From the NCBI RefSeq assembly GCF_003076755.1, contig NZ_QDKM01000001.1:310001-374000 (forward strand): a stretch of 64,000 nucleotides of DNA, read 5' to 3'. Under the pieces are notes generated by a model that made no database searches, was not told the DNA's origin, and was given only the letters and a program-made list of their open reading frames with translations. A program made the translations under genes and the position numbers. Shown here in pieces: positions 1 through 64,000 of this stretch; the first letter of the stretch is position 1, and each line of letters starts with the position of its first letter. The DNA comes from Pararhodobacter oceanensis (lineage in GTDB: Bacteria > Pseudomonadota > Alphaproteobacteria > Rhodobacterales > Rhodobacteraceae).

Positions 1-388
1 AAAAGGTCGTCTCGACGTCCATGCGGGTGAGCATCCGGCTGCAAAAACGGCGCACCGGTTCATAGACGGTATCGACCACCAGAAGGTGATCGCCCTGCTG
101 CAAGAAGGCCAGCAAAACCGCCGAGATTGCCGACACGCCGGATGAGGTGGCGATGGAACGATGCGCGCCTTCCAACTCGGCCATCGCCTCTTCAAAGGCG
201 AAGGTCGTGGGCGTGCCGACGCGGCCATAGAAGGGCACATCGAAAGGGGTTTTGCTTGCGATCTCAAAGTCTTCGAGCTTGTCGAACACAAAGGTCGAGG
301 CGCGCACCAAGGGCGGGTTGACCGAGGTGATACCGCTGCCATGGGGGCGGCCGGTTTGGGCCAGAGTGCTGGCGATGCGGCGGGTCAT
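1..388 (-). CDS. metC: Cystathionine beta-lyase, N-terminal part (cut by window edge)
   Basis: Only the first ~129 residues are present; the gene runs off the left edge. The protein begins MTRRIASTLAQTGRP and continues with a PHGSGITSVNPPLVRASTFVF segment typical of Cys/Met-metabolism PLP enzymes (fold type I), followed by FYGRVGTPT and a SSGVSAISAVLLAFLQ stretch that normally precedes the cofactor-binding region. The catalytic lysine lies outside the window. The family cleaves cystathionine to homocysteine, pyruvate and ammonia in the cytoplasm. The ATG overlaps the sseA stop codon as ATGA, so the two are translationally coupled and both handle sulfur amino acids. A cystathionine gamma-synthase or methionine gamma-lyase cannot be fully excluded from the N-terminus alone. 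Confidence 0.85.
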   Translation of the reverse strand, partial: MTRRIASTLAQTGRPHGSGITSVNPPLVRASTFVFDKLEDFEIASKTPFDVPFYGRVGTPTTFAFEEAMAELEGAHRSIATSSGVSAISAVLLAFLQQGDHLLVVDTVYEPVRRFCSRMLTRMDVETTF

Positions 389-1233
389 GTCAGGGACTCC
401 TTGGGTAGATCAGCGCGCTGGCCCCATTCGTGCCAAGAGCCGTCGTAAAGCGTGACATCGGATTTGCCGAGCCGCGCCATCTGGAAGTAAAGGATCGCCG
501 CGGTGACGCCCGAGCCGCAGGTGGCGATCACCGGTTGATCAAGGTTAACACCGGCGCCCGTCAGGACCGCGCGCGCGTCTTCGGGTGGGGCGAAGGTGAA
601 ATCGCCCGTTTGCGGCAAAAGGCCGGACCACGGCACGTTCACCGCGCCGGGCATGTGGCCGCCAGCAACGCCGGGGTAGCCCGAGGGCAGTTCGCCGGTG
701 AAGCGCTCGCGGGTGCGGGCGTCGACCACGCCGGCGGACCTGTCGCTCAGCGCGGCTTGCACGTCCTGCCATGTGGCGACGCCTTCGTCGGCGGCTCTGG
801 CGGTGAAATTGCCACGCACCACCGGTGTGGCGGCGCCGCTTTCGACCCCGCGGCCCTCGGCTTGCCAGCGTTTCCAGCCGCCGTTGAGCACCGCCACGTT
901 TTTGTGGCCAAAGTGGCGGAACATCCACCAGACGCGGGCGGAGACATAGCTGGAATCGTAGATCACCACGCGGCTGTCGGCGTTGATGCCGAGCGCCTGC
1001 GCAACCTTGGTAAACGCCTCCGCCGAGGGCAGCATGTTGACGTAATTGGATGTGGCGTCCGAGGCGGCGTCGAGATCGAAGAACTGCGCGCCGGGGATAT
1101 GGGCGGTCTCAAACTCGGCGCGGGCGGATTTTCCGGCCTCGGGGATATACCAAGAGCAGTCGAGGCAGACCAGATCCGCCTGCCCGAGTTGTGCCTCAAG
1201 CCATTGGGGCTCAACCAGAAATTCGTCCATCAT
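385..1233 (-). CDS. sseA: 3-mercaptopyruvate sulfurtransferase (tandem rhodanese)
   Basis: This 282-residue protein has two rhodanese domains, the usual size for SseA/TST. The N-terminal domain (about 10-130) is catalytically inactive. The C-terminal domain (about 155-275) carries the active-site loop CGSGVT with Cys239, the signature of mercaptopyruvate sulfurtransferases rather than thiosulfate sulfurtransferases (CRxGxT). It transfers sulfur from 3-mercaptopyruvate to thiols or cyanide. Two consecutive ATG codons open the frame (MMDEF); either may be used. It overlaps metC by 4 bp, which suggests a sulfur-metabolism pair, and lies 54 bp after the CoA-transferase gene on the same strand. 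Confidence 0.92.
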   Translation of the reverse strand: MMDEFLVEPQWLEAQLGQADLVCLDCSWYIPEAGKSARAEFETAHIPGAQFFDLDAASDATSNYVNMLPSAEAFTKVAQALGINADSRVVIYDSSYVSARVWWMFRHFGHKNVAVLNGGWKRWQAEGRGVESGAATPVVRGNFTARAADEGVATWQDVQAALSDRSAGVVDARTRERFTGELPSGYPGVAGGHMPGAVNVPWSGLLPQTGDFTFAPPEDARAVLTGAGVNLDQPVIATCGSGVTAAILYFQMARLGKSDVTLYDGSWHEWGQRADLPKESLT

Positions 1234-1287
1234 GCTCTCCTATTGTGGCGGGTCGGGCGTGGCCCATGCAGCAGGCGCGCCCCGAAA

Positions 1288-2403
1288 TCATGCGGTGGTC
1301 AGGCGGATCTTGGCGTCGAACTGCGCGCCGCGGTGTTCATCCAGCGCGGGCGCGCGGCGTAGCGGCGCATTGCCATAGGCCGAGAATTTGACCGGCTGGC
1401 GCACCACATATTGGTTAACGCCATCGGCGCGGGTGAGTTGCGCCAGCAACTCGCGGTGCTGGATATGCGGGTCTTGCGGCAGGTCCGCGAGGCGGTTGAC
1501 CGGCCCCCACATCTGGCCTGCGGCCTCCATCACCGCCTCCCACTCATCGCGGTTGCGGGTGATGATCACCGCGGCGATCCGACCGCGCAATGCGGCGCGC
1601 GCAGCGACCCGCGCGGGGCGTTTCATGCCGATCAGATCATCAAGCCCGAGGTCGGTGCAAAGCCGGTCCCAATAGGCGTCTTCATGGGCGATCGACAGGG
1701 TGATCCACGCACCATCGGCGCAGGTGAAGACATCATAAGCGGGCTCGGCCTGCGGCGGCGGATCGCCCGCCTGCCCCTCCATGCCGATGGCGGCAGAGAA
1801 CAGCGCGGTGACGGAATCCGACATCGAAATGTCGACAAATGTGCCCTGCCCGTTGCGGTCGCGGGCTTGCAGGGCGGCGAGAATACCGATGACGGCAAAC
1901 AGGCCCGAGGCGTTGTCACCGAGCAGCAATGCGGGCGGCAGACCGCGCACATCACCGGTCAAACGTTCCTCGAGGGCGCCGCCGATGCCTTGCAGGGTCA
2001 GGTCATGGCCAGGGCGGTTGCGGTAGGGACCGGTCTGGCCGTAGCCGGTGATCGAACAGTAGATAAGCTGCGGGAATTGCGGGGAAATATCGTCATACCC
2101 CAACCCCTGTTTGGCGAGTTTACCGGGGCGGAAGCCTTCCATGAACACATCCGCCTGTGCGATCAGCGCCAGCAGTTCGGCTTTGTCGTCAGCTTTGCGA
2201 ATGTCCAAGGCAACCGAGCGTTTACCACGGTTCATCGCCTCGAAAAACCCGGTCAAAAACCGCGAAGGGTCGCCAATGCCGGGGCGTTCGACCTGGATCA
2301 CATCGGCGCCCATATCCGAAAGGATCATCGTCGCCAGCGGACCGGGATATTGCTCGGCCATGGAGACGATTTTCAGGCCCGCCAAAGGGGTGTTCGCCGT
2401 CAT
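1288..2403 (-). CDS. CaiB/BaiF (family III) CoA-transferase
   Basis: The 371-residue protein matches the family III CoA-transferase/alpha-methylacyl-CoA racemase fold. It opens with LAGLKIVSMAEQYPGPLATM, followed by GADVIQVERPGIGDPSR and NRGKRSVALDI. The catalytic aspartate is probably Asp163 in LLGDNASGLFA, matching the Asp169 position of formyl-CoA transferase. At 371 residues it is close to racemases (~360) and shorter than formyl-CoA transferases (~430), so it may be either a transferase or a 2-methylacyl-CoA racemase. It overlaps the preceding GntR gene by 4 bp, so the pair is co-translated and the regulator probably controls it. The substrate is not evident; the neighbouring acyl-CoA genes suggest a short or branched acyl-CoA. 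Confidence 0.85.
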   Translation of the reverse strand: MTANTPLAGLKIVSMAEQYPGPLATMILSDMGADVIQVERPGIGDPSRFLTGFFEAMNRGKRSVALDIRKADDKAELLALIAQADVFMEGFRPGKLAKQGLGYDDISPQFPQLIYCSITGYGQTGPYRNRPGHDLTLQGIGGALEERLTGDVRGLPPALLLGDNASGLFAVIGILAALQARDRNGQGTFVDISMSDSVTALFSAAIGMEGQAGDPPPQAEPAYDVFTCADGAWITLSIAHEDAYWDRLCTDLGLDDLIGMKRPARVAARAALRGRIAAVIITRNRDEWEAVMEAAGQMWGPVNRLADLPQDPHIQHRELLAQLTRADGVNQYVVRQPVKFSAYGNAPLRRAPALDEHRGAQFDAKIRLTTA

Positions 2404-3137
2404 AGATGCCTCATCCGTGCCATTTTCACCGGCTTGTCAAAATCCAGCGCGGCCTTCAGATAGCCGCGTTTGAAATCCTCGATATGGCGGCGCGCCCAAG
2501 TGGCGGCCTCGGCCTCGTCGCGCACTTCGATGGCGGCAACGATCTTTTCATGGGCGGTGATCATCCGCGCCGAGGTGTCGATCTGATGCACCAGATCCGA
2601 GACCATCGGCAGGAACAGATCGTGCAGCGGCTGGCGCATGGTCTGGAAGATCGGGTTGTTGGTCGCCTCACAGACCAGCAGGTGGAATTCGGCGTCGAGC
2701 GCGGCCAGTTCGTCATGATCCGAGGCCATTCGGGTCTCGCGCAGATTGCGGTGCAAACGGGTGATCTGGGTGCCGCTGGCATTCGCCGCCGCCTGCCCCG
2801 CCAGCACCGGATCAAAGGCGACATTGGCCTGATAGAGATCGCGCACGGTGACCTGTTGCATGACCAGCGCCTGCGCCGTGCGTCCGGCCAGATGCGAGCC
2901 GTCAGGGATGCTGACCACCAGCCGCTTTTGCGACTTGCGCCGCAGCATGCCGGTTTCTTCCAGCAGCCGGATGCCCTCGCGCACGGTCGAGCGATGGACG
3001 CCGTAGGTCTGTGCCAAGACGGTTTCCGAGGGCAGTTGATTGCCCGGTAAGATCTCGCCGGCAAGGATCTGGTCGGCGATCTGGTCGGCCAACTGCCGGT
3101 AGGCGGGCAGTGGATCGACGGGGTCTTGGGTGTTCAT
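2400..3137 (-). CDS. GntR-family transcriptional regulator, FadR/FCD type
   Basis: The 245-residue protein has an N-terminal winged helix (about 14-68) with the GntR pattern LPSETVLAQTYGVHRSTVREGIRLLEETG in two parts, and a C-terminal all-helical FCD ligand domain. In the FCD domain, LDAEFHLLVCEATNNP carries the Asp and His expected for metal-linked acid binding. FadR-type regulators usually respond to carboxylates or acyl-CoA esters. It lies 54 bp after the acyl-CoA synthetase gene and overlaps the CoA-transferase start. It is the only regulator in the acyl-CoA block and the best candidate to bind the palindrome at 8107-8121 between the two divergent catabolic operons; that link is inferred. 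Confidence 0.9.
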   Translation of the reverse strand: MNTQDPVDPLPAYRQLADQIADQILAGEILPGNQLPSETVLAQTYGVHRSTVREGIRLLEETGMLRRKSQKRLVVSIPDGSHLAGRTAQALVMQQVTVRDLYQANVAFDPVLAGQAAANASGTQITRLHRNLRETRMASDHDELAALDAEFHLLVCEATNNPIFQTMRQPLHDLFLPMVSDLVHQIDTSARMITAHEKIVAAIEVRDEAEAATWARRHIEDFKRGYLKAALDFDKPVKMARMRHL

Positions 3138-3191
3138 ACAGCGTCCCTCGTTATGCGTGATTTGCGGCTCCGGTGACCGGATCAGGCCGCA

Positions 3192-4844
3192 TCATTTGCC
3201 CTTGGCGGCTGCGTATTCGCGGTCGCGCAGCTCTTTGCGGCGGATCTTGCCGGTGACGGTTTTCGGCAATTCGTCCAGAAACGCAATCCGGCGCGGATAT
3301 TTGTAGGGGGCGGTTTCGCGTTTGGCAAAATTCTGGATGTCTTTGGCCAATTCGGCGCTGGCGTCATGGCCCGCATGCAACACCACAAAGGCTTTGATCA
3401 CCTCGCCGCGCTCGGCATCGGGGGCGGCGACGGCGGCGCATTCCTTGATCGCCGGATGGGCCATCAGCGCGCCCTCAACCTCGGCGGGGCCGACGCGGTA
3501 ACCGGCGGTGTTGATCACATCATCCGAGCGGCCCTCATACCAGAAATACCCGTCGGCGTCTTTGTGGGCCAGATCGCCGGTGATATACCAGCGCTCGCCC
3601 AAGGCATTGGTGACAAAGCAATCTTCGGTTTTCTCGGGCGCCTGCCAATAGCCCAGCATCATCCCCTCCATCGGCATGCGGATGGCGACATGCCCGATTT
3701 CATTCGCGGGTAGAGCGGTGAATTGATCCTCGGAAATCACGTCAATCGGCAGGCCCGGCAGCGGCAGGCCCATGGCGCCGGGTTTGATCTCGGTGACCGG
3801 ATAATTGGCGATCACCATCAGCGCTTCGGTCTGGCCGTAGGCCTCATGGATGCGGCAACCGGCGCGGCGCATCCAGTCGCGCGCGGTCGGCCCGTCAAGG
3901 GACTCGCCGGCGGTGGCGCAAAGCCGCAATCTCGTCAGGTCATGCGCCTCGATATCTTGGCCGAGGATGTGGCGGAATTCGCTGGCGGCGGCGGCGAAGA
4001 CGGTGACCCCGTAGCGCGCTATGATCTCGAGCCGTTTTTCGGGATCGAACGGCCCGTCATAGGTCAGCGCGCGCACCCCTGCGAGCCACGGGCCGACCAT
4101 GGTCGCGGTCAATGAGAACGACCAGCCGGTGTCGGAGGTGCCCCACATGGTGTCACCGCGGCTTTGTTCATTGAGGTCGAACCAATAGGCCGAGCATTCA
4201 TAATAAGCGCGCGGGAAATAGGCCGAGAGGAGCACGCCCTTGGGCTGGCCGGTGGAGCCCGAGGTGAAATAGATGAGCGCGCCTTCGTCGGGGCGCATGC
4301 GTTCGGTCGCGACGTCGAGCCCCTGCCCTGCGGCAAGGCTCACGAGGTTCTCCCAGCCCTGCGCCTGTGCCTGCCCGCCGCCATAGGGCACGATCAGTTT
4401 CGCGCGGCCCTCGGTCAGATCGTCGAATTTCGCCACCTCCGAAGGGATGGTGATGATAGCTTTCGGCTGCGTCGCCTCGATCCGGTAGCGCAGATCCTTG
4501 GGCGTGAGCATGGTGATACAGGGGATCGCGATGGCGCCGAGGCGGAAGGCGGCGATCATCACCAATTGCCACTCGGGGATGCGCGGCAGCATGATCAACA
4601 CGCGGTCGCCGCGGGTGATGCCCTGCGCGTGCAGCACCGCCGCGATGCGTTTCGACTGATCGCGGATTTCGGCGAAGGTCAGCCGCCGCTCGTCCCCCGC
4701 CGCGTTCAGCCAGATCAGCGCCTCGCGCGTCGGATCCTCGGCGTAACCGTCGATCACGTCACAGAAATTGAACGTCTCGGGCGGTGCGGGCCGTGTGTAG
4801 GCGGCGGCGTCACGGGCGTAATCATTGAGCGGGGGCAGCAGCAT
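3192..4844 (-). CDS. Acyl-CoA synthetase (AMP-forming), LvaE/medium-chain type
   Basis: The 550-residue ANL-superfamily enzyme has the P-loop FTSGSTGQPKG at 193-203, the A5 motif YGQTE at 336-340, the hinge region around GD423-424, and the adenylation lysine Lys533 in TGKIRRKEL. It activates a carboxylic acid with ATP and CoA to acyl-CoA in the cytoplasm. Lys533 means it may be controlled by reversible acetylation, as in related ligases. The start is supported by AAGGAA a few bases upstream. It lies 27 bp after the acyl-CoA dehydrogenase gene in a run with a phosphotransferase and an SDR, the gene content of the lva 4-hydroxyacid pathway, where it would be the first step. Acyl chain length cannot be read from the sequence. 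Confidence 0.92.
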   Translation of the reverse strand: MLLPPLNDYARDAAAYTRPAPPETFNFCDVIDGYAEDPTREALIWLNAAGDERRLTFAEIRDQSKRIAAVLHAQGITRGDRVLIMLPRIPEWQLVMIAAFRLGAIAIPCITMLTPKDLRYRIEATQPKAIITIPSEVAKFDDLTEGRAKLIVPYGGGQAQAQGWENLVSLAAGQGLDVATERMRPDEGALIYFTSGSTGQPKGVLLSAYFPRAYYECSAYWFDLNEQSRGDTMWGTSDTGWSFSLTATMVGPWLAGVRALTYDGPFDPEKRLEIIARYGVTVFAAAASEFRHILGQDIEAHDLTRLRLCATAGESLDGPTARDWMRRAGCRIHEAYGQTEALMVIANYPVTEIKPGAMGLPLPGLPIDVISEDQFTALPANEIGHVAIRMPMEGMMLGYWQAPEKTEDCFVTNALGERWYITGDLAHKDADGYFWYEGRSDDVINTAGYRVGPAEVEGALMAHPAIKECAAVAAPDAERGEVIKAFVVLHAGHDASAELAKDIQNFAKRETAPYKYPRRIAFLDELPKTVTGKIRRKELRDREYAAAKGK

Positions 4845-4871
4845 TGCGGCGTTCCTTAGGGGGCCAATGGA

Positions 4872-6089
4872 TCAGAAGTCGGTGAGGCTGGGCAGCATGT
4901 CATTGCCGCGCGGCAGCACACGGCGGCCAATCGCCATCCGGTGCGCCTCGGAGGGGCCGTCGTAGATGCGGAAGGCGCGGATTGAACGGTAGATATGCTC
5001 GACCTGCGTCAGGCCGGTGACACCGATGCCGCCGAGGAGTTGCACCGAGCGGTCGACAATGCGGCTGGTGGCCTCGGAGACGAAGACCTTGGCCATGCTG
5101 CTCTCGTGGCGGCCCTTCGAGCCGCTGTCGAGCACCGCGCAGGCATGGGCAATGACCTGCCGCGAGGCGTAGATGTCGATCTCATTATCGGCGAGCATGA
5201 AGCTGGCGCCTTGGTGGTTGCCGAGCCTGTCGCCAAAGAGTTCACGCTGCGCGGCATGGGAGCGGGCGATATCATGGCAGCGTTCGGCGGCGCCGAGCCA
5301 GCGCATGCAATGGGTCAGCCGCGCGGGCGCGAGGCGGACTTGGGCGTAGCGGAAGGCGAGGCCCGGCTCGCCGAGGATTTGCGATTTATGCACCCGCAGA
5401 TTGTCCAGATCGACGATGCAATGGCCGCCGGTGCTGTCATGGGCGATCACATCCAAGGGCCGCACGATATTGATGCCGGGGGTGGACATCGGGGCGAGGA
5501 ACATCGTCGGCGGGGCATCGGCGGCCTCGCCATCGCGGGCCATGATGATCGCGAATTTCGCGCCAACCGCACCGGTGATGAACCATTTGCGGCCGTTAAT
5601 CACATAGTCGTCGCCATCCTTGACCGCGACGGTTTTCAGCCGCGCCGGATCGGAGCCCGCGCCGCCCGGTTCGGTCATCAGAAAGCACGAGCGCTCGCCT
5701 TCGCAGAGAGGCCGCAGATATTCCTCGCGGTGCGCGCCTTCGGCGACCACATCGAGCATATGCTGGTTGCCCTCATCGGGTGCGGCGCAATGCAGCGCGA
5801 GGGGGCCGAGCATCGAATAGCCCGCGGCCTCGAGGATTTTCGCCTTGCCGCGGTGGTCCATCCCGGCGCCGCCAAATTCCGCCGGTAGATGCAGCCCGTA
5901 GACGCCTGCGGCGCGGGCCAGATCCATCAATTCGTGGCGTAGGTCTTCGCTGACGGATGCGCCGGTTTTACGCCATGCCTCCTCAAGCGGGAGACAGTCG
6001 CGGATGACAAATTCGCGGGTTTTCTCGGCCAGTTCGTCGGTCTTATCGGCGCTGTCGCGGATGGTTATGTCACTGTACTGCTTGGCCAT
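4872..6089 (-). CDS. Acyl-CoA dehydrogenase, ACAD10/11-LvaC like
   Basis: The 405-residue flavoprotein has the three ACAD domains: N-terminal helical, a middle beta domain with FLMTEPGGAGSDPARL and RKWFITGA, and a C-terminal helical domain. The segment where short-chain dehydrogenases carry the catalytic Glu (IYEGT) reads RIYDGPSEAHR here, with Asp377. That Asp-Gly-Pro version is typical of ACAD10/11-type proteins. In the lva pathway a homologue (LvaC) works with a kinase to move a 4-hydroxyl to the 3-position through a phosphorylated intermediate. A clear AGGAG precedes the ATG. The APH-like kinase gene ends only 10 bp upstream, so the two are co-transcribed. Ordinary acyl-CoA oxidation remains possible. 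Confidence 0.88.
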   Translation of the reverse strand: MAKQYSDITIRDSADKTDELAEKTREFVIRDCLPLEEAWRKTGASVSEDLRHELMDLARAAGVYGLHLPAEFGGAGMDHRGKAKILEAAGYSMLGPLALHCAAPDEGNQHMLDVVAEGAHREEYLRPLCEGERSCFLMTEPGGAGSDPARLKTVAVKDGDDYVINGRKWFITGAVGAKFAIIMARDGEAADAPPTMFLAPMSTPGINIVRPLDVIAHDSTGGHCIVDLDNLRVHKSQILGEPGLAFRYAQVRLAPARLTHCMRWLGAAERCHDIARSHAAQRELFGDRLGNHQGASFMLADNEIDIYASRQVIAHACAVLDSGSKGRHESSMAKVFVSEATSRIVDRSVQLLGGIGVTGLTQVEHIYRSIRAFRIYDGPSEAHRMAIGRRVLPRGNDMLPSLTDF

Positions 6090-6099
6090 CTGGCTCTCC

Positions 6100-7188
6100 T
6101 TAGATCACATTGCCGTCGAGCACATCATTGCCCAAGGCGAAAGCGCCGGGTGCGGCGGCGCCGAATTTCTGGTTTCTGGCGTAGCCCTCGGGGTCCGAGA
6201 GGTAGCGGTCGTAAAGCTGTAGGTAGACGACGCCCAGTTTGGCGAAAGCGAGAGCGAGGAAATGGCGCAGATCGGCTTCGTCCTGCGCGCTGTCAAAGCC
6301 CGAGGCGCGGATATAGGCTTGGGTTAATTCGCGGCGCGTGAGGGCGCCTGCGGCCTCGGAATGGGTGAGATTGGTGGCGCGCAATCCTGCGGGGTCGCTG
6401 GCTTCGCACCAATAGGTGAGCAGCGTCGAGAGGTCGAAAAGCGGCGCGCCGAGGGTCGACATATCCCAATCGAGCACCGCATTGGGGGCGAGGGTTTCGG
6501 GGTCAACGACCACGTTATCGAGTTTGAAATCATTATGAATGACGCTGACCCGCTGGTCGGCGGGAGGCGCGGCATTGAGGCGTTTAAACAGCGTCAGCGC
6601 CTCGGCGGGCGGGGTGGCGGTGCTGCCCTCAAGCCGCGCACCCCAGCCCTTGAGCGTGCGGGCGGCAAAGCCTTCGGCGCGGCCCAGCCCCTGCGCACCA
6701 ATCGCGGCAATGCTGAACCCGTGCAACTGGGTGAGGATCTGGATTTGCAAGAGCGAGAGGCAGCGCGCTTGCGATGGGCTCAGGGGGCGGCCCAAGGGCT
6801 CGGCGCCGTGCAAGGGCAGACCGGCGCGGAATTCGGAAATCAGGAAGGGCGCGCCCAAGACGCTGGTGTCATCGCAAAAGGCCAAGGGGCGCGGGGCCAG
6901 TGACCAGACCGGCGAGAGCACCGAGAGCGAACGATGCTCGCGCGCCATATCATTGGCGCCTTTGGGGATCTCGCCCAAAGGCGGGCGGCGCAGCACCGCC
7001 CAGCCGTCATCGACATGGATCAGATAGTTGAGGTTGCCGTAGCCACCGGCGAATTGAAGGATCGGCCCGTCGCTTAACCGCTGGCCGCGCTTGCTGAGAA
7101 ACGTGGTTAATGCGCTCTGGTCAAAGGGGATGACATCGGCGGGATCGCGCAGCAAACCGGGGGCGACGGGAGGGGCCAGAATACTCAT
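6100..7188 (-). CDS. APH-fold phosphotransferase, candidate 4-hydroxyacyl-CoA kinase (LvaA-like)
   Basis: This 362-residue protein belongs to the aminoglycoside phosphotransferase/ACAD10-11 N-terminal kinase family. Visible motifs are the glycine-rich FAGGYGNLNYLI (47-58), a catalytic loop HNDFKLDN (218-225) with Asp220 and Asn225, and the metal-binding DWD (240-242). The ATG at 7188 follows the SDR stop by one base (TGA-T-ATG); an upstream in-frame ATG would overlap the SDR gene by about 170 bp and is unlikely. In eukaryotic ACAD10/11 this domain is fused to an acyl-CoA dehydrogenase, and in the Pseudomonas lva operon it is a separate 4-hydroxyacyl-CoA kinase, as it would be here. An antibiotic-resistance role is not supported by the context. 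Confidence 0.85.
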   Translation of the reverse strand: MSILAPPVAPGLLRDPADVIPFDQSALTTFLSKRGQRLSDGPILQFAGGYGNLNYLIHVDDGWAVLRRPPLGEIPKGANDMAREHRSLSVLSPVWSLAPRPLAFCDDTSVLGAPFLISEFRAGLPLHGAEPLGRPLSPSQARCLSLLQIQILTQLHGFSIAAIGAQGLGRAEGFAARTLKGWGARLEGSTATPPAEALTLFKRLNAAPPADQRVSVIHNDFKLDNVVVDPETLAPNAVLDWDMSTLGAPLFDLSTLLTYWCEASDPAGLRATNLTHSEAAGALTRRELTQAYIRASGFDSAQDEADLRHFLALAFAKLGVVYLQLYDRYLSDPEGYARNQKFGAAAPGAFALGNDVLDGNVI

Positions 7189-7189
7189 A

Positions 7190-7945
7190 TCACAACGCCC
7201 AGCTTTGCGCGTCATCGACGGTGAGCGAGGCGCCATTGACGAAACCGCTGGCGGGATCGCAGAGGAACAGGAGCGCCGAATCCAGATCCTGCGGCGCGCC
7301 GACGCGGCGGCGTGGCAGGCGGGTGAGTTCGGCGCGGCCACGGTCAGTGTCCCAGAAATCATCGTTAATTTCGGTGCGGATATAGCCCGGACAGAGCGCG
7401 TTCACCCGGATGCCATAGCGCGCCCATTCGACGGCGTGACAGGCGGTCATATGGGCGAGCGCGGCCTTGGACATGCAGTAAAGCGAAACGCCGGGCCCGA
7501 CGCGCTCGGCGAGCATCGAGGCGATATTGACCACCGCGCCGCCGGTTTCTGCGGCGATCCAGCGCTGCACGCAAAGCTGCGAGAGTTGCCACGGGGCGCG
7601 CAGGTTGACCGCCATTGTGCGCTCAAAATCCATCAGCGAACTGTCCTGCGCGCGGCCCGGCAGGCTGATGCCGGCGTTGTTGATCAGGAGCGTCGGCGGG
7701 CCGAGTGCGTCGGAGACCTGTGTGATCAAGGTTTCCGCGGCGTCGGGGTCTTCGGCGTCATAGGAGAAGGCGGCGCAGGTGATGCCCTCGCGGGTCAGTT
7801 CAGCTTGCAAATCGGCGAGACGGTCTTGGCGCCGCGCGGCCAAAGCGACGCTGGCGCCGTGGCGGCCCAGCACCTTGGCAAAGCGGGCGCCCAATCCGCC
7901 CGAGGCGCCGGTAACAATGGCGACCTGCCCCGTAAGATCCGTCAT
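7190..7945 (-). CDS. SDR-family oxidoreductase (LvaD position)
   Basis: This classical short-chain dehydrogenase of 251 residues has the nucleotide-binding TGASGGLG (12-19), NNAG (89-92), and catalytic Ser143, Tyr156 and Lys160 in YCMSK. The start MTDLTG at 7945 is chosen because AAAGGGGG lies just upstream; a longer frame adds ten residues without an obvious ribosome site. It is the first gene of the minus-strand acyl-CoA block. In the lva pathway the equivalent enzyme reduces 4-oxoacyl-CoA to 4-hydroxyacyl-CoA for the kinase encoded one base downstream. The substrate is inferred from neighbours only; 3-oxoacyl-CoA reduction is the main alternative. Confidence 0.88.
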   Translation of the reverse strand: MTDLTGQVAIVTGASGGLGARFAKVLGRHGASVALAARRQDRLADLQAELTREGITCAAFSYDAEDPDAAETLITQVSDALGPPTLLINNAGISLPGRAQDSSLMDFERTMAVNLRAPWQLSQLCVQRWIAAETGGAVVNIASMLAERVGPGVSLYCMSKAALAHMTACHAVEWARYGIRVNALCPGYIRTEINDDFWDTDRGRAELTRLPRRRVGAPQDLDSALLFLCDPASGFVNGASLTVDDAQSWAL

Positions 7946-9498
<1,553 letters not shown>

Positions 9499-9499
9499 G

Positions 9500-10513
9500 A
9501 TGCCACGGATGACAATGATCCAAGCGGTGCGCGACGCGATGGATGTGGCCATGGGCCGCGACGAACGGGTGGTGGTTTACGGCGAGGATGTGGGCTATTT
9601 CGGCGGTGTGTTCCGCGCCACGCAGGGGTTGCAAGAAAAATACGGCCGGCACCGGTGCTTTGATGCGCCGATCAGCGAGAGCGGCATTGTCGGCACCGCG
9701 ATTGGCATGGCGGCGAACGGGATGCGGCCCTGTGTCGAGATCCAGTTCGCCGATTACATGTATCCCGCCTATGACCAGATCACCCAAGAGGCGGCGCGGA
9801 TCCGCTATCGGTCGAACGCGGATTTCACCTGTCCGATGGTGATCCGCATGCCCACCGGCGGCGGGATTTTCGGCGGCCAGACCCATAGCCAGAGCCCCGA
9901 AGCGCTGTTCACCCATGTGGCGGGACAGAAAGTGGTGGTGCCTTGCACGCCCTATGACGCCAAAGGGCTGTTGATTGCCGCGATCGAAGACCCTGATCCG
10001 GTGATCTTTCTGGAGCCGAAGCGGCTTTATAACGGGCCCTTCGACGGGCATTATGAGCGGCCGGTGACGGGCTGGGGCAAACATCCTGACGGTGAGGTGC
10101 CCGAGGGGTATTACACGGTGCCTCTGGGACAGGCCGCAGTGCGCCGCGAGGGGCGCGAGGTGACGATACTGGCTTATGGGACGATGGTGCATGTGGCGCT
10201 GGCGGCGGCCGAGGACACCGGCATAGACGCCGAGGTGATCGATCTGCGCACCCTCCTGCCCTATGATCTGGAGGCGATCACCGCCTCGGTGCGCAAGACT
10301 GGCCGCTGCGTGATCCTGCATGAGGCGACGCTGACCTCGGGGTTCGGCGCGGAACTCGCGGCCTTGGTCGCCGAGCATTGTTTCTATCACCTTGAGGCGC
10401 CGATCCGCCGCGTGGCCGGTTGGGACACCCCCTATCCGCATGCGCAGGAGTGGGATTATTTCCCCGGTCCTGTGCGCGTCGGCGAGGCGCTCAAACAGAC
10501 GATGGAGGCCTGA
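9500..10513 (+). CDS. bkdA2: Branched-chain 2-oxoacid dehydrogenase E1 beta
   Basis: The 337-residue beta subunit of the E1 heterotetramer has normal length. It contains the transketolase-type pyrimidine-binding domain (YGEDVGYFGGVFRATQGL near residue 30) and a C-terminal transketolase domain (VIDLRTLLPYD, HEATLTSGFGAELAA). The PTGGGIFGGQTHSQSPEALF segment is strongly conserved in BCKDH beta subunits. It starts one base after the alpha-subunit stop, so translation is coupled. Together they form two ThDP sites at the alpha/beta interface. Confidence 0.95.
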   Translation: MPRMTMIQAVRDAMDVAMGRDERVVVYGEDVGYFGGVFRATQGLQEKYGRHRCFDAPISESGIVGTAIGMAANGMRPCVEIQFADYMYPAYDQITQEAARIRYRSNADFTCPMVIRMPTGGGIFGGQTHSQSPEALFTHVAGQKVVVPCTPYDAKGLLIAAIEDPDPVIFLEPKRLYNGPFDGHYERPVTGWGKHPDGEVPEGYYTVPLGQAAVRREGREVTILAYGTMVHVALAAAEDTGIDAEVIDLRTLLPYDLEAITASVRKTGRCVILHEATLTSGFGAELAALVAEHCFYHLEAPIRRVAGWDTPYPHAQEWDYFPGPVRVGEALKQTMEA

Positions 10514-10516
10514 GGT

Positions 10517-11815
10517 ATGGGCCAGCATACGATCAAAGTGCCAGATGTCGGCGAGGGGATTGCCGAGGTGGAACTGGCGGAATGGCATGTCGCGGTCGGC
10601 GATCTGGTGCGCGAGGATCAGGTGCTGGCGGCGGTGATGACCGATAAGGCGACGGTGGAGATCCCCTCGCCCTCGGATGGCAAAGTGCTGTGGCTGGGCG
10701 CTGAGGAAGGCGACAAGATGGCGGTCGGCGCTGCGCTGATCCGGCTGGAAGTCGCGGGCGGGGGCAACACCGAGGCGGCGGCGGAACTGGCGCCAGAGCC
10801 GGTGTCTGAATCTGGGCCGGTAACTAAACCCGAGGCGCGCGCGGAAACGCCTCAAGCGGAGGAGGTGCCGAAACCGGCGCGCGCCACGCCCCGTGAGGAC
10901 GCGGCACCGCCCAAAACCGGCGCCTTCTTGCCAAGGCCTGAGGGCGAAAAACCGATGGCCGCGCCGTCGGTGCGGGCGCGGGCGCGGGAGGCCGGTGTTG
11001 ATCTGCGCCGCGTCGCGGGCAGCGGTCCGGCGGGACGGATCACCCATGAAGACCTTGACCGGCTTGAGGTCGCGCCCGATACGCTTGCCCCCGCGGCGGG
11101 TTACCAGCGCAACACCGCGCAGGAAGAGATCAAGGTTATCGGTCTGCGCCGCAAGATCGCCGAGCGTATGGCCGAAGCGCATGCCAGGATCGCCCCGATC
11201 ACCTATGTCGAAGAGGTCGATATGAGTGCGCTGGAAGAGTTGCGCGAGCGGCTCAACAAGACGCGCCGCGAGGAGCAGCCGAAGCTGACCCTGCTGCCGT
11301 TCTTGATGCGGGCGATGGTGCGGGCGATTGCCGAGCAGCCGCGGCTGAACGCGCATTACGACGATGAGGCGGGGGTGATCTTGCAAAGCGGCGGGGTGCA
11401 TATCGGGATTGCCGCGCAAACGGGCGCCGGGCTGATGGTGCCGGTCGTGCGCCACGCCGAGGCACGCGATCTCTGGGGCTGTGCGGCGGAACTCAACCGC
11501 GTGAGTGCTGCGGCCAAAGCCGGTCATGCGGCGCGCGAGGAACTCAGCGGCTCGACGATCACCATCACCTCGCTGGGTGCCTTGGGCGGGATCGTCAGCA
11601 CGCCGATCATCAACCGCCCCGAGGTGGCGATCATCGGGGTCAATAAAATGGCGGTGAGGCCGGTCTGGGACGGCTCCGCCTTCGTGCCGCGCAAGATGAT
11701 GAACCTGTCGTCGAGCTTTGACCACCGCGTGGTGGACGGCTGGGATGCGGCGGTATTTGTGCAAAAGATCAAGAGCTTACTGGAAACACCAGCGCTGATC
11801 TTTATCGAGGGGTAA
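10517..11815 (+). CDS. bkdB: Branched-chain 2-oxoacid dehydrogenase E2 (dihydrolipoyl acyltransferase)
   Basis: The 432-residue E2 has one lipoyl domain with the lipoylated Lys44 in MTDKATVEIPSP, an Ala/Pro/Glu-rich linker (about 80-145), a peripheral subunit-binding domain (about 149-184, SVRARAREAGVDLRRVAGSG) and the catalytic acyltransferase domain. The active site is HRVVDG with His403 and Asp407. A single lipoyl domain is usual for BCKDH E2. It transfers the branched acyl group to CoA and forms the core of the complex. It starts 3 bp after E1 beta. Confidence 0.95.
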   Translation: MGQHTIKVPDVGEGIAEVELAEWHVAVGDLVREDQVLAAVMTDKATVEIPSPSDGKVLWLGAEEGDKMAVGAALIRLEVAGGGNTEAAAELAPEPVSESGPVTKPEARAETPQAEEVPKPARATPREDAAPPKTGAFLPRPEGEKPMAAPSVRARAREAGVDLRRVAGSGPAGRITHEDLDRLEVAPDTLAPAAGYQRNTAQEEIKVIGLRRKIAERMAEAHARIAPITYVEEVDMSALEELRERLNKTRREEQPKLTLLPFLMRAMVRAIAEQPRLNAHYDDEAGVILQSGGVHIGIAAQTGAGLMVPVVRHAEARDLWGCAAELNRVSAAAKAGHAAREELSGSTITITSLGALGGIVSTPIINRPEVAIIGVNKMAVRPVWDGSAFVPRKMMNLSSSFDHRVVDGWDAAVFVQKIKSLLETPALIFIEG

Positions 11816-11819
11816 GCGG

Positions 11820-13208
11820 ATGAAGGATATCTCCTGCAAGCTGTTGGTGATCGGCGCCGGCCCCGGTGGCTATGTCTGCGCGATCCGCGCGGCGCAGGCG
11901 GGCGTCGATACGGTGATCGTCGACCGCGCGCGCCCCGGGGGCACCTGTCTGAACGTGGGCTGTATTCCGTCCAAGGCGCTGATCCATGCCGGTGATGCAT
12001 TCGCGCAGGCCAGCGCGCGCGCGTTGGGCGATGCCTTGGGGATCAGCGCGGGGGCGCCGTCGATCGATCTGGCGCAGACGATGGAATGGAAGGACGGGAT
12101 TGTGACGCGGCTGACCTCAGGCGTCAGCGGCTTGTTGAAGAAATCCGGCGTCAAACGCGTCACCGGCCCGGCAAGGTTTCGTGACGGGCGCACGGTGGCG
12201 GTAGAGACCGACACCGGCGTGCAGGTGATCCACGCGCAAAATGTGGTGATCGCGACGGGTTCGGCGCCGGTGGAACTATCGGCGCTGACCTTTGGCGGGC
12301 GGGTGATTTCCTCAACCGAGGCGCTGGCGCTGGAGGCGGTGCCGGCCAGTTTGGCAGTGGTCGGCGGCGGCTATATCGGGCTGGAATTGGGCACGGCGTT
12401 TGCGAAACTGGGCGCGAAGGTCACGGTGGTGGAGGCCGCGCCGCGCATCCTGCCGCAGTATGACGCGGAACTGACGCGGCCGGTGATGCGGCGGCTCAAA
12501 GAGCTGGGCATCAAGGTGATGCTGGAGAGTAAGGCAGTGGGGCTGACCGAGAAAGGCGCGCTGCAGGTTGACGGTCCGTCGGGTGACGCGCGGATCAAGG
12601 CGGAGAAGGTGCTGGTGACCGTGGGGCGCAGGCCGGTGACCGAAGGTTGGGGCCGCGAAGAACTGGCGCTCGAGATGGACGGGCCATTTCTGCGCGTCGA
12701 TGCGCAGTGCCAGACCGCGATGCGCGGGATTTACGCGATTGGCGATGTCACCGGCGCGCCGATGCTGGCGCACCGCGCGATGGCGCAGGGTGACATGGTC
12801 GCGCAGATCGTGGCGGGCGAGCGTCTGGCATGGGATAAACAGGCGATCCCCGAGGTCTGTTTCACCGATCCCGAGGTGGTCAGCGTCGGGCTCTCGCCCG
12901 ATGAAGCGCGCGCTACGGGGCGCGAGATCAAGACCGGCGTGTTCCCGTTCAGCGCCAATGGCCGCGCGATGACCATGCAGGCGGATGCAGGCTTTGTGCG
13001 GGTGCTGGCGCGGGCGGATACGCATCAGGTGCTGGGGTTGCAGGCGGTGGGCGCGGGCGTGTCCGAACTGTCGGCGGGGTTTGCCTTGGCGCTGGAAATG
13101 CAGGCGCGGCTCGAGGATATCGCGGCGACGGTGCACGCGCATCCGACGCTGGGCGAGGCCCTGCAAGAGGCGGCTTTGGCCGCGATGGGCCACGGGCTGC
13201 ACGCCTGA
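11820..13208 (+). CDS. lpdA: Dihydrolipoyl dehydrogenase (E3)
   Basis: The 462-residue flavoprotein disulfide reductase has an FAD-binding motif GAGPGGYVCAIRAAQ (12-26), redox disulfide Cys43/Cys48 in GGTCLNVGCIPSK, an NAD-binding GGGYIGLELG segment and the C-terminal catalytic HAHPTLGEA. It reoxidises dihydrolipoamide on E2 with NAD+. Its position 4 bp after the E2 gene marks it as the E3 dedicated to this complex (LpdV type), although it may be shared with other 2-oxoacid dehydrogenases. The operon ends here; hutD converges 33 bp downstream. Confidence 0.95.
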   Translation: MKDISCKLLVIGAGPGGYVCAIRAAQAGVDTVIVDRARPGGTCLNVGCIPSKALIHAGDAFAQASARALGDALGISAGAPSIDLAQTMEWKDGIVTRLTSGVSGLLKKSGVKRVTGPARFRDGRTVAVETDTGVQVIHAQNVVIATGSAPVELSALTFGGRVISSTEALALEAVPASLAVVGGGYIGLELGTAFAKLGAKVTVVEAAPRILPQYDAELTRPVMRRLKELGIKVMLESKAVGLTEKGALQVDGPSGDARIKAEKVLVTVGRRPVTEGWGREELALEMDGPFLRVDAQCQTAMRGIYAIGDVTGAPMLAHRAMAQGDMVAQIVAGERLAWDKQAIPEVCFTDPEVVSVGLSPDEARATGREIKTGVFPFSANGRAMTMQADAGFVRVLARADTHQVLGLQAVGAGVSELSAGFALALEMQARLEDIAATVHAHPTLGEALQEAALAAMGHGLHA

Positions 13209-13241
13209 CAAACGCGCCGGTTTATGGGCCGGTGCCGGTGT

Positions 13242-13781
13242 TCAACCGCCCGTTTTTGCGAGGATAATCTGCAGGGCTTTGGCGCCCGCCGCCAGTTCAA
13301 TCGGCGCCTCGGGGTCGATCACCGTGGTTAACGGCGCCAAGGCGCGACCGGCGCAAACCGCCTCACCTGAGACAAGGAACACAAACTGCGACTGGCTTGC
13401 GGGGGTCAGGATCGCGGGGCCGCTGACGGGGTGCACCGAGGCGACAATCCGCGAGGGGCGATAGATCACATTGAGATCGCGGATCGGGCCGAATTGCAGC
13501 CGCCCGAAGGCGGCCAGATCACCGGCAAAGGGCAAGGGCATCATCGGCACCGCAGTCAGCGGGCCGTCATCGGTCTCGAGCAGCAAACCGTCGCCGTGAA
13601 ACACGGTCAGAATGCGCTGCAAACCGGCGAAATTCGAGAACGGGCCTTCGCGGCTGACATCGGCAAGGCTGATGCGCCAGAGAATCCCGCTCGCGTCACG
13701 CTCGGCGGCGATTTCACGGGTGATGCCGCCGCCGTTCACCCAAGGGATTGCGGTCAGCGACTCATAGGGGATCACTTGCAT
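13242..13781 (-). CDS. hutD: HutD/Ves family protein
   Basis: This 179-residue bicupin-like protein is recognised by IPWVNGGGITREIA near the N-terminus and WRISLADVSREGPFSNFAGLQR in the middle, both hallmarks of HutD. HutD is widespread in hut loci and is thought to restrain or buffer hut expression by binding a pathway intermediate; it is not an enzyme of the pathway. It is the last gene of hutU-hutI-hutF-hutD and starts 4 bp after hutF stops. It faces the bkd operon end across a short gap. Confidence 0.9.
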   Translation of the reverse strand: MQVIPYESLTAIPWVNGGGITREIAAERDASGILWRISLADVSREGPFSNFAGLQRILTVFHGDGLLLETDDGPLTAVPMMPLPFAGDLAAFGRLQFGPIRDLNVIYRPSRIVASVHPVSGPAILTPASQSQFVFLVSGEAVCAGRALAPLTTVIDPEAPIELAAGAKALQIILAKTGG

Positions 13782-13785
13782 GGTT

Positions 13786-15192
13786 TCACGTGGTCAGCTG
13801 GGCCATTGCGGCGCGGTAATTGGCTTTGATACGCGCTTCTTGCGGGTGATATCCGCCGCGCACAACCCATTTTCCGCCAATCATCACGTCGCGCACCGGA
13901 TTTTCTGTGCCGCCAAGCATCCATGCATCCAGCGCGGTCTGCGGGCCATGCCCCAAGAGCACATTGCGATCCGCATCGAGCATCAACAGATCGGCGCGGC
14001 GTCCGATGATCAGCGCGCCGCCGCCCTGCCCCGAGGCTTGCTCGCCGCCTCTAAGCGCCATGTCGAAATGCACACGGCCCGAGTGAACGGGGCCCGAGTG
14101 CACGGGGCCAGTGGCAGAGGGCTGCGCGATGACATTGCGGCGGCGCAGTTCCAGCCGTTTGCCGCATTCCAGCATGCGCAATTCCTCGGCGATCGAGGTG
14201 GCATAATGGCTGTCGGTGCCGATCCCCCACGCGCCGCCCGCCTGATGGTATTCGACCAGCGGAAAGAACCCGTCGCCCATCGTCGCCTCGGTCAAAGGGC
14301 AGAGCCCCGCGACGGCGCCACTGGCGGCAGCACCGGCGATTTCCGAGGCATCAAGATGGGTGGCATGCACGAGGCACCAGCGGTCATCGAGACCGGTATT
14401 GTCCAACAGCCATTGCACCGGGCGCGCACCGAGACCGGCCTCAACCTCGGCGACCTCATGGGTGGTTTCCGAGACATGGATATGGAGCCGCGCCTGCGGG
14501 TCGAGGGCGTTCATCCCTGCAAGCGCCGCTTTGGCCTCCTCCGGCGTGACCGCGCGCAGGGAATGAAGCGCCAGCCCGATGTGCAGATCGGGGTGATCTG
14601 TGCGGCGGCTGCGTAGCGTGTCGATCAGGGCTAAATAGGCGTCAACATCATGCACGAAGCGCTGTTGCGTCGGTTCGGCGGGTTTGCCGATGCCGCCATG
14701 GGCGTAAAGCACCGGCAAAAGGGTCAGCCCGAGGCCGGTGTCAGCGGCGGCGGCGATCAGACGGTCGGACATCTCGGCGGGATTGGCGAAATGCGCGCCG
14801 CCCGACTGGTGATGGACATAGTGGAATTCACAGACCGCGGTCATGCCGAATTTAAGCATTTCAAGGTAAACCAGCGCGGCGATGGCCTCATAGGCCTCGG
14901 GCGTCAGCCGGTCGACCATACGGTACATTTCCTTGCGCCAGGTCCAGAGATTGTCCTCGGCTAAGGCGCCGGTGACAAATTCGGTGCGCCCGGCCAAGGC
15001 GCGTTGGAAGGCGTGGGAATGCAGGTTCGAGAGGCCCGGCACGCCGTAGCCCGCGAGTTTCTCGGCGCGACGGCCCGCGGGGCATCTGGCCGAGACCGAA
15101 AGGATTTGCCCATCATCGCCAACCTCGAGAAATCCGGGCGACAGCCAGCCGTCCGGCTGGTGCAAATGCTCGACTTCATAGAGCGTGGGCAT
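13786..15192 (-). CDS. hutF: Formimidoylglutamate deiminase (HutF)
   Basis: The 468-residue amidohydrolase has the metal-binding HSH (58-60), HVSE (middle), HATHL and GTDSHYATS motifs in the family order. HutF converts N-formimidoyl-L-glutamate to N-formylglutamate and ammonia, normally followed by HutG. No hutG is present here. A short in-frame repeat (GPVHSGPVHSGRVH, DNA about 14085-14112) is inserted before the C-terminal domain and is not an expected family feature. AAAGGAG lies 8 bp before the ATG. The related enzyme that removes methylamine from N-methylformimidoylglutamate would look similar, so the exact substrate depends on the upstream enzymes. Confidence 0.88.
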   Translation of the reverse strand: MPTLYEVEHLHQPDGWLSPGFLEVGDDGQILSVSARCPAGRRAEKLAGYGVPGLSNLHSHAFQRALAGRTEFVTGALAEDNLWTWRKEMYRMVDRLTPEAYEAIAALVYLEMLKFGMTAVCEFHYVHHQSGGAHFANPAEMSDRLIAAAADTGLGLTLLPVLYAHGGIGKPAEPTQQRFVHDVDAYLALIDTLRSRRTDHPDLHIGLALHSLRAVTPEEAKAALAGMNALDPQARLHIHVSETTHEVAEVEAGLGARPVQWLLDNTGLDDRWCLVHATHLDASEIAGAAASGAVAGLCPLTEATMGDGFFPLVEYHQAGGAWGIGTDSHYATSIAEELRMLECGKRLELRRRNVIAQPSATGPVHSGPVHSGRVHFDMALRGGEQASGQGGGALIIGRRADLLMLDADRNVLLGHGPQTALDAWMLGGTENPVRDVMIGGKWVVRGGYHPQEARIKANYRAAMAQLTT

Positions 15193-15228
15193 GGCGGGGG
15201 CTCCTTTGCAGTTTCTCGAAATAGGCGG

Positions 15229-16476
15229 CTAGAGGCTGTCGCCCGCGTCGAAAACAACCGCGCCCGCCTTGAGCACCATCCGCGCGCGACCACGGCCCAA
15301 TTGATAGGCCATGTCCTCAAAACGCGCGTATGGGAAGATCGCGATATCGGCCTGTTTGCCCGCCTCGAGCGAGCCAATGCGGTCGGCGCGGTCAACGGAC
15401 ATGGCGGCGTGGCGGGTGCCCGCGAGGATCGCCTCGGCGGGAGAGAATTGGTAAAGGCGGCAGGCGAGTTGCACGACAAATGGCATCGATTCCAGCCAGC
15501 AGCCGGGGCACATATCGGTGGCCAGCGCCACGGTCACACCGGCGTCCATCAGGCCGCGCGCATCAAAGGGGCGGGCATGGCCGACGGCGAAATCGAGCGC
15601 CGGCATCACCACGCAGACCACGCCCGCGTCACGCAACAAAGGGTATTCGGCGGGGTCGGTGTAGTTCATGTGATCGGCCGAGATGGCCTTCATTTCGGCG
15701 GCCAATGTCGAGCCGCCGATATGGGAATAGGCGTCGGTGTGGATTTTCACCTTGAGGCCGTGATCCAGCCCGGCTTGCAGAATTTTGCGAGACTCTTCAA
15801 CGGTGTAATAGCCGTCATCACAATAGACATCGTTGAATTCGGCCAACCCTCGGCGCGCAACCTCGGGGATCATCTCGTCAAGGATTTCGGCGATATAGGC
15901 GTCGCGGGATTTGTCGTTGGGGAATTCATGGGCGCCAAGGAAGGTCGAGACGATCTCGATCGGCTGGCGTTCCCCGAGCATCTGGTTGACCTCGAGCATC
16001 TTGATCTCGGTCGCGGTGTTGAGCCCGTAGCCGCTTTTGCTTTCCACCGTGGTGGTGCCGAAGCTGAGCATCTGCGCCAGCCGCTCGGCGGCGCTGTCGG
16101 CCAAATCATCGTGGCTGGCCTCGCGCATCATTTTCGCGGTGGCGGTGATGCCGGTGGGGATGCCCATCGCCTTGATCTCGGCGGGCGTGCGGCCCTGCAC
16201 CTTTTGCGCGTATTCCTCGACGCGCGATTTGTGGAACACCAGATGCGTATGGCAATCGACGAAGCCGGGCATGACCAGCCCGCCTTGCGCATCAATGACC
16301 TGCGCGCCGCCCAGATCATGGGCGGCGGCGATTTCAGCGCGTGTGCCAATGGCGGCGATGCGGTCCCCGGCCACCGCCACGAGGCAGCCGGTTTTTGCCC
16401 CGACAAGGTCATCTGCACCGGCCGCACAGGTCAGGATCTGGCCTGCGTTCTCGATCAAGAGGGTGATTTTGTCCAT
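15229..16476 (-). CDS. hutI: Imidazolonepropionase-type hydrolase (HutI), atypical active site
   Basis: This 415-residue amidohydrolase has the zinc ligands His76 and His78 (DCHTH), substrate-side KSGYGL (147-152), GAH at 181-183, His246 and Asp321. HutI opens the ring of 4-imidazolone-5-propionate to formimidoylglutamate. Two segments differ from typical HutI: the usual HADE/HAEQ after the zinc His reads HTDA (246-249), and the usual AGGGI loop reads MGIPTGI (104-110). The start at 16476 avoids overlap with hutU. These differences could mean a modified imidazolone substrate. It lies 23 bp after hutU and 36 bp before hutF. Confidence 0.82.
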   Translation of the reverse strand: MDKITLLIENAGQILTCAAGADDLVGAKTGCLVAVAGDRIAAIGTRAEIAAAHDLGGAQVIDAQGGLVMPGFVDCHTHLVFHKSRVEEYAQKVQGRTPAEIKAMGIPTGITATAKMMREASHDDLADSAAERLAQMLSFGTTTVESKSGYGLNTATEIKMLEVNQMLGERQPIEIVSTFLGAHEFPNDKSRDAYIAEILDEMIPEVARRGLAEFNDVYCDDGYYTVEESRKILQAGLDHGLKVKIHTDAYSHIGGSTLAAEMKAISADHMNYTDPAEYPLLRDAGVVCVVMPALDFAVGHARPFDARGLMDAGVTVALATDMCPGCWLESMPFVVQLACRLYQFSPAEAILAGTRHAAMSVDRADRIGSLEAGKQADIAIFPYARFEDMAYQLGRGRARMVLKAGAVVFDAGDSL

Positions 16477-16499
16477 ATCGGGGCCTTTCACGTCGGGTC

Positions 16500-18236
16500 T
16501 TAAGCGTTCTTCTTTTTCGGCGCAGCCGAATCGTCGGGGCCGAAGGTCGCGGTCGGGGTCCACCAGAGCGGCACCTGCACGCCGTCTTTCTCGAACCGCT
16601 CGGCGGCGGTTTTGCGGGCGATGTCATAGCCCGCCTGCGCATGTCGCACGACGCCGATGCCGCTATCGGTGGTCAGACAAGCGGCGAGCCGCACATCGGC
16701 CTCGGCAGAGCCATCGGCGATCATGGTGACGCCGGTATGCACCGCCTCGCCCATCGAGTAGTTTTCCTGAATGGCGACCAGATCGGCGCCCGCCGCCACA
16801 TTGAGCAGCGCGTTCAGATAGGGCCAGTCGGAGATCAGGTCCGAGCCGTCTTTCATCCGCTCGCTCTCGAAGGTCGGGTTGACGATCGAACCCGAGTCGA
16901 GATTGTCACGCGAGAAGGCCACCGGCCCCTTGAGTTCGCCCGAGCGCACCATCTCATTGACCCGCATGCCAAAGGCCTTGCGCTGGCCAAAGCCGAGATA
17001 GCAGATGCGGGCGGGCAGACCCTCGATCGGGATATGTTTGCGCGCCAGTTGGATCCAGTTGCGCACCAGATCATCCTCGGCGAACATCTCCTCGACCAGA
17101 TCATCGAGTTTCGCCAGATCCTCGGCCTCGCGCGACATGCAGGTCCAGCGGAACGGGCCACGACCTTCGCAGAACAGCGGGCGGATATAGGCGGCGACGA
17201 AACCGGGGATTTTCATCGCGGCGTCGACCGGCATGCCAGCGTCGCGGGCTTCCTTGCGCAGCGAGTTGCCATATTCAAAGACCTGCACGCCCTTATCGAG
17301 AAACTCGTTCATGATCTCGAGTTGCTCGATCATCGAGGCGCCGGCCTGTTTCATATAGCCGTCGCGGTCGGATTTGCGCAGCTCGCGCGCCTCCTCGACG
17401 GTGACACCCTCCGGCACATAGGACAGCGGGTCATGGGCGGGGGTCATATCGGTGATGATATCGGGCAAGAATCCGGTGTCGCGCGCCTTCTTGAGCACAT
17501 CGACGGCGTTGCCCATCAGGGCGATGCCCAAGGGACGGCCCTCGGCGGCGGCCTCTTTGGCCATTGCCACTGCCTCATCGAAATCATGCACGATTACATC
17601 GCAGTAGCCGACCTCGAGCCGGTGGTTCACCACTTTCTCGTCGACATCGGCACAGATGCAAACGCCGCCCAACATGGTCATCGCGCGCGGCTGGTTGCCG
17701 CCCATGCCGCCCATGCCTGCGGTCAGCAGGATGCGGCCCGTGAGGCTGCCGCCAAAGGCCTGATCGCCGATCGCCACGAGGGTCTGGAAGGTGCCCTGAA
17801 TCACCCCCTGCGTACCGATATATTCCCAGGGCGCGGCGGTGTACTGGGCGTAGATTGTCAGGTTCTTGTCCTGCAGGTCATAGAAGATCGGCCAAGTGGC
17901 TTTCATGATATTGGTGGTCGCCATCACCACCCGCGGCGCGAGGGTATTGGTGCGGAAAATCGCCACCGGCATGCCCGATTGCACGACCAGCGTTTCGTCA
18001 TTCTCCAATTCTTGCAAGGATTTGACGATGGCGTGATAGCTTTCCCAATTGCGCGCGCATTTGCCAATGCCGCCATAGATCACCAGTTCCTCGGGGTGCT
18101 CGGCGTTTTCCATGTTGTTCTCGAGCATGCGCAGAATGCTTTCCTGCTTCCAGCCTTTGCAGCGCAGGTTGTTCCCGCCCATGGCGCGAACCTCATACAG
18201 GATTTCCGGCGTCTCGATCTGGTCGTGCTTCCCCAT
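16500..18236 (-). CDS. hutU: Urocanate hydratase family enzyme (HutU), divergent
   Basis: The 578-residue NAD+-dependent hydratase keeps the urocanase skeleton: YGGIG (54-58), Gln131, TAGMGGMGG (172-180), FCEGRGPFRW, Cys412 in LPARICYLG, and DGSDLISDWPYLNALLN (463-479). Several normally near-invariant parts are changed: DQTSAHDPLNGY becomes DMTPAHDPLSY (263-273), RDHLDSG becomes RDNLDSG (443-449), and the HHGGGVG loop is replaced by QENYSMG (490-496). The C-terminus carries an extra Lys-rich tail. It may hydrate urocanate or a substituted urocanate; paralogues acting on thio- and methyl-urocanates are known. It is first in the hut operon, with a clear upstream promoter and AGGAGG ribosome site. 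Confidence 0.82.
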   Translation of the reverse strand: MGKHDQIETPEILYEVRAMGGNNLRCKGWKQESILRMLENNMENAEHPEELVIYGGIGKCARNWESYHAIVKSLQELENDETLVVQSGMPVAIFRTNTLAPRVVMATTNIMKATWPIFYDLQDKNLTIYAQYTAAPWEYIGTQGVIQGTFQTLVAIGDQAFGGSLTGRILLTAGMGGMGGNQPRAMTMLGGVCICADVDEKVVNHRLEVGYCDVIVHDFDEAVAMAKEAAAEGRPLGIALMGNAVDVLKKARDTGFLPDIITDMTPAHDPLSYVPEGVTVEEARELRKSDRDGYMKQAGASMIEQLEIMNEFLDKGVQVFEYGNSLRKEARDAGMPVDAAMKIPGFVAAYIRPLFCEGRGPFRWTCMSREAEDLAKLDDLVEEMFAEDDLVRNWIQLARKHIPIEGLPARICYLGFGQRKAFGMRVNEMVRSGELKGPVAFSRDNLDSGSIVNPTFESERMKDGSDLISDWPYLNALLNVAAGADLVAIQENYSMGEAVHTGVTMIADGSAEADVRLAACLTTDSGIGVVRHAQAGYDIARKTAAERFEKDGVQVPLWWTPTATFGPDDSAAPKKKNA

Positions 18237-18289
18237 GGTGTCCTCCTAAAATGTGACTGGCATTTTCTGTGGCGTTGTGCAAATTGGTA

Positions 18290-18328
18290 TATACCACTTA
18301 ATACAACTTGAGGATTTGATTCTGTCAA
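18290..18328 (-). promoter_or_regulatory. hutU promoter overlapped by HutC-type operator
   Basis: On the minus strand a consensus -35 TTGACA (18328-18323) is separated by 17 bp from a -10 TGTATT (18305-18300). The 19-bp element TATACCACTTAATACAACT (18290-18308, plus strand) covers the -10 and expected start point. TGGTATATACCA (18285-18296) is a perfect 12-bp palindrome that fits the TGKTA-N2-TACMA style of HutC sites. The 19-bp element recurs with three changes at 19306-19324. The position is that of a repressor operator. Confidence 0.65.
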
Positions 18329-18443
18329 GACAGTTTTTGACCCGCCCCGCCCGCCTGAATCGCCGCCTGCGTATTGCGACAAATCACCGCGCGGGCTATA
18401 AGAAGCAGGTGTCGGCGCGCGGCACGCTACAGGCAAATTTCCC

Positions 18444-19193
18444 ATGAGCAGACGCCCCACACCGACCTCGGAGCAGCGCGCCAATGGCGAAGTCGCCCTG
18501 TCTTTAGGGCAGCAGGTGCGCAATCACGTGCTGTCGCGAATCGACAGCGGCGAATGGCCCGAGGGCAGCCGAATCCCCTCGGAAGCGAAGCTGGTCGAGC
18601 AGCTGGGCATCTCGCGGATGACCATTCATATTGCGCTGCGCGACCTCTCCGCAGAGGGCGTTTTGCTGCGCAAACAGGGCGCCGGAACCTTTGTCGCGCC
18701 GCGCCGCAACCAGTCGACATTTCTGGAGTTGCGCAACATCCACACCGAGATCGAAGGCCGTGGAAACCAGCATACAACCGATATAATATTGATGGAAACG
18801 CTGGATTGCAGCATGAGTGTTGCGACCGAAATGAACATCCCGGCGGGCAGTCCGGTGTTCCACGCGATCCTGGTGCACCGTGAGAACGACCGGCCGGTGC
18901 AGGTTGAGGACCGCTATGTGAATATGCGGTATGCGCCGGATTTCCTGGATCAGGATTACACCAAGATCACGCCCTACGAGCATTTGATGGCTGCCGGTGC
19001 GCTACAGGAGGTCGAGCATGTGATCCAGGCGATTCCGGCGGAGGAATCGATTGCCAGATTGCTTGAACTGAACATCGGCGAGCCGGTGCTTTTGCTGCGC
19101 CGCCGCACATGGTCACGCGATATGATCGCCAGCAGCGCACGCCTGTCGCATCCCGGCGCAAGATTCAGCCTCGCAGGGCGAATGACAACTTGA
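18444..19193 (+). CDS. hutC: HutC, GntR-family histidine utilization repressor
   Basis: The 249-residue protein has a GntR winged helix (about 20-86, IPSEAKLVEQLGISRMTIHIALRDL) and a C-terminal UTRA ligand domain. LELRNIHTEI and the end SARLSHPGARFSLAGRM match HutC, which is released from DNA by urocanate. It is transcribed divergently from hutU and lies directly upstream of the TRAP operon, so it sits in the middle of its presumed regulon. If the hut enzymes use a modified urocanate, that compound would be the likely inducer. Confidence 0.9.
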   Translation: MSRRPTPTSEQRANGEVALSLGQQVRNHVLSRIDSGEWPEGSRIPSEAKLVEQLGISRMTIHIALRDLSAEGVLLRKQGAGTFVAPRRNQSTFLELRNIHTEIEGRGNQHTTDIILMETLDCSMSVATEMNIPAGSPVFHAILVHRENDRPVQVEDRYVNMRYAPDFLDQDYTKITPYEHLMAAGALQEVEHVIQAIPAEESIARLLELNIGEPVLLLRRRTWSRDMIASSARLSHPGARFSLAGRMTT

Positions 19194-19266
19194 AGGCGCA
19201 TCTTTCCTGACGCACACTCGCATTGTGACAGCGCAGCTATTGCGACATTGGCAGGTCAAAAATCTC

Positions 19267-19324
19267 TTGACACATCGCTTTGTCCCGAACCATGCTGAAG
19301 TTGCATATACCAATTGATGCAACT
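19267..19324 (+). promoter_or_regulatory. dctP promoter with second HutC-type operator
   Basis: A consensus -35 TTGACA (19267-19272) is followed after 18 bp by a weak -10 CATGCT (19291-19296). TATACCAATTGATGCAACT (19306-19324) repeats the hutU-promoter element at 16 of 19 positions and overlaps the expected start point. Within it TTGCAT-N10-ATGCAA (19301-19322) is a perfect interrupted dyad. The same geometry as at hutU points to co-repression by HutC. Confidence 0.6.
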
Positions 19325-19336
19325 GGGAGGTTCACA

Positions 19337-20425
19337 ATGCAAAGACGTAAATTCCTGACGGGCACAGCTCTCGCCGCGACCGGCGCGACCCTGGCCACAC
19401 CGGCTTTGACCCAAAGCCGTATCGAATGGGACATGGTCACGTCCTGGCCCACGGGCGCACCCGGGCTTGATGACAGCGCGCGGCGCATTGCCCAGCGGAT
19501 CAGCGATCTGTCGAATGGCCGTCTGCATATCACCGTGCACGGCGCCGGTGAGATCGTGCCCTCGTTTGGCGTGTTTGATGCGGTCTCGCAGGGCGTCGCC
19601 CAGATGTATCACTCGGTGCCCGCCTATTGGATCTCGAAGAACAAGGCGATCGGCATGTTCGGCTCCTTCCCCTTCGGCATGAATATGCAGGAGAAACTGG
19701 GCTGGATGTATTGGGGCGGCGGTCAGGAGCTATACGACGGGATTTACGATGAATTCGGCCTCAAGGGTTTCCTCGCTGGTGGCACCGGTCCGCAGTGGTT
19801 CGGCTGGTTCCACAATGAAATCCACACGCTGGATGATCTGAACGGCATGCGTATCCGCACCACCGGTTTCTCGGGCGAGATGCTGCGCCGCGTTGGCGTT
19901 GCGGTGGTCACCCTGCCCGGCGGCGATGTGTTTCAGGCGCTGCAATCGGGCACCATTGACGCGGGCGAATTCGTCGGGCCGTGGAATGATTTTGCCTTTG
20001 GCTTCCATCAGGTCGCCAAGAACTACTATGGTCCCGGTGTCGGCGAGCCCTGCTCGACCGAGGAAATCGCGATCAACGCCAGCGCCTATAACGAGCTGCC
20101 CGATGATTTGAAGCTGATCATCAAGACGGTGGCGATGTCGGCGGCCGATGAGACGATGATGGACTATGAGATCAACAATGCCCGCACCGTGCGCACCCTG
20201 CGCGACGAGCATGAGGTCAATATCCGGCAACTGCCGCAGGAGATTGTCGAAGGTCTGGCGGTCGCCGCCAACGAGATGGCCGCAGAACTGCTGGAGGATG
20301 ATGATCCCAAGGTTCGCGAAGTGATGGCCAGCTATGCGGGGTTCCGCAACCTGATGGCGGAATACGCGCCCTATGCCACCGGCGGGCAATATGCCGCCCG
20401 CACGATGATGTTCCCCGAAGGCTGA
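19337..20425 (+). CDS. dctP: TRAP transporter substrate-binding protein (DctP/TakP type)
   Basis: This 362-residue periplasmic protein has a twin-arginine leader (RRKFLTGTALAATGAT, with the RRKFL motif) ending near TPALTQS. Its body resembles the TakP 2-oxoacid-binding group: MRIRTTGFSGEMLRRVG carries the carboxylate-binding arginine, followed by LPGGDVFQALQSGTIDAGEFVGPW. The start at 19337 has GGGAGG 8 bp upstream; a longer frame would begin inside the promoter. The substrate is expected to be a carboxylate. The shared operator with hutU suggests an imidazole carboxylate such as urocanate, imidazolelactate or imidazolepyruvate; this is inference. Confidence 0.88.
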   Translation: MQRRKFLTGTALAATGATLATPALTQSRIEWDMVTSWPTGAPGLDDSARRIAQRISDLSNGRLHITVHGAGEIVPSFGVFDAVSQGVAQMYHSVPAYWISKNKAIGMFGSFPFGMNMQEKLGWMYWGGGQELYDGIYDEFGLKGFLAGGTGPQWFGWFHNEIHTLDDLNGMRIRTTGFSGEMLRRVGVAVVTLPGGDVFQALQSGTIDAGEFVGPWNDFAFGFHQVAKNYYGPGVGEPCSTEEIAINASAYNELPDDLKLIIKTVAMSAADETMMDYEINNARTVRTLRDEHEVNIRQLPQEIVEGLAVAANEMAAELLEDDDPKVREVMASYAGFRNLMAEYAPYATGGQYAARTMMFPEG

Positions 20426-20435
20426 GGGCGCAACT

Positions 20436-20990
20436 ATGGACCGGATTGTCGCCATCAGCCGTTTTCTGGACCGCCCCTCGCGCGTGATCGGGGCGAGCCT
20501 GTTCTGGCTGGTGGCGGCAACGGTTCTGTTGAAATTCTCGACGGTGGCCATGCGCTATCTGTTCTCGACCACCAGCATCAAATTGCAGGACAGCGTGATT
20601 TACAGCCACGCCACCCTGTTCATGCTGATGGCGGGATATGCATGGCTGAGAGACGATCATGTGCGCGTGGATATGTTCTATGCGCGCATGTCCGCCCGTG
20701 GCCGCGCGGTGGTCGATCTGGCCTCGGTGCTGTTCGGGGTGATCCCGCTGTGCATGATCCTTGGCTGGTTCTCATGGCGCTATGTCAGCGCCGCCTGGCA
20801 GATTTTTGAAGGCGCGCTGTTCTTTGGCGGCCTGCCCTATACCTATCTGTTGAAATCCGTGATCCTTGCCTTTGTGGCCCTGCTGCTGGTGCAGGCTCTG
20901 GCGATTGCGCTGCGCTGTATTGCCGTGATCGGCGGCCATGATGTCGCGGTCTTTGACCGCCAGCTTCCCGACAGTTCCGAAGGAAAATAG
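20436..20990 (+). CDS. dctQ: TRAP transporter small membrane subunit (DctQ)
   Basis: The 184-residue protein has four predicted membrane segments (about residues 20-40, 55-75, 100-125 and 140-165), the DctQ topology. It contains LQDSVIYSHATLFMLMAGYAWLRDDHVRVDMFY in two overlapping conserved pieces, typical of DctQ in the TakP/extracytoplasmic 2-oxoacid group. It connects the binding protein to the large permease DctM. The gene starts 10 bp after dctP and ends 4 bp before dctM. Confidence 0.9.
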   Translation: MDRIVAISRFLDRPSRVIGASLFWLVAATVLLKFSTVAMRYLFSTTSIKLQDSVIYSHATLFMLMAGYAWLRDDHVRVDMFYARMSARGRAVVDLASVLFGVIPLCMILGWFSWRYVSAAWQIFEGALFFGGLPYTYLLKSVILAFVALLLVQALAIALRCIAVIGGHDVAVFDRQLPDSSEGK

Positions 20991-20994
20991 CCGC

Positions 20995-22563
20995 ATGACG
21001 ATCCTGCCCCTAGACCTGCTGATGTTTGCGGGCCTGTGCCTTTTTGTGCTCAGCGGCGCGCCCATCGCCTTTGTTCTGGCCGGAACCGCGGCGCTATTTG
21101 CGGTGATCGGCTGGTGGCTGGATGTGTTGAACTTCAACCTGATCGGGGCGTTTCCGATGCGGGTGTTCAACACGATGAACGCCGAGACATTGATCGCGAT
21201 CCCGCTGTTTGTGTTCATGGGCATGATTTTGGAGCGCGCGCGGATCGCCGAGGATTTGCTGCGCACGATGGGTGCGCTGTTCGGGCGGATGCGTGGCGGG
21301 CTGGGGGTCTCGGTGACGCTGGTCGGCGCGCTTTTGGCGGCCTCGACCGGCATCGTCGGCGCGACCACGGTGACGATGGGGATGATGGCGCTGCCGGTGA
21401 TGCTGCGCTACGGCTACGGGCCGGCCTATTCGAGCGGCATCATCTGTTCGGCGGGCACTTTGGGGCAGATCATCCCGCCCTCGACGGTGTTGATCATCAT
21501 GGGCGAGGTGCTGTCCTCGGCCTATCAGCAAGCCCAGCAAAGCCAAGGCAATTTCGCCGCCGAAGCGCTGAGCGTCGGGCAGTTGTTTGCCGGATCGCTG
21601 CTGCCGGGGTTCATGCTGGTGGGTATCTATATTCTCTATCAACTGATCGTGTCATGGGCGCGGCCCGATATCTCGCCTGCCCTGCCGCGTGAGGCATTGG
21701 AGGTCGACGGCCATGCCCCGAGCCTGACCGATCTGCTGCGCGTCTTGGTGCCGCCGCTGGCGCTGATTGTCGCGGTTCTGGGCTCGATCCTTGGCGGGAT
21801 TGCCACCGCGACCGAGGCCGCCTCGGTCGGTGCCGTGGGCGCGACACTGCTGGCCGGTCTGCGCAGCGGGCGCAAGCAATGGGCGGTCTGGACCGCCGTG
21901 GGCAGCCTTGCGGTGCTGATCTTCATGGCGGTGAATTTCGACCTGCGCTCAGGGCGCTCGAATGCCACCGAGCTGGAGGGTATGATGCTGAGCGCCGCGC
22001 TGGTGATCGCCGCCATCGGGGCGCTGGCGCTGTTCTTTGTCTGGCGCGAAATCTGGCGCGGCAAGGTGTTGGGGCCGGCGATGGGGTCGACGGCGCGCAC
22101 CACCAGCATGATTTTCACCATCGTCATCGGCGCCTTGCTGTTCTCGCTGGTGTTTCGCGGGCTGGGCGGTGATCTGCGGATCAAAGAGCTGCTTGAGGCG
22201 GCTCCCGGTGGTCCCCATGGCGCGATGCTGATGGTCTTGGTGATCATGTTCTTTCTGGGCATGTTTCTGGATTACGTCGAGATCACCATCATCGCGATTC
22301 CGGTGATGGGCCCGCCGATCCTTGCCAGCGGCATCGACCCGATCTGGTTCGGGGTGATGATCGCGATGGTGCTGCAGACCTCGTTCCTGACGCCGCCGGT
22401 GGGCTATACTTTGGCCTATCTGCGCTCGGTCGCGCCGCCTTCGGTGACGACGCAAGCGATCTGGCTCGGCGCGGTGCCCTTCATCGGCCTGCAATTGCTG
22501 GCGGTGGTGATCATCTATTTCGTGCCGGCGATGACCACTTGGCTGCCGGACCTGCTGTTTTGA
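20995..22563 (+). CDS. dctM: TRAP transporter large membrane subunit (DctM)
   Basis: The 522-residue integral membrane protein has the DctM pattern, including PLFVFMGMILERA, STGIVGATTVTMG, GIICSAGTLGQIIPPS and SFLTPPVGYTLAYL. It is longer than the common ~430-residue form because of an extra membrane section around 290-400, seen in the TakM-like subgroup. It carries out sodium-coupled uptake of the ligand delivered by DctP. The start at 20995 follows GAAGGA, whereas the longer frame overlaps dctQ by over 50 bp. Confidence 0.92.
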   Translation: MTILPLDLLMFAGLCLFVLSGAPIAFVLAGTAALFAVIGWWLDVLNFNLIGAFPMRVFNTMNAETLIAIPLFVFMGMILERARIAEDLLRTMGALFGRMRGGLGVSVTLVGALLAASTGIVGATTVTMGMMALPVMLRYGYGPAYSSGIICSAGTLGQIIPPSTVLIIMGEVLSSAYQQAQQSQGNFAAEALSVGQLFAGSLLPGFMLVGIYILYQLIVSWARPDISPALPREALEVDGHAPSLTDLLRVLVPPLALIVAVLGSILGGIATATEAASVGAVGATLLAGLRSGRKQWAVWTAVGSLAVLIFMAVNFDLRSGRSNATELEGMMLSAALVIAAIGALALFFVWREIWRGKVLGPAMGSTARTTSMIFTIVIGALLFSLVFRGLGGDLRIKELLEAAPGGPHGAMLMVLVIMFFLGMFLDYVEITIIAIPVMGPPILASGIDPIWFGVMIAMVLQTSFLTPPVGYTLAYLRSVAPPSVTTQAIWLGAVPFIGLQLLAVVIIYFVPAMTTWLPDLLF

Positions 22564-22571
22564 GGTGAGAT

Positions 22572-23705
22572 ATGAGACCCGATCGCGCAACACCCCCCGC
22601 GCCCAGCGCAAGGCTTGACGGTCTGCCCGGTTACGGCAAGGGGCGCGCCGCGGGGGCGCGGGTTGCGGCGCACCGGCTGGGCTCGAATGAGGCGCCCGAC
22701 ACAGTGCATCCGGCGATTGCGCGGGCGGTGACGGCTGCACTGAGCGGCGCGAACCGCTATCCCGATCTACGCGGCGAGACACTGGCGGCAGCGCTGGCGG
22801 CGCGGCACGGATTGGCGGCGGCACAGATCGCGGTCTCGGCGGGCTCGATTGTGCTACTCGACCAGATCCTGCGCGGCTGGTGCGACAGTGGCGATGAGAT
22901 CGTGGCGCCTTGGCGGTCCTATGAGGCCTATCCGATCATCGCGGGTCTGTCGGGCGCGGAACTGGTGCAAGTGCCGCTGAACACAGAGCACGGCGTTGAT
23001 GCGGCAGCACTTCTGGCCGCGCTCACGCCGCGCAGCCGTATCGCGTTGATTTGCAACCCGAATAACCCGACCGGCACCGCGCTGGAACCGCAAGCGCTGG
23101 ATGCGCTGATCGCGGCGATCCCTGCGCATATTCTGGTGGTGCTGGATGAAGCCTATTGCGATTTTGCAGGCGAGGCCGAGGCGGTGGCGAAGTCCCCTGC
23201 CGCGCGGCTTTCCCGTCATCCCAATCTGGTGATCCTGCGCACCTTTTCAAAGGCTTGGGGTCTGGCGGGGCTGCGCGTCGGCTATGCGATGGCCGCGCCC
23301 GAGATCATCAGGAACATCCATGCCGTGCAGCCCCCCTTCCCGCTGCCCGGTGTGGCGCTGGCTGCCGCTCTGGCCGCGCTCGATCATGAGCCCGCGGTCA
23401 CCGCGCGGATCGCCCGCAACGCCACCGAGCGCCGCCGCCTCTCTGAGGGGTTGCGCGCCAAAGGCGTGCCGGTCGCGCCTTCGCAGGCGAATTTCGTCTG
23501 GCTGCCGCTGGGCGAGAGATCCGCCGCTTTGAACGCCCATCTTGCGCAGATGGATATCGCCGCCCGCTGTTTTGACGGCGAGGGTCTGCGCATCACCACC
23601 GGAACCGCCGATGATACCGACGCGGTGCTTGATGCCGTGGCCAGCTGGCGCCCGCACATGGGGAGCGCATCGACGCCTAAGCCTATGGGCGCGCGGGATA
23701 AATAG
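22572..23705 (+). CDS. HisC-like PLP-dependent aminotransferase
   Basis: This 377-residue fold type I aminotransferase is close to the histidinol-phosphate aminotransferase group. Motifs are NPNNPTGT (162-169), LDEAY (191-195) and the cofactor lysine Lys227 in RTFSKAWGLAGLRVGYA. It starts 8 bp after dctM and is therefore part of the TRAP operon, not of a histidine biosynthesis operon. A role in transaminating an imported imidazole or aromatic 2-oxoacid, or the corresponding amino acid, would fit the operon; nothing in the sequence fixes the substrate. Confidence 0.85.
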   Translation: MRPDRATPPAPSARLDGLPGYGKGRAAGARVAAHRLGSNEAPDTVHPAIARAVTAALSGANRYPDLRGETLAAALAARHGLAAAQIAVSAGSIVLLDQILRGWCDSGDEIVAPWRSYEAYPIIAGLSGAELVQVPLNTEHGVDAAALLAALTPRSRIALICNPNNPTGTALEPQALDALIAAIPAHILVVLDEAYCDFAGEAEAVAKSPAARLSRHPNLVILRTFSKAWGLAGLRVGYAMAAPEIIRNIHAVQPPFPLPGVALAAALAALDHEPAVTARIARNATERRRLSEGLRAKGVPVAPSQANFVWLPLGERSAALNAHLAQMDIAARCFDGEGLRITTGTADDTDAVLDAVASWRPHMGSASTPKPMGARDK

Positions 23706-23722
23706 CGCGTGCAGGTGACGCG

Positions 23723-24685
23723 CTAGCGGTAGGTATCGCGGCCGGTGGCGCGGCGGGGTTTGCCCTTGGTCTCGGGCAGCGGGATGAAATCCGCTTCGTC
23801 GCCCGGCACCGTGTCAAAGCGTCCCTTGGCCCATTCCTCCTTGGCGATCTCGATCCGCTCGGGCCGCGACGAGACGAAATTCCACCAGATATAGCGCGGC
23901 CCGCCCATTGGCGCGCCGCCAAACACCATGAAGCGCGCAGTCGCTCGTGCCTTGACGGTGATCGCATCGCCGGGACGCAGGATCAGCAACTGGCCCTGTT
24001 CAAAGCAATCACCGGCAATCTCGATCTCGCCCGAGATCGTATAGAGCGCGCGCTCTTCATAGGCGGCGTCAATCGGCATCTGCCGCCCCGCTTGCAGCGT
24101 CACATCGGCATAGAGCGTCTCGGAGGCGGTTTGCAGCGCCGAGGTTTCGCCGAAGGCCGAACCGGCGATAATCCGCGCGGTGATCCCCTCGGCGTCAAGT
24201 TCCGGCAGATCCTCGGCGCCGTGGTGGATGAATGCGGGTGCGGTTTCTTCCTGCGCCTCGGGCAACGCGACCCAGGTTTGCAAGCCGAACAACCGTTGGC
24301 CGTTCTGGCGCTTATCCTCCGAGGTGCGTTCGGAATGCACGATGCCGGTGCCCGCCTTCATCCAGTTGACGGCGCCGGGGCGGATTGTCTGGTTGGTGCC
24401 CAGACTGTCGCGGTGCTGGATTTCGCCCTCGAACAGATAGGTCAACGTCGCGAGGTTGATATGCGGATGCGGGCGCACGTCGATGCCCTCGTTGGTCAGA
24501 AACTCCGCCGGTCCCATCTGGTCAAAGAAGATAAACGGCCCGACCATCTGGCGTTTGAGCGAGGGCAAGGCGCGGCGCACCTCCATCCCGCCCAGATCCA
24601 CGGCGCGCGGCACAATCAGCGTTTCCACGGCATTGACGCTTTCGGCATCGCCCAGAACGGGGTCGGGGCATGGGGTCCAGCTCAT
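23723..24685 (-). CDS. Pirin family protein (bicupin)
   Basis: The 320-residue protein carries the pirin metal site His73, His75, His117 and Glu119 in RPHPHINLAT and GTGIVHSER, with a C-terminal cupin. Some bacterial pirins are quercetin dioxygenases, others bind and modulate metabolic enzymes. Length is near the usual 230-320. It is a single gene that converges on the aminotransferase gene and diverges from the luciferase-like gene, so context does not narrow the function. Confidence 0.9.
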   Translation of the reverse strand: MSWTPCPDPVLGDAESVNAVETLIVPRAVDLGGMEVRRALPSLKRQMVGPFIFFDQMGPAEFLTNEGIDVRPHPHINLATLTYLFEGEIQHRDSLGTNQTIRPGAVNWMKAGTGIVHSERTSEDKRQNGQRLFGLQTWVALPEAQEETAPAFIHHGAEDLPELDAEGITARIIAGSAFGETSALQTASETLYADVTLQAGRQMPIDAAYEERALYTISGEIEIAGDCFEQGQLLILRPGDAITVKARATARFMVFGGAPMGGPRYIWWNFVSSRPERIEIAKEEWAKGRFDTVPGDEADFIPLPETKGKPRRATGRDTYR

Positions 24686-24928
24686 GGTTTCGGCTCCTTT
24701 GCAGGGTCACGGATGGGACGAGTGTAACCCCTCGGCGCGGCAGGGAAAGGGGGCGGATGGCGCGGGTGGTTAACGCTTGCGTCAGAAGCTGTTCGGGCCG
24801 CGGGTGGTTTCAGGGCCGATCAAGCCCCGCCGCTGGCCGCCAAGTTGACGCAGGGTGCGGGAAACTCTTGGCCTGCCGCCCTTGGCCCTGCGCGCCCGCA
24901 TACCTAGATCAGGGAAAACGGAGTTCCC

Positions 24929-25930
24929 ATGTATCATTATTCCCTACTCGATCTGGCGCCGGTCGCCGAAGGCAGCAGCACGGCGCAAGCGCTGGAAAAC
25001 ACCGTGGCGCTGGCGCAGGCCGCCGAGGCTGCGGGCTATCACCGCTTCTGGCTGGCCGAGCACCATAATATGCCGGGCATTGCCAGCGCCGCGACGGTGG
25101 TGGTGATCGGCCATGTCGCCGGTAAGACCCAGAGCATCCGCGTCGGCGCCGGTGGCATCATGCTGCCCAACCACGCGCCTTTGGTGGTCGCCGAGCAGTT
25201 CGGCACGCTGGCGACGCTATACCCTGACCGGATTGATCTGGGGCTGGGCCGCGCGCCGGGCACCGATATGGCGACCGCGCGGGCGCTGCGCCGCCATATG
25301 GCGCCCGAGGACAGTTTCCCGCAAGATGTGCAGGAATTGCTGGACTATCTGGGCGAGAGCGACACCCCGGCCCGCGTCCGCGCGATCCCCGGTGAGGGCA
25401 CCAATGTGCCGGTGTGGATCTTGGGCTCCAGCCTGTTTGGCGCGCAGCTTTCGGCCTATCTGGGCCTGCCCTATGCGTTCGCCTCGCATTTCGCCCCGGC
25501 GATGCTGGATCAGGCGCTGGCGACCTATCGCGAGACTTTTCGCCCGTCGCAATATCTGGCCAAACCCTATGCGATGGTCGCCGCCGGGGTTTGTGTGGCG
25601 GATACCGAGGAAGAGGCGAACTATCACCGTTCGTCGCAGCAACTGGCCTTTGCGCGGCTGCGCACCGGCATGCCCGGGAAACTGCCCGCGCCGGTGCATG
25701 ATATCGAACAGCATATCCCGCCGCAGGTGCGCGCGGGCGTCGATCACGCGCTTTCGGTCTCGGCTGTCGGCACACCGGAGATGGCGCGTGAGCAGTTGCA
25801 GGCGATCATCGCCCGCTACCAGCCGGATGAATTGATGGTCACCGGCATGATCCATGATCCCGCCGCGCGCATCCGCTCGTTTGAACTGGCGGGGGCGGTG
25901 CTGAAGGATTTGCAGCGCCCAGCCGGCTAA
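24929..25930 (+). CDS. LLM-class flavin-dependent oxidoreductase
   Basis: The 333-residue protein belongs to the bacterial luciferase-like superfamily, in the MsnO8/YhbW branch (starting [21 protein letters not shown] in its N-terminus, then [20 protein letters not shown] and [11 protein letters not shown]). These F420- or FMN-dependent monooxygenases have diverse substrates. A GGAG is placed 6 bp before the ATG. It stands alone, convergent with nosX with a gap of only 6 bp. Unlike F420 enzymes of actinobacteria, FMN is the likely cofactor in this lineage. Confidence 0.88.
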
Positions 25931-25936
25931 GCCGGT

Positions 25937-26854
25937 CTAACCCAGATGGGCGAGGCGCACCTCCGGAAAGGCAGCGAGCAGCGCGGTGATCTCATCGCGC
26001 TGCATCAGACAGCAGGCGGTGCTGAGCGCATCGGCCAATGCGGCGCGCGGAGCGGTGAGCGAGACCAGACGCCACGGCGCCTCGGCGGGTTCGCCGGTGA
26101 GTGGATCAAGGATATGACCCACCTGCCCCGCCTGATCAAAGCTGATCCCGCGCGGTGAGGAACTGGCCAGCGCGCGATCGCGCAGCGAGACCGCCTCGGG
26201 GCGCACCGCCTGCCCGTCATCCAGCGCCACCGGCCAATCGCCGCCGCGCGGATCACCGCCGATGGCGACCAATTCGCCGGTGTTGACCAAGACATCCTGC
26301 AGCCCCTCGGCGCGCAAGAGGTCGGCGACCTTATCCGCGATATAGCCTTGTGCGATGCCGTTGAGGCTGAGTGCCATGCCCTCTTGCAGGGTGATTTCGG
26401 CGGGGCTGATCTGGACATTGTGCCAGCCGACGCGGGCCAAGACCTGCGCGCGCGCCGCGGCGTCGATGGGGCGTCCGGCGGCGATGGTCTCGGCGTAGAA
26501 GGCCCAGAGCGGCTGGATTGTGGGGTCGAACCGCCCGCCTGAGGCGGCATGGACCGCGCCCGCGATGCTCAGGCATTCCAAGAGTTCAAAGGGCGGATGC
26601 GCGAGGCGGCCGTTCTCGTTGAGCTGCACCAGCGCCGAGGCGGGATTATGCAGCGAGAAGACCCGTTCGAGCCTCGAGATTTCGGCCAAAGCGCGGGTGA
26701 CGATGGCTTCAGCATCGGCGTGCATCAGGGTGATCGAGGCGTCCGCGCCCAGCGCCACGCCGCGCCATTGGTGCATTGGAGCGGCCTGCGCGGGCGTGCT
26801 GGCGGCCAGAGCGGCGGCGGAGATTGCCAGAAAGCGGCGACGGGATATTGTCAT
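25937..26854 (-). CDS. nosX: NosX, FAD:protein FMN transferase (ApbE family)
   Basis: The 305-residue exported protein has a twin-arginine leader (ISRRRFLAISAAALAAS) and ApbE motifs GRFDPTIQPLWAF, LNGIAQGYIADKVAD and LVNTGELVAIGG, and DALSTACCLM. It covalently attaches FMN to a threonine, here most likely in NosR. It is last in nosCRZDFYLX, starting 2 bp after nosL. Alphaproteobacterial NosX is needed for NosZ activity and is specific to this kind of cluster. Confidence 0.93.
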   Translation of the reverse strand: MTISRRRFLAISAAALAASTPAQAAPMHQWRGVALGADASITLMHADAEAIVTRALAEISRLERVFSLHNPASALVQLNENGRLAHPPFELLECLSIAGAVHAASGGRFDPTIQPLWAFYAETIAAGRPIDAAARAQVLARVGWHNVQISPAEITLQEGMALSLNGIAQGYIADKVADLLRAEGLQDVLVNTGELVAIGGDPRGGDWPVALDDGQAVRPEAVSLRDRALASSSPRGISFDQAGQVGHILDPLTGEPAEAPWRLVSLTAPRAALADALSTACCLMQRDEITALLAAFPEVRLAHLG

Positions 26855-26856
26855 GG

Positions 26857-27429
26857 TTAACCCTCCAGATCGCGGGATAAATCGAGCAGGCGTTGGCGGA
26901 AATCATCATCGTCACCGGCGCTTGAATGGTCTTCGAATTCGACCGGCGCCAAGACCAGCGTGTCGGGGATATCGGCCAGCCGGGTGACCTCGCCGCCATG
27001 CTCACGGGTGAAGGCAGCCGCGTCCTCGGCGCTGGAAAACGGCACCAGTTCGGGCGCGCCCATGCCCCCGGCGATATCAGCGCCGATGACGTAATGCGCG
27101 GTGTCGGCGGGGATCCAGTTGTCGGCGCCGGGCTCGGCCCAATCGGCGCCGTGGCTCATATCCGAGACATAGATCACCGTGATCGCGTGGCTTTGCTCGG
27201 GCATGCGCTGGTAGGCGACGGCATCGCGCACCTGACTGAAAAACAACGGATGTTCCATGCCCGACAGATGCACCTGTGCCTTCGGGCCGGGATGCTCGAG
27301 GAGGTTCATCTGACAGTAATGGCCGACCGCTTCGGCGTCCATTGTCACCGCTGCGGGCAGCGTGGCGAGTTCGTCTTCGCAGGCGGCAAGCGCCAGAATG
27401 GCGAGGGTCAAAAGGGCGGGTTTGATCAT
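26857..27429 (-). CDS. nosL: NosL, copper chaperone lipoprotein
   Basis: The 190-residue protein has a lipoprotein signal with the lipobox LALAAC (Cys17), so it is anchored in a membrane facing the periplasm. A CQMNLLEHPGPKAQVH segment holds the Cys-X-Met and His of a Cu(I)-binding chaperone. NosL delivers copper for the Cu-S centre of NosZ together with NosDFY. The ATG at 27429 overlaps the nosY stop as ATGA; the longer frame would run through nosY. The acidic C-terminal tail (SSAGDDDDF) is not a fixed family feature. Confidence 0.93.
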   Translation of the reverse strand: MIKPALLTLAILALAACEDELATLPAAVTMDAEAVGHYCQMNLLEHPGPKAQVHLSGMEHPLFFSQVRDAVAYQRMPEQSHAITVIYVSDMSHGADWAEPGADNWIPADTAHYVIGADIAGGMGAPELVPFSSAEDAAAFTREHGGEVTRLADIPDTLVLAPVEFEDHSSAGDDDDFRQRLLDLSRDLEG

Positions 27430-28259
27430 GGGATCACCTTGCGAAAAGCCAGCGTTGCGAAGCCCAGCGCGGCCAGTGGCCAGAGCAGGATCGAGATCAG
27501 CGCATGGGACATCGGGATGGCATTGGCGGCACCGCCGATACCGGCCGCAGCGGCGGTCGCCTCGGAGGCGGCGAGGTTGTAGAGGCGGAAAGCGTCGGCG
27601 GGGTTGCCGATCAGCATCCACGGGAAGACCTGCGTGGTAAACCGCCCGCCGCTATCGGCGACCACGGCGGCGAGAAGCCCCAGATCATAGAGCACGATCA
27701 GCGCCAGCCAGAGGCCGATCACCAGACCGGCGGCGGCGCCGGGACGGCGCGCGAGGGCCGAGAGCGCATAGCCGATGGCGATGAAGGTGGCGCCCAAGAG
27801 TTCCGAGGTCCAGAACAACCGCCAGAGCGCGGGCAGACCGGCGGCAGCGCGCGGATCGGCCCAGAGCGCGGCACCGGCGGCAATCGCATAGCCAACGGCG
27901 AGCGCCAGCGCGAGGATCAAAAGATGGGCGAGGAATTTGCCGAGCAGCAGTTCGACGCGTGCCAGCGGGTAGGTCAGCACCAAGGAGAGGGTGCCGCGCT
28001 CGAGTTCACCGGCGACGGCGTCGAAACTCATCAAAAGCGCCACCAAAGGCACGAGGTAAACCGCGAGGCTGGTCAGGCTGGCGACGGTGACCGAGAGACG
28101 GTCGGCGCCCAACTCGCCGGTTGGCGCGCTGCCGGTGGCGGAGAGCACGGTGGCGAAGAGCGCCATCACCCCCACCGCGATCACCACCCAGCGGTTGCGC
28201 AGCGCGATGCGGAATTCGGCGCCCGCGCCGGCGAGGATCGGTGTGAATAGCCCGGTCAT
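27426..28259 (-). CDS. nosY: NosY, ABC transporter permease for NosZ maturation
   Basis: The 277-residue protein has six predicted membrane segments and an ABC-2 layout with FDAVAGELERGTLSLVLTYP, typical of NosY. It pairs with the NosF ATPase and periplasmic NosD to supply sulfur or copper-sulfur for the tetranuclear Cu site. The start overlaps the nosF stop by 4 bp and its stop overlaps the nosL start, so the three are translated together. Confidence 0.93.
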   Translation of the reverse strand: MTGLFTPILAGAGAEFRIALRNRWVVIAVGVMALFATVLSATGSAPTGELGADRLSVTVASLTSLAVYLVPLVALLMSFDAVAGELERGTLSLVLTYPLARVELLLGKFLAHLLILALALAVGYAIAAGAALWADPRAAAGLPALWRLFWTSELLGATFIAIGYALSALARRPGAAAGLVIGLWLALIVLYDLGLLAAVVADSGGRFTTQVFPWMLIGNPADAFRLYNLAASEATAAAAGIGGAANAIPMSHALISILLWPLAALGFATLAFRKVIP

Positions 28260-29155
28260 GAGGGGCTCCTCTGGCTGAAATGGCTGTAAAGATCTTCAAG
28301 GCTGGGTGGCAGGACTTCGACATCCTCGATCACCTCGCCCAGTGCTGCCACCTGCCCCAGACGGGCGAGTTTGTCGTCATGCGAGCAGCTCAGCGAGACC
28401 ATCTTGCCGTTGTGACGGGTGCCGCCAAGCTCGGCGGCGACGGCATCGATACTATCGCGATGGGCGGTGACCTGAATGGCAATCGGCAGCGCGGCGCTGC
28501 GGCGCAGATTGGCCAGCGAGTCATTGGCGACCAGCGTGCCGCCCGAGAGGATCACGATGCGGTCGGTGCGCGCCTCGACCTCGGTCAAAGCATGGCTCGA
28601 CAGAAGCACCGAGGCGCCATCGGCGGCCAGCCCGTCGAGCATCGCGTAGAATTCGCGGCGCGAGACCGGATCAAGCCCCGAGGTCGGCTCGTCGAGCACC
28701 AAAAGCCGCGGTTTGCCGATCAGCGCCTGCGCCAGACCGACGCGCTGGCGCATGCCTTTGGAATAGGTGCCGATGCGGCGGCGCGCGGCATGGCCGAGGC
28801 CGACGCGTTCGAGCAGTTCATCGGCCTGCGCCACAGGTTCACCGCGCAGCCGCAGGTAATAGCGGATCTGTTCGCGGGCGGTGAGCGCGGGGTGAAAGGC
28901 CACGTTTTCAGGCAGATAGGCCACCTGCCGCCGTGCCTGCGCACTGCCGGGTGCGGCGCCGACAACCTGCACGCCGCCGGTGTCGGCATCGGCATCGAAC
29001 AGACCGAGGATGATTTTCATCAGCGTCGATTTACCGGCGCCGTTATGGCCCAAGAGCGCCACACGCTCACCGGGGGCGACGTCAAAGCTGACATCGCGCA
29101 GCGCATGGGTCGCGCCGAAGGTCTTGTTAACCTTGGTCAGGGAAAGAGTCGTCAT
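28256..29155 (-). CDS. nosF: NosF, ABC transporter ATP-binding protein
   Basis: The ~299-residue ATPase has Walker A GHNGAGKST (36-44), a Q-loop, the signature YSKGMRQRVGLAQ and Walker B LLVLDEPTSGLDP. It energises the NosDFY maturation transporter. I chose MTTLSL (29155) because GGAAG lies 8 bp upstream; ATG codons at 29161 and 29170 would add two or five residues. The start lies within the 3' end of nosD, an overlap of 29 bp. Confidence 0.9.
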   Translation of the reverse strand: MTTLSLTKVNKTFGATHALRDVSFDVAPGERVALLGHNGAGKSTLMKIILGLFDADADTGGVQVVGAAPGSAQARRQVAYLPENVAFHPALTAREQIRYYLRLRGEPVAQADELLERVGLGHAARRRIGTYSKGMRQRVGLAQALIGKPRLLVLDEPTSGLDPVSRREFYAMLDGLAADGASVLLSSHALTEVEARTDRIVILSGGTLVANDSLANLRRSAALPIAIQVTAHRDSIDAVAAELGGTRHNGKMVSLSCSHDDKLARLGQVAALGEVIEDVEVLPPSLEDLYSHFSQRSPS

Positions 29156-30476
29156 CTTCATCACTTCCATCTAGCCACGCGGGCCGGTTTGTTGTCTCGA
29201 TTTGAAGGATCTCGGCGGGCACAGGGATCAAAACCGGCCGCGTCAGCGGGTAACTGTCAAGCACGCCGCCGGGCAGGGTCGCGGGGAAACTGGCTTGGCT
29301 CCAGCGGATCAATTGCACGGCGGGCGAGCCCAAAAGCAGCCCGGCGGCGGGTTGCGACCACAGGATATGATCCATCAAGTCATTGGGGCGAAAGCGCGAA
29401 TCCGCGATGCCGTCGCCGTTCAGGTCAAACGCCGGATGGTCGGACCAGAAGTTGCCGCGCTGGTCATGGCTCCATTCGACATCTGTGGTGCCGACGTATT
29501 TGACCTGCGTCTGGTTGCCGATAAAGGCGTTGCTGGTGATCACATTGCGCTCGGACCCAGCGGTGAAGTGGATGCCGATCCCGCAGCCCTCAAAGCGGTT
29601 GCCGACAATCAGATTGCGGTGCGCGTTATAGACAAAGGTGCATTTCTCGGTGGTGCCGCCGCGCACCAGATTGCCGCTGACATCGGCGTTATTGGCGTAA
29701 TTCAGCATGATCCCGTGATCGCGGTCCGAGAGCGACAGATTGCCGACCACCCGCACGCGGTTCGAGAACATGATCGCAAAGCCCAGATGGTTGCCGATTG
29801 AGGCGTTTCCGGTGACTTCGCTGTTGTTGGTATACATGAAATGCACCGCAAAGCGCAGATCCCGCATGATGTTGTCGCGAAAGATATTGTCGCGCGAGGC
29901 ATTAGCGAAAATCCCGTCGCGACCATAGCGGATATGGTTGCCCTCTACCACGGTGCCGGGGGCGTTCCACACGTAAATCCCGTTCCCGCGCGAGTTCATC
30001 CGGTGCAGGCGCCGCCCGATGACCTCATTGCCGCGGACAATGGAATCACGCGCGCCAAATACATGAATTCCCACATGGTTTTCGACCAGCACGTTGTCTT
30101 CAACCAAGGCGCGGCGGGCGGTGCGGCCCAGTTTGATACCGGAGTCCACCTCGGCGTGTGCATCGCCCGAGCCGCGGATCTCTAGGCCGCGCAGGGTGAC
30201 GTCTTCGCCGGTGACGGTGATCACCGAACCAAGGCCAGAGCCCTCAACCAGCGCCTGACCGGCGCCGTCGATGGTGATGGCAAATTCCAGAACCACCGGG
30301 CCGTCGTGACGGCCCGGGGCAAGTATCAGGGTATCGCCGGGGCTGGCCCCGGCGACGGCCATAGCCAACGCCCCCGGTTCAGCGGGCACGATCCGCTCGA
30401 CGGCATGGGCGAGGCCCGCAGCCGAGACGAGGATCATGACCGCTAGGGTCGAAAGAAGAACACGGAGGCGTTGCAT
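29127..30476 (-). CDS. nosD: NosD, periplasmic beta-helix maturation protein
   Basis: The 449-residue protein has a Sec signal (residues 1-25, ending GLAHA) and a right-handed parallel beta-helix made of repeats such as NVLVENHVGIHV, NHIRYGRDGIFA and GNLSLSDRDHGIML, ending in a NFWSDHPAFDLNGDGIADS segment found in all NosD/CASH proteins. It works with NosFY in the periplasm to build the CuZ centre. It starts 9 bp after nosZ. The highly acidic C-terminus (DGSDEDDDSFPDQG) overlaps the nosF start. Confidence 0.93.
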   Translation of the reverse strand: MQRLRVLLSTLAVMILVSAAGLAHAVERIVPAEPGALAMAVAGASPGDTLILAPGRHDGPVVLEFAITIDGAGQALVEGSGLGSVITVTGEDVTLRGLEIRGSGDAHAEVDSGIKLGRTARRALVEDNVLVENHVGIHVFGARDSIVRGNEVIGRRLHRMNSRGNGIYVWNAPGTVVEGNHIRYGRDGIFANASRDNIFRDNIMRDLRFAVHFMYTNNSEVTGNASIGNHLGFAIMFSNRVRVVGNLSLSDRDHGIMLNYANNADVSGNLVRGGTTEKCTFVYNAHRNLIVGNRFEGCGIGIHFTAGSERNVITSNAFIGNQTQVKYVGTTDVEWSHDQRGNFWSDHPAFDLNGDGIADSRFRPNDLMDHILWSQPAAGLLLGSPAVQLIRWSQASFPATLPGGVLDSYPLTRPVLIPVPAEILQIETTNRPAWLDGSDEDDDSFPDQG

Positions 30477-30485
30477 GATGGCTCC

Positions 30486-32444
30486 TTACGCCGGTTCAAC
30501 CAGCATCCGGCCGCGCATCTCCATGTGGAGGGCGTGGCAGAACCACTGGCAGTAATACCAGTAGACACCGGGTTTGGTGGCCTTGAAGGTGATCGAGGCG
30601 GTCTGCTGCGGGCTGATCTCCATGGCGACACCGTGGTCACCCATGGTGAAGCCGTGGCTGAGGTCGTCGATATCATCCAGATTGGTGATGATGATCGTGA
30701 CTTCGTCGCCCTGACGCACGGTGAATTTGTCCAGCGAGAAGGCCGGAGCAATCGAGGTCATATAGACCCGCACCTTGTCGCCATCGCGGATCACCGTGTC
30801 CATCCAGTCGTCGATGTCCACCCCGTCGGCCTCGGCCTGTGCGCGCACCGCGTCAAACGACGGATCGGCGCGGTCATAGGCGTTGCGCGGGTTGATCAGC
30901 GAGCGGTGCACAAGGATCGAGTCGTGCGGCTCGGCGAAGGTCGGGCCGTCGTGCACGAGATGCAGATTGTCCCCGTCGATGGCAAAGAGTTGCTCGTTCT
31001 CGGGCTTGAGGGGACCGACATTGAGGAACCGGTCTTTCGAGAATTTATTCATCGAGATGAAGTATTTCCCGTCAGCGTCCAGCGTCTCACCCATGGTCGT
31101 CGAGTTGTGACCCGGCTGGTAGTGCACATCGGTTTTCGAGATCAGATAATCGACATCGGCCCCGTTATGCGCCTCGATCGCGCGCTCGATGTTCCAGAAC
31201 GCGATCTGGCTGTCGAGGAACAGGGTGGTATAGGCGTTGCCCTGCCCGTCAAAGGCGGTGTGGAGCGGCCCGAGACCCAGTTCCGGCTCGGCCACGACGC
31301 AGGCGCGCATGTCCTCGGAGTTGTCGACAAGGCTGTCGTCTTCGAACAGGTTGTCCAAGAGCCGCACGTCGATCACCGTCACCGTTGGCGAGAGTTTGCC
31401 AGCAATGCAGAGGTGGATCTTGTCGGGCGCCATGTTGCAGCCGTGCGGGTTGTTCGGCACGGGGATGTAGCGGGTGTATTTCTTGTTGTTCCCTTTACGC
31501 CCGTCGATCACTTTGACGCCGTTCAACTCGATATAGTCGCCCGCCGCGATACCGGCCTCGATCTCGGCGATGTTGAACACCACAACATGGTCCATGTCGG
31601 CGGCGGTCATATCGGGCAGATCCATGCCCATTTCCGAGTTATAGGAGGTCGAGAAGGCGTATTTGCCGTCATAGTCGCAGTCGGTGTTGTCGAGGTTGCC
31701 CGAGACCATCACCTGCCACGCGACCTGCATCTCGTCGGCATCGACAGCGGTGTAGAAGTTCACATACTGCGACGGATCGTCGAGAATGGTGCCGTCATTG
31801 ACCATCGGCGTTTCGTCTTCGCCATTGGCGAACACATAGTTGGTCCGTGGCCATTTTTGCGGACGCAGACCGTGGATCGCCTTGGCGTTGGGGATCTCGA
31901 GGATCTTGTCGCATTTCATGATGTCGCAGCGCACACGGGCAACGCGGGTGTTGGCCTTGTCATTCATATAAAGGAAGCGCCCGTCATAGCGGCCTTCGGT
32001 GAAGGACATATGGACGTGGTGCAGGTCGCCGTTGTCGTGGATTTCCTTGCCATTGGCGGCGAGGTATTCCGCGGTCGCAGGCAGCATGTTTTCCTTATGG
32101 ATGGCGATCGACTCGTTGGTCGAGCCCCAGCCGGTCGCCGAGCAACGGTTGAACACCGGCACGCGCATCAATTCGCGCATCGACGGAATGCCCAGAATGC
32201 GCATCTCGCCGGCCTGACCCGAGGACCAGAAGCCATAGTATTCGTCCAGCTGACCCGGTGCAACATGCGCATCCTCAACCGCCGAGGCCGAGGCCGAGCG
32301 GGTGCTGGCGGCGGTCAGCGTGGCGGCGGTGCCGGCCAGCATCGCGGCACGGGGCAGACCGATGGCGCCCAATGCGGTGCCGGTGGCCGTGGCCCCCAGC
32401 AGGCCCCGACGGCTGATGCCGCTGTGTTCTTTGTGGTCAGACAT
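30486..32444 (-). CDS. nosZ: Nitrous oxide reductase, clade I (Tat-exported)
   Basis: The 652-residue enzyme reduces N2O to N2 in the periplasm. A twin-arginine leader ([13 protein letters not shown], Arg12-Arg13) places it in clade I. The seven-bladed propeller with the CuZ histidines includes DLHHVHMSF and GLGPLHTAF; the C-terminal cupredoxin has the CuA motif [12 protein letters not shown] (Cys632, Cys636, His640, Met643) and an upstream SHGF histidine. AGGAG sits 8 bp before the ATG at 32444, one base after the nosR stop. All key copper ligands appear intact, so the enzyme should be functional. Confidence 0.97.
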
Positions 32445-32445
32445 T

Positions 32446-34638
32446 TCAAGTCTCCTTTCTGAGAGTATTGGACTTGGTGATTTGATCGAGCTTCTCACCG
32501 GCGCTTTTGACGCTGGCCGACACCGTTTGGCGGCGTTTGAGTTGCTTGATGACAACCGGGCATTTCTGCTCGGATTGATACAGAACCTGGCAGTGCAGGC
32601 AGTTCAGGCATTCGTTCGGGTTGATCTCGCCGGTGGGGTGGATCGCCTGAACAAAGCATTCGTTGGCGCAGGTCTGGCAGGGGTTGCCGCATTCCTTGTA
32701 GCGCTTGAGCCAGTCGAACATTCGCATCCGCGCCGGGATCGCCAGTGCCGCGCCCAGGGGGCAGAGATAGCGGCAGTAGAAGCGCTCGATGAACAGACCG
32801 GCGAACAGCAGGGCCAGCGCAAAGAGAACGAAGGGCCAAGCGCGGTCGAAACGCAGCACGATGGCGGTTTTAAACGGCTCGACTTCGGCCAGACGCTCGC
32901 CCCATTCCAGCGACACCAGAGAGGCGCCGAAGAGAGCCAGAAAGATCATGTATTTGATCGGCCAGAGACGCTCGTGCAGGCCCCACGGCAGGGTGATCTG
33001 CGGCACACGCAGTTTGCGGGCGATCTGGTTGGTCAGCTCCTGCAGCGCGCCGAAGGGGCAGAGCCAGCCGCAGAAGGCGCCGCGGCCCCAGAAGATCATC
33101 GCCGCCGCCACCGAGAACCACAGGATGAAGGTCAGCGGGTCGAGAAGGAACGCCTGCCACGAGAAGCCGCCGATCAGCGATTGGAACAGGGCGAGGATAT
33201 TGACCACCGAGAGCTGTGCATTGGCATACCAGCCGAGGAAAAACAGCGTCACGGTCAGGAAGGACATGCGGAACCAATAGGTGACGCGCTCGGAGCGGGT
33301 CAGGAAGCTTTGGAAGAAGAAGGCACCCGTGAGGATCACCAACATCGCGATCAACACGCCGATCTCCAGCTTCTGGTCGTTCCAGATACGCTCGATCAGG
33401 GCCATCTGCGCCTCGCGTTCGGCCTGATCGTCGTGAATATCCGTGGCCATCGCGGCCACCGGACGGGCGCGCTCGGTGACAAAGGCGCGCGGCAGTTGGT
33501 AGCCCAGATCGAAGGTGGTGAAGGCCCGCTCCAGCGCCGCAACATCGCGCTGCACCAGAAGCTGCAAGCGCCATGGTTCCGCCGGATCAAAGCCGGTGTC
33601 GGCGCTGATGCGGAAGATATCCGTCTCGTTCAAGGCCGGCGTGCCCTGCGCGGCGACATCGCCAAGGCGGCGGTGGTCGCGGTCGCGAAAGCGCACCGAG
33701 ATATCGCCCTGGATCAACACGATACGGTCAAAAATCCCGCCGCGCACATAGCCCGAGCCTTTAAAGGAATAGGGGCCACGGCCGCCGACAAAGATCGCAT
33801 GATCGCCCTCTTCCAGCCATTCGGTCAGGTTGCCGTATTCGGCCTCGCCCATGATCTCGCGGCCAATGCCCGGCACGCTGACCAGCGCGGTATAGAGGTC
33901 GATATAGGTGTCTTCCGCCGGATCGGTGAGCGCACGGCGCGCAGCGCGCGGGTCTTCGAGTTGCTCGAACGCGGCGTTGACCTGCCCGACATCCAGCGTC
34001 ATCCGCCGCACCGTGCCATCGCCAACCAGATCGAACCAATTGTCGGCGGCCTCGGCTTCGGCGTTCAGATCGAACTGCGGCCCGCTGTCAGGGCTCTGCG
34101 CGGTCAACCCGCCCAGCCCCATCATCCGCGCCACCCGAATGCCCGACCGCTGGATCGAGTCGTCGATCACCATGATCGTCACGGTGGCGCCCGAGATGAT
34201 GTTGAGTTCCGGCGCCTCGCCGCCATTCGCCAGATCGGCCAGATTGATGCCGATTTGACCGGCAATACTCTCGCGGATGCGGCTGTCGGGGATGCCGATC
34301 AGCACAATCGGCTCGGAGTGATCGACCATATTCAGGCCGAGAATGGTGGAATCATCCCCAATCGCCACCATCACATGGATCGGTTTGCCCGAATAGCCGG
34401 TGGTGCCGACGAAATCCGAGGTGATGAAGGCCCAGCCGATGCGCTCGGAGCCGCGCAGCAAGGGGGCGACCGGCAGATCCTCGCGGATGGCGCCGAAACC
34501 ATCGGCCTCTGCCACCAGCGACGCGGGGTCTGTGTCCACCAGGAAGCGCTGCAAATGGGGCGTTTGCGCGGCGGCGGCCAGCGGGAATAGCAGGGCTGCC
34601 AAGAAGACAATGAAGCGGCTGAGAAGCGGGGCAAACAT
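32446..34638 (-). CDS. nosR: NosR, membrane flavoprotein and regulator for NosZ
   Basis: This 730-residue polytopic protein has a signal ([19 protein letters not shown]), a periplasmic FMN-binding domain with SGATVT, several membrane helices, two CxxxCP motifs (CGWLCPFGA and CRYLCPLGA), and a cytoplasmic pair of 4Fe-4S clusters ([12 protein letters not shown] and CLNCLHCQ). It passes electrons toward NosZ and is required for nos expression. NosX probably flavinylates the SGATVT threonine. It starts 5 bp after nosC and ends one base before nosZ. Confidence 0.95.
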
Positions 34639-34643
34639 AGAGA

Positions 34644-35027
34644 TCAGACCTCGGTCGGGGGCGCGCGGGCCGGATGGAACACCGGTGCCCGAACGGGAAT
34701 ACTGTCATGCTGCAACGCGTCATGTGCGGGTGCGGCAAAGCGGAGTGCAGCCGGCGCGCTGACCAGCGGCGGCGTGAAAAAGGCGACGGCGCTCAGGCAG
34801 TCGCGGCAGGGCAAGAGATCGCAGTGCTGATCGGGATCGGCGCGGTTGCCGGCGTCATCGACATAGATCGTCGAGGTGCCGCCCTGACGGTCGCAGATCA
34901 CCATTTCGGTCAACTGGTCGTGCCGCGGATCGGACCGGCCCTGCGCAACGCCGATCACCGCCGAACTCGCGATCAGCGAGAGGCTGGTGCACAGGGCGAC
35001 AAGAAATGATCCGATTCGATTGCTCAT
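34644..35027 (-). CDS. nosC: NosC-like small membrane protein with Cys motif
   Basis: The 127-residue protein occupies the nosC place of the Paracoccus-type nosCRZDFYLX cluster. It has an N-terminal hydrophobic segment (about 8-29) and a CDLLPCRDC motif (Cys-X4-Cys-X2-Cys), suggestive of metal or haem handling, as in DUF2946-type proteins. Function is unknown. The predicted transcription start falls at about 35028, immediately before the ATG, so the mRNA may be leaderless or nearly so; the only upstream purine tract, AGGGAT, directly abuts the ATG. Confidence 0.8.
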   Translation of the reverse strand: MSNRIGSFLVALCTSLSLIASSAVIGVAQGRSDPRHDQLTEMVICDRQGGTSTIYVDDAGNRADPDQHCDLLPCRDCLSAVAFFTPPLVSAPAALRFAAPAHDALQHDSIPVRAPVFHPARAPPTEV

Positions 35028-35353
35028 ATCCCTATGGATAGAGCGCCGCGCAGGCTCCGGCTTTGACCTGCGTCAAGTTTTAGAGACACAGGGCTCTATG
35101 CGCAGCGCGGGCGGTGATCTGGCGCGGGGATGGGCCGACAGGCGCTGGCACGGCGCGCGGTGCGATTGGGGTTTGGTGATTGATGATAAGGGCTTGGCGG
35201 GTTTTCGGCGCATCGCTATGGGGCGTTTCAGGCTGCCTCATGCGCGCGCGAAACATGGGTTTCAGGCCGGGAACCCGTTGCATTTGAATGAAAAACCGTC
35301 ATTTCAGGGGTATATTTGCCCGCATCACGCAGCGCCCTGCCCGCGCGTCACCT
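35028..35353. other. Intergenic region between the Crp/Fnr regulator and nosC
   Basis: This 326-bp gap holds the nosC promoter at its nosC-proximal end (35035-35076). The remainder, about 35080-35353, lies downstream of the Crp/Fnr gene. No T-tract hairpin terminator and no convincing ORF were seen there, so read-through from the regulator into nosC is possible. Confidence 0.5.
35035..35076 (-). promoter_or_regulatory. nosC promoter: FNR/NnrR box plus -10
   Basis: TTGAC-CTGC-GTCAA (35063-35076) is a perfect FNR/DNR/NnrR-type half-site pair. Measured from its centre (35069.5) at -41.5, the transcription start falls at about 35028 and the -10 at 35040-35035, where the minus strand reads TATCCA. 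This is the exact class II arrangement used by Crp/Fnr activators, so the nos operon is expected to be induced by oxygen limitation or nitric oxide. Confidence 0.75.
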
Positions 35354-36076
35354 CTAGGCGGCCGCGTGATCCGTCGCAGCCTGCACATCCAGCATTCTGC
35401 GCGCCATAGTGATCTGGCGGCCCGAGGCAAGCATCTGCCCGCCCTCTTGCAGCCGTTTGATCAGCCGCGAGATGGTCTCGGGCTGCACCCCCAGTAGATC
35501 GGCCAGATCGCGGCGCGAGACCGGCAGCCGCATGGTAAATTCCGCGCCCGTATCCGTGCCATGCGCCCGCATCAGACGTGTCAGAATATCCGCCAGCCGG
35601 TCCTGCCCCGAGGCGGTGGCACTGGCGATAATCCGCGCGTGATTGCGGTCGATTTCTGCAATGCAGCGCGAGGTGAGCCGCGCCATCACCGCAGGCGTGC
35701 TGCCGATCACCCGCTGCGCGTCGCGCTGGCCCACGGTGCAGATCCGCGAGGGCAAGAGCGCGCGCGCCTCGGTCCTATGGCGGCGCCCCTCAAGAAACGA
35801 CCGGTAGCCGATGATATCGCCCGGATAGGCCAGTCGCAGCAGCGTCGAGCGCCCGTCCTCGTGATGCGCGCGTAGGGCGATCAAGCCGCTGGACACGCAG
35901 TAAACCGCGCGGTTTTCATCGCCTTGCAGGAACAACACCTGCCCGCGTTGCAAATTGCGCCGGGTAAAGCCGCGGGTCAGCGCATCGGTGGCTCTGGCAG
36001 TGACCGGCTGCCAGATGCTGCCCGCGTAATGGGCGCAACTGCCGCAGGGGTGTGGCGTCGGTTTGCTCTGTGACAT
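35354..36076 (-). CDS. Crp/Fnr-family transcriptional regulator
   Basis: The 240-residue protein has an N-terminal cyclic-nucleotide-type beta roll, a long dimer helix and a C-terminal helix-turn-helix. The recognition helix QPETISRLIKRL has the E-x-x-S-R pattern that reads TTGAT/TTGAC half-sites, as in FNR. An N-terminal CGSC (Cys11, Cys14) is followed by isolated cysteines at about 59, 113 and 138, so the usual FNR cluster spacing (CxxCx5C) is not obvious. It could sense oxygen, NO or redox. It lies between nnrS and nosC and is the likely activator of the two boxes here. 36077-36176 is a 100-bp gap with no clear signal. Confidence 0.88.
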   Translation of the reverse strand: MSQSKPTPHPCGSCAHYAGSIWQPVTARATDALTRGFTRRNLQRGQVLFLQGDENRAVYCVSSGLIALRAHHEDGRSTLLRLAYPGDIIGYRSFLEGRRHRTEARALLPSRICTVGQRDAQRVIGSTPAVMARLTSRCIAEIDRNHARIIASATASGQDRLADILTRLMRAHGTDTGAEFTMRLPVSRRDLADLLGVQPETISRLIKRLQEGGQMLASGRQITMARRMLDVQAATDHAAA

Positions 36077-36176
36077 CTCGGGGTTCGCAGGTTTGGGCGC
36101 TGGGTTCGGTTGCGCAGAGGATAGAGCAGCGGCGCAGCGCGGTCGACTGCGGCCAATGGTAACAGCGGCGCGGGCG

Positions 36177-37427
36177 CTAGCTGCGGCGTTTGCGTTTGTG
36201 GGTGAGGATCGGCCAGTAATGCAGCGCGAAACCGGCGAAAGCGGCGATCCACAGCGCGCCAGAGAGATGCGTGAACCAGAGGGGTGCGGCGCTATAGCCC
36301 GCGGTGAATCGCATGGCGGCGGCGCTCAGGATCATCAGGTAAATCACCCGCAGCGCACCGCTCGCCACCTGCGGTCGCCCCGCATGGGCAAGGCTCGCGC
36401 GCGACATCACCGCCAGTGGCATCACGCCGACCGCGCCAATCATCCAGATATGCTGCGCGGCGATTTCGGGGATCAAACCGGGCGCGAGACTTGCACCGCC
36501 GGTCAGCAAAAACCCAAGCGGGATAAAGAGATAGCCGATGTGCAAGATCCAAACCAAGGGCTCGGCCGCGGTCTTTTGGCCGGACCAGCGCGCCAGCCGG
36601 ATCAGATGTGCGGCCCCCGCTGCGAGGCAGAGCGCGGCGGTCACCGCATGCTCGGGCCGCGCGACATAGGCGAAGAGCGCCAGCGCGCCGAGGCTCAGGG
36701 CCAGCCGGTCGAGCGGGCCGAAGGGGTGCGGCAAGCCGCTGCGCTTTTGCTTGACCAGATAGTTGCGGGTGAAACTGGGCACCACGCGCCCGCCGATCAG
36801 CGTGACAAACCCCACCGCCACCGCCAGCCCAAGCCGGAATCCGGCGCCCCCCGCCGCGTAGTCACCGTGCAGCACCTGCCAATGAAACAGCCCATTCGCG
36901 GTGAGAAAGCCGAGAAACAGCGCCAGAACCGGCAGGTTGCGCCAGTTTTTCCCCGCCACAATCTCGCGCAGCATGGCCAGCGCTAGCAAGAGCGGAAACA
37001 GCAGATCGGCGGCAACTATCGTCAGAGGCGGCGCGGGGCTGAGCAGCGCCACGCGTCCCAGCGCCCAAGTCGCGGCCAGCACGGCGACCGGCCAGCCGAG
37101 GATCGGGAAACGGCCGGTCCAATTGGGAATCGCGGTTAACAGAAACCCGCCGAGAAACGCGCCCAATGCCCCGAACAGCATTTCATGCGCGTGCCACGAG
37201 ACGGGGTCCATCGGGGTGGGCAGGGTGATCCCTCCGGCGAGGCTGAAGATCCAGAGCACCATGGTTAATGCCGACCAGATCGCGCCGAACAGAAAGAACG
37301 GTCGGTAGCCGTAAGTCAGCAGTCCCGGCCCCGCCCATGCCCGCACGCGAGAGGTGGAGCGGCCGGGCGCATGCGCCGCCGCGGCGGAAGGGCTAGGTTT
37401 GGAGGGGCTGGTGTTCGGATCTCGCAT
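36177..37427 (-). CDS. nnrS: NnrS family haem-copper membrane protein
   Basis: The ~416-residue protein has about twelve membrane helices with the NnrS pattern: YGYRPFFLFGAIWSAL, WHAHEMLFGALGAFLGGFLLTAIPNWTG, GGRVVPSFTRNYL and HIWMIGAVGVMPLAVMSRA. NnrS relieves nitrosative stress and is regulated with denitrification genes. The ATG at 37427 is favoured; another in-frame start at 37466 exists, but both overlap the DUF2478 gene. The poorly conserved Ser/Pro/Ala-rich N-terminus makes the start uncertain. Confidence 0.88.
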   Translation of the reverse strand: MRDPNTSPSKPSPSAAAAHAPGRSTSRVRAWAGPGLLTYGYRPFFLFGAIWSALTMVLWIFSLAGGITLPTPMDPVSWHAHEMLFGALGAFLGGFLLTAIPNWTGRFPILGWPVAVLAATWALGRVALLSPAPPLTIVAADLLFPLLLALAMLREIVAGKNWRNLPVLALFLGFLTANGLFHWQVLHGDYAAGGAGFRLGLAVAVGFVTLIGGRVVPSFTRNYLVKQKRSGLPHPFGPLDRLALSLGALALFAYVARPEHAVTAALCLAAGAAHLIRLARWSGQKTAAEPLVWILHIGYLFIPLGFLLTGGASLAPGLIPEIAAQHIWMIGAVGVMPLAVMSRASLAHAGRPQVASGALRVIYLMILSAAAMRFTAGYSAAPLWFTHLSGALWIAAFAGFALHYWPILTHKRKRRS

Positions 37428-37920
37428 TTGACCACCATCTGTGGAGATGCACGAGATCGGCGTCAAGCGCCTCCGCCTGCCCGCCTGCGAAGCTGATCAA
37501 ACCCGCCTCACTGGCGCTGCTGACCCCAACCAGCACCGGCACGCCGTATTCGATCGCGGTGGCGATGGCGGCGCAGAACCCGCGCCCGAGGCGTTCTTCG
37601 GGTCCGAATTTATTAAGCACAAACAATTCGCTACCGGCGATCGCACCGGCTTCCACCAAAGCGACGACCTGCGTCAAAGCGTCAGCATCCAGACGGCAAG
37701 CATCCGAGCCCGTGCCCAGATCTTGGGTGATCTTGATCACCGGCCCCTGCGGCAGCACCCGCAGCTTCATGTCGCAGCCATTGGCGTGACTCGGGGCGTA
37801 ATTATGATCCTTAATGACGCCCGCAACCTGCCGCCCTGCGGCCTGTAACTGCGCAACCAATGCGGCCAGCAGATCATCGCTTGCGCCGCTTTTCTGCGTT
37901 TTTATATAGGCGATTTTCAT
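37393..37920 (-). CDS. DUF2478 family protein
   Basis: The 175-residue protein matches DUF2478, recognised by CDMKLRVLPQGPVIKITQDLG and ACRLDADAL and by LFVLNKFGPEERLGRGF. The family is often found with molybdenum or nitrogen-oxide respiration genes and was sometimes annotated as a nucleotide-binding NTP1-like protein, but no intact P-loop is visible here. Function is unknown. It overlaps nnrS and follows ubiV by 36 bp, so it belongs to the anaerobic gene run. Confidence 0.8.
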   Translation of the reverse strand: MKIAYIKTQKSGASDDLLAALVAQLQAAGRQVAGVIKDHNYAPSHANGCDMKLRVLPQGPVIKITQDLGTGSDACRLDADALTQVVALVEAGAIAGSELFVLNKFGPEERLGRGFCAAIATAIEYGVPVLVGVSSASEAGLISFAGGQAEALDADLVHLHRWWSNARSEHQPLQT

Positions 37921-37956
37921 CTCGGCTCCCTTCTAAATTACCGTTAATGCGCACCC

Positions 37957-38874
37957 TCAAACCGTGGTTTTGGCCGGTGCAGACCCCGACCATGCGACCC
38001 CGCTTTCGCCGGTCAGAAACCCGTCGCTCAGCCGCACTTCAGGGGCCAAGTCGCGCGCAGCCGCCGCGATTCCCCCTTCGGGTAGACGTCCGTCCAAACG
38101 GTCGCGATAGGCTTGGCAAATGGTTAAGAACCCCTGTGATTGCGGCGAGAGGCGCAGCGCCGAAACACCGGCCTCGGCGAGCAGTTCAATCTGGTGATCG
38201 GTGCAGGCATAGCTGTCGGATAGGGTTTGAACGCCGTTCATCGCCATGAAGGGCTGATGGTTAATCGTGCGCACCTCCAGCCCGTCGGGATCATCCTCGC
38301 AGGCGAATTGGCAATTGTCCTTGCTGCGGTTGTGCAGTCGCGCGTGATAGCAGCGGCCCGAGATCGCCAACGGCAGGCGGCCATGGCCCCAAACCTCTAT
38401 GGCGACGCCCAGATCGGCAGCGGCGCGGGCCAAGGTGGCGACCGAGGCGAGCGGCAGTTCCGGCGGCAGGCAGACACGGGTCGCGCCCAGCCCAGCCAAC
38501 CACGCCAGAGTGCCCTCATTATAGACGTTGATCAGCGGGCCGACCCAGAAGGGCGCGCCTTTGGGGAGATGCGGCAAAACGCTCAGGTCGTTAACCTCGA
38601 TGCACAGGCCCATTTCCGCCAGCGCCGCGGTCTGTTTGCGCTCACGCTTCAGCGTCACCAAGGCCAGAGAGGTCAGCGCGACCTCTTTGCCCGCCTCCAG
38701 CAACATGGTGACGGCATCGGGAATGCGGTCTTGGAAAAACGGCAAGCGTTTGGAGCAGATCAACTCGCCCAAGACCACACGCTCAACGGGTGCGCTGGCC
38801 AAATCTTGGTAAAATGCGCTCCATTTTTCGGCGGACCAAAAGAACTGGTTCGGCCCAATCGTCAGCTCCATCAT
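37957..38874 (-). CDS. ubiV: UbiV, oxygen-independent ubiquinone hydroxylation protein
   Basis: This 305-residue U32-family protein has the four cluster cysteines of UbiV: Cys40 (GELICSKR) and Cys175, Cys188, Cys192 spaced C-X12-C-X3-C, the same spacing as the E. coli Fe-S ligands. With UbiU it hydroxylates the ubiquinone ring without O2, probably using prephenate. Its stop is 36 bp before the DUF2478 gene. Its ATG overlaps the ubiU stop region. The presence of ubiTUV next to nos explains quinone supply under denitrifying conditions. Confidence 0.95.
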   Translation of the reverse strand: MMELTIGPNQFFWSAEKWSAFYQDLASAPVERVVLGELICSKRLPFFQDRIPDAVTMLLEAGKEVALTSLALVTLKRERKQTAALAEMGLCIEVNDLSVLPHLPKGAPFWVGPLINVYNEGTLAWLAGLGATRVCLPPELPLASVATLARAAADLGVAIEVWGHGRLPLAISGRCYHARLHNRSKDNCQFACEDDPDGLEVRTINHQPFMAMNGVQTLSDSYACTDHQIELLAEAGVSALRLSPQSQGFLTICQAYRDRLDGRLPEGGIAAAARDLAPEVRLSDGFLTGESGVAWSGSAPAKTTV

Positions 38875-39857
38875 TATCTCCAGGTTTTCCGATAGGCGCC
38901 GGTGGTCATCGCTTGCCCCTCGGACAGCCGTGTCAGCATGCCCTTTGGCATCGGGCGGCCCTCGGCGAGCGCGTCAACAGCGGCGCGAAAATTGCCAACC
39001 ACTTGAGCGACATAGGATTTCGAGCGTTGTCGCCCTTCGATCTTGAGCGCTGTAACACCGGCTTTAAGCAGTTGCGGGATCAGCGCTTCGGCGTTCAGGC
39101 TGACCGGATCCTCGAACAAATGGCCGGTTTTCTCGCCCGCAGAAAAGCAGCCTTTGCAGAGTGTGGGATAGGGGGCGGGGGCGTTTTTGGCGGTGCGGTG
39201 GATGGTGTAGCCGCCCAATCGCGCGTCTAAAACGCCGCCATCGTCATGGTAATCGACATGGCTGGCGGGCGAGCAGACGCCGTTCATATTGGGGGATAAT
39301 CCGGTCGCATAAGAGGACAATGAACAGCGGCCTTCGGCCATCACACAAAGCCCGCCAAAGACGAAAACCTCGGTTTCGACCCCGGTTTCGGCATTGATCG
39401 CGGCGATCTCGGGGACCGAGAGCACGCGCGGCAGAACCACGCGTTTCACACCGAAAACTTCGGCGTAATAGTTAATGATATCGGCGTTCGCAGCGGCGGC
39501 CTGCACCGAGAGATGCAGGCGCAAATCCGGATGCATGCGGGCGGCGTGGGCCAGCAATCCGGCGTCAGCGAGGATCACCGCATCGGCGCCCGCGTGATGT
39601 GCGTCGGCAATCGCGCGGTGCCAGAGCGTTTGCTCGCCCGCGCGCGGGAATGTGTTGATCGCGACCAGCACTTTCGCGCCATGTGCATGGGCAAAAGCGA
39701 TGCCCGCGCGCATCTCGGAGCGGTCGAAGTTCAGCCCCGGGAAATTGCGCGCATTGGTTTCATCGTTAAAGCCGCAATAAACCGTATGCGCACCCGCTTT
39801 GACGGCGGCGCGCAGGGCGGCGGGGGTGCCTGCGGGGCAGACGATTTCCATCACCAT
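38874..39857 (-). CDS. ubiU: UbiU, oxygen-independent ubiquinone hydroxylation protein
   Basis: The ~327-residue U32-family protein carries the Fe-S cysteines Cys171, Cys178, Cys195 and Cys234, which match the E. coli UbiU ligands with a constant offset of two. It begins MEIVCPAGTPAALRAAV after two extra residues. GAGGG lies 7 bp before the ATG at 39857, which supports that start; 39851 would give exactly the E. coli N-terminus. It forms a heterodimer with UbiV. It starts 10 bp after ubiT. Confidence 0.95.
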   Translation of the reverse strand: MVMEIVCPAGTPAALRAAVKAGAHTVYCGFNDETNARNFPGLNFDRSEMRAGIAFAHAHGAKVLVAINTFPRAGEQTLWHRAIADAHHAGADAVILADAGLLAHAARMHPDLRLHLSVQAAAANADIINYYAEVFGVKRVVLPRVLSVPEIAAINAETGVETEVFVFGGLCVMAEGRCSLSSYATGLSPNMNGVCSPASHVDYHDDGGVLDARLGGYTIHRTAKNAPAPYPTLCKGCFSAGEKTGHLFEDPVSLNAEALIPQLLKAGVTALKIEGRQRSKSYVAQVVGNFRAAVDALAEGRPMPKGMLTRLSEGQAMTTGAYRKTWR

Positions 39858-39867
39858 GCGCGGGCCC

Positions 39868-40410
39868 TCACCATGCCGGAGCATCATCGGGGCGGGTCAG
39901 GAACACGCCGCTATGCTGTTCAATCCGCGCGATAATTTTGCGCAGGGGGCGCGCGAAAGGGCCGGAGATCGCGGCGATTTCCTGCGCTAGATTGAGTTCG
40001 GCATCATCGACCGCGTTGCGCAGCGCCAAGGCCGCGCCGGTGTCGCCCGCAATGACCAGATCGCGGGAGAAAAACAGCGCGTCACCGTCGTATGCGCCGT
40101 GCACCAAGCCCAATAATGCCGCCAGCGGGCCGGAAATCCGCGCGTCATGGGGCGTGGTTTGGCGCAGCACTTGCACGCGGGGGCGCCCGCCCTTGGGATC
40201 AAGACAGAGCACGATCGGCAGGTCGGTCGGATCGAGGATAAACCGCCGGTCACCATAGACCCCAAGCCGTCGGAACAACCCGGGGTGATGCTTGGCGATG
40301 CGGCGGGAATAGGCGGTGAGCGAGAGCGAGAGCGGCGCCAGCGGCAGGACGCGCAGAAGCTGGGCCAGCGCGCGCGGGCAGGTCGGAATTGGGGTGGAGG
40401 GCTGGGACAC
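39868..40410 (-). CDS. ubiT: UbiT, SCP2-domain lipid-binding accessory protein
   Basis: The 180-residue protein has an SCP2-like sterol-carrier fold (about 50-150) with GDRRFILDPTDLPIVLCLD and GAYDGDALFFSRDLVIAGDTGAAL in the conserved order, as in UbiT/YhbT. It likely holds polyprenylated ring intermediates for UbiUV. The start codon is GTG (40410) with AAAGGAG 6-8 bp upstream. It is first in ubiTUV and sits under an FNR box. UbiJ-like SCP2 proteins serve the aerobic pathway; the neighbours identify this one as UbiT. Confidence 0.92.
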   Translation of the reverse strand: MSQPSTPIPTCPRALAQLLRVLPLAPLSLSLTAYSRRIAKHHPGLFRRLGVYGDRRFILDPTDLPIVLCLDPKGGRPRVQVLRQTTPHDARISGPLAALLGLVHGAYDGDALFFSRDLVIAGDTGAALALRNAVDDAELNLAQEIAAISGPFARPLRKIIARIEQHSGVFLTRPDDAPAW

Positions 40411-40418
40411 GCAAAACT

Positions 40419-40433
40419 CCTTTCAATGAAAGG
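40419..40433. repeat. Small perfect dyad over the ubiT ribosome site
   Basis: CCTTTCA-A-TGAAAGG is a perfect 7-bp inverted repeat that includes most of the AAAGGAG of ubiT on the minus strand. As RNA it would give a short hairpin that could mask the ribosome site; as DNA it could be an operator. Its role is not known. Confidence 0.4.
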
Positions 40434-40448
40434 TCCACATTCCTGCCC

Positions 40449-40493
40449 CTCTTAGGACGTGGGGGGCGGTAAGAAATTGACCATGGTCAATTT
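40449..40493 (-). promoter_or_regulatory. ubiT promoter with FNR-type box shared with ubiD
   Basis: The box TTGAC-CATG-GTCAA (40477-40490) lies in a perfect 20-bp palindrome (40474-40493). For ubiT, a -41.5 centre predicts a -10 at 40454-40449 (TAAGAG) and a start near 40442, giving a 32-nt leader. For ubiD the same spacing would put the start inside the coding region (about 40525), so activation at ubiD would need another geometry or the box may repress it. Confidence 0.72.
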
Positions 40494-40513
40494 TCGCCGG
40501 AAATCTTCATGCT

Positions 40514-42055
40514 ATGGGCGGCAAACGCTATTTCGGAGCCAGTCCCATCCGCACCCTGCCCCCCTTTCCCAGTCTGCGCCACTTTCTTAGCTGGAGCGCG
40601 GAAACCCAGCAATTTCAACGCATTGCAGATCCTGTCGCGCTGCGTCACCAGATGACGGCGGTGCACCGGAAGGTGCTGGAGGCAGCGGGGCCGGTGTTGC
40701 AATTCGACGCGCCGGTTCTGGCCTCGGGCGCGCTGTCGAAACTGCCGGTCGTGGTTAATCTATTCGGCACCACAGCAAGGGTCGCGGCGGGGTTGGGGGT
40801 AGAGGAAGCGGGGCTTGATGATCTCGGCGCGTTTCTGGCGGCGCTCAGATCCCCTGCCCCGCCGGACGGTTTGCGCGATGCTTTGTCGCGCTGGCCGATG
40901 CTGAAAGCGGCGCTGGCCACGCGGGTGAAATTGGTCAATTCCGCGCCGGTGCAGCAGGTGGTACATGCGGGCGATCAGGTGGATTTACATACTCTGCCGG
41001 TGCAGACCCATTGGCCGGGGGATGCGGCGCCGCTGATCACCTGGCCGGTTGTAATCACACGGCCATATCAAAGTGAGGCGAGCGCGGTTAATGCATATAA
41101 TGCAGGGGTTTACCGTGCGCAGGTGTTGGGGAAATCGCGGTTGATCATGCGCTGGTTGCCGCATCGTGGCGGGGCGGCGCATCACCGGACATGGGCGGCG
41201 CAGGGGCAGAAAACGCCGGTGGCGGTGGTCTTGGGGGCCGATCCCGCGACGCTATTGTCTGCGGCATTGCCACTGCCGGAAACGGTGTCGGAATTAACCT
41301 TTGCCGGGGCTTTGGGCGGCGCACGCCCGCGCATGGTTGCCGCCAAAACCGTGCCGCTGATGGTGCCTGCGGATGCGGAAATTGTGCTCGAGGGTTGGGT
41401 CTCGCCGACCGAGACCGCGCCCGAGGGGCCGTTTGGTGATCACACCGGCTATTACAACCGCGCCGAGCCGTTTCCGGTGATGCAGATCACCGCCGTGACC
41501 CACCGCGAAAACCCGCTTTATCTTTCGACCTATACCGGACGCCCACCCGATGAACCAGCGATCATTGGCGAGGTGTTCAATCGGCTGGCCCTGCCGACGA
41601 TCCGCGCGCAGATCCCCGAGGTCCATGACCTCTGGCTGCCGCCCGCCGCCTGCTCGTATCGGATGGCGGTGATCAGCATCGACAAACGCTATCCGGGTCA
41701 GGCGCGGCGGGTGATGATGGCGCTTTGGGGGATGCTGCCGCAGTTCAGCTATACCAAGATGATTGTCGTGGTGGACCGCGATATCGACCCGCGCAATTGG
41801 GATGATATCGCTTGGGCGCTGGCCACGCGTATGGACCCTGCGCGCGATGTGATGGTGCTGGAGAACACGCCGATGGATTACCTTGATTTCGCCTCGCCGC
41901 TGGAGGGGTTGGCGGGGAAAATGGGGATCGATGCGACGACCAATATCGGCAGCGAGACGGGCCGGGAGTGGGGCGCGGTGATGCAGACCGCGCCCGAGGA
42001 TCAGGCGTTCGCGGCCGAGTTGGTTAACCGGTTAATGCCGGAGTTGGGCGGCTGA
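40514..42055 (+). CDS. ubiD: UbiD-family decarboxylase
   Basis: The 513-residue protein belongs to the prenylated-FMN decarboxylases. It has NAGVYRAQVLGKSRLIMRW with the prFMN-contacting Arg/Lys, a metal/substrate segment EGWVSPTETAPEGPFGDHTGYY and the PVVYV-like MGIDATTNIGSETGREWG end. UbiD removes the carboxyl group of 3-polyprenyl-4-hydroxybenzoate. The N-terminus PSLRHFLSWSAETQQFQRI aligns with the usual UbiD start, so ATG 40514 is reasonable. It is divergent from ubiT across a shared FNR box, so it probably serves anaerobic ubiquinone synthesis; another UbiX/UbiD pair may exist elsewhere. Confidence 0.88.
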   Translation: MGGKRYFGASPIRTLPPFPSLRHFLSWSAETQQFQRIADPVALRHQMTAVHRKVLEAAGPVLQFDAPVLASGALSKLPVVVNLFGTTARVAAGLGVEEAGLDDLGAFLAALRSPAPPDGLRDALSRWPMLKAALATRVKLVNSAPVQQVVHAGDQVDLHTLPVQTHWPGDAAPLITWPVVITRPYQSEASAVNAYNAGVYRAQVLGKSRLIMRWLPHRGGAAHHRTWAAQGQKTPVAVVLGADPATLLSAALPLPETVSELTFAGALGGARPRMVAAKTVPLMVPADAEIVLEGWVSPTETAPEGPFGDHTGYYNRAEPFPVMQITAVTHRENPLYLSTYTGRPPDEPAIIGEVFNRLALPTIRAQIPEVHDLWLPPAACSYRMAVISIDKRYPGQARRVMMALWGMLPQFSYTKMIVVVDRDIDPRNWDDIAWALATRMDPARDVMVLENTPMDYLDFASPLEGLAGKMGIDATTNIGSETGREWGAVMQTAPEDQAFAAELVNRLMPELGG

Positions 42056-42100
42056 GAGCATGGTTCAGGTGGTGAGACTGCGTTCTTTGCCCGCCTTTGG

Positions 42101-42637
42101 TTAAGGCCCATCGGGGGTGCGCATGGCGGGCGGTTGTGTCGCGCGCCAGTCGGCAAGGGCGGGGTTGGACGTCGGAGCGGGTGTTGCGGGAGCTGGCGTG
42201 GGGCGCGGCGCGGGGGGTGGCGTGACACCCCGATGCATACGCAGATGATGGGTCTCGCGGGCACCGAAATAGAACGCCACCACCGCGCCCAACAGCCACC
42301 ATAAGGGCTCGGGGATTTCTGCGAGGCCCTGCATACGGTGGCCGAAGCCTGAGGGATCGGCCATTGCATAGATGAACAGCGCCAAAGTGCCGAGCGCCAG
42401 CATCGGGCGCGGTAAGCGGTTCAATGCATTGACAAAAGCGTCAAACCGCCCTGCCCGCGCGTATTGGAATTCGGCGGCATGGGCGGATTGAACGGCGGTG
42501 AAGGCGTCATGGCCCAACTCGAGTTGCCGCGTCGCATGGGGGCGCAGTGCGCCGATCACCTGCGTGGTGGCTGTGCCCAATTGCTCCACCCCGCCGCGCA
42601 GGAAAAGCGCGCGGAAAAACGATGTGATCACACCCAT
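42101..42637 (-). CDS. Holin family protein (GTA-type lysis)
   Basis: The 178-residue protein has an N-terminal amphipathic part, RPMLALGTLALFIYAMADPSGF and EPLWWLLGAVVAFYFGARETHH as two membrane segments, and a Pro/Ala-rich cytoplasmic tail. This is the layout of the holins encoded with GH108 endolysins in Rhodobacter gene transfer agent systems. It would open the membrane for the muramidase encoded just upstream. The ATG overlaps the endolysin stop by 10 bp. Confidence 0.75.
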   Translation of the reverse strand: MGVITSFFRALFLRGGVEQLGTATTQVIGALRPHATRQLELGHDAFTAVQSAHAAEFQYARAGRFDAFVNALNRLPRPMLALGTLALFIYAMADPSGFGHRMQGLAEIPEPLWWLLGAVVAFYFGARETHHLRMHRGVTPPPAPRPTPAPATPAPTSNPALADWRATQPPAMRTPDGP

Positions 42638-43239
42638 GCTGCGGTCCTTTCACGGTGTTCGGCCTCGCTGAGCCGGTAGCGCGCGCTGATGAACTCCTCG
42701 GCGCGGGTAATCCAGCCGCCTTTGCCGCCATCGCGGCGCTTGGCATAGCGGCGGCTGGCGGGGCGGCGGTCGGCGAGCGCGTAGTAGTATTCGCGCCGCG
42801 CAATGCCGTAGGCGTCGGCGATGTGATCAGGCGCGACCCGCACCGCTGCCGAGGCCGCGCGGCAGGTTTGTGGGCCGATCACCCCGTCGACATCGAGATC
42901 ATAGCCCATGGCGATCAACAGCCGCTGCAGGATGCGCACCGCATTTGATCCGGCGTTGACATACATATCGAACACAGAGGGTTGAAGCACCTCGGGCAGA
43001 CCGCCGATCCCGGGCCGCTTGTGGTAATGTTCGATAAAGATATCAATGGCTTGCACGCGGGTCAGCGCGCGCACATCCGCCGCGGTCACCGTGCCATCGC
43101 CGGTCAGGTCCAGCCCCAGCCGCCGCATGGTGTGGATGGTGACACCAAAGTTGGTCGCGCCGCCGGGGTCATGCGGATCGTCGACAAACCCGCCCTCGCG
43201 CGCCACGATCTCATCGGCCAATTGCCGCACATTTTGCAT
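42628..43239 (-). CDS. GH108 endolysin (N-acetylmuramidase)
   Basis: The 203-residue protein has the glycosyl hydrolase 108 N-terminal motif EGGFVDDPHDPGGATNFGVT with the catalytic Glu15, and a C-terminal peptidoglycan-binding part (DVDGVIGPQTCRAASA). It has no signal peptide, so it needs the holin for export. Such holin/GH108 pairs release gene transfer agent particles in Rhodobacteraceae; no capsid or tail genes are nearby. It follows ccmE by 53 bp on the same strand. Confidence 0.9.
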   Translation of the reverse strand: MQNVRQLADEIVAREGGFVDDPHDPGGATNFGVTIHTMRRLGLDLTGDGTVTAADVRALTRVQAIDIFIEHYHKRPGIGGLPEVLQPSVFDMYVNAGSNAVRILQRLLIAMGYDLDVDGVIGPQTCRAASAAVRVAPDHIADAYGIARREYYYALADRRPASRRYAKRRDGGKGGWITRAEEFISARYRLSEAEHRERTAAWV

Positions 43240-43292
43240 TCCGCCCTCCGCCCTTGGAACCTTAGGCGCAGAGTGGCGGTGGTTGGTTCAGA

Positions 43293-43793
43293 TCAGGTGT
43301 CGCTGCCGGACGTTGCGTAGCCGCCGTGATAGACGCAATCATCGGGGGTGTCGCCCGCCGCATTGCCGCTGGCATCAATCGAATCCGAGACCTCGCGGGG
43401 CATATAGGTCTCGTCGTGTTTGGCGAGGATTTCAGAGGCAACAAACACCCCGTTAACCAACCGACCGGTGGCCACGGTGCCCTCGTTCTCGCCAAAGAGA
43501 TCGGGCAGAATCCCCGCGTAGGTCACATCAACAGAATGGCAGAAGTCGGTGACACGAAAGGCAATTTCCTCACCCTGACCGCGTCGCAAGCTGCCCTCTT
43601 CGACCATGCCGCCAAGGCGGAACACCTCGGCTTCGGTCGGTGGTTCGGCGGCGACCTGACTGGGCGAGCGGAAGAAGTTGATCCCGTCGCGCATCGCATA
43701 GCCGATCAGACCGGTGGACAGCGACAAGGCCAGTGCAGCGACCACGATGATCTGGATGCGACGACGTTTCTTGAGGCTTTTCAGTCCGGCCAT
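43293..43793 (-). CDS. ccmE: Cytochrome c maturation protein CcmE
   Basis: The 166-residue periplasmic haem chaperone has an N-terminal membrane anchor (about 11-32) and the haem-binding LAKHDETYMP with His126 and Tyr130. It takes haem from CcmC and passes it to CcmFH. The C-terminal tail (DASGNAAGDTPDDC) is long and acidic. Other ccm genes are not adjacent. It follows argC by 55 bp. Confidence 0.95.
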   Translation of the reverse strand: MAGLKSLKKRRRIQIIVVAALALSLSTGLIGYAMRDGINFFRSPSQVAAEPPTEAEVFRLGGMVEEGSLRRGQGEEIAFRVTDFCHSVDVTYAGILPDLFGENEGTVATGRLVNGVFVASEILAKHDETYMPREVSDSIDASGNAAGDTPDDCVYHGGYATSGSDT

Positions 43794-43814
43794 GTGACCT
43801 CTCCGAGGGTGTTG

Positions 43815-43838
43815 CAGCGGGGGGATCCCCCGCCGCTG
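43815..43838 (-). terminator. Strong GC hairpin after argC
   Basis: CAGCGG-GGGGATCCCC-CGCCGCTG forms a near-perfect 24-bp hairpin between the argC stop (43849) and the ccmE start (43793). It lacks a T tract, so it may be an attenuating or Rho-linked terminator rather than a classical intrinsic one. Confidence 0.45.
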
Positions 43839-43848
43839 TGGTGTTTGG

Positions 43849-44877
43849 TTAAGGGAAGACCGGCGCCAGCATCAGGCCCTCGGTCTCGTCAAGGCCCAGC
43901 ATCAGATTGGCGTTTTGCACCGCCTGTCCCGAGGAGCCTTTGTTGAGGTTGTCGAGCGTCGCAATCACCGTCGCGCGGCCTGCCTTACGGTCGCCGATCA
44001 CGCCGATATGGCAAAAGTTCGAGCCGGTGACATTGCCCATCGAGGGGGCCTCGCCAAAGGGTAGAACATTCAGGAAGGGCTCATCGGCGTAGCGTTTGGC
44101 AAGGGCGGCGTGAATGCCCTCGGCCTCGCCTTTGACGTAGCAGGTGGCGAGGATGCCGCGGTTGATCGGCACCAGATGCGGGGTGAACATGATCTCGAGT
44201 TTGCGGCCCGCGATCATGGTGAATTCCTGATCCAGCTCGCCCAGATGCCGGTGCTTGCCGCCAATGCTATAGCCCATCACGTCGGTGGAACGCTCGGCAA
44301 ACAACATGTTTTCCTTGAGCGAGCGGCCAGCACCGGAGATGCCGTTTTTCAGGTCGCAGATGATGTCGTCAAAGTCGATGACCCCGGCTTTGATCAAGGG
44401 GCGCAGGGCGAATTGCACGGTGGCGGCGTTGCAGCCGGTGCCGGCGACGAGGCGCGCCTGCCGGATCGGCTCGCGGTAGAATTCGGTTAGACCGTAGACC
44501 GCTTCGGGCTGCATCTCGGGCGCCGCGTGATCAAGCCCATACCAGCGCTTGTAATCCTCGGTGCTGCGCAGCCGGAAATCAGCGCCCAGATCGACGACTT
44601 TCACCGACCGCGGCAGATCGCGCACAATCGCTTGGCTGAGCCCATGCGGCAGCGCGCAGAACACCAGTTCGATATCGCCGAAATCAATGTCTTCGATCTT
44701 GGTCAGCATCGGCAGGTCGAGATGGCGCAGATGCGGGAAGACCGCGCCCATCGCCTGACCGGCCTTGCGGTCGGCGGACAGCGCGGCAATCCGCAGGTTC
44801 GGGTGGGTGGCGATGATCCGCACGAGCTCGGCGCCGGTATAGCCGCTCGCGCCCAGAATAGCGACGTTATGTGTCAT
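43849..44877 (-). CDS. argC: N-acetyl-gamma-glutamyl-phosphate reductase
   Basis: The 342-residue dehydrogenase has the N-terminal NADP-binding [13 protein letters not shown] (9-21) and the catalytic Cys149 in [15 protein letters not shown]. It reduces N-acetylglutamyl phosphate to the semialdehyde in arginine synthesis. Length matches type 1 ArgC. It stands between murI and ccmE without other arg genes. Confidence 0.96.
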
Positions 44878-44997
44878 GAGATACTCCCATTGGGGGTGAC
44901 ATAAGTGGACTACGCGCGCCGGACAACGGGTGTAATTGCCGCAGCTGGCGGCGCGCGAAATATCTGTGCCGGTATGGGGGCCGGTTTCGCCTGCAAA

Positions 44998-45813
44998 TCA
45001 GGCGGCTTGGAACGGAATGCGTCGTCGCAAAAACGTGGTGGCTTTATGGCCCACGGCATTGGGATCGCCGGTGGTCAGATAGCCGCCCTCGGTGCCCTCG
45101 CCCAGCATATGGGGATGGCGCGTGAGGTAATCGGCAAGACTGTCGGCAACGAGATCGGGCTGAGAGTAGACCTCGACATCTGCGCCAAGCGCGGCGCGAA
45201 ACGCCTCTTCCATCAAGGGGTAATGGGTGCAGCCCAGAACCGCCGCCTCGGGTTTCGGCATCCGCCGGTGCAGCGCCTGCACATGGCTGTGGACCAGCGC
45301 CTCGGCAAGGATCATATCGCCGTCCTCGATCGCATCGACGACACCGCCGCAGGGCTGCGCCTCGACATCGACGCCAATCGCGCGAAAGGCCAATTCGCGC
45401 TGGAAGGCGCGGCTGGCGACGGTGGCGGGGGTGGCAAATAGCGCCACATGTTTGATCGCGACCTCGCGCGGCGGGCTGTTGTCGCCCCACTGACGCTCGG
45501 TCAGGGCCTCGATCAGCGGCACGAACACGCCGAGCACGCGCTTGCCCTCGGGGATCCAGCCGCTTTCCTGCATTCGACGCAAAGCTGCCGCCGAGGCGGT
45601 GTTACAGGCCAGAATGACCAGATCGCAGCCCGCGTCAAACAGCCGCTCGACACCGGCGCAGGTCAGCGCATAGATATCCTCGGCATCGCGCACACCGTAG
45701 GGCGCATGGGCATTATCGCCCAAATACACGAAAGGCACCTCGGGCAGCTTGCGCAGCAAGGCGTCAAGCACCGTCAGCCCCCCCAATCCTGAATCGAAAA
45801 CGCCAACCGCCAT
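44998..45813 (-). CDS. murI: Glutamate racemase
   Basis: The 271-residue cofactor-independent racemase has the [10 protein letters not shown] start with Asp7-Ser8, the two catalytic cysteines Cys70 (ACNTASAAA) and Cys195 (GCTHYPLM), and normal family length. It provides D-glutamate for peptidoglycan. It lies 120 bp upstream of argC on the same strand; a shared role is glutamate handling only. Confidence 0.95.
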
Positions 45814-45978
45814 GTTTTGCCTCTGATCCGCTTGCTGCCCGCGCCTTAGCTGCGCGGCTTTGTTGTCACATAAATCCTGCGCCGAGGGAAATCCATTCCG
45901 ATTCTGCCCCTTGAAAGCTGCAAGAGTTCACTAAACTTTGCTTGGAGGACGGGCGCGGGTGCCTTACAAGACCCCAGA

Positions 45979-45984
45979 TATAAT
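45979..45984 (+). promoter_or_regulatory. -10 hexamer for the LysR gene
   Basis: A perfect TATAAT lies 35 bp before the GTG start at 46020. No good -35 is visible 16-18 bp upstream, so an activator or a weak promoter is likely. The rest of 45814-46019 holds the divergent murI promoter region, where no element could be called. Confidence 0.4.
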
Positions 45985-46019
45985 ATGCAGATTGATGATG
46001 CGAGGATCGAACAGACACC

Positions 46020-46928
46020 GTGACCGATTGGGACAAGCTTAGAATATTTCACGCGGTGGCGGATGCGGGCAGTCTGACACATGCCGGTGATGTCTTGGCC
46101 TTGAGCCAGTCTGCGGTCAGCCGCCAGATCCGCGGCCTTGAGGAATCGCTGGGAACGACGCTATTTCACCGCCATGCGCGCGGGTTGATCCTGACCGAAC
46201 AGGGCGAGTTGCTGTTCGAGGCGACGCGCAAAATGTCGAAAAACCTGGAAACCGCCTCGGCGCGGATCCGGGACAGCGAAGAAGAGGTGTTTGGCGAATT
46301 GCGCGTGACCACCACCACCGGTTTCGGCACCCTTTGGCTGGCGCCGCGACTGCCCGCGCTTTATGAGCGATATCCCGATCTGAAAATCGACCTGATGCTC
46401 GAAGAGCGGGTGCTGGACCTGCCGATGCGCGAGGCCGATATCGCGATCCGGATGAAAGAGCCGAGTCAGGCCGATCTGATCCGCAAGCGGCTGATGGGCG
46501 TGCGTATGCGGCTTTATGCGGCGCCGGAATACCTGAAGGAAAATGGCACCCCCTCCTCGCTGGCCGATATCGCGAATTTCCGCCTGATCTCTCAGGCGGC
46601 GAATGCGCCGCAGGTCTCGGCGGGCGCGGCGCTGGTGCGCGAACTCAACAGTCTCTCGCCCTCGTCGTCGTTTACGATCAACAATTACTTTGGCGTGCTG
46701 CAGGCGGTGGTGAACAATCTCGGCATCGGTTTGCTGCCCGATTACCTGACCGAGGACTTCCCGAATCTTGTGCGTGTGCTACCAGATGTCGAAAGCGCCG
46801 AAGTGCCGGTCTATCTGGCCTACCCCGAGGAATTGCGCCAATCCAAGCGGATCATGGCATTTCGCGATTTTGTCATGGAGGGGATTATCGCCTATCGCCG
46901 CAACCGCAGCGCGAACGCGCTACAATAG
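46020..46928 (+). CDS. LysR-family transcriptional regulator
   Basis: The 302-residue protein has the LysR winged helix (about 5-65, with GSLTHAGDVLALSQSAVSRQIRGLEESLGTTLF) and the substrate-binding domain (about 92-295). The start is GTG, giving MTDWDKLRIFHAV. Substrate and targets are unknown; it neighbours murI (divergent) and the small RNA at 47046-47120 (same strand). In related bacteria this LysR type lies next to cysteine or thioredoxin genes, but no such partner is present here. Confidence 0.9.
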   Translation: MTDWDKLRIFHAVADAGSLTHAGDVLALSQSAVSRQIRGLEESLGTTLFHRHARGLILTEQGELLFEATRKMSKNLETASARIRDSEEEVFGELRVTTTTGFGTLWLAPRLPALYERYPDLKIDLMLEERVLDLPMREADIAIRMKEPSQADLIRKRLMGVRMRLYAAPEYLKENGTPSSLADIANFRLISQAANAPQVSAGAALVRELNSLSPSSSFTINNYFGVLQAVVNNLGIGLLPDYLTEDFPNLVRVLPDVESAEVPVYLAYPEELRQSKRIMAFRDFVMEGIIAYRRNRSANALQ

Positions 46929-47010
46929 GCGAAACCTTGCCGAAACGCGCCAATAGTGAGTTATGCGCGCAACGCATCTCGGGTATGTCACCTGCGCAGC
47001 CAAGATTTTC

Positions 47011-47039
47011 TTGAAAGATCGAAGTGGCTGATCTATCTA
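47011..47039 (+). promoter_or_regulatory. Promoter of the predicted small RNA
   Basis: TTGAAA (47011-47016) and TATCTA (47034-47039) are separated by 17 bp, which is the ideal spacing. The predicted start is at about 47046, exactly where the first hairpin begins. The -35 has five of six consensus bases and the -10 three. Confidence 0.5.
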
Positions 47040-47045
47040 GAAGCC

Positions 47046-47120
47046 TAAGATACACGGCAATTGCCTGTATCTTAACCTCCCTGTTGGACTTATGGCCGAG
47101 CATCTGCTCGGCCTTTTTTT
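47046..47120 (+). ncRNA. Predicted ~75-nt small RNA with a CCUCCC seed
   Basis: The 5' hairpin has a 9-bp stem TAAGATACA/TGTATCTTA, a bulged C, a GGC/GCC extension and an AATT loop (47046-47074). It is followed by an unpaired linker (about 47075-47093) with CCTCCC, which can pair with ribosome sites, and a terminator hairpin with seven T. Promoter, stem, seed and terminator fit together as a trans-acting sRNA like those of Rhodobacter that use C/U-rich anti-ribosome-site motifs. An alternative is the 3' end of the LysR transcript. No known family was recognised. Confidence 0.5.
47094..47120 (+). terminator. Intrinsic terminator
   Basis: GGCCGAGCA-TC-TGCTCGGCC with a following tract of seven T (47114-47120) is a classical Rho-independent terminator. 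It ends the predicted small RNA and any LysR read-through. Confidence 0.85.
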
Positions 47121-47351
47121 CGCATTATGCGATAGTGCCGGTCTGCGCCGGATTTCCGCGCGGCGGTCCACCTGCGTCAAAACCGCCCGCATACGTCCAA
47201 AATCAACGCGTGATCTACCTGCCGCGCGCGCGCGTGGCCTTGCTGCCCGCTGCTTTCCCCTAAGTCAGGGCTCGAGGTGACAGTGGGTCTTTCCCTTCGG
47301 CGCTTCAGCCTATATGACCGCCGCAACCTTGCTGCCCTTGGGAAAATCGAC

Positions 47352-49526
<2,175 letters not shown>

Positions 49527-49539
49527 GCCCGCGCGCGAC

Positions 49540-49596
49540 GGGGAAAACCCCCGCGATCCGCAGGCCTTTGAGCGCGGCGGATCGCGGGGATTCCCC
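49540..49596 (+). repeat. Long two-part hairpin after purL
   Basis: The outer arms GGGGAA (49540-49545) and TTCCCC (49591-49596) enclose inner arms CCCCGCGATCCGC (49549-49561) and GCGGATCGCGGGG (49577-49589) with a 15-base loop. It could act as a Rho-dependent or pausing terminator for purL; it has no T tract. The 13-bp arm is not repeated elsewhere that I noticed. Confidence 0.55.
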
Positions 49597-49634
49597 ACTT
49601 GCAGGGCGCTGTATCTCTGTGCACAACGGCGCGG

Positions 49635-50144
49635 ATGACAGCGATTCCCGAGTTCAAATCCGATTGCTCCGCCTGCGCCGCCCTTTGCTGTATGGCGCTG
49701 GCATTTGATCGGGGCGAGGACTTTGCGCTCGACAAAGCGGCGCAGACCCCCTGCCCCAATCTGGACCGTCAATTCGCTTGCACGATCCACGAGACCCTTG
49801 AGAACAAAGGCTTTGGCGGCTGTGCCCGCTACGATTGCCTCGGTGCCGGACAGCGGGTGACGCAAGAGGTATTCGCCGGGCGCAACTGGCGTGAGCAGCC
49901 CGAGTTGCTGGCCCCGATGGCCACGGCCTTCAGGATCATGCGGCAGATCCACCGCGATCTGGAGCTACTGCTGGTCGCGCGGCGCCTGCCGCTTCCCGAG
50001 GCGCTGGCGCAAGAATGCGAGGCGCTGATCACCGCCTATCACCCGCCCGCGGGCTGGACGCCAGAGCTTCTGGCGGCGTTCCAGGACAGTGATCATATGC
50101 AGCGCACCAAAGCCTTCCTGCAGGCGTTGCGCGCCTATGTTTAG
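49635..50144 (+). CDS. Cysteine-cluster protein, function unknown
   Basis: The ~169-residue protein begins with a dense Cys region: Cys11, Cys14, Cys18, Cys19, Cys40, Cys49, Cys63 and Cys68 (SDCSACAALCCMALAFDRG and CTIHETLENKGFGGCARYDC). This looks like a metal- or Fe-S-binding N-terminal module also found before pentapeptide-repeat proteins. The rest is mostly helical. The ATG at 49635 is preferred over an upstream TTG at 49599. It precedes the bolA and grx4 genes, which function in Fe-S trafficking, so an Fe-S role is plausible but unproven. Confidence 0.7.
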   Translation: MTAIPEFKSDCSACAALCCMALAFDRGEDFALDKAAQTPCPNLDRQFACTIHETLENKGFGGCARYDCLGAGQRVTQEVFAGRNWREQPELLAPMATAFRIMRQIHRDLELLLVARRLPLPEALAQECEALITAYHPPAGWTPELLAAFQDSDHMQRTKAFLQALRAYV

Positions 50145-50211
50145 CCGCCAGCCACTTGCACGCAAGCGGCGCGGGTTCTACATCTGTGTTAACTTTATAC
50201 GGAGACCCTGC

Positions 50212-50454
50212 ATGGCCATCACCCTGACTGAACTTGAAACGCTGCTGAAGGATGCGTTTCCGCAGGCAAAGGTCACAATTACTGATCTTGCCGGAGACGG
50301 AAACCACTATGCGGCGGAGGTCATAGACGAAAGCTTCCGCGGCAAGAACCGCGTGCAACAGCAACGCGCGGTCTATGCCGCCCTGAAGGGCAAAATGGAC
50401 GGCTCACAAGGCGAATTGCACGCTTTGGCGCTGACCACCGCGGCGCCCGACTAA
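50212..50454 (+). CDS. BolA-family protein
   Basis: The 80-residue protein has the BolA fold with GDGNHY, the FRGKNRVQQQRAVYAAL helix and the final ELHALALTT. Such BolA proteins pair with Grx4 to bind a 2Fe-2S cluster through the invariant C-terminal His. A GGAGA site is 7 bp before the ATG. The grx4 gene follows 223 bp downstream, matching a widespread bolA-grx4 gene neighbourhood. The protein is nearer IbaG/BolA1 in size than to E. coli BolA. Confidence 0.93.
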   Translation: MAITLTELETLLKDAFPQAKVTITDLAGDGNHYAAEVIDESFRGKNRVQQQRAVYAALKGKMDGSQGELHALALTTAAPD

Positions 50455-50677
50455 ACCGGATGCGCAAGCCATAGGCGGCGCAAGGGATCAACCCGCCTGT
50501 CTGCTAACGGATTGCGCGATCCAACCTTGTCTTGCGGCACCGCGAGGATTACCTCGCAAGTCACAAACTCCGGCAAGCCCGCTGTCAGCCCTTGCCGCCC
50601 CCCTTCCCAGACATTGGTCTGGCCCTTCGGAACCCAGGCGCACCAAGCCGGTCGCCGCTCAAACTGAAAGAGAATTC

Positions 50678-51037
50678 ATGAGCGCTGAACAGCAGATCAA
50701 AGATACCGTCGACGCAAATTCGGTCGTATTGTTCATGAAAGGCACCAAAACCATGCCGCAGTGCGGGTTTTCCAGCCGCGTGGCCGGAGTGCTGAACTTC
50801 ATGGGCGTCGAGTATATGGACGTCAATGTGCTGGCCGACGAAGCGGTGCGGCAGGGGATCAAGGATTTCTCGGACTGGCCGACGATCCCGCAGCTCTATG
50901 TCAAAGGCGAATTCGTCGGCGGCTGCGATATCATCACCGAGATGACGCTTTCGGGCGAGTTGGACCAGTTGTTCGAGACCAGCGGCGTGACCTATGACAA
51001 GGAAGCCGCCGAGAAAATCCGCGAAGCCAACGCCTGA
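50678..51037 (+). CDS. grxD: Monothiol glutaredoxin Grx4 (CGFS type)
   Basis: The 119-residue protein has the CGFS active site at Cys29 (TMPQCGFSSRVAG) and the glutathione-binding WPTIPQLYVKGEFVGGCDI. CGFS glutaredoxins carry 2Fe-2S clusters and work with BolA proteins in iron-sulfur delivery and iron sensing. The 50455-50677 gap holds only a small hairpin GCGAGG/CCTCGC (50542-50557). It is followed by a strong terminator. Confidence 0.95.
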   Translation: MSAEQQIKDTVDANSVVLFMKGTKTMPQCGFSSRVAGVLNFMGVEYMDVNVLADEAVRQGIKDFSDWPTIPQLYVKGEFVGGCDIITEMTLSGELDQLFETSGVTYDKEAAEKIREANA

Positions 51038-51060
51038 GCGCGGGTTCGCGAGATGACAAA

Positions 51061-51082
51061 GGCCGCCTTCGGGCGGCCTTTT
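51061..51082 (+). terminator. Intrinsic terminator of grxD
   Basis: GGCCGCC-TTCG-GGCGGCC followed by TTTT (51079-51082), with AAA before the stem. This is a clear Rho-independent terminator located 23 bp after the grxD stop. Confidence 0.85.
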
Positions 51083-51156
51083 GCGTTTGGTGATACACCC
51101 CTCAATCGCGAATGCTCAAAAGCCAGTACTCGCCTTCTGTGCAGAGCGTAAAGGGT

Positions 51157-51279
51157 CGCGCCCGACCCTGGGTGGGCGCAGACATGTTGTAAACAGCGCG
51201 GTGCCCTCAAAAGCATCGATACCGGTTGCGCGGCGAATGGCATCGCCAATGCGCCCTCCCGGGGGGAGGGTCGGGCGCG
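51157..51279. repeat. Structured intergenic repeat, copy A
   Basis: The element starts with a 23-bp arm at 51157-51179 (CGCGCCCGACCC then TGGGTGGGCGC) and contains CATCGCCAATGCGCCCTCCC (51241-51260). It ends with GGGTCGGGCGCG (51268-51279), the reverse complement of the first 12 bp. The layout and 61-bp spacing match copy B at 58937-59143. The inner CCCTCCC/GGGAGGG can also pair. Confidence 0.65.
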
Positions 51280-51299
51280 GCCCGTGGTTCCCACGGGCC
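51279..51299 (-). terminator. Hairpin after zapA
   Basis: GGCCCGTGG-TTC-CCACGGGCC is a perfect 9-bp hairpin 19 bp after the zapA stop on the minus strand. There is no T tract, so termination strength is uncertain. Confidence 0.5.
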
Positions 51300-51317
51300 T
51301 AACGGATTAGCGACGCC

Positions 51318-51698
51318 TCAGCCGTGCTCTTCCAACTGATCCGCCAGCGATTCCGCCCGTGCGGCAAGTTCCGAGAGGCTCTCGATCGCCGCTTTCGGCA
51401 CCGCCGGCACTTCGACCCTTTCGCGCGGGCTGGACTTGAGCCGCTCGATTTCGCCCTGCGCGGCGGCCAGTTCGGTTTCCAGCGCCCGCACGCGGTCCTC
51501 GGCACCGGCGGTTTTATCCGCCAGCATCAGCCCCGCCATCAACAGCATCCGCGATTCCGGCAGGCGCCCGATCTGCCCGATCAGGGTCCGCGCTTCGGTG
51601 TCGAGCATGGCGGCGGCGGCGCGCAGGTAATCCTCTTCGCCCGCCTGACAGGCGACCTCAAAGCTCTTGCCGCCGATTTCAATGGTTTCTTCGTGCAT
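51318..51698 (-). CDS. zapA: Cell division protein ZapA
   Basis: The 126-residue protein begins with the ZapA globular head (EETIEIGGKSFEVACQAGEEDYLRAAAAML in overlapping pieces) and continues into a coiled coil. ZapA bundles FtsZ filaments at the Z-ring. It is preceded 14 bp upstream by the coiled-coil protein gene and is probably transcribed from the promoter at about 52347-52319, which has two CcrM-type methylation sites just downstream. Confidence 0.9.
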   Translation of the reverse strand: MHEETIEIGGKSFEVACQAGEEDYLRAAAAMLDTEARTLIGQIGRLPESRMLLMAGLMLADKTAGAEDRVRALETELAAAQGEIERLKSSPRERVEVPAVPKAAIESLSELAARAESLADQLEEHG

Positions 51699-51712
51699 CC
51701 GTGCCCCCTGTG

Positions 51713-52246
51713 TTACTGCGCTTCGGCCGCAAGCAGCGGCTTCAATTCGGCAAGGATTTCTTCCATCTCGGCCATCTCGGCGCGGCGTTCGGCCTGCAGC
51801 GCCTCAAGTTCCGCCGAGATCGACTTGTTGATCAATGTCGCATCCGGAAACGCCTCGATCTGCGCCTCGCGCAGCCCCGAGTTTGCCGTCATCAGCTTGG
51901 CATTGGCCTTTTTGAGCCGCAGCATCTCGAGGCTTTGCAGGTCCAGCTGTTCGGTCAGCCGCGCCAGACGCCGCTCAAGCTGGGCGATGGTGGTTTCCTG
52001 CCGCTGTTTGACCTGATGCACCCGCTCGCTGAGTTGCGCATTGGCCGAGCGTTCCTTTTCCAGCGCCTCGCGCAGACTGGCAATCGTCGCCGCCTGCTCG
52101 GGGTCCGGTGCCGCCTCTGGCTTTGCACCCAAGCCGAAAACCGCACCGCGCGCGGCACCGCCCACTGCCGGGCCTTTCTCAAGCTGGTAGGCAATCCTTT
52201 CCAACGCGTCCGATAGCCGACGTTCAACCGGGGCCAGATCGCTCAT
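51713..52246 (-). CDS. Coiled-coil protein, function unknown, upstream of zapA
   Basis: The 177-residue protein is almost wholly coiled coil from about 55 to 175 (heptad-rich LREALEKERSANAQLSERV and similar), with a short N-terminal head (MSDLAPVERRLSDALERIAY). GAGGAG is found 6-8 bp before the ATG at 52246; an upstream in-frame ATG at 52342 lies in the promoter. Its pairing with zapA suggests a role at the divisome, but no named family was recognised. Confidence 0.75.
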   Translation of the reverse strand: MSDLAPVERRLSDALERIAYQLEKGPAVGGAARGAVFGLGAKPEAAPDPEQAATIASLREALEKERSANAQLSERVHQVKQRQETTIAQLERRLARLTEQLDLQSLEMLRLKKANAKLMTANSGLREAQIEAFPDATLINKSISAELEALQAERRAEMAEMEEILAELKPLLAAEAQ

Positions 52247-52280
52247 GCTTCTCTCCTCAAACGTGGCCCTGTCCCTGCCC

Positions 52281-52347
52281 CGAATCACTGATTCGCGCAA
52301 AGATGGCCATTTTTGGTAAGAATAGGGCGAAAACCCCAGCATTCCAA
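52281..52347 (-). promoter_or_regulatory. Promoter of the coiled-coil-zapA operon with paired GANTC sites
   Basis: On the minus strand TTGGAA (52347-52342) and TATTCT (52324-52319) are 17 bp apart; the start would be near 52312. Downstream, CGAATCA-C-TGATTCG (52281-52295) is a perfect 7-bp inverted repeat that contains two GANTC sites, the target of the cell-cycle methylase CcrM. The two sites could make expression depend on replication stage. Confidence 0.5.
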
Positions 52348-52368
52348 CCGATCACACCCGTGCCGCGC

Positions 52369-52396
52369 TTGAACTCGCATCATAGCCTGATATGAC
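52369..52396 (+). promoter_or_regulatory. tkt promoter
   Basis: TTGAAC (52369-52374) and TATGAC (52391-52396) are separated by 16 bp, with an expected start near 52403 and a ~28-nt leader to the ATG at 52431, which has GAAGGA 8 bp upstream. The -35 and -10 each have four matches to consensus. Confidence 0.45.
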
Positions 52397-52430
52397 CGCG
52401 CTAACCCAGCATCTATGAAGGACCGCAGCC

Positions 52431-54443
52431 ATGGATATCGCTTCTCTTCAAGCCCAGCACCCCGAACACTGGCGCCTTGCCTGCGCAATCCGCGTTTTGG
52501 CGCTCGACGCCGTTGCCGCCGCCAACTCGGGCCACTCGGGCATGCCGATGGGCATGGCCGATGTCGCCACGGTGCTGTTTCAAAATCACCTGAAATTCGA
52601 CGCCGCCGCCCCCGATTGGGAAGACCGCGACCGGTTCATTCTGTCGGCGGGTCACGGCTCGATGCTGATCTATGCGCTGCTGCATCTGACCGGCTATGAG
52701 GATATGACCCTCGAGCAGATCAAGAACTTCCGCCAGTGGGGCGCGATCACCGCCGGTCATCCGGAATACGGCCATGCCAAAGGTCTCGAGACCACCACCG
52801 GCCCCTTGGGTCAGGGGATCGCCAATGCGGTCGGTTTCGCCATGGCCGAAGAGCATCTGCGGGCGCGTTGGGGCGCCAAGATCCAGGATCACCACACCTA
52901 TGTGATCGCCGGGGACGGCTGCCTGATGGAGGGCGTCAGCCAAGAGGCGATCGGCATTGCCGGACGTCATCAGTTGTCGAAACTGATCGTGCTTTGGGAT
53001 GACAATGGCATCACCATTGACGGCAAGGTCGAGCTCTCGGATATCACCGACCAGCGCGCGCGTTTTGCCGCTTCGGGCTGGGATGTGTTTGACTGCGACG
53101 GCCATGATCCGGCGGATATCGACCGCGCGATCACTGCCGCCAAGGCCAGCAAGCGTCCGGCGATGATCGCCTGTAAAACCCATATCGCCTTGGGCTCTTC
53201 GGCGCAGGACACCTCCAAGGGCCACGGCGCGCTGACCGATGCGCAATTGATCGCCGACACCCGCGCGGTTTACGGCTGGGAGCATGGGCCCTTCGTGATC
53301 CCCGCCGATATCAAATCCGCCTGGGAAGCCATCGGCAGCCGCGGTGCAGAAGCCCGTGCCGCTTGGCAAGAGCGTCTCTCGGCGCTTTCGGCCACCAAAC
53401 AGGCCGAGTTCGCCCGTATCTTCGCCCGCGATCTGCCCGCCCGCCTGCCCGCCGCGATCCGCAAGGTCAAAAAGACCGCCGTCGATGCGCCCAAGAAAAT
53501 GGCCAGCCGCGCGGCCTCGGAAGTCGTGCTCAAGGCGATCAACCCGATTGTCAGCGACACCATGGGCGGCTCGGCGGATCTGACCGGCTCGAACAACACC
53601 AAGACCGATGATCTGGGCATGTTCGAGACCGACAACCGTGGCGGGCGTTATGTCTATTGGGGCATTCGCGAGCACGGCATGGCCTCGGCGATGAACGGTC
53701 TGGCGCTGCATGGCGGCATCCGCCCCTATAGCGGCACCTTCATGGCCTTCACCGATTACGCCCGCCCCGCGATGCGCCTGAGCGCGCTGATGGGTGTGCC
53801 GGTGGTCTATGTGATGACCCACGACTCGATTGGTCTGGGCGAAGACGGACCGACCCACCAGCCGGTCGAACATCTGGCGATCTCGCGCGCGACGCCGAAC
53901 ACGCTGGTTTTCCGCCCCGCCGATCTGGTCGAAACCGCCGAGGTCTGGGAGCTGGCGCTGCAGCAGAAAACCACGCCGTCGGTGATCTCGCTCAGCCGTC
54001 AGGGTCTGGCGCCGGTGCGCGGCACCCATACCTCGAAGAACCTCTCGGCGCAGGGCGGCTATGTGCTGGCCGATGCCGAGGGCAAGCGTCGGGTGATCCT
54101 GATTGCTACCGGTTCCGAGGTGGAGATCGCGCTCAAAGCCCGCGAGTTGCTGCAGGCCGAGGGCATTGGCACCCGCGTGGTTTCGCTGCCCTCGATGGAG
54201 TTGTTCAACGCCCAGCCCGAGAGCTACCGCAAGCGCGTGCTGCCCGCCGGTCCGGTACGGGTGGGCATTGAGGCCGGTGTTCGCGCCGGTGGCTGGGACC
54301 AGTATCTGCTCGGTGAGCGCGCGCGCAAATCGGCCTTCGTCGGCATGTCCAGCTTTGGCGCCTCGGCCCCTGCCGAGCGGCTCTATGAGGAATTCGGCAT
54401 CACCGCCGAGAACGTGGTTGAGCAAGCCAAAACCCTGCTCTGA
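52431..54443 (+). CDS. tkt: Transketolase
   Basis: The 670-residue ThDP enzyme has the motifs [67 protein letters not shown] and [16 protein letters not shown] in order. It moves two-carbon units in the pentose phosphate pathway and, in autotrophic relatives, in the Calvin cycle. Length is normal. It is single and followed by a terminator. Confidence 0.97.
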
Positions 54444-54463
54444 TCACCGCCCCCAAAACAGCA

Positions 54464-54491
54464 AACGCCGCCCCTCATCGGGCGGCGTTTT
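54464..54491 (+). terminator. Intrinsic terminator of tkt
   Basis: AACGCCGCCC-CTCATC-GGGCGGCGTT with a run of T at 54488-54491 lies 20 bp after the tkt stop. It is a clear Rho-independent terminator. Confidence 0.85.
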
Positions 54492-54649
54492 GCATTGGGC
54501 AGGTTGGGTTGAATTGCAGCCATCAACCGGCGCGACAGCATTTGCGCCGCACTGTCTGCCGCACCGAATCCGGCAAATGCTCACGGAGCCACGCATTGAG
54601 CGCTGGCCTTCCCTGCCCATCTTTGTGCCTTAAATATCTTCCGGGGGTC

Positions 54650-54672
54650 CAAGGGGGTGGAAAACCCCCTTG
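54650..54672. repeat. Hairpin element between tkt and the PopZ-like gene
   Basis: CAAGGGGGT-GGAAA-ACCCCCTTG (54650-54672) follows TTAAATATCTTCCGGGGGTC. The combination of a TTAAATATC core with a G-run/C-run hairpin resembles a dispersed intergenic element that I associate with Rhodobacteraceae genomes. It lies 28 bp beyond the PopZ-like gene end on the minus strand and may serve as its terminator. Confidence 0.45.
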
Positions 54673-54699
54673 CTTTCGCCCGATCAACCGGCGCAGGGC

Positions 54700-55770
54700 T
54701 TAGAGAAAATCGCGGCCCTCCAGGGCCTTGGCGATCTCGGCGCGCACCAGTTTGCGAATTTGCTGGGTGACGCGTTCGCCCAATTGCCCGTGCAATTCCT
54801 CGCGCACGATCTGTGCCACGACAACGCGCAGGGTGTCTTCGTCGATGATCGTGTCTCCGGGGTCATCCACAAAGGTATCGTCATCCGCGGCGGAGAATTC
54901 AGACTCTGCAGTCGAGGCTTGCGCCCCTGCAGTTGCGGTTGGGTCGGCGGCGGTTGCGTCGGTCTCCATCGGGGCTTCGGGCGCGACTTCGGGCTCAGAC
55001 GGGTGGTCTAGTTCCGGCGCATTCTCGGGCCCGCGCGCCTGCGGAGCGGCAGCCTCGGCGCTGTGATGGGTGAAACTTGCCGCTGCCCCGTCTGTCGTGG
55101 TGCTGGCGTCACCAGTGGGCGCGTCTTCAGGTGCTTTTTGAGGTGCGGGGGTTTGATCCTCGGCCAGAGAGATCGGCGCGTTATTGCCGCGCGCGAAGGT
55201 CAGGCGGCCATAGAGGTCGGTGACATTCGAGGGGCGCGGCGCCTCGCCGGTTTCGGTGTCCGGCTCCCATGTCTCGCCACTGGCGGAGACGGCGGCTTCC
55301 AATTCGGCAATCGTCGCTTCGAGCATGCCGAAATCGGGCACGGGGAGGCCCGAGGCGCTGTCCTCACTGGTTGTGTCAGAGACTTCCCCCGCCTCATCGG
55401 CAGCTGCGGCCCCGGCCACAAAGTCAGGCGCGGGTGCTGCGTCGCCCAATTGCAGCGCGGGTTCAGAACTAGCGGACGGCGCGCCTCTGAGCATTGCGGC
55501 GGTGAACTCGGTTGCCGGTGTCGCCGGTGTAGACTGGGCTGACGGTGCCTCGGGCGCCGCGGGGCGCACGGGGTGGTCCGGCGCTTGCGGTGCTGCCACG
55601 TCACGCGGCTCAATGCTGTCGGTATTCGCTGCCGTGGCGGCGTTGATCCGCTGCGCTTCGGTCAGGATCAGGCGACCGGTCGCGGGCGGTTCGCTGCCCT
55701 CTTGTGCGACAAGCCGACGGATCGACGTCAGCACATCTTCGATTTCTCGATTGGTCATTGCGTCCGACAT
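54700..55770 (-). CDS. PopZ/DUF2497-like acidic protein
   Basis: The 356-residue protein has a short conserved N-terminus (REIEDVLTSIRRLVAQEGS), a long, disordered Ala/Pro/Glu/Asp-rich middle (about 40-300) and a conserved helical C-terminus (LRVVVAQIVREELHGQLGER). This three-part design, with a SIRR start and helical end, is that of alphaproteobacterial PopZ, which forms the polar scaffold that anchors chromosome origins. The C-terminal sequence is only loosely PopZ-like. If correct it acts at cell poles. Confidence 0.6.
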   Translation of the reverse strand: MSDAMTNREIEDVLTSIRRLVAQEGSEPPATGRLILTEAQRINAATAANTDSIEPRDVAAPQAPDHPVRPAAPEAPSAQSTPATPATEFTAAMLRGAPSASSEPALQLGDAAPAPDFVAGAAAADEAGEVSDTTSEDSASGLPVPDFGMLEATIAELEAAVSASGETWEPDTETGEAPRPSNVTDLYGRLTFARGNNAPISLAEDQTPAPQKAPEDAPTGDASTTTDGAAASFTHHSAEAAAPQARGPENAPELDHPSEPEVAPEAPMETDATAADPTATAGAQASTAESEFSAADDDTFVDDPGDTIIDEDTLRVVVAQIVREELHGQLGERVTQQIRKLVRAEIAKALEGRDFL

Positions 55771-55845
55771 GCCCGAAGTCTCGCTCGAATTACCTGTGTT
55801 TTGCCGTCTAGGATACCCGCTGAAAGGTTACGAAACAACTCCCGA

Positions 55846-57252
55846 TCAAGGGCTCGTGGTATGGCGCCCCATAATGCGGTCAAGCCGGATGCTTTGCTCG
55901 GAGGGGGTCGCGCGCGGCGAGCCACCGCGCAGGCCGGCGCCGTAAGCCTCGACATCATAGGTCGGGATGCCCAGACGCAGCGCCTCGACGGTCATTTGCC
56001 CCATCGAATTGAGCAGCGCATAGGCGGCGACCTGCACCGTGGTCGAAGCCTGTATCCGCGCCGAACGGGCATCAAGAAGCTCTTGCTCGGCGTTGAGCAG
56101 GTCGAGCGTGGTGCGTGAACCGAGTTCCACCTCGGCGCGCACCGCATCATAGGCCGATTGCGAGGCTTCGATCTGCAGGTCACCCGCCGCCAGAGTTGCC
56201 CGCGCCACCTGCAATTGCGACCAATTCGCTGCCACCGCCTGTTGCACAGTGGCCACCATCTGATGGAGCGCGGCGCGCTGCGCCTCGCCGCGGGCCACCG
56301 CCTGCCGCTCGGCCGAATTAAGCCGCCCGCCGTTATAGATCGGCACCGCATAGCGCATATTCGCCGACAGGCTGTCGGTGTCAGAGGAGCTGCCAATGAT
56401 CGTGGATTGCGCCGTCAGCCCGCCGGTCACCGTGCCCATACGCTGGGTTCCGGCAATCTCGGTGGCGAGATCCGCGGCGGTCACCTGATGCTGAGCCTGA
56501 GTGATCGCGGGGTGAAAGCGCCGCGCGATATCCTGTGCCGCCGCCAATGAGGACGGCAGGGTCGGCAGGCGCGGCGGTTGCCGCAGGCTGCCCGGATAGC
56601 GCCCGACGACAAGGTTGAACTGCTCGCGCGCGACTGCAACATTGCCCTGTGCCGCCGCCAGTCCCGAGCGCGCCGCGGCCAGACGGGCCTGCGCAATCGC
56701 CACATCGGTGCGGGTCGAATCGCCCAGCTCGAACCGCTCGCGGGCGGCGCGCAATTGCTCTTCGATCACCGACACGCTGTTACGTTGCAACTCGACGGTC
56801 TGCATCTCGGAAAACAGCGACATATAGGCCTGCGCCGCGTCAAACAGCACGTTTTGCTCGACCGCGACCAGACCGGCACGGGCCGAGAGCACCTGCTCGC
56901 GGGTGGCCTCGACTGCCATCCGGCTCCGGCCGAAATCAAACAGGGTTGCGCTGACGGAAAGCGCGAAATTCATCGAATAGGTGGTGGAATAGCCGGTCGA
57001 AGTGCCCCGGTTCGCCATCGCCGTAGAGACGAATTCAACCACCGGTCCGAGCGCCGCGATCGCCTGCTGCACATCCTCATCGCTGGCCCGCAAGAGCGCG
57101 CGGTTCTGGTCCAGCAGATTGGAGTTCTGGTAGGCCGCAACCAGCGCGTCAGCCAGCGTCTCGGCCTGCGCCGAGAAAGCCGCCAGCCCCGACAGACCAA
57201 CGCCAAGAACCGCCGCGCGGGCGACTGTTCGCATCCGAATCAGAAAGCCCAT
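55846..57252 (-). CDS. tolC: TolC-family outer membrane efflux protein
   Basis: The 468-residue protein has a signal peptide (1-30, ending FSAQA) and two outer membrane efflux repeats. It contains QNSNLLDQNRALLRASDEDV and NAEQELLDARSARIQA, with long helices forming the periplasmic tunnel. It is a partner for type I secretion or multidrug efflux pumps encoded elsewhere. The upstream PCMT-family gene is a frequent neighbour in Alphaproteobacteria. Confidence 0.92.
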   Translation of the reverse strand: MGFLIRMRTVARAAVLGVGLSGLAAFSAQAETLADALVAAYQNSNLLDQNRALLRASDEDVQQAIAALGPVVEFVSTAMANRGTSTGYSTTYSMNFALSVSATLFDFGRSRMAVEATREQVLSARAGLVAVEQNVLFDAAQAYMSLFSEMQTVELQRNSVSVIEEQLRAARERFELGDSTRTDVAIAQARLAAARSGLAAAQGNVAVAREQFNLVVGRYPGSLRQPPRLPTLPSSLAAAQDIARRFHPAITQAQHQVTAADLATEIAGTQRMGTVTGGLTAQSTIIGSSSDTDSLSANMRYAVPIYNGGRLNSAERQAVARGEAQRAALHQMVATVQQAVAANWSQLQVARATLAAGDLQIEASQSAYDAVRAEVELGSRTTLDLLNAEQELLDARSARIQASTTVQVAAYALLNSMGQMTVEALRLGIPTYDVEAYGAGLRGGSPRATPSEQSIRLDRIMGRHTTSP

Positions 57253-57331
57253 ATCGTCTCCATATATCTAGTTTTGGCCAGCCAGCCCCGTGGCATGCCG
57301 AAAGCGTCTTTGGGTGCTGACGGCCAACCGC

Positions 57332-57985
57332 TCACAATGCGAATTCTCGGGTTGCCGCAAACCCGTCGAGCAGCGGCGCATTGGCGTTGAACATATCGCG
57401 CCAATGGATCGTGCCCTTGGTTTTGATACCCAGACGCACGACGCCCAGATTGCCCTCGAGGAACATGACCGCGGCGCGGCCCCCGTCCTTGAGTTGACCG
57501 GCGAGCGCCTCGGGGAAGACCTCGACACCGCCCTGCACGATGATCGCGTCATATGGGCCATGCGCGGCGGCGCCTTCATTGGCGGCCGAACGCTCGAGGA
57601 TCACATTGCTGATGCTCTCGGCGTCAAGCGCGGATTCGGCGTCATCGGCCAGCGCGGCGACGGGTTCGACCGCCACCACCGCCTCGGCCATACGGGCGAT
57701 CACAGCGCTGGAATAGCCGGTTGCTGCCGCCACATCGAGCACCATGTCGTCAAGGCGAATGTCCAGCATATCCAACATCTTGGCGAGGGTGCGCGGTTCC
57801 AGCAGCACACGTCCGCCGCCCAGTTGCAGGTTCTCGCCGACATAGGCGGCCTCGGTCAGCGAACCGGGCACGAAACGCTCACGCGGGATGGTCAACATAG
57901 CCTCGATGATCGGCAGTTTGGTGACATCCGAAGGACGCACTTGCGTGTCAACCATCATGGTGCGGCGAGCGGCGAAATCAGGCAT
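57332..57985 (-). CDS. Protein-L-isoaspartate O-methyltransferase family protein
   Basis: The 217-residue SAM-dependent methyltransferase has the PCMT start (RRTMMVDTQVRPSDVTKLPII), RERFVPGSLTEAAY and the SAM-binding VLDVAAATGYSSAVIARMA, where the usual G-x-G-x-G is altered to AAATG. It is the shorter alphaproteobacterial PCMT relative encoded before tolC, and its repair activity is not proven. ATG 57985 is preferred over an upstream extension. Confidence 0.82.
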   Translation of the reverse strand: MPDFAARRTMMVDTQVRPSDVTKLPIIEAMLTIPRERFVPGSLTEAAYVGENLQLGGGRVLLEPRTLAKMLDMLDIRLDDMVLDVAAATGYSSAVIARMAEAVVAVEPVAALADDAESALDAESISNVILERSAANEGAAAHGPYDAIIVQGGVEVFPEALAGQLKDGGRAAVMFLEGNLGVVRLGIKTKGTIHWRDMFNANAPLLDGFAATREFAL

Positions 57986-58457
57986 CAAAGAGGCTCCGTC
58001 TGGATTTATCTCCCCCTCTTGCCACAGGCGCGGGGCGATTTGCAATGCTGCCCGAGGTCGCAGCAGCAGGTGAAGCGGTGCGCGGGCTTTCCGGTCACGC
58101 TTTGGGCAGTCGGGCCCGGATAGCTGCCCGCAAACTGAGCAAAACAGGGTGAAAAACCGGCAAGCTGGGCTCTCTGAGCTGCCCCTGCCCTACGGAAGGC
58201 CCCGGTCGTGCGGCGCGGAGTATAGGCGGCAATCGCTGACGAGACGAGGATTCGCTGCATTCCCTTACGACACCTGCGCGCGAAAGCCGGTGATAAAGCC
58301 TGCGATTACGAGTTTCATCTTGATTAACCCGCTGCACACAGGGCAAGAAAATAAGGTGCACCGCGGGCTCCGGCTCTGGCGTTACATGTAAAAACCGCCA
58401 GTCGGCATGGCGTTTCGCCGCACTGGCACGGGTAAACGGGACATAAGGACAGGCACT
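57986..58457. other. Intergenic region between PCMT-family gene and mscL
   Basis: This 472-bp stretch separates divergent genes. I see a perfect TTACATGTAA palindrome at 58382-58391, 67 bp before the mscL start, and no convincing -35/-10 pair. A minus-strand ORF of 84 codons (58006-58260) lacks a ribosome site and family resemblance and is not called. Confidence 0.4.
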
Positions 58458-58913
58458 ATGCTCAAAGATTTCAGAGACTTCATCGCGCGCGGCAATGTCA
58501 TGGATATGGCGGTCGGGATTATCGTCGGCGCCGCTTTCACCGCGATTGTTAAATCCATGGTCGCCGATTTGATCAATCCGATCATCGGGCTGTTTACCGG
58601 CGGGGTGGATTTTACCGACCGTTTCATCGTGCTTTCGGGTGCGGTGCCGGTCAACACCAGCCTTGAGGTGGCGCGCGAATCCGGGGCCGCGATCTTTGCC
58701 TATGGGTCGTTCATCATGGCGGTGATCAACTTCCTGATCATCGCATGGGTGGTATTCATGCTGGTGCGCGGCGTGAACAAGGTTAAGGACGCGGCACAGC
58801 GTGAAGAAGAGGCGGCGCCCGAGGCTCCGGCAGAACCCGCGGGCCCGACGCAGGAAGAGCTGCTGGCCGAAATCCGCGACCTGCTGAAAACCCGCGACGC
58901 GCCGACGGCGTGA
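58458..58913 (+). CDS. mscL: Large-conductance mechanosensitive channel MscL
   Basis: The 151-residue protein starts [20 protein letters not shown] and has two membrane helices (about 15-45 and 76-100) and a C-terminal coiled coil ([11 protein letters not shown]). It releases osmolytes under hypo-osmotic shock. AGGA is placed 9 bp before the ATG. Slightly longer than typical (~136-145) because of an Ala/Pro/Glu insert at 118-135. Confidence 0.95.
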
Positions 58914-59229
58914 GGTTGGTGTAAAGCGCAGAGGGACGCGCCCGATCCTGGGTGGGCGCCGGGTCCGGCTGGGCAATGCGCGCGCTCACAAGCCTCGGGG
59001 TCGATTGAGCGATGGACGACATCGCCAAGGCGCCCTCCCCCCGGGAGGGCGCATGGCGATGCCAGTCGCGGCTCGCCTGACAAAACAGCTTTGTAGCGCT
59101 GCGCGTTGTGGATCGGGAGCATGCGCCCACCCAGGGTCGGGCGCGTCCCTTCGTGCCTAATTTTGCGCAAAGGTTTCAGCCGATAGCTTCTACGAGACTT
59201 GTCAGCCACCCACGGTTCAAAAGCCCGCT
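58914..59229. other. Intergenic region filled by repeat copy B
   Basis: The 316-bp region between mscL and the hypothetical gene is largely occupied by the structured repeat at 58937-59143. Remaining sequence (59144-59229) shows no gene or signal. Confidence 0.6.
58937..59143. repeat. Structured intergenic repeat, copy B
   Basis: The left arm (58937-58959) and right arm (59121-59143) are 23-bp inverted copies that differ at one base; the right arm is identical to the arm of copy A in reverse complement. Inside, CATCGCCAAGGCGCCCTCCC (59020-59039) is followed by GGGAGGGCGC (59043-59052), a 10-bp inner hairpin. The arm-to-CATCGCC distance is 60 bp, against 61 bp in copy A. Confidence 0.7.
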
Positions 59230-59577
59230 TCAGGCCGCAAACACCCCGCAGGACCGCCAATGCGCGTTGAGGTCAGCCACCGATACCGGCGCCTGCGTCA
59301 TCGCTTGCAGGCCCAGAACCTCGGCCCCGAGCAAGGCCGAGACGCGCCAGGCGTCCACCGCGGCGGCATAGGCTTGATGGCCGGCGCCGAGCATGTCCTC
59401 GATCCCGCCAGCCGCAAGGGTGAACGGCAGGGCCAGCGCCAATCCGGGCAATTCAGGGGTCTCGGCCGCCAATTGCCCAGCGATCTCGGCGGCAAGCGCC
59501 CGCGCTGTGCCGCCCTCGACCAAAAGCCGCCGCACAACGACTTCGGTCAGAGCATCAATCTGATCCGCATCCCACAC
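59230..59577 (-). CDS. Hypothetical protein downstream of the Mrp operon
   Basis: The 115-residue frame (GTG start) is helical and Ala/Leu-rich (EVVVRRLLVEGGTARALAAE). I recognise no domain. It lies 90 bp after mrpG on the same strand and before repeat copy B. Normal-looking amino acid composition favours a real gene over a shadow, but a frame artefact cannot be excluded. Confidence 0.55.
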   Translation of the reverse strand: MWDADQIDALTEVVVRRLLVEGGTARALAAEIAGQLAAETPELPGLALALPFTLAAGGIEDMLGAGHQAYAAAVDAWRVSALLGAEVLGLQAMTQAPVSVADLNAHWRSCGVFAA

Positions 59578-59667
59578 AAAGCTTTACCCTGTCGCCGCCC
59601 CCAACCCGGGCGACCGCGACAGTGTTACACGAAAACTTAGCTCGCGAAAACCATTTCGCGCCGGATC

Positions 59668-60093
59668 TCAACGCGGTGTCGCGGGGGCGGGCGCAGGCTC
59701 TTCGGGCTGGCGCGGGAAATCGCGCACCCCGCGCGCCGGGCCTGCGGCGGTATAGCTGGCCCAACCGCTGCCTTCGCCGGCCGAGGGCAGGTCCTTGGGG
59801 GTTTTGCGCAGATGCAGATGCACCTTGGCGATGAACAGCGCGGTGATCGGCGCGGTCAGCAGCAAGAACAGCGTGACCATCAGCTCATGCGCCGAGATCC
59901 GTCCAGTAGTGGCGTAGAAATAGACCATCGAGGCAATCAACACCCCGCCGACGCCCAGAGTCGTCGCCTTGGTCGGCGCGTGCAAACGGCTCATCGGATC
60001 GGGCAATTTGATCAACCCGTAAGAGCCGACAAAGCCGAACACCCCCGCAATCACCAAGAATACCGTCACCGTCAGTTCAACCCAGAATGGCAT
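59668..60093 (-). CDS. mrpG: Mrp/Mnh antiporter subunit G
   Basis: The 141-residue protein has three membrane helices (about 7-25, 43-62, 72-92) with the MrpG sequence GSYGLIKLPDPMSRLHAPTKATTLGVGG in overlapping pieces. The C-terminal tail is long and Pro/Ala-rich (about 110-141). It is the last gene of mrpABCDEFG. The complex exchanges Na+ or K+ for H+ across the inner membrane and supports alkaline and salt tolerance. Confidence 0.92.
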   Translation of the reverse strand: MPFWVELTVTVFLVIAGVFGFVGSYGLIKLPDPMSRLHAPTKATTLGVGGVLIASMVYFYATTGRISAHELMVTLFLLLTAPITALFIAKVHLHLRKTPKDLPSAGEGSGWASYTAAGPARGVRDFPRQPEEPAPAPATPR

Positions 60094-60105
60094 GGCGCGC
60101 CCCTT

Positions 60106-60375
60106 TCATTCGATGATATCGCCGCGCAGCAAAAAGCGGCAATAGGAGACCGTGGAGACAAAGCCGACGAGGGCAAAGAGCATCGAGACCTCGAAGAAGA
60201 TCGTCGTGCCCAGAGTGATGCCAAGCAGGATCAACAGGGCGATGGCGTTGATCACCATCGTGTCGAGCGCCAGTATCCGGTCGCTGTGATCGGGGCCGGA
60301 AATCACCCGCCAGAGGTTCAGCAAAAGGCCAAGGCCAAAGGCGGATATCGCGAAGGTCAAAGCATAGGCGATCAT
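60106..60375 (-). CDS. mrpF: Mrp/Mnh antiporter subunit F
   Basis: The 89-residue membrane protein has three helices and the MrpF pattern RVISGPDHSDRILALDTMVIN. Its start overlaps the mrpE stop by 4 bp (ATGA), and it ends 12 bp before mrpG. The 60375 start is set by the overlap and the conserved MIAYALTFAI beginning. Confidence 0.92.
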   Translation of the reverse strand: MIAYALTFAISAFGLGLLLNLWRVISGPDHSDRILALDTMVINAIALLILLGITLGTTIFFEVSMLFALVGFVSTVSYCRFLLRGDIIE

Positions 60376-60863
60376 TCGAAAATCTCCTTGAGGCGGCGCT
60401 CGTAGCGGGATTTGATCTCGGCGCTGACGCCCTCGGGGTCGGGCGCATGCAGGCAATGGACGAGGATCGCGCGGCCGTCTTCGGTCAGGTCGCAAGACAC
60501 GGTGCCCGGCGTCAATGTGATAGTGCCCGCCAGCATGGTGATCGCCTCGGGGCTGCGGATGTCCAGAGGCACGGTGACCCAAGCCGGTTGCAATTGCGCG
60601 CGCGGTTTGAACAACACGATCAGCGCCACCTGAATATTGGCCACCACGATGTCATAAATCACGATCCCCGCATAGGCGAGCATCCCGCCGGGCCGCGAGA
60701 GCGTGGGCATATCCGGCCAATAGGGCTGGGTGAACACCGGGATCAGGATGCCGAGGATCGCGGCAAAGACTATCGAGTTGATCGACAGGGAATTGGCCAG
60801 CAGCAGCCAGACGATGAACAGCGTAAAGCTGAGCAGCGGATGGGGTAAAAAGCGCGCGCGCAT
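60372..60863 (-). CDS. mrpE: Mrp/Mnh antiporter subunit E
   Basis: The 163-residue protein has two or three N-terminal membrane helices and the MrpE segments VVANIQVALIVLFKPRAQLQPAWV (in pieces) and TITLTPGTVSCDLTEDGRAILVHCL. The start at 60863 lies one base after the mrpD stop; an upstream extension would overlap mrpD. Confidence 0.92.
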   Translation of the reverse strand: MRARFLPHPLLSFTLFIVWLLLANSLSINSIVFAAILGILIPVFTQPYWPDMPTLSRPGGMLAYAGIVIYDIVVANIQVALIVLFKPRAQLQPAWVTVPLDIRSPEAITMLAGTITLTPGTVSCDLTEDGRAILVHCLHAPDPEGVSAEIKSRYERRLKEIFE

Positions 60864-60864
60864 G

Positions 60865-62547
60865 TCAGTGACCCTCCTGCGTGGTGGCTGGCGTTTCGGC
60901 GTCGTGATCCGGGCCGTGATCCTCGGCCTCATGGCCTGCATCGTCGCCATGCTCTGTGTCATCACCATGGTCTGCGGCATGTCCGGCCATGGCCTCGGCA
61001 TCGGCGGCCAGTCGTGCGGCGCGCGCTTCCGGCGTGCCGAGGACCGCGAGAATATAGCTCTGCGGCGCGAACAATTGCGCCGAGGTCGCCATAGTATAGC
61101 GCGTCACCGGCCCCGACAGAACGGTCAGCGCCACAATCAGCGCCAAAACCATGCCCAAAACCGCCCTGCCCCATGGCGAGGCGGCTCCGGCCTCGGCTTC
61201 ATAGGGTTCGGGCGCGGGGGCGCTGGCATCTTCGGGCTTCCAGAACAGGGTGGAACCGGCGCGCGAGAAGCCGACCAGCGCGATCAGCGAGGTGCCAAGC
61301 ACCACGGCAAAGCCCCAGACCCACCAATCCTCGGCCAAGAAGGCCTTGAGCATCAAGAGCTTGCCAACAAACCCCGAGAGCGGCGGCAGACCGGCCATGG
61401 CAATCGCCGCGACAAAGAACATCGCCGCCAACAGCCCTGCCCCCGGCATCGGGGCTTGATCGCGCAGCGCCGAATGCCCGCGCCGAGCGCGCAACTGGTC
61501 AACAATGAGGAACAGCGCCGCTGCGGCCAAGGTGGAATGGATCAGGTAATAGAGCGCCGCGGCTACCCCTGCCTCGGAGAAGGTCGAGACCGCCAGAAAC
61601 AGCGTGCCCATCGAGCCGATCACCGAGAAGGACACCACCCGCGCCAGCGTTCGCCCGCCGAGAATGCCGATGATGCCCACCGCGACGGTGATCAGCGAGG
61701 CCGGCAGCAAGACATCGCGGATCAGCCCGTCGATCCCCGGCAGCGTGTCGGGAAAGATCAGCGTGTAGACGCGGATCACCGAATAGGCGCCAACCTTGGT
61801 CATCACCGCGAACAGCGCCGAGACCGGTGCGGGCGCCAAAGCGTAGGTGTTGGGCAGCCAGAAATGCATCGGCAAAAGCGCGCCCTTGAGCACGAAGACC
61901 AGTAAAAGCAGCGCCGCCGTCACCCGCATCAGCGCCATATCACCCTCGGGCAATTGCTGCGCGCGCTCGGCCAAATCGGCCATATTCAGCGAGCCAAAAA
62001 CCGCATAAAGCGTGCCGAGGGCAAAGAGAAACAGCGTCGATCCGGCGAGGTTATACATCACATATTGCACGCCGCCGCGCAGCCGCATGCGCCCGCCGCC
62101 ATGGGTCATCAACCCGTAAGAGGCGATCAGCAGGATCTCGAAGAACACAAACAGGTTGAAGATATCGCCAGTCAGCATCGCGCCGAACAGCCCCATCAAC
62201 TGGAACTGGTAGAGCGCGTGGAAATTGCGCCCGCGCTGGTCCCAGCCGGTGGCCACCGCATAGGCCAGCACCGCCAGCCCCAGCACTGCCGTCACCGTGA
62301 CCATCAGCGCCGACAGCCGGTCGAGCACCAAGACGATGCCGAAGGGTGCCTGCCAGCTGCCCAGCTCATAGGACTCGACATTGCCCGAGGCCGCCGACAC
62401 CAACAGCGCCACGGTCACCGCGACCAGCGCGATACTTGAGGCCAGCCCCGCCACGCGCTGCGAGATCACGTCATAGCGCATGGTCATCACGATCAACGCG
62501 CCGATCACAGCCGGAATGACGACCGGAGCAACAATCCAATGTTCCAT
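60865..62547 (-). CDS. mrpD: Mrp/Mnh antiporter subunit D
   Basis: The ~560-residue protein is a proton-pumping subunit related to NuoN/NuoM, with about 14 membrane helices. Conserved parts include GDIFNLFVFFEILLIASYGL, FVLKGALLPMHFWLPNTYAL with the functional Lys, and PLSGFVGKLLMLKAFL. AAGGGGG suits the second of two ATG codons (62547; the first at 62550). A His/Asp/Glu-rich C-terminus (about 525-560) is unusual and may bind metal or be unstructured. It lies between mrpC and mrpE. Confidence 0.93.
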   Translation of the reverse strand: MEHWIVAPVVIPAVIGALIVMTMRYDVISQRVAGLASSIALVAVTVALLVSAASGNVESYELGSWQAPFGIVLVLDRLSALMVTVTAVLGLAVLAYAVATGWDQRGRNFHALYQFQLMGLFGAMLTGDIFNLFVFFEILLIASYGLMTHGGGRMRLRGGVQYVMYNLAGSTLFLFALGTLYAVFGSLNMADLAERAQQLPEGDMALMRVTAALLLLVFVLKGALLPMHFWLPNTYALAPAPVSALFAVMTKVGAYSVIRVYTLIFPDTLPGIDGLIRDVLLPASLITVAVGIIGILGGRTLARVVSFSVIGSMGTLFLAVSTFSEAGVAAALYYLIHSTLAAAALFLIVDQLRARRGHSALRDQAPMPGAGLLAAMFFVAAIAMAGLPPLSGFVGKLLMLKAFLAEDWWVWGFAVVLGTSLIALVGFSRAGSTLFWKPEDASAPAPEPYEAEAGAASPWGRAVLGMVLALIVALTVLSGPVTRYTMATSAQLFAPQSYILAVLGTPEARAARLAADAEAMAGHAADHGDDTEHGDDAGHEAEDHGPDHDAETPATTQEGH

Positions 62548-62557
62548 CATCGCCCCC

Positions 62558-62905
62558 TTAGCGTCCGGCGTCGGGCATTTCGCCCGGTTTTTGAATGTCG
62601 ATCCGGTCGGTGCCCGCGTTGAGGAATGATCCCAGCGCAAGGATCACCACCAGCGAGGTCATCCCGAAGGAAATCACAATCGCAGTCAGCACCAGCGCCT
62701 GCGGCAGCGGATCGGTGATCGCCTCGGCGGCGCCCAGAACCGGCTGCGCGCCGCTCATCAAACGGCCCGAGGCAAAGATGAACACATTCACCGCATAGGT
62801 CAGCAGCGACAGGCCCAGAACCACCGGAAAGGTGCGCAGTCTGAGCAGCAGATAGACGCCGGTTGCGGTCAAAATGCCGATGGCAAGAGCGACAAGCAGC
62901 TCCAT
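62558..62905 (-). CDS. mrpC: Mrp/Mnh antiporter subunit C
   Basis: The 115-residue protein has three helices and resembles NuoK: GVYLLLRLRTFPVVLGLSLLTYAVNVFIF in pieces and DPLPQALVLTAIVISFGMTS. The start at 62905 is one base after the mrpAB stop region (62907). It ends 10 bp before mrpD. Confidence 0.93.
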   Translation of the reverse strand: MELLVALAIGILTATGVYLLLRLRTFPVVLGLSLLTYAVNVFIFASGRLMSGAQPVLGAAEAITDPLPQALVLTAIVISFGMTSLVVILALGSFLNAGTDRIDIQKPGEMPDAGR

Positions 62906-62906
62906 G

Positions 62907-64000
62907 TCAGCGCTCCCCTTCTGTGTTGAGAGTTTCCGCCGAGGGATCGACATCCATCGCGGTCAGATTGACCCCTTGTCCGGCGCGGCGGCCAATCCGG
63001 CTTAGGCTGGCCAGCGCCAGCAGCACCGCACCGACCACGGTCAGGAACACGCCCAGATCGAAGGCCACGGCGCTGGTCAGATGGATCTCCTCCAGCGGCC
63101 AGATGGTGATATAGGTGCCGGTCGAACTCAGGAAGTTCCAGCCCAGCACAAGGCTGGCGACGCCGGTCATCACCGCGATCATGATGCCCGAGGCGATGAT
63201 CTCATGATAGTCAAACCGCTGCCGCGCCTGCGTCCAGGCAAAGCCCGAGGCCATATATTGCGTGAGCAGCGCAATCGCCACCACCAGACCGGCGATGAAG
63301 CCGCCGCCCGGCAGATTATGCCCGCGCAGGAAGATATAGACGCCCACGGTCAGCGCAATCGGCAGCGCCACGCGGGTGGCAACGACCATCATCAAGGGGT
63401 GCCGGTCATAGGCTTGCGGCATATCGGGCACCCAGTTCATCAACCGCCGCGAGGCCGCGCCGTTCAGGATCACCTCGACCAGCGCATAGATCACCAAAGC
63501 GGCGATCCCCAGCACGATGATCTCGCCCATCGTGTCAAAGCCGCGGAAATCGACAAGAATCACATTGACCACATTGTTGCCGCCACCGCCGATATAGGAG
63601 TTGGCGACATGGTATTCCGAGATCGACGGCAGGCTCATGTCGCGGGTGAGGATCGCATAGGCCAGCGCGGCGACGCCGCCCCCCGCCGCCAGAGCGATCA
63701 CCCCGTCCCGCAGCCGCGCCAGACCGCCCGATTCAATCGGCGTTTCCTTGGGCATATAGTTCAGCGCCAAAAGCAGCAGGATCACCGTTACCACCTCGAC
63801 GGTCAACTGCGTCAGCGCCAGATCGGCGGCGGAGAACTGCACAAAGCTCATCGAGACCACCAACCCGACGATCGAGATCACGATCAGCGAGACAAAGCGC
63901 TTGCGGTGGACAAGGATCAAGCCGATGCAGGCAACCACCAGCAGCACGAAAAAGATCAACTCGACCAAGGTGATCGGCAGCAATTCGCGGGTGCCCGCGC
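62907..64000 (-). CDS. mrpAB: Mrp antiporter fused subunit A/B, C-terminal part (cut by window edge)
   Basis: About 364 C-terminal residues are visible and the frame is open to the right edge. The left part matches the C-terminal membrane section of MrpA (VVTVILLLLALNYMP) and the right part a full MrpB domain (LPGGGFIAGLVVAIALLTQYMASG). The fusion of A and B is typical of PhaAB in Alphaproteobacteria. The TTG at 63983 is not a start; the sequence upstream continues in frame (AGTRELLPITL). MrpA forms the main proton path. Confidence 0.92.
   Translation of the reverse strand, partial: AGTRELLPITLVELIFFVLLVVACIGLILVHRKRFVSLIVISIVGLVVSMSFVQFSAADLALTQLTVEVVTVILLLLALNYMPKETPIESGGLARLRDGVIALAAGGGVAALAYAILTRDMSLPSISEYHVANSYIGGGGNNVVNVILVDFRGFDTMGEIIVLGIAALVIYALVEVILNGAASRRLMNWVPDMPQAYDRHPLMMVVATRVALPIALTVGVYIFLRGHNLPGGGFIAGLVVAIALLTQYMASGFAWTQARQRFDYHEIIASGIMIAVMTGVASLVLGWNFLSSTGTYITIWPLEEIHLTSAVAFDLGVFLTVVGAVLLALASLSRIGRRAGQGVNLTAMDVDPSAETLNTEGER

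Follow-up and report, generated by a model that had tools for sequence, protein, structure and literature searches.

SorY (formerly RSs1543; Rfam RF02651) and SorX (formerly RSs2461; Rfam RF02784) are small RNAs known from Rhodobacter sphaeroides, and the mRNA of a spermidine transporter is a target of SorX. The existence of SorY as an RNA with a separate promoter has been demonstrated (PMC6238624), and it is reported to depend on RpoHI/RpoHII and to co-precipitate with Hfq (PMC5036791, PMC8307010), to limit malate import and to influence the stability of takP mRNA (PMC5036791, PMC6238624). SorX is described as originating in the 3' UTR behind ompR through RNase E cleavage (PMC6238624, PMC8625941), and CcsR1-4 originate in the ccaF1 3' UTR (PMC8625941). 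NfeR1 and AbcR act largely on transporter mRNAs, and NfeR1 carries three CCUCCUCCC motifs, one in each of three hairpins (PMC10746234). Furthermore, the RpoHI and RpoHII promoters of R. sphaeroides have in common a TTG at -36 to -34 and a high weight on A-12, with RpoHI preferring C-37 and T-9 and RpoHII preferring C-14 and T-13 (PMC3441632).

The 64-kb stretch of Pararhodobacter oceanensis DNA analysed here (hereafter the window) holds an element that bears comparison with each of these RNAs. Like R. sphaeroides SorY, it stands between a LysR-type gene and purL and combines an RpoH-type promoter of equal spacing, a 5' hairpin from +1, the linker ACCUCCCUGUUGGACUU and a terminator; unlike it, the 5' hairpin is shorter and differs in sequence, with 30 nt from the predicted +1 to the linker core as against 40 nt in the R. 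sphaeroides locus (L112; see below). The linker core, the terminator type and the two-hairpin plan recur in SorX, whose host gene, however, is ompR and whose conserved 5' hairpin sequence is absent from the window element. The alphaproteobacterial sRNAs NfeR1/alpha-r14, AbcR, CcsR1-4 and mmgR, too, expose a C/U-rich anti-Shine-Dalgarno motif outside their paired regions. Compared with the three CCUCCUCCC-bearing hairpins of NfeR1/alpha-r14, the window element has two hairpins and a single CCUCCC, and the mmgR model scored it at 24 bits, against a cut-off of 41.

Anatomy and identity of the element

Promoter, 5' stem, CCUCCC linker and terminator are contiguous at 47010-47120 (Table 1). On re-reading, the gapless order given by the initial annotation, from a TTGAAA-17-TATCTA promoter to a seven-T terminator, was found in full; these sequence features are real, and the whole looks like a genuine small-RNA gene. 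Its 12-bp 5' stem is likewise present, made up of two runs of pairs (47047-47054 with 47066-47073, and 47056-47058 with 47063-47065), one bulge, and U47046-A74 as the twelfth pair. The predicted fold of 47046-47120 has an energy of -33.3 kcal/mol (z -6.99), which 0/200 shuffles equalled. A terminator scan of the region found one site, no excess over the shuffle mean of 1.1, so the scan alone is no evidence, but the element taken as a whole exceeds chance, the only gathering-level Rfam match in the window falling on it; a terminator is also seen in the listed LysR-purL copies.

Table 1. Features of the putative SorY locus and its neighbours, in window positions
Feature	Position	Strand	Basis or detail
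Promoter TTGAAA	47011-47016	+	sequence reading
Promoter TATCTA	47034-47039	+	17-nt spacer after TTGAAA
RpoH-type promoter (predicted)	47010..47038	+	C-37, TTG -36 to -34, C-14, T-13, A-12, T-9
SorY-orthologue RNA (predicted)	47047..47120	+	predicted +1 A47047 to last T of run
5' hairpin	47047..47073	+	8 + 3 pairs, one bulge, AAUU loop; fold
Single-stranded linker ACCUCCCUGUUGGACUU, putative anti-Shine-Dalgarno seed	47075..47091	+	conservation, predicted target pairing
CCTCCC in linker	47076-47081	+	sequence reading
Intrinsic terminator	47094..47120	+	8-bp stem (47094-47113), seven T (47114-47120)
LysR-type regulator gene, conserved upstream neighbour	46020..46928	+	Pfam HTH_1 and LysR_substrate
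purL, conserved downstream neighbour (start codon provisional)	47352..49526	+	NCBIfam NF002290, 965.8 bits

The promoter carries all the RpoHI and RpoHII features given above. A sigma-70 reading was set aside, as none was called by the sigma-70 scan and the RpoH form both matches and is conserved. The start had been said to coincide with the stem: the promoter is indeed placed at the stem, but RpoH numbering puts +1 at A47047 rather than at 47046, giving a predicted RNA of ~74 nt where ~75 nt had been claimed.

The Rfam label of the element calls for caution. The single gathering-level match in the window is RF02784 (SorX) at 47041-47119, with 47.9 bits against a cut-off of 46.6 (E 1.5e-8), while RF02651 (SorY) reaches 46.9 bits on the same element, under its gathering cut-off of 111. 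At E <= 0.001, SorX matches occur in 379 and SorY matches in 370 of 394 family genomes; above the cut-offs, the numbers are 311 for SorX and one for SorY. The RF02651 cut-off is thus a poor test of orthology, being passed by 1/394 genomes and failed by other LysR-purL copies too. Moreover, 16 chosen LysR-purL loci divide at Rfam thresholds into 7 called SorX, 1 called SorY (R. sphaeroides) and 8 with no label, so the label fails to separate the two RNAs. These thresholds are a calibration problem of the Rfam library.

The one genome above the SorY cut-off (G051) has SorY at C4:1,632,645 and SorX at C4:2,598,225; since R. sphaeroides SorY is reported to start at 1,632,642 and SorX to have its 5' end at 2,598,224 (PMC6238624), this genome is very probably R. 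sphaeroides. Its SorY locus (L112) has a LysR gene before it (76.6% identity to that of the window) and PurL after it (84.6%), both over the stretches compared, and the order LysR-SorY-purL is common to both genomes. By contrast, LysR and PurL were absent from the 1.5-kb flanks of the best 30 SorX loci, and an OmpR-type regulator gene stood closely upstream in all 11 of these that were read; the gene upstream of the window element is LysR, and ompR lies on another contig. A profile of LysR-purL copies, trained without the window and L032-L037, scored the element at 45.6 bits, against 22.7 for a profile of 30 SorX copies, which covers it only at profile positions 35 to 79, that is, linker and terminator without the conserved SorX 5' hairpin.

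On the strength of synteny and this profile comparison, we file the element as SorY despite its 46.9 bits against the RF02651 cut-off of 111, and regard its Rfam label as a cross-match to the paralogue. The probability that it encodes an orthologue of the R. sphaeroides stress sRNA SorY is put at roughly 0.87. The kinship to Rhodobacter stress sRNAs proposed in the initial annotation thereby becomes predicted orthology, and its description as new has to be given up: as judged from sequence, the gene is this bacterium's copy of a known RNA rather than a new sort, and Rfam already flags the locus under the paralogue's name. A mislabelling is corrected in this way, as Rfam calls LysR-purL loci SorX or nothing, and the synteny rule together with the promoter signature offers a means of finding SorY across Rhodobacterales. 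A literature search found no paper placing SorY at LysR-purL or giving its range, although the original SorY paper may do so.

Conservation of promoter, stem and linker

Copies were drawn from the best 80 loci listed by a LysR protein search and from 30 further loci of a SorY search (110 considered). Two without the exact search word were left out, one with a one-letter variant of the linker word (L063) and one in which neither the word nor a variant was found (L086), and the window was added, giving 109 copies; 99 of these, with TTG-N20-TANNT, entered the fold counts, and 92 distinct copies the arm and linker test. Among the best 80 LysR loci listed, the element is present at 79, the PurL word WNEHCSYK follows downstream at 75, and the linker word CTCCCTGTTGG lies within 900 nt past the LysR match at 73 (at 131-360 nt). 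Five loci have the linker word farther from LysR, by 0.9-2.6 kb (L053, L058, L106, L107, L111), and in the four of them that have a PurL word on the locus (all but L111) the RNA sits ~0.3 kb ahead of that word. Away from LysR, the RNA at these loci stays close to purL and retains its own promoter, in line with an independent gene. LysR or PurL was found in the short flanks of 28 of the 30 SorY-search loci; L118 and L126 had neither, yet were retained.

The promoter is conserved along with the locus. CTTG-N19-NTANNT stands just before 95 of the 109 copies, as compared with 0/109 in the upstream control, 0/109 in the downstream control and at most 1/109 in any of 20 rounds of shuffling, and alignment of 99 copies on TTG-N20-TANNT puts a purine at the predicted +1 in 97 of them. 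In R. sphaeroides, the promoter-predicted start (1,632,644) falls two bases from the mapped one (1,632,642). Within the 64-kb window, CTTG-N19-CTANNT has three matches, the promoter of the element among them, against a shuffle mean of 0.27, and none of 100 shuffles had three or more. Match and conservation together argue for an RpoHI/RpoHII-type promoter of the RNA's own, consistent with the free-standing sRNA gene that had been predicted. A search of the window's genome for rpoH returned one gene over the cut-off, two RpoH-like genes below it and, weaker still, a fourth match which probably represents the main sigma factor; hfq is represented by one gene.

RpoH-like promoter matches were also seen elsewhere on the plus strand of the window. 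One (50155-50183) lies ~20 nt ahead of the predicted start codon of a BolA-like gene at 50212, which is followed by a Grx4-type glutaredoxin gene (50678-51037); another (24881-24909) lies directly ahead of a luciferase-like monooxygenase ORF (24929-25930).

The linker CTCCCTGTTGGACT, the first 11 letters of which are the search word, is invariant in 92/92 distinct copies. The part before it folds with at least 8 pairs in every one of the 99 copies, and in 92 of them pairing starts at the predicted +1. When stem arms were swapped between copies, a test that takes the best offset and so raises own and swapped values alike, own arms averaged 7.0 paired positions out of 8 and swapped arms 5.8 (highest of 200 rounds, 5.98); 4 of the 92 distinct copies paired at 5 positions or fewer, and fully paired 8-nt arms were counted in 26/99 copies (arm-swapping test, 92 distinct set). 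When the 99 copies were put through a plain MAFFT alignment, consensus folding recovered neither stem, probably through misalignment of the 5' hairpin, whose length and sequence vary; support for the stem comes from the per-sequence folds and the arm swapping. The letters of the 5' stem vary and its pairing is kept, so that the stem complementarity at issue in the initial annotation is retained in relatives between LysR and purL. These copies form a natural alignment for testing conservation of seed and target.

Predicted targets and mode of action

TakP-type starts came from the 28 family genomes, among 61, in which a match reached E <= 1e-25, plus two further homologues of the window's own genome, with strands from the search table. 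Of 32 loci, 31 were used and L229 was left out for its incomplete flank, as were two additional matches without a locus; R. sphaeroides is among the 31, as are three homologues from the genome of the window. Against these starts the linker reached a mean of -17.3 kcal/mol, compared with -10.6 for shuffled linkers (0/500 as good) and -15.3 for linkers in which ACCUCCC was kept and the rest shuffled (2/500 as good). As the full linker beats both kinds of shuffle, the anti-Shine-Dalgarno part and the UGUUGG part both fit. Ten of the 31 starts were weaker than -15.5 kcal/mol, four of them weaker than -12, and two gave only -8.5. All pairing energies are predictions that leave mRNA folding out of account. 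The anti-ribosome-site seed claimed in the initial annotation thus receives support, in the form of a single-stranded CCUCCC linker with predicted pairing to start regions above controls.

Within single genomes, the comparison was extended to DctP-type genes. In R. sphaeroides (G051), nine DctP-type loci were compared, and the linker pairs most strongly, at -22.8 kcal/mol, with the start region of the TakP gene, which was identified through its match to 2hzk. In the window's genome, 25 DctP-type genes had a median of -17.4, against -14.05 (p 2.8e-5) for a background of 184 genes; in both groups each gene was represented by whichever of several candidate starts paired best. The background consists of genes called by a simple rule on codon composition, in the window plus another 200 kb, and the window's own TakP homologue is one of them. 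The lowest DctP-type energy, -20.7 (L167), rests on an unlikely start codon. The three nearest TakP homologues (42, 41 and 32% identity) gave -20.0, -19.6 and -19.3 kcal/mol, the share of background genes doing as well being 1.6, 3.8 and 6.0%. A TakP-type mRNA is more likely than not a target in this organism. The third of these homologues, a TakP-like gene for a TRAP solute-binding protein, lies in the window itself (19337 onward, plus strand; 32% identity over 135 residues, ~-19 kcal/mol) and is a possible candidate target. The exact complement CAACAGGGAGG has two matches in the whole genome, namely the RNA's own opposite strand and L156 (G000:C1:785575), which does not fall in a convincing start region.

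By analogy with R. sphaeroides, transcription of the SorY orthologue during oxidative stress or heat stress would be driven by one or both of the RpoH-type sigma factors RpoHI and RpoHII, and the RNA would depend on Hfq, to which the U-tail of the terminator would be available. The predicted RNA opens with the base of its 5' hairpin, a structure likely to protect the 5' end, and the open linker would pair with GGGAGG and CCAAC-like sequence at the ribosome-binding sites of solute-binding-protein mRNAs, TakP-type TRAP receptors first. Blocking of the ribosome-binding site, likely with the help of Hfq, would lower translation and stability of these targets, and the import of organic acids would thereby be reduced during stress.

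Alternative readings and a diverged SorX-like sequence

Two other accounts of the element were weighed. That it is a SorX-type RNA, as Rfam labels it, is suggested by the RF02784 score above cut-off, by the linker and terminator common to both, and by the fact that no terminator is seen between LysR and the RNA. It is nonetheless very improbable: the best 30 SorX loci lack LysR and PurL in their 1.5-kb flanks and the 11 of them that were read have an OmpR-type gene upstream, the SorX profile scores half as many bits as its rival, a 5' end made by RNase E cleavage of an mRNA would sit poorly with the conserved promoter located there, a separate, diverged SorX-like sequence accompanies the ompR gene of this genome, and the Rfam label is undiscriminating at LysR-purL loci. 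Hardly credible is a reading as a mere terminator region of the LysR mRNA or leader of purL, with no RNA acting elsewhere. Such a role would suit the position between the two genes, and the terminator would also stop read-through from LysR; for a terminator, however, an invariant single-stranded linker, a promoter at fixed spacing and a paired but variable stem are superfluous, five loci have the element 0.9-2.6 kb from LysR, and in R. sphaeroides the orthologue has been shown to be an RNA that has a promoter to itself (PMC6238624).

A third possibility is compatible with the SorY-orthologue explanation and not exclusive of it, namely that SorY took over part of the SorX duty after seed divergence and that its target set widened. 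Behind the ompR gene of this genome (L142, G000:C8; ompR at 36246-36719, minus strand) lies, at a distance of ~190 nt, a SorX-like hairpin pair with the seed region ACTCCTTGTAAGACTT, whereas the canonical SorX seed CTCCCTGTTGGAC is kept in 12/12 congeners examined. This looks like a decayed SorX, its seed lost or changed in this species, which fits with the window element being the single SorX-type match in the genome. The changed seed and the linker common to both RNAs would favour a takeover, but nothing indicates a shift and the TakP-type matches are retained, so we consider it unlikely. Somewhat less doubtful, and offered tentatively, is a broader picture in which SorY would be an ancient brake on the synthesis of solute-binding proteins, under RpoH control and present throughout Rhodobacterales, fixed at LysR-purL and largely missed or mislabelled in current annotation, with the SorX seed lost here and SorY left as the sole canonical member of the pair, carrying both duties; its gene-and-promoter half is well supported, and the shared SorX/SorY duty is a guess. 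The diverged SorX seed, set beside the 12 congeners that keep it, provides a small natural experiment on paralogue replacement.
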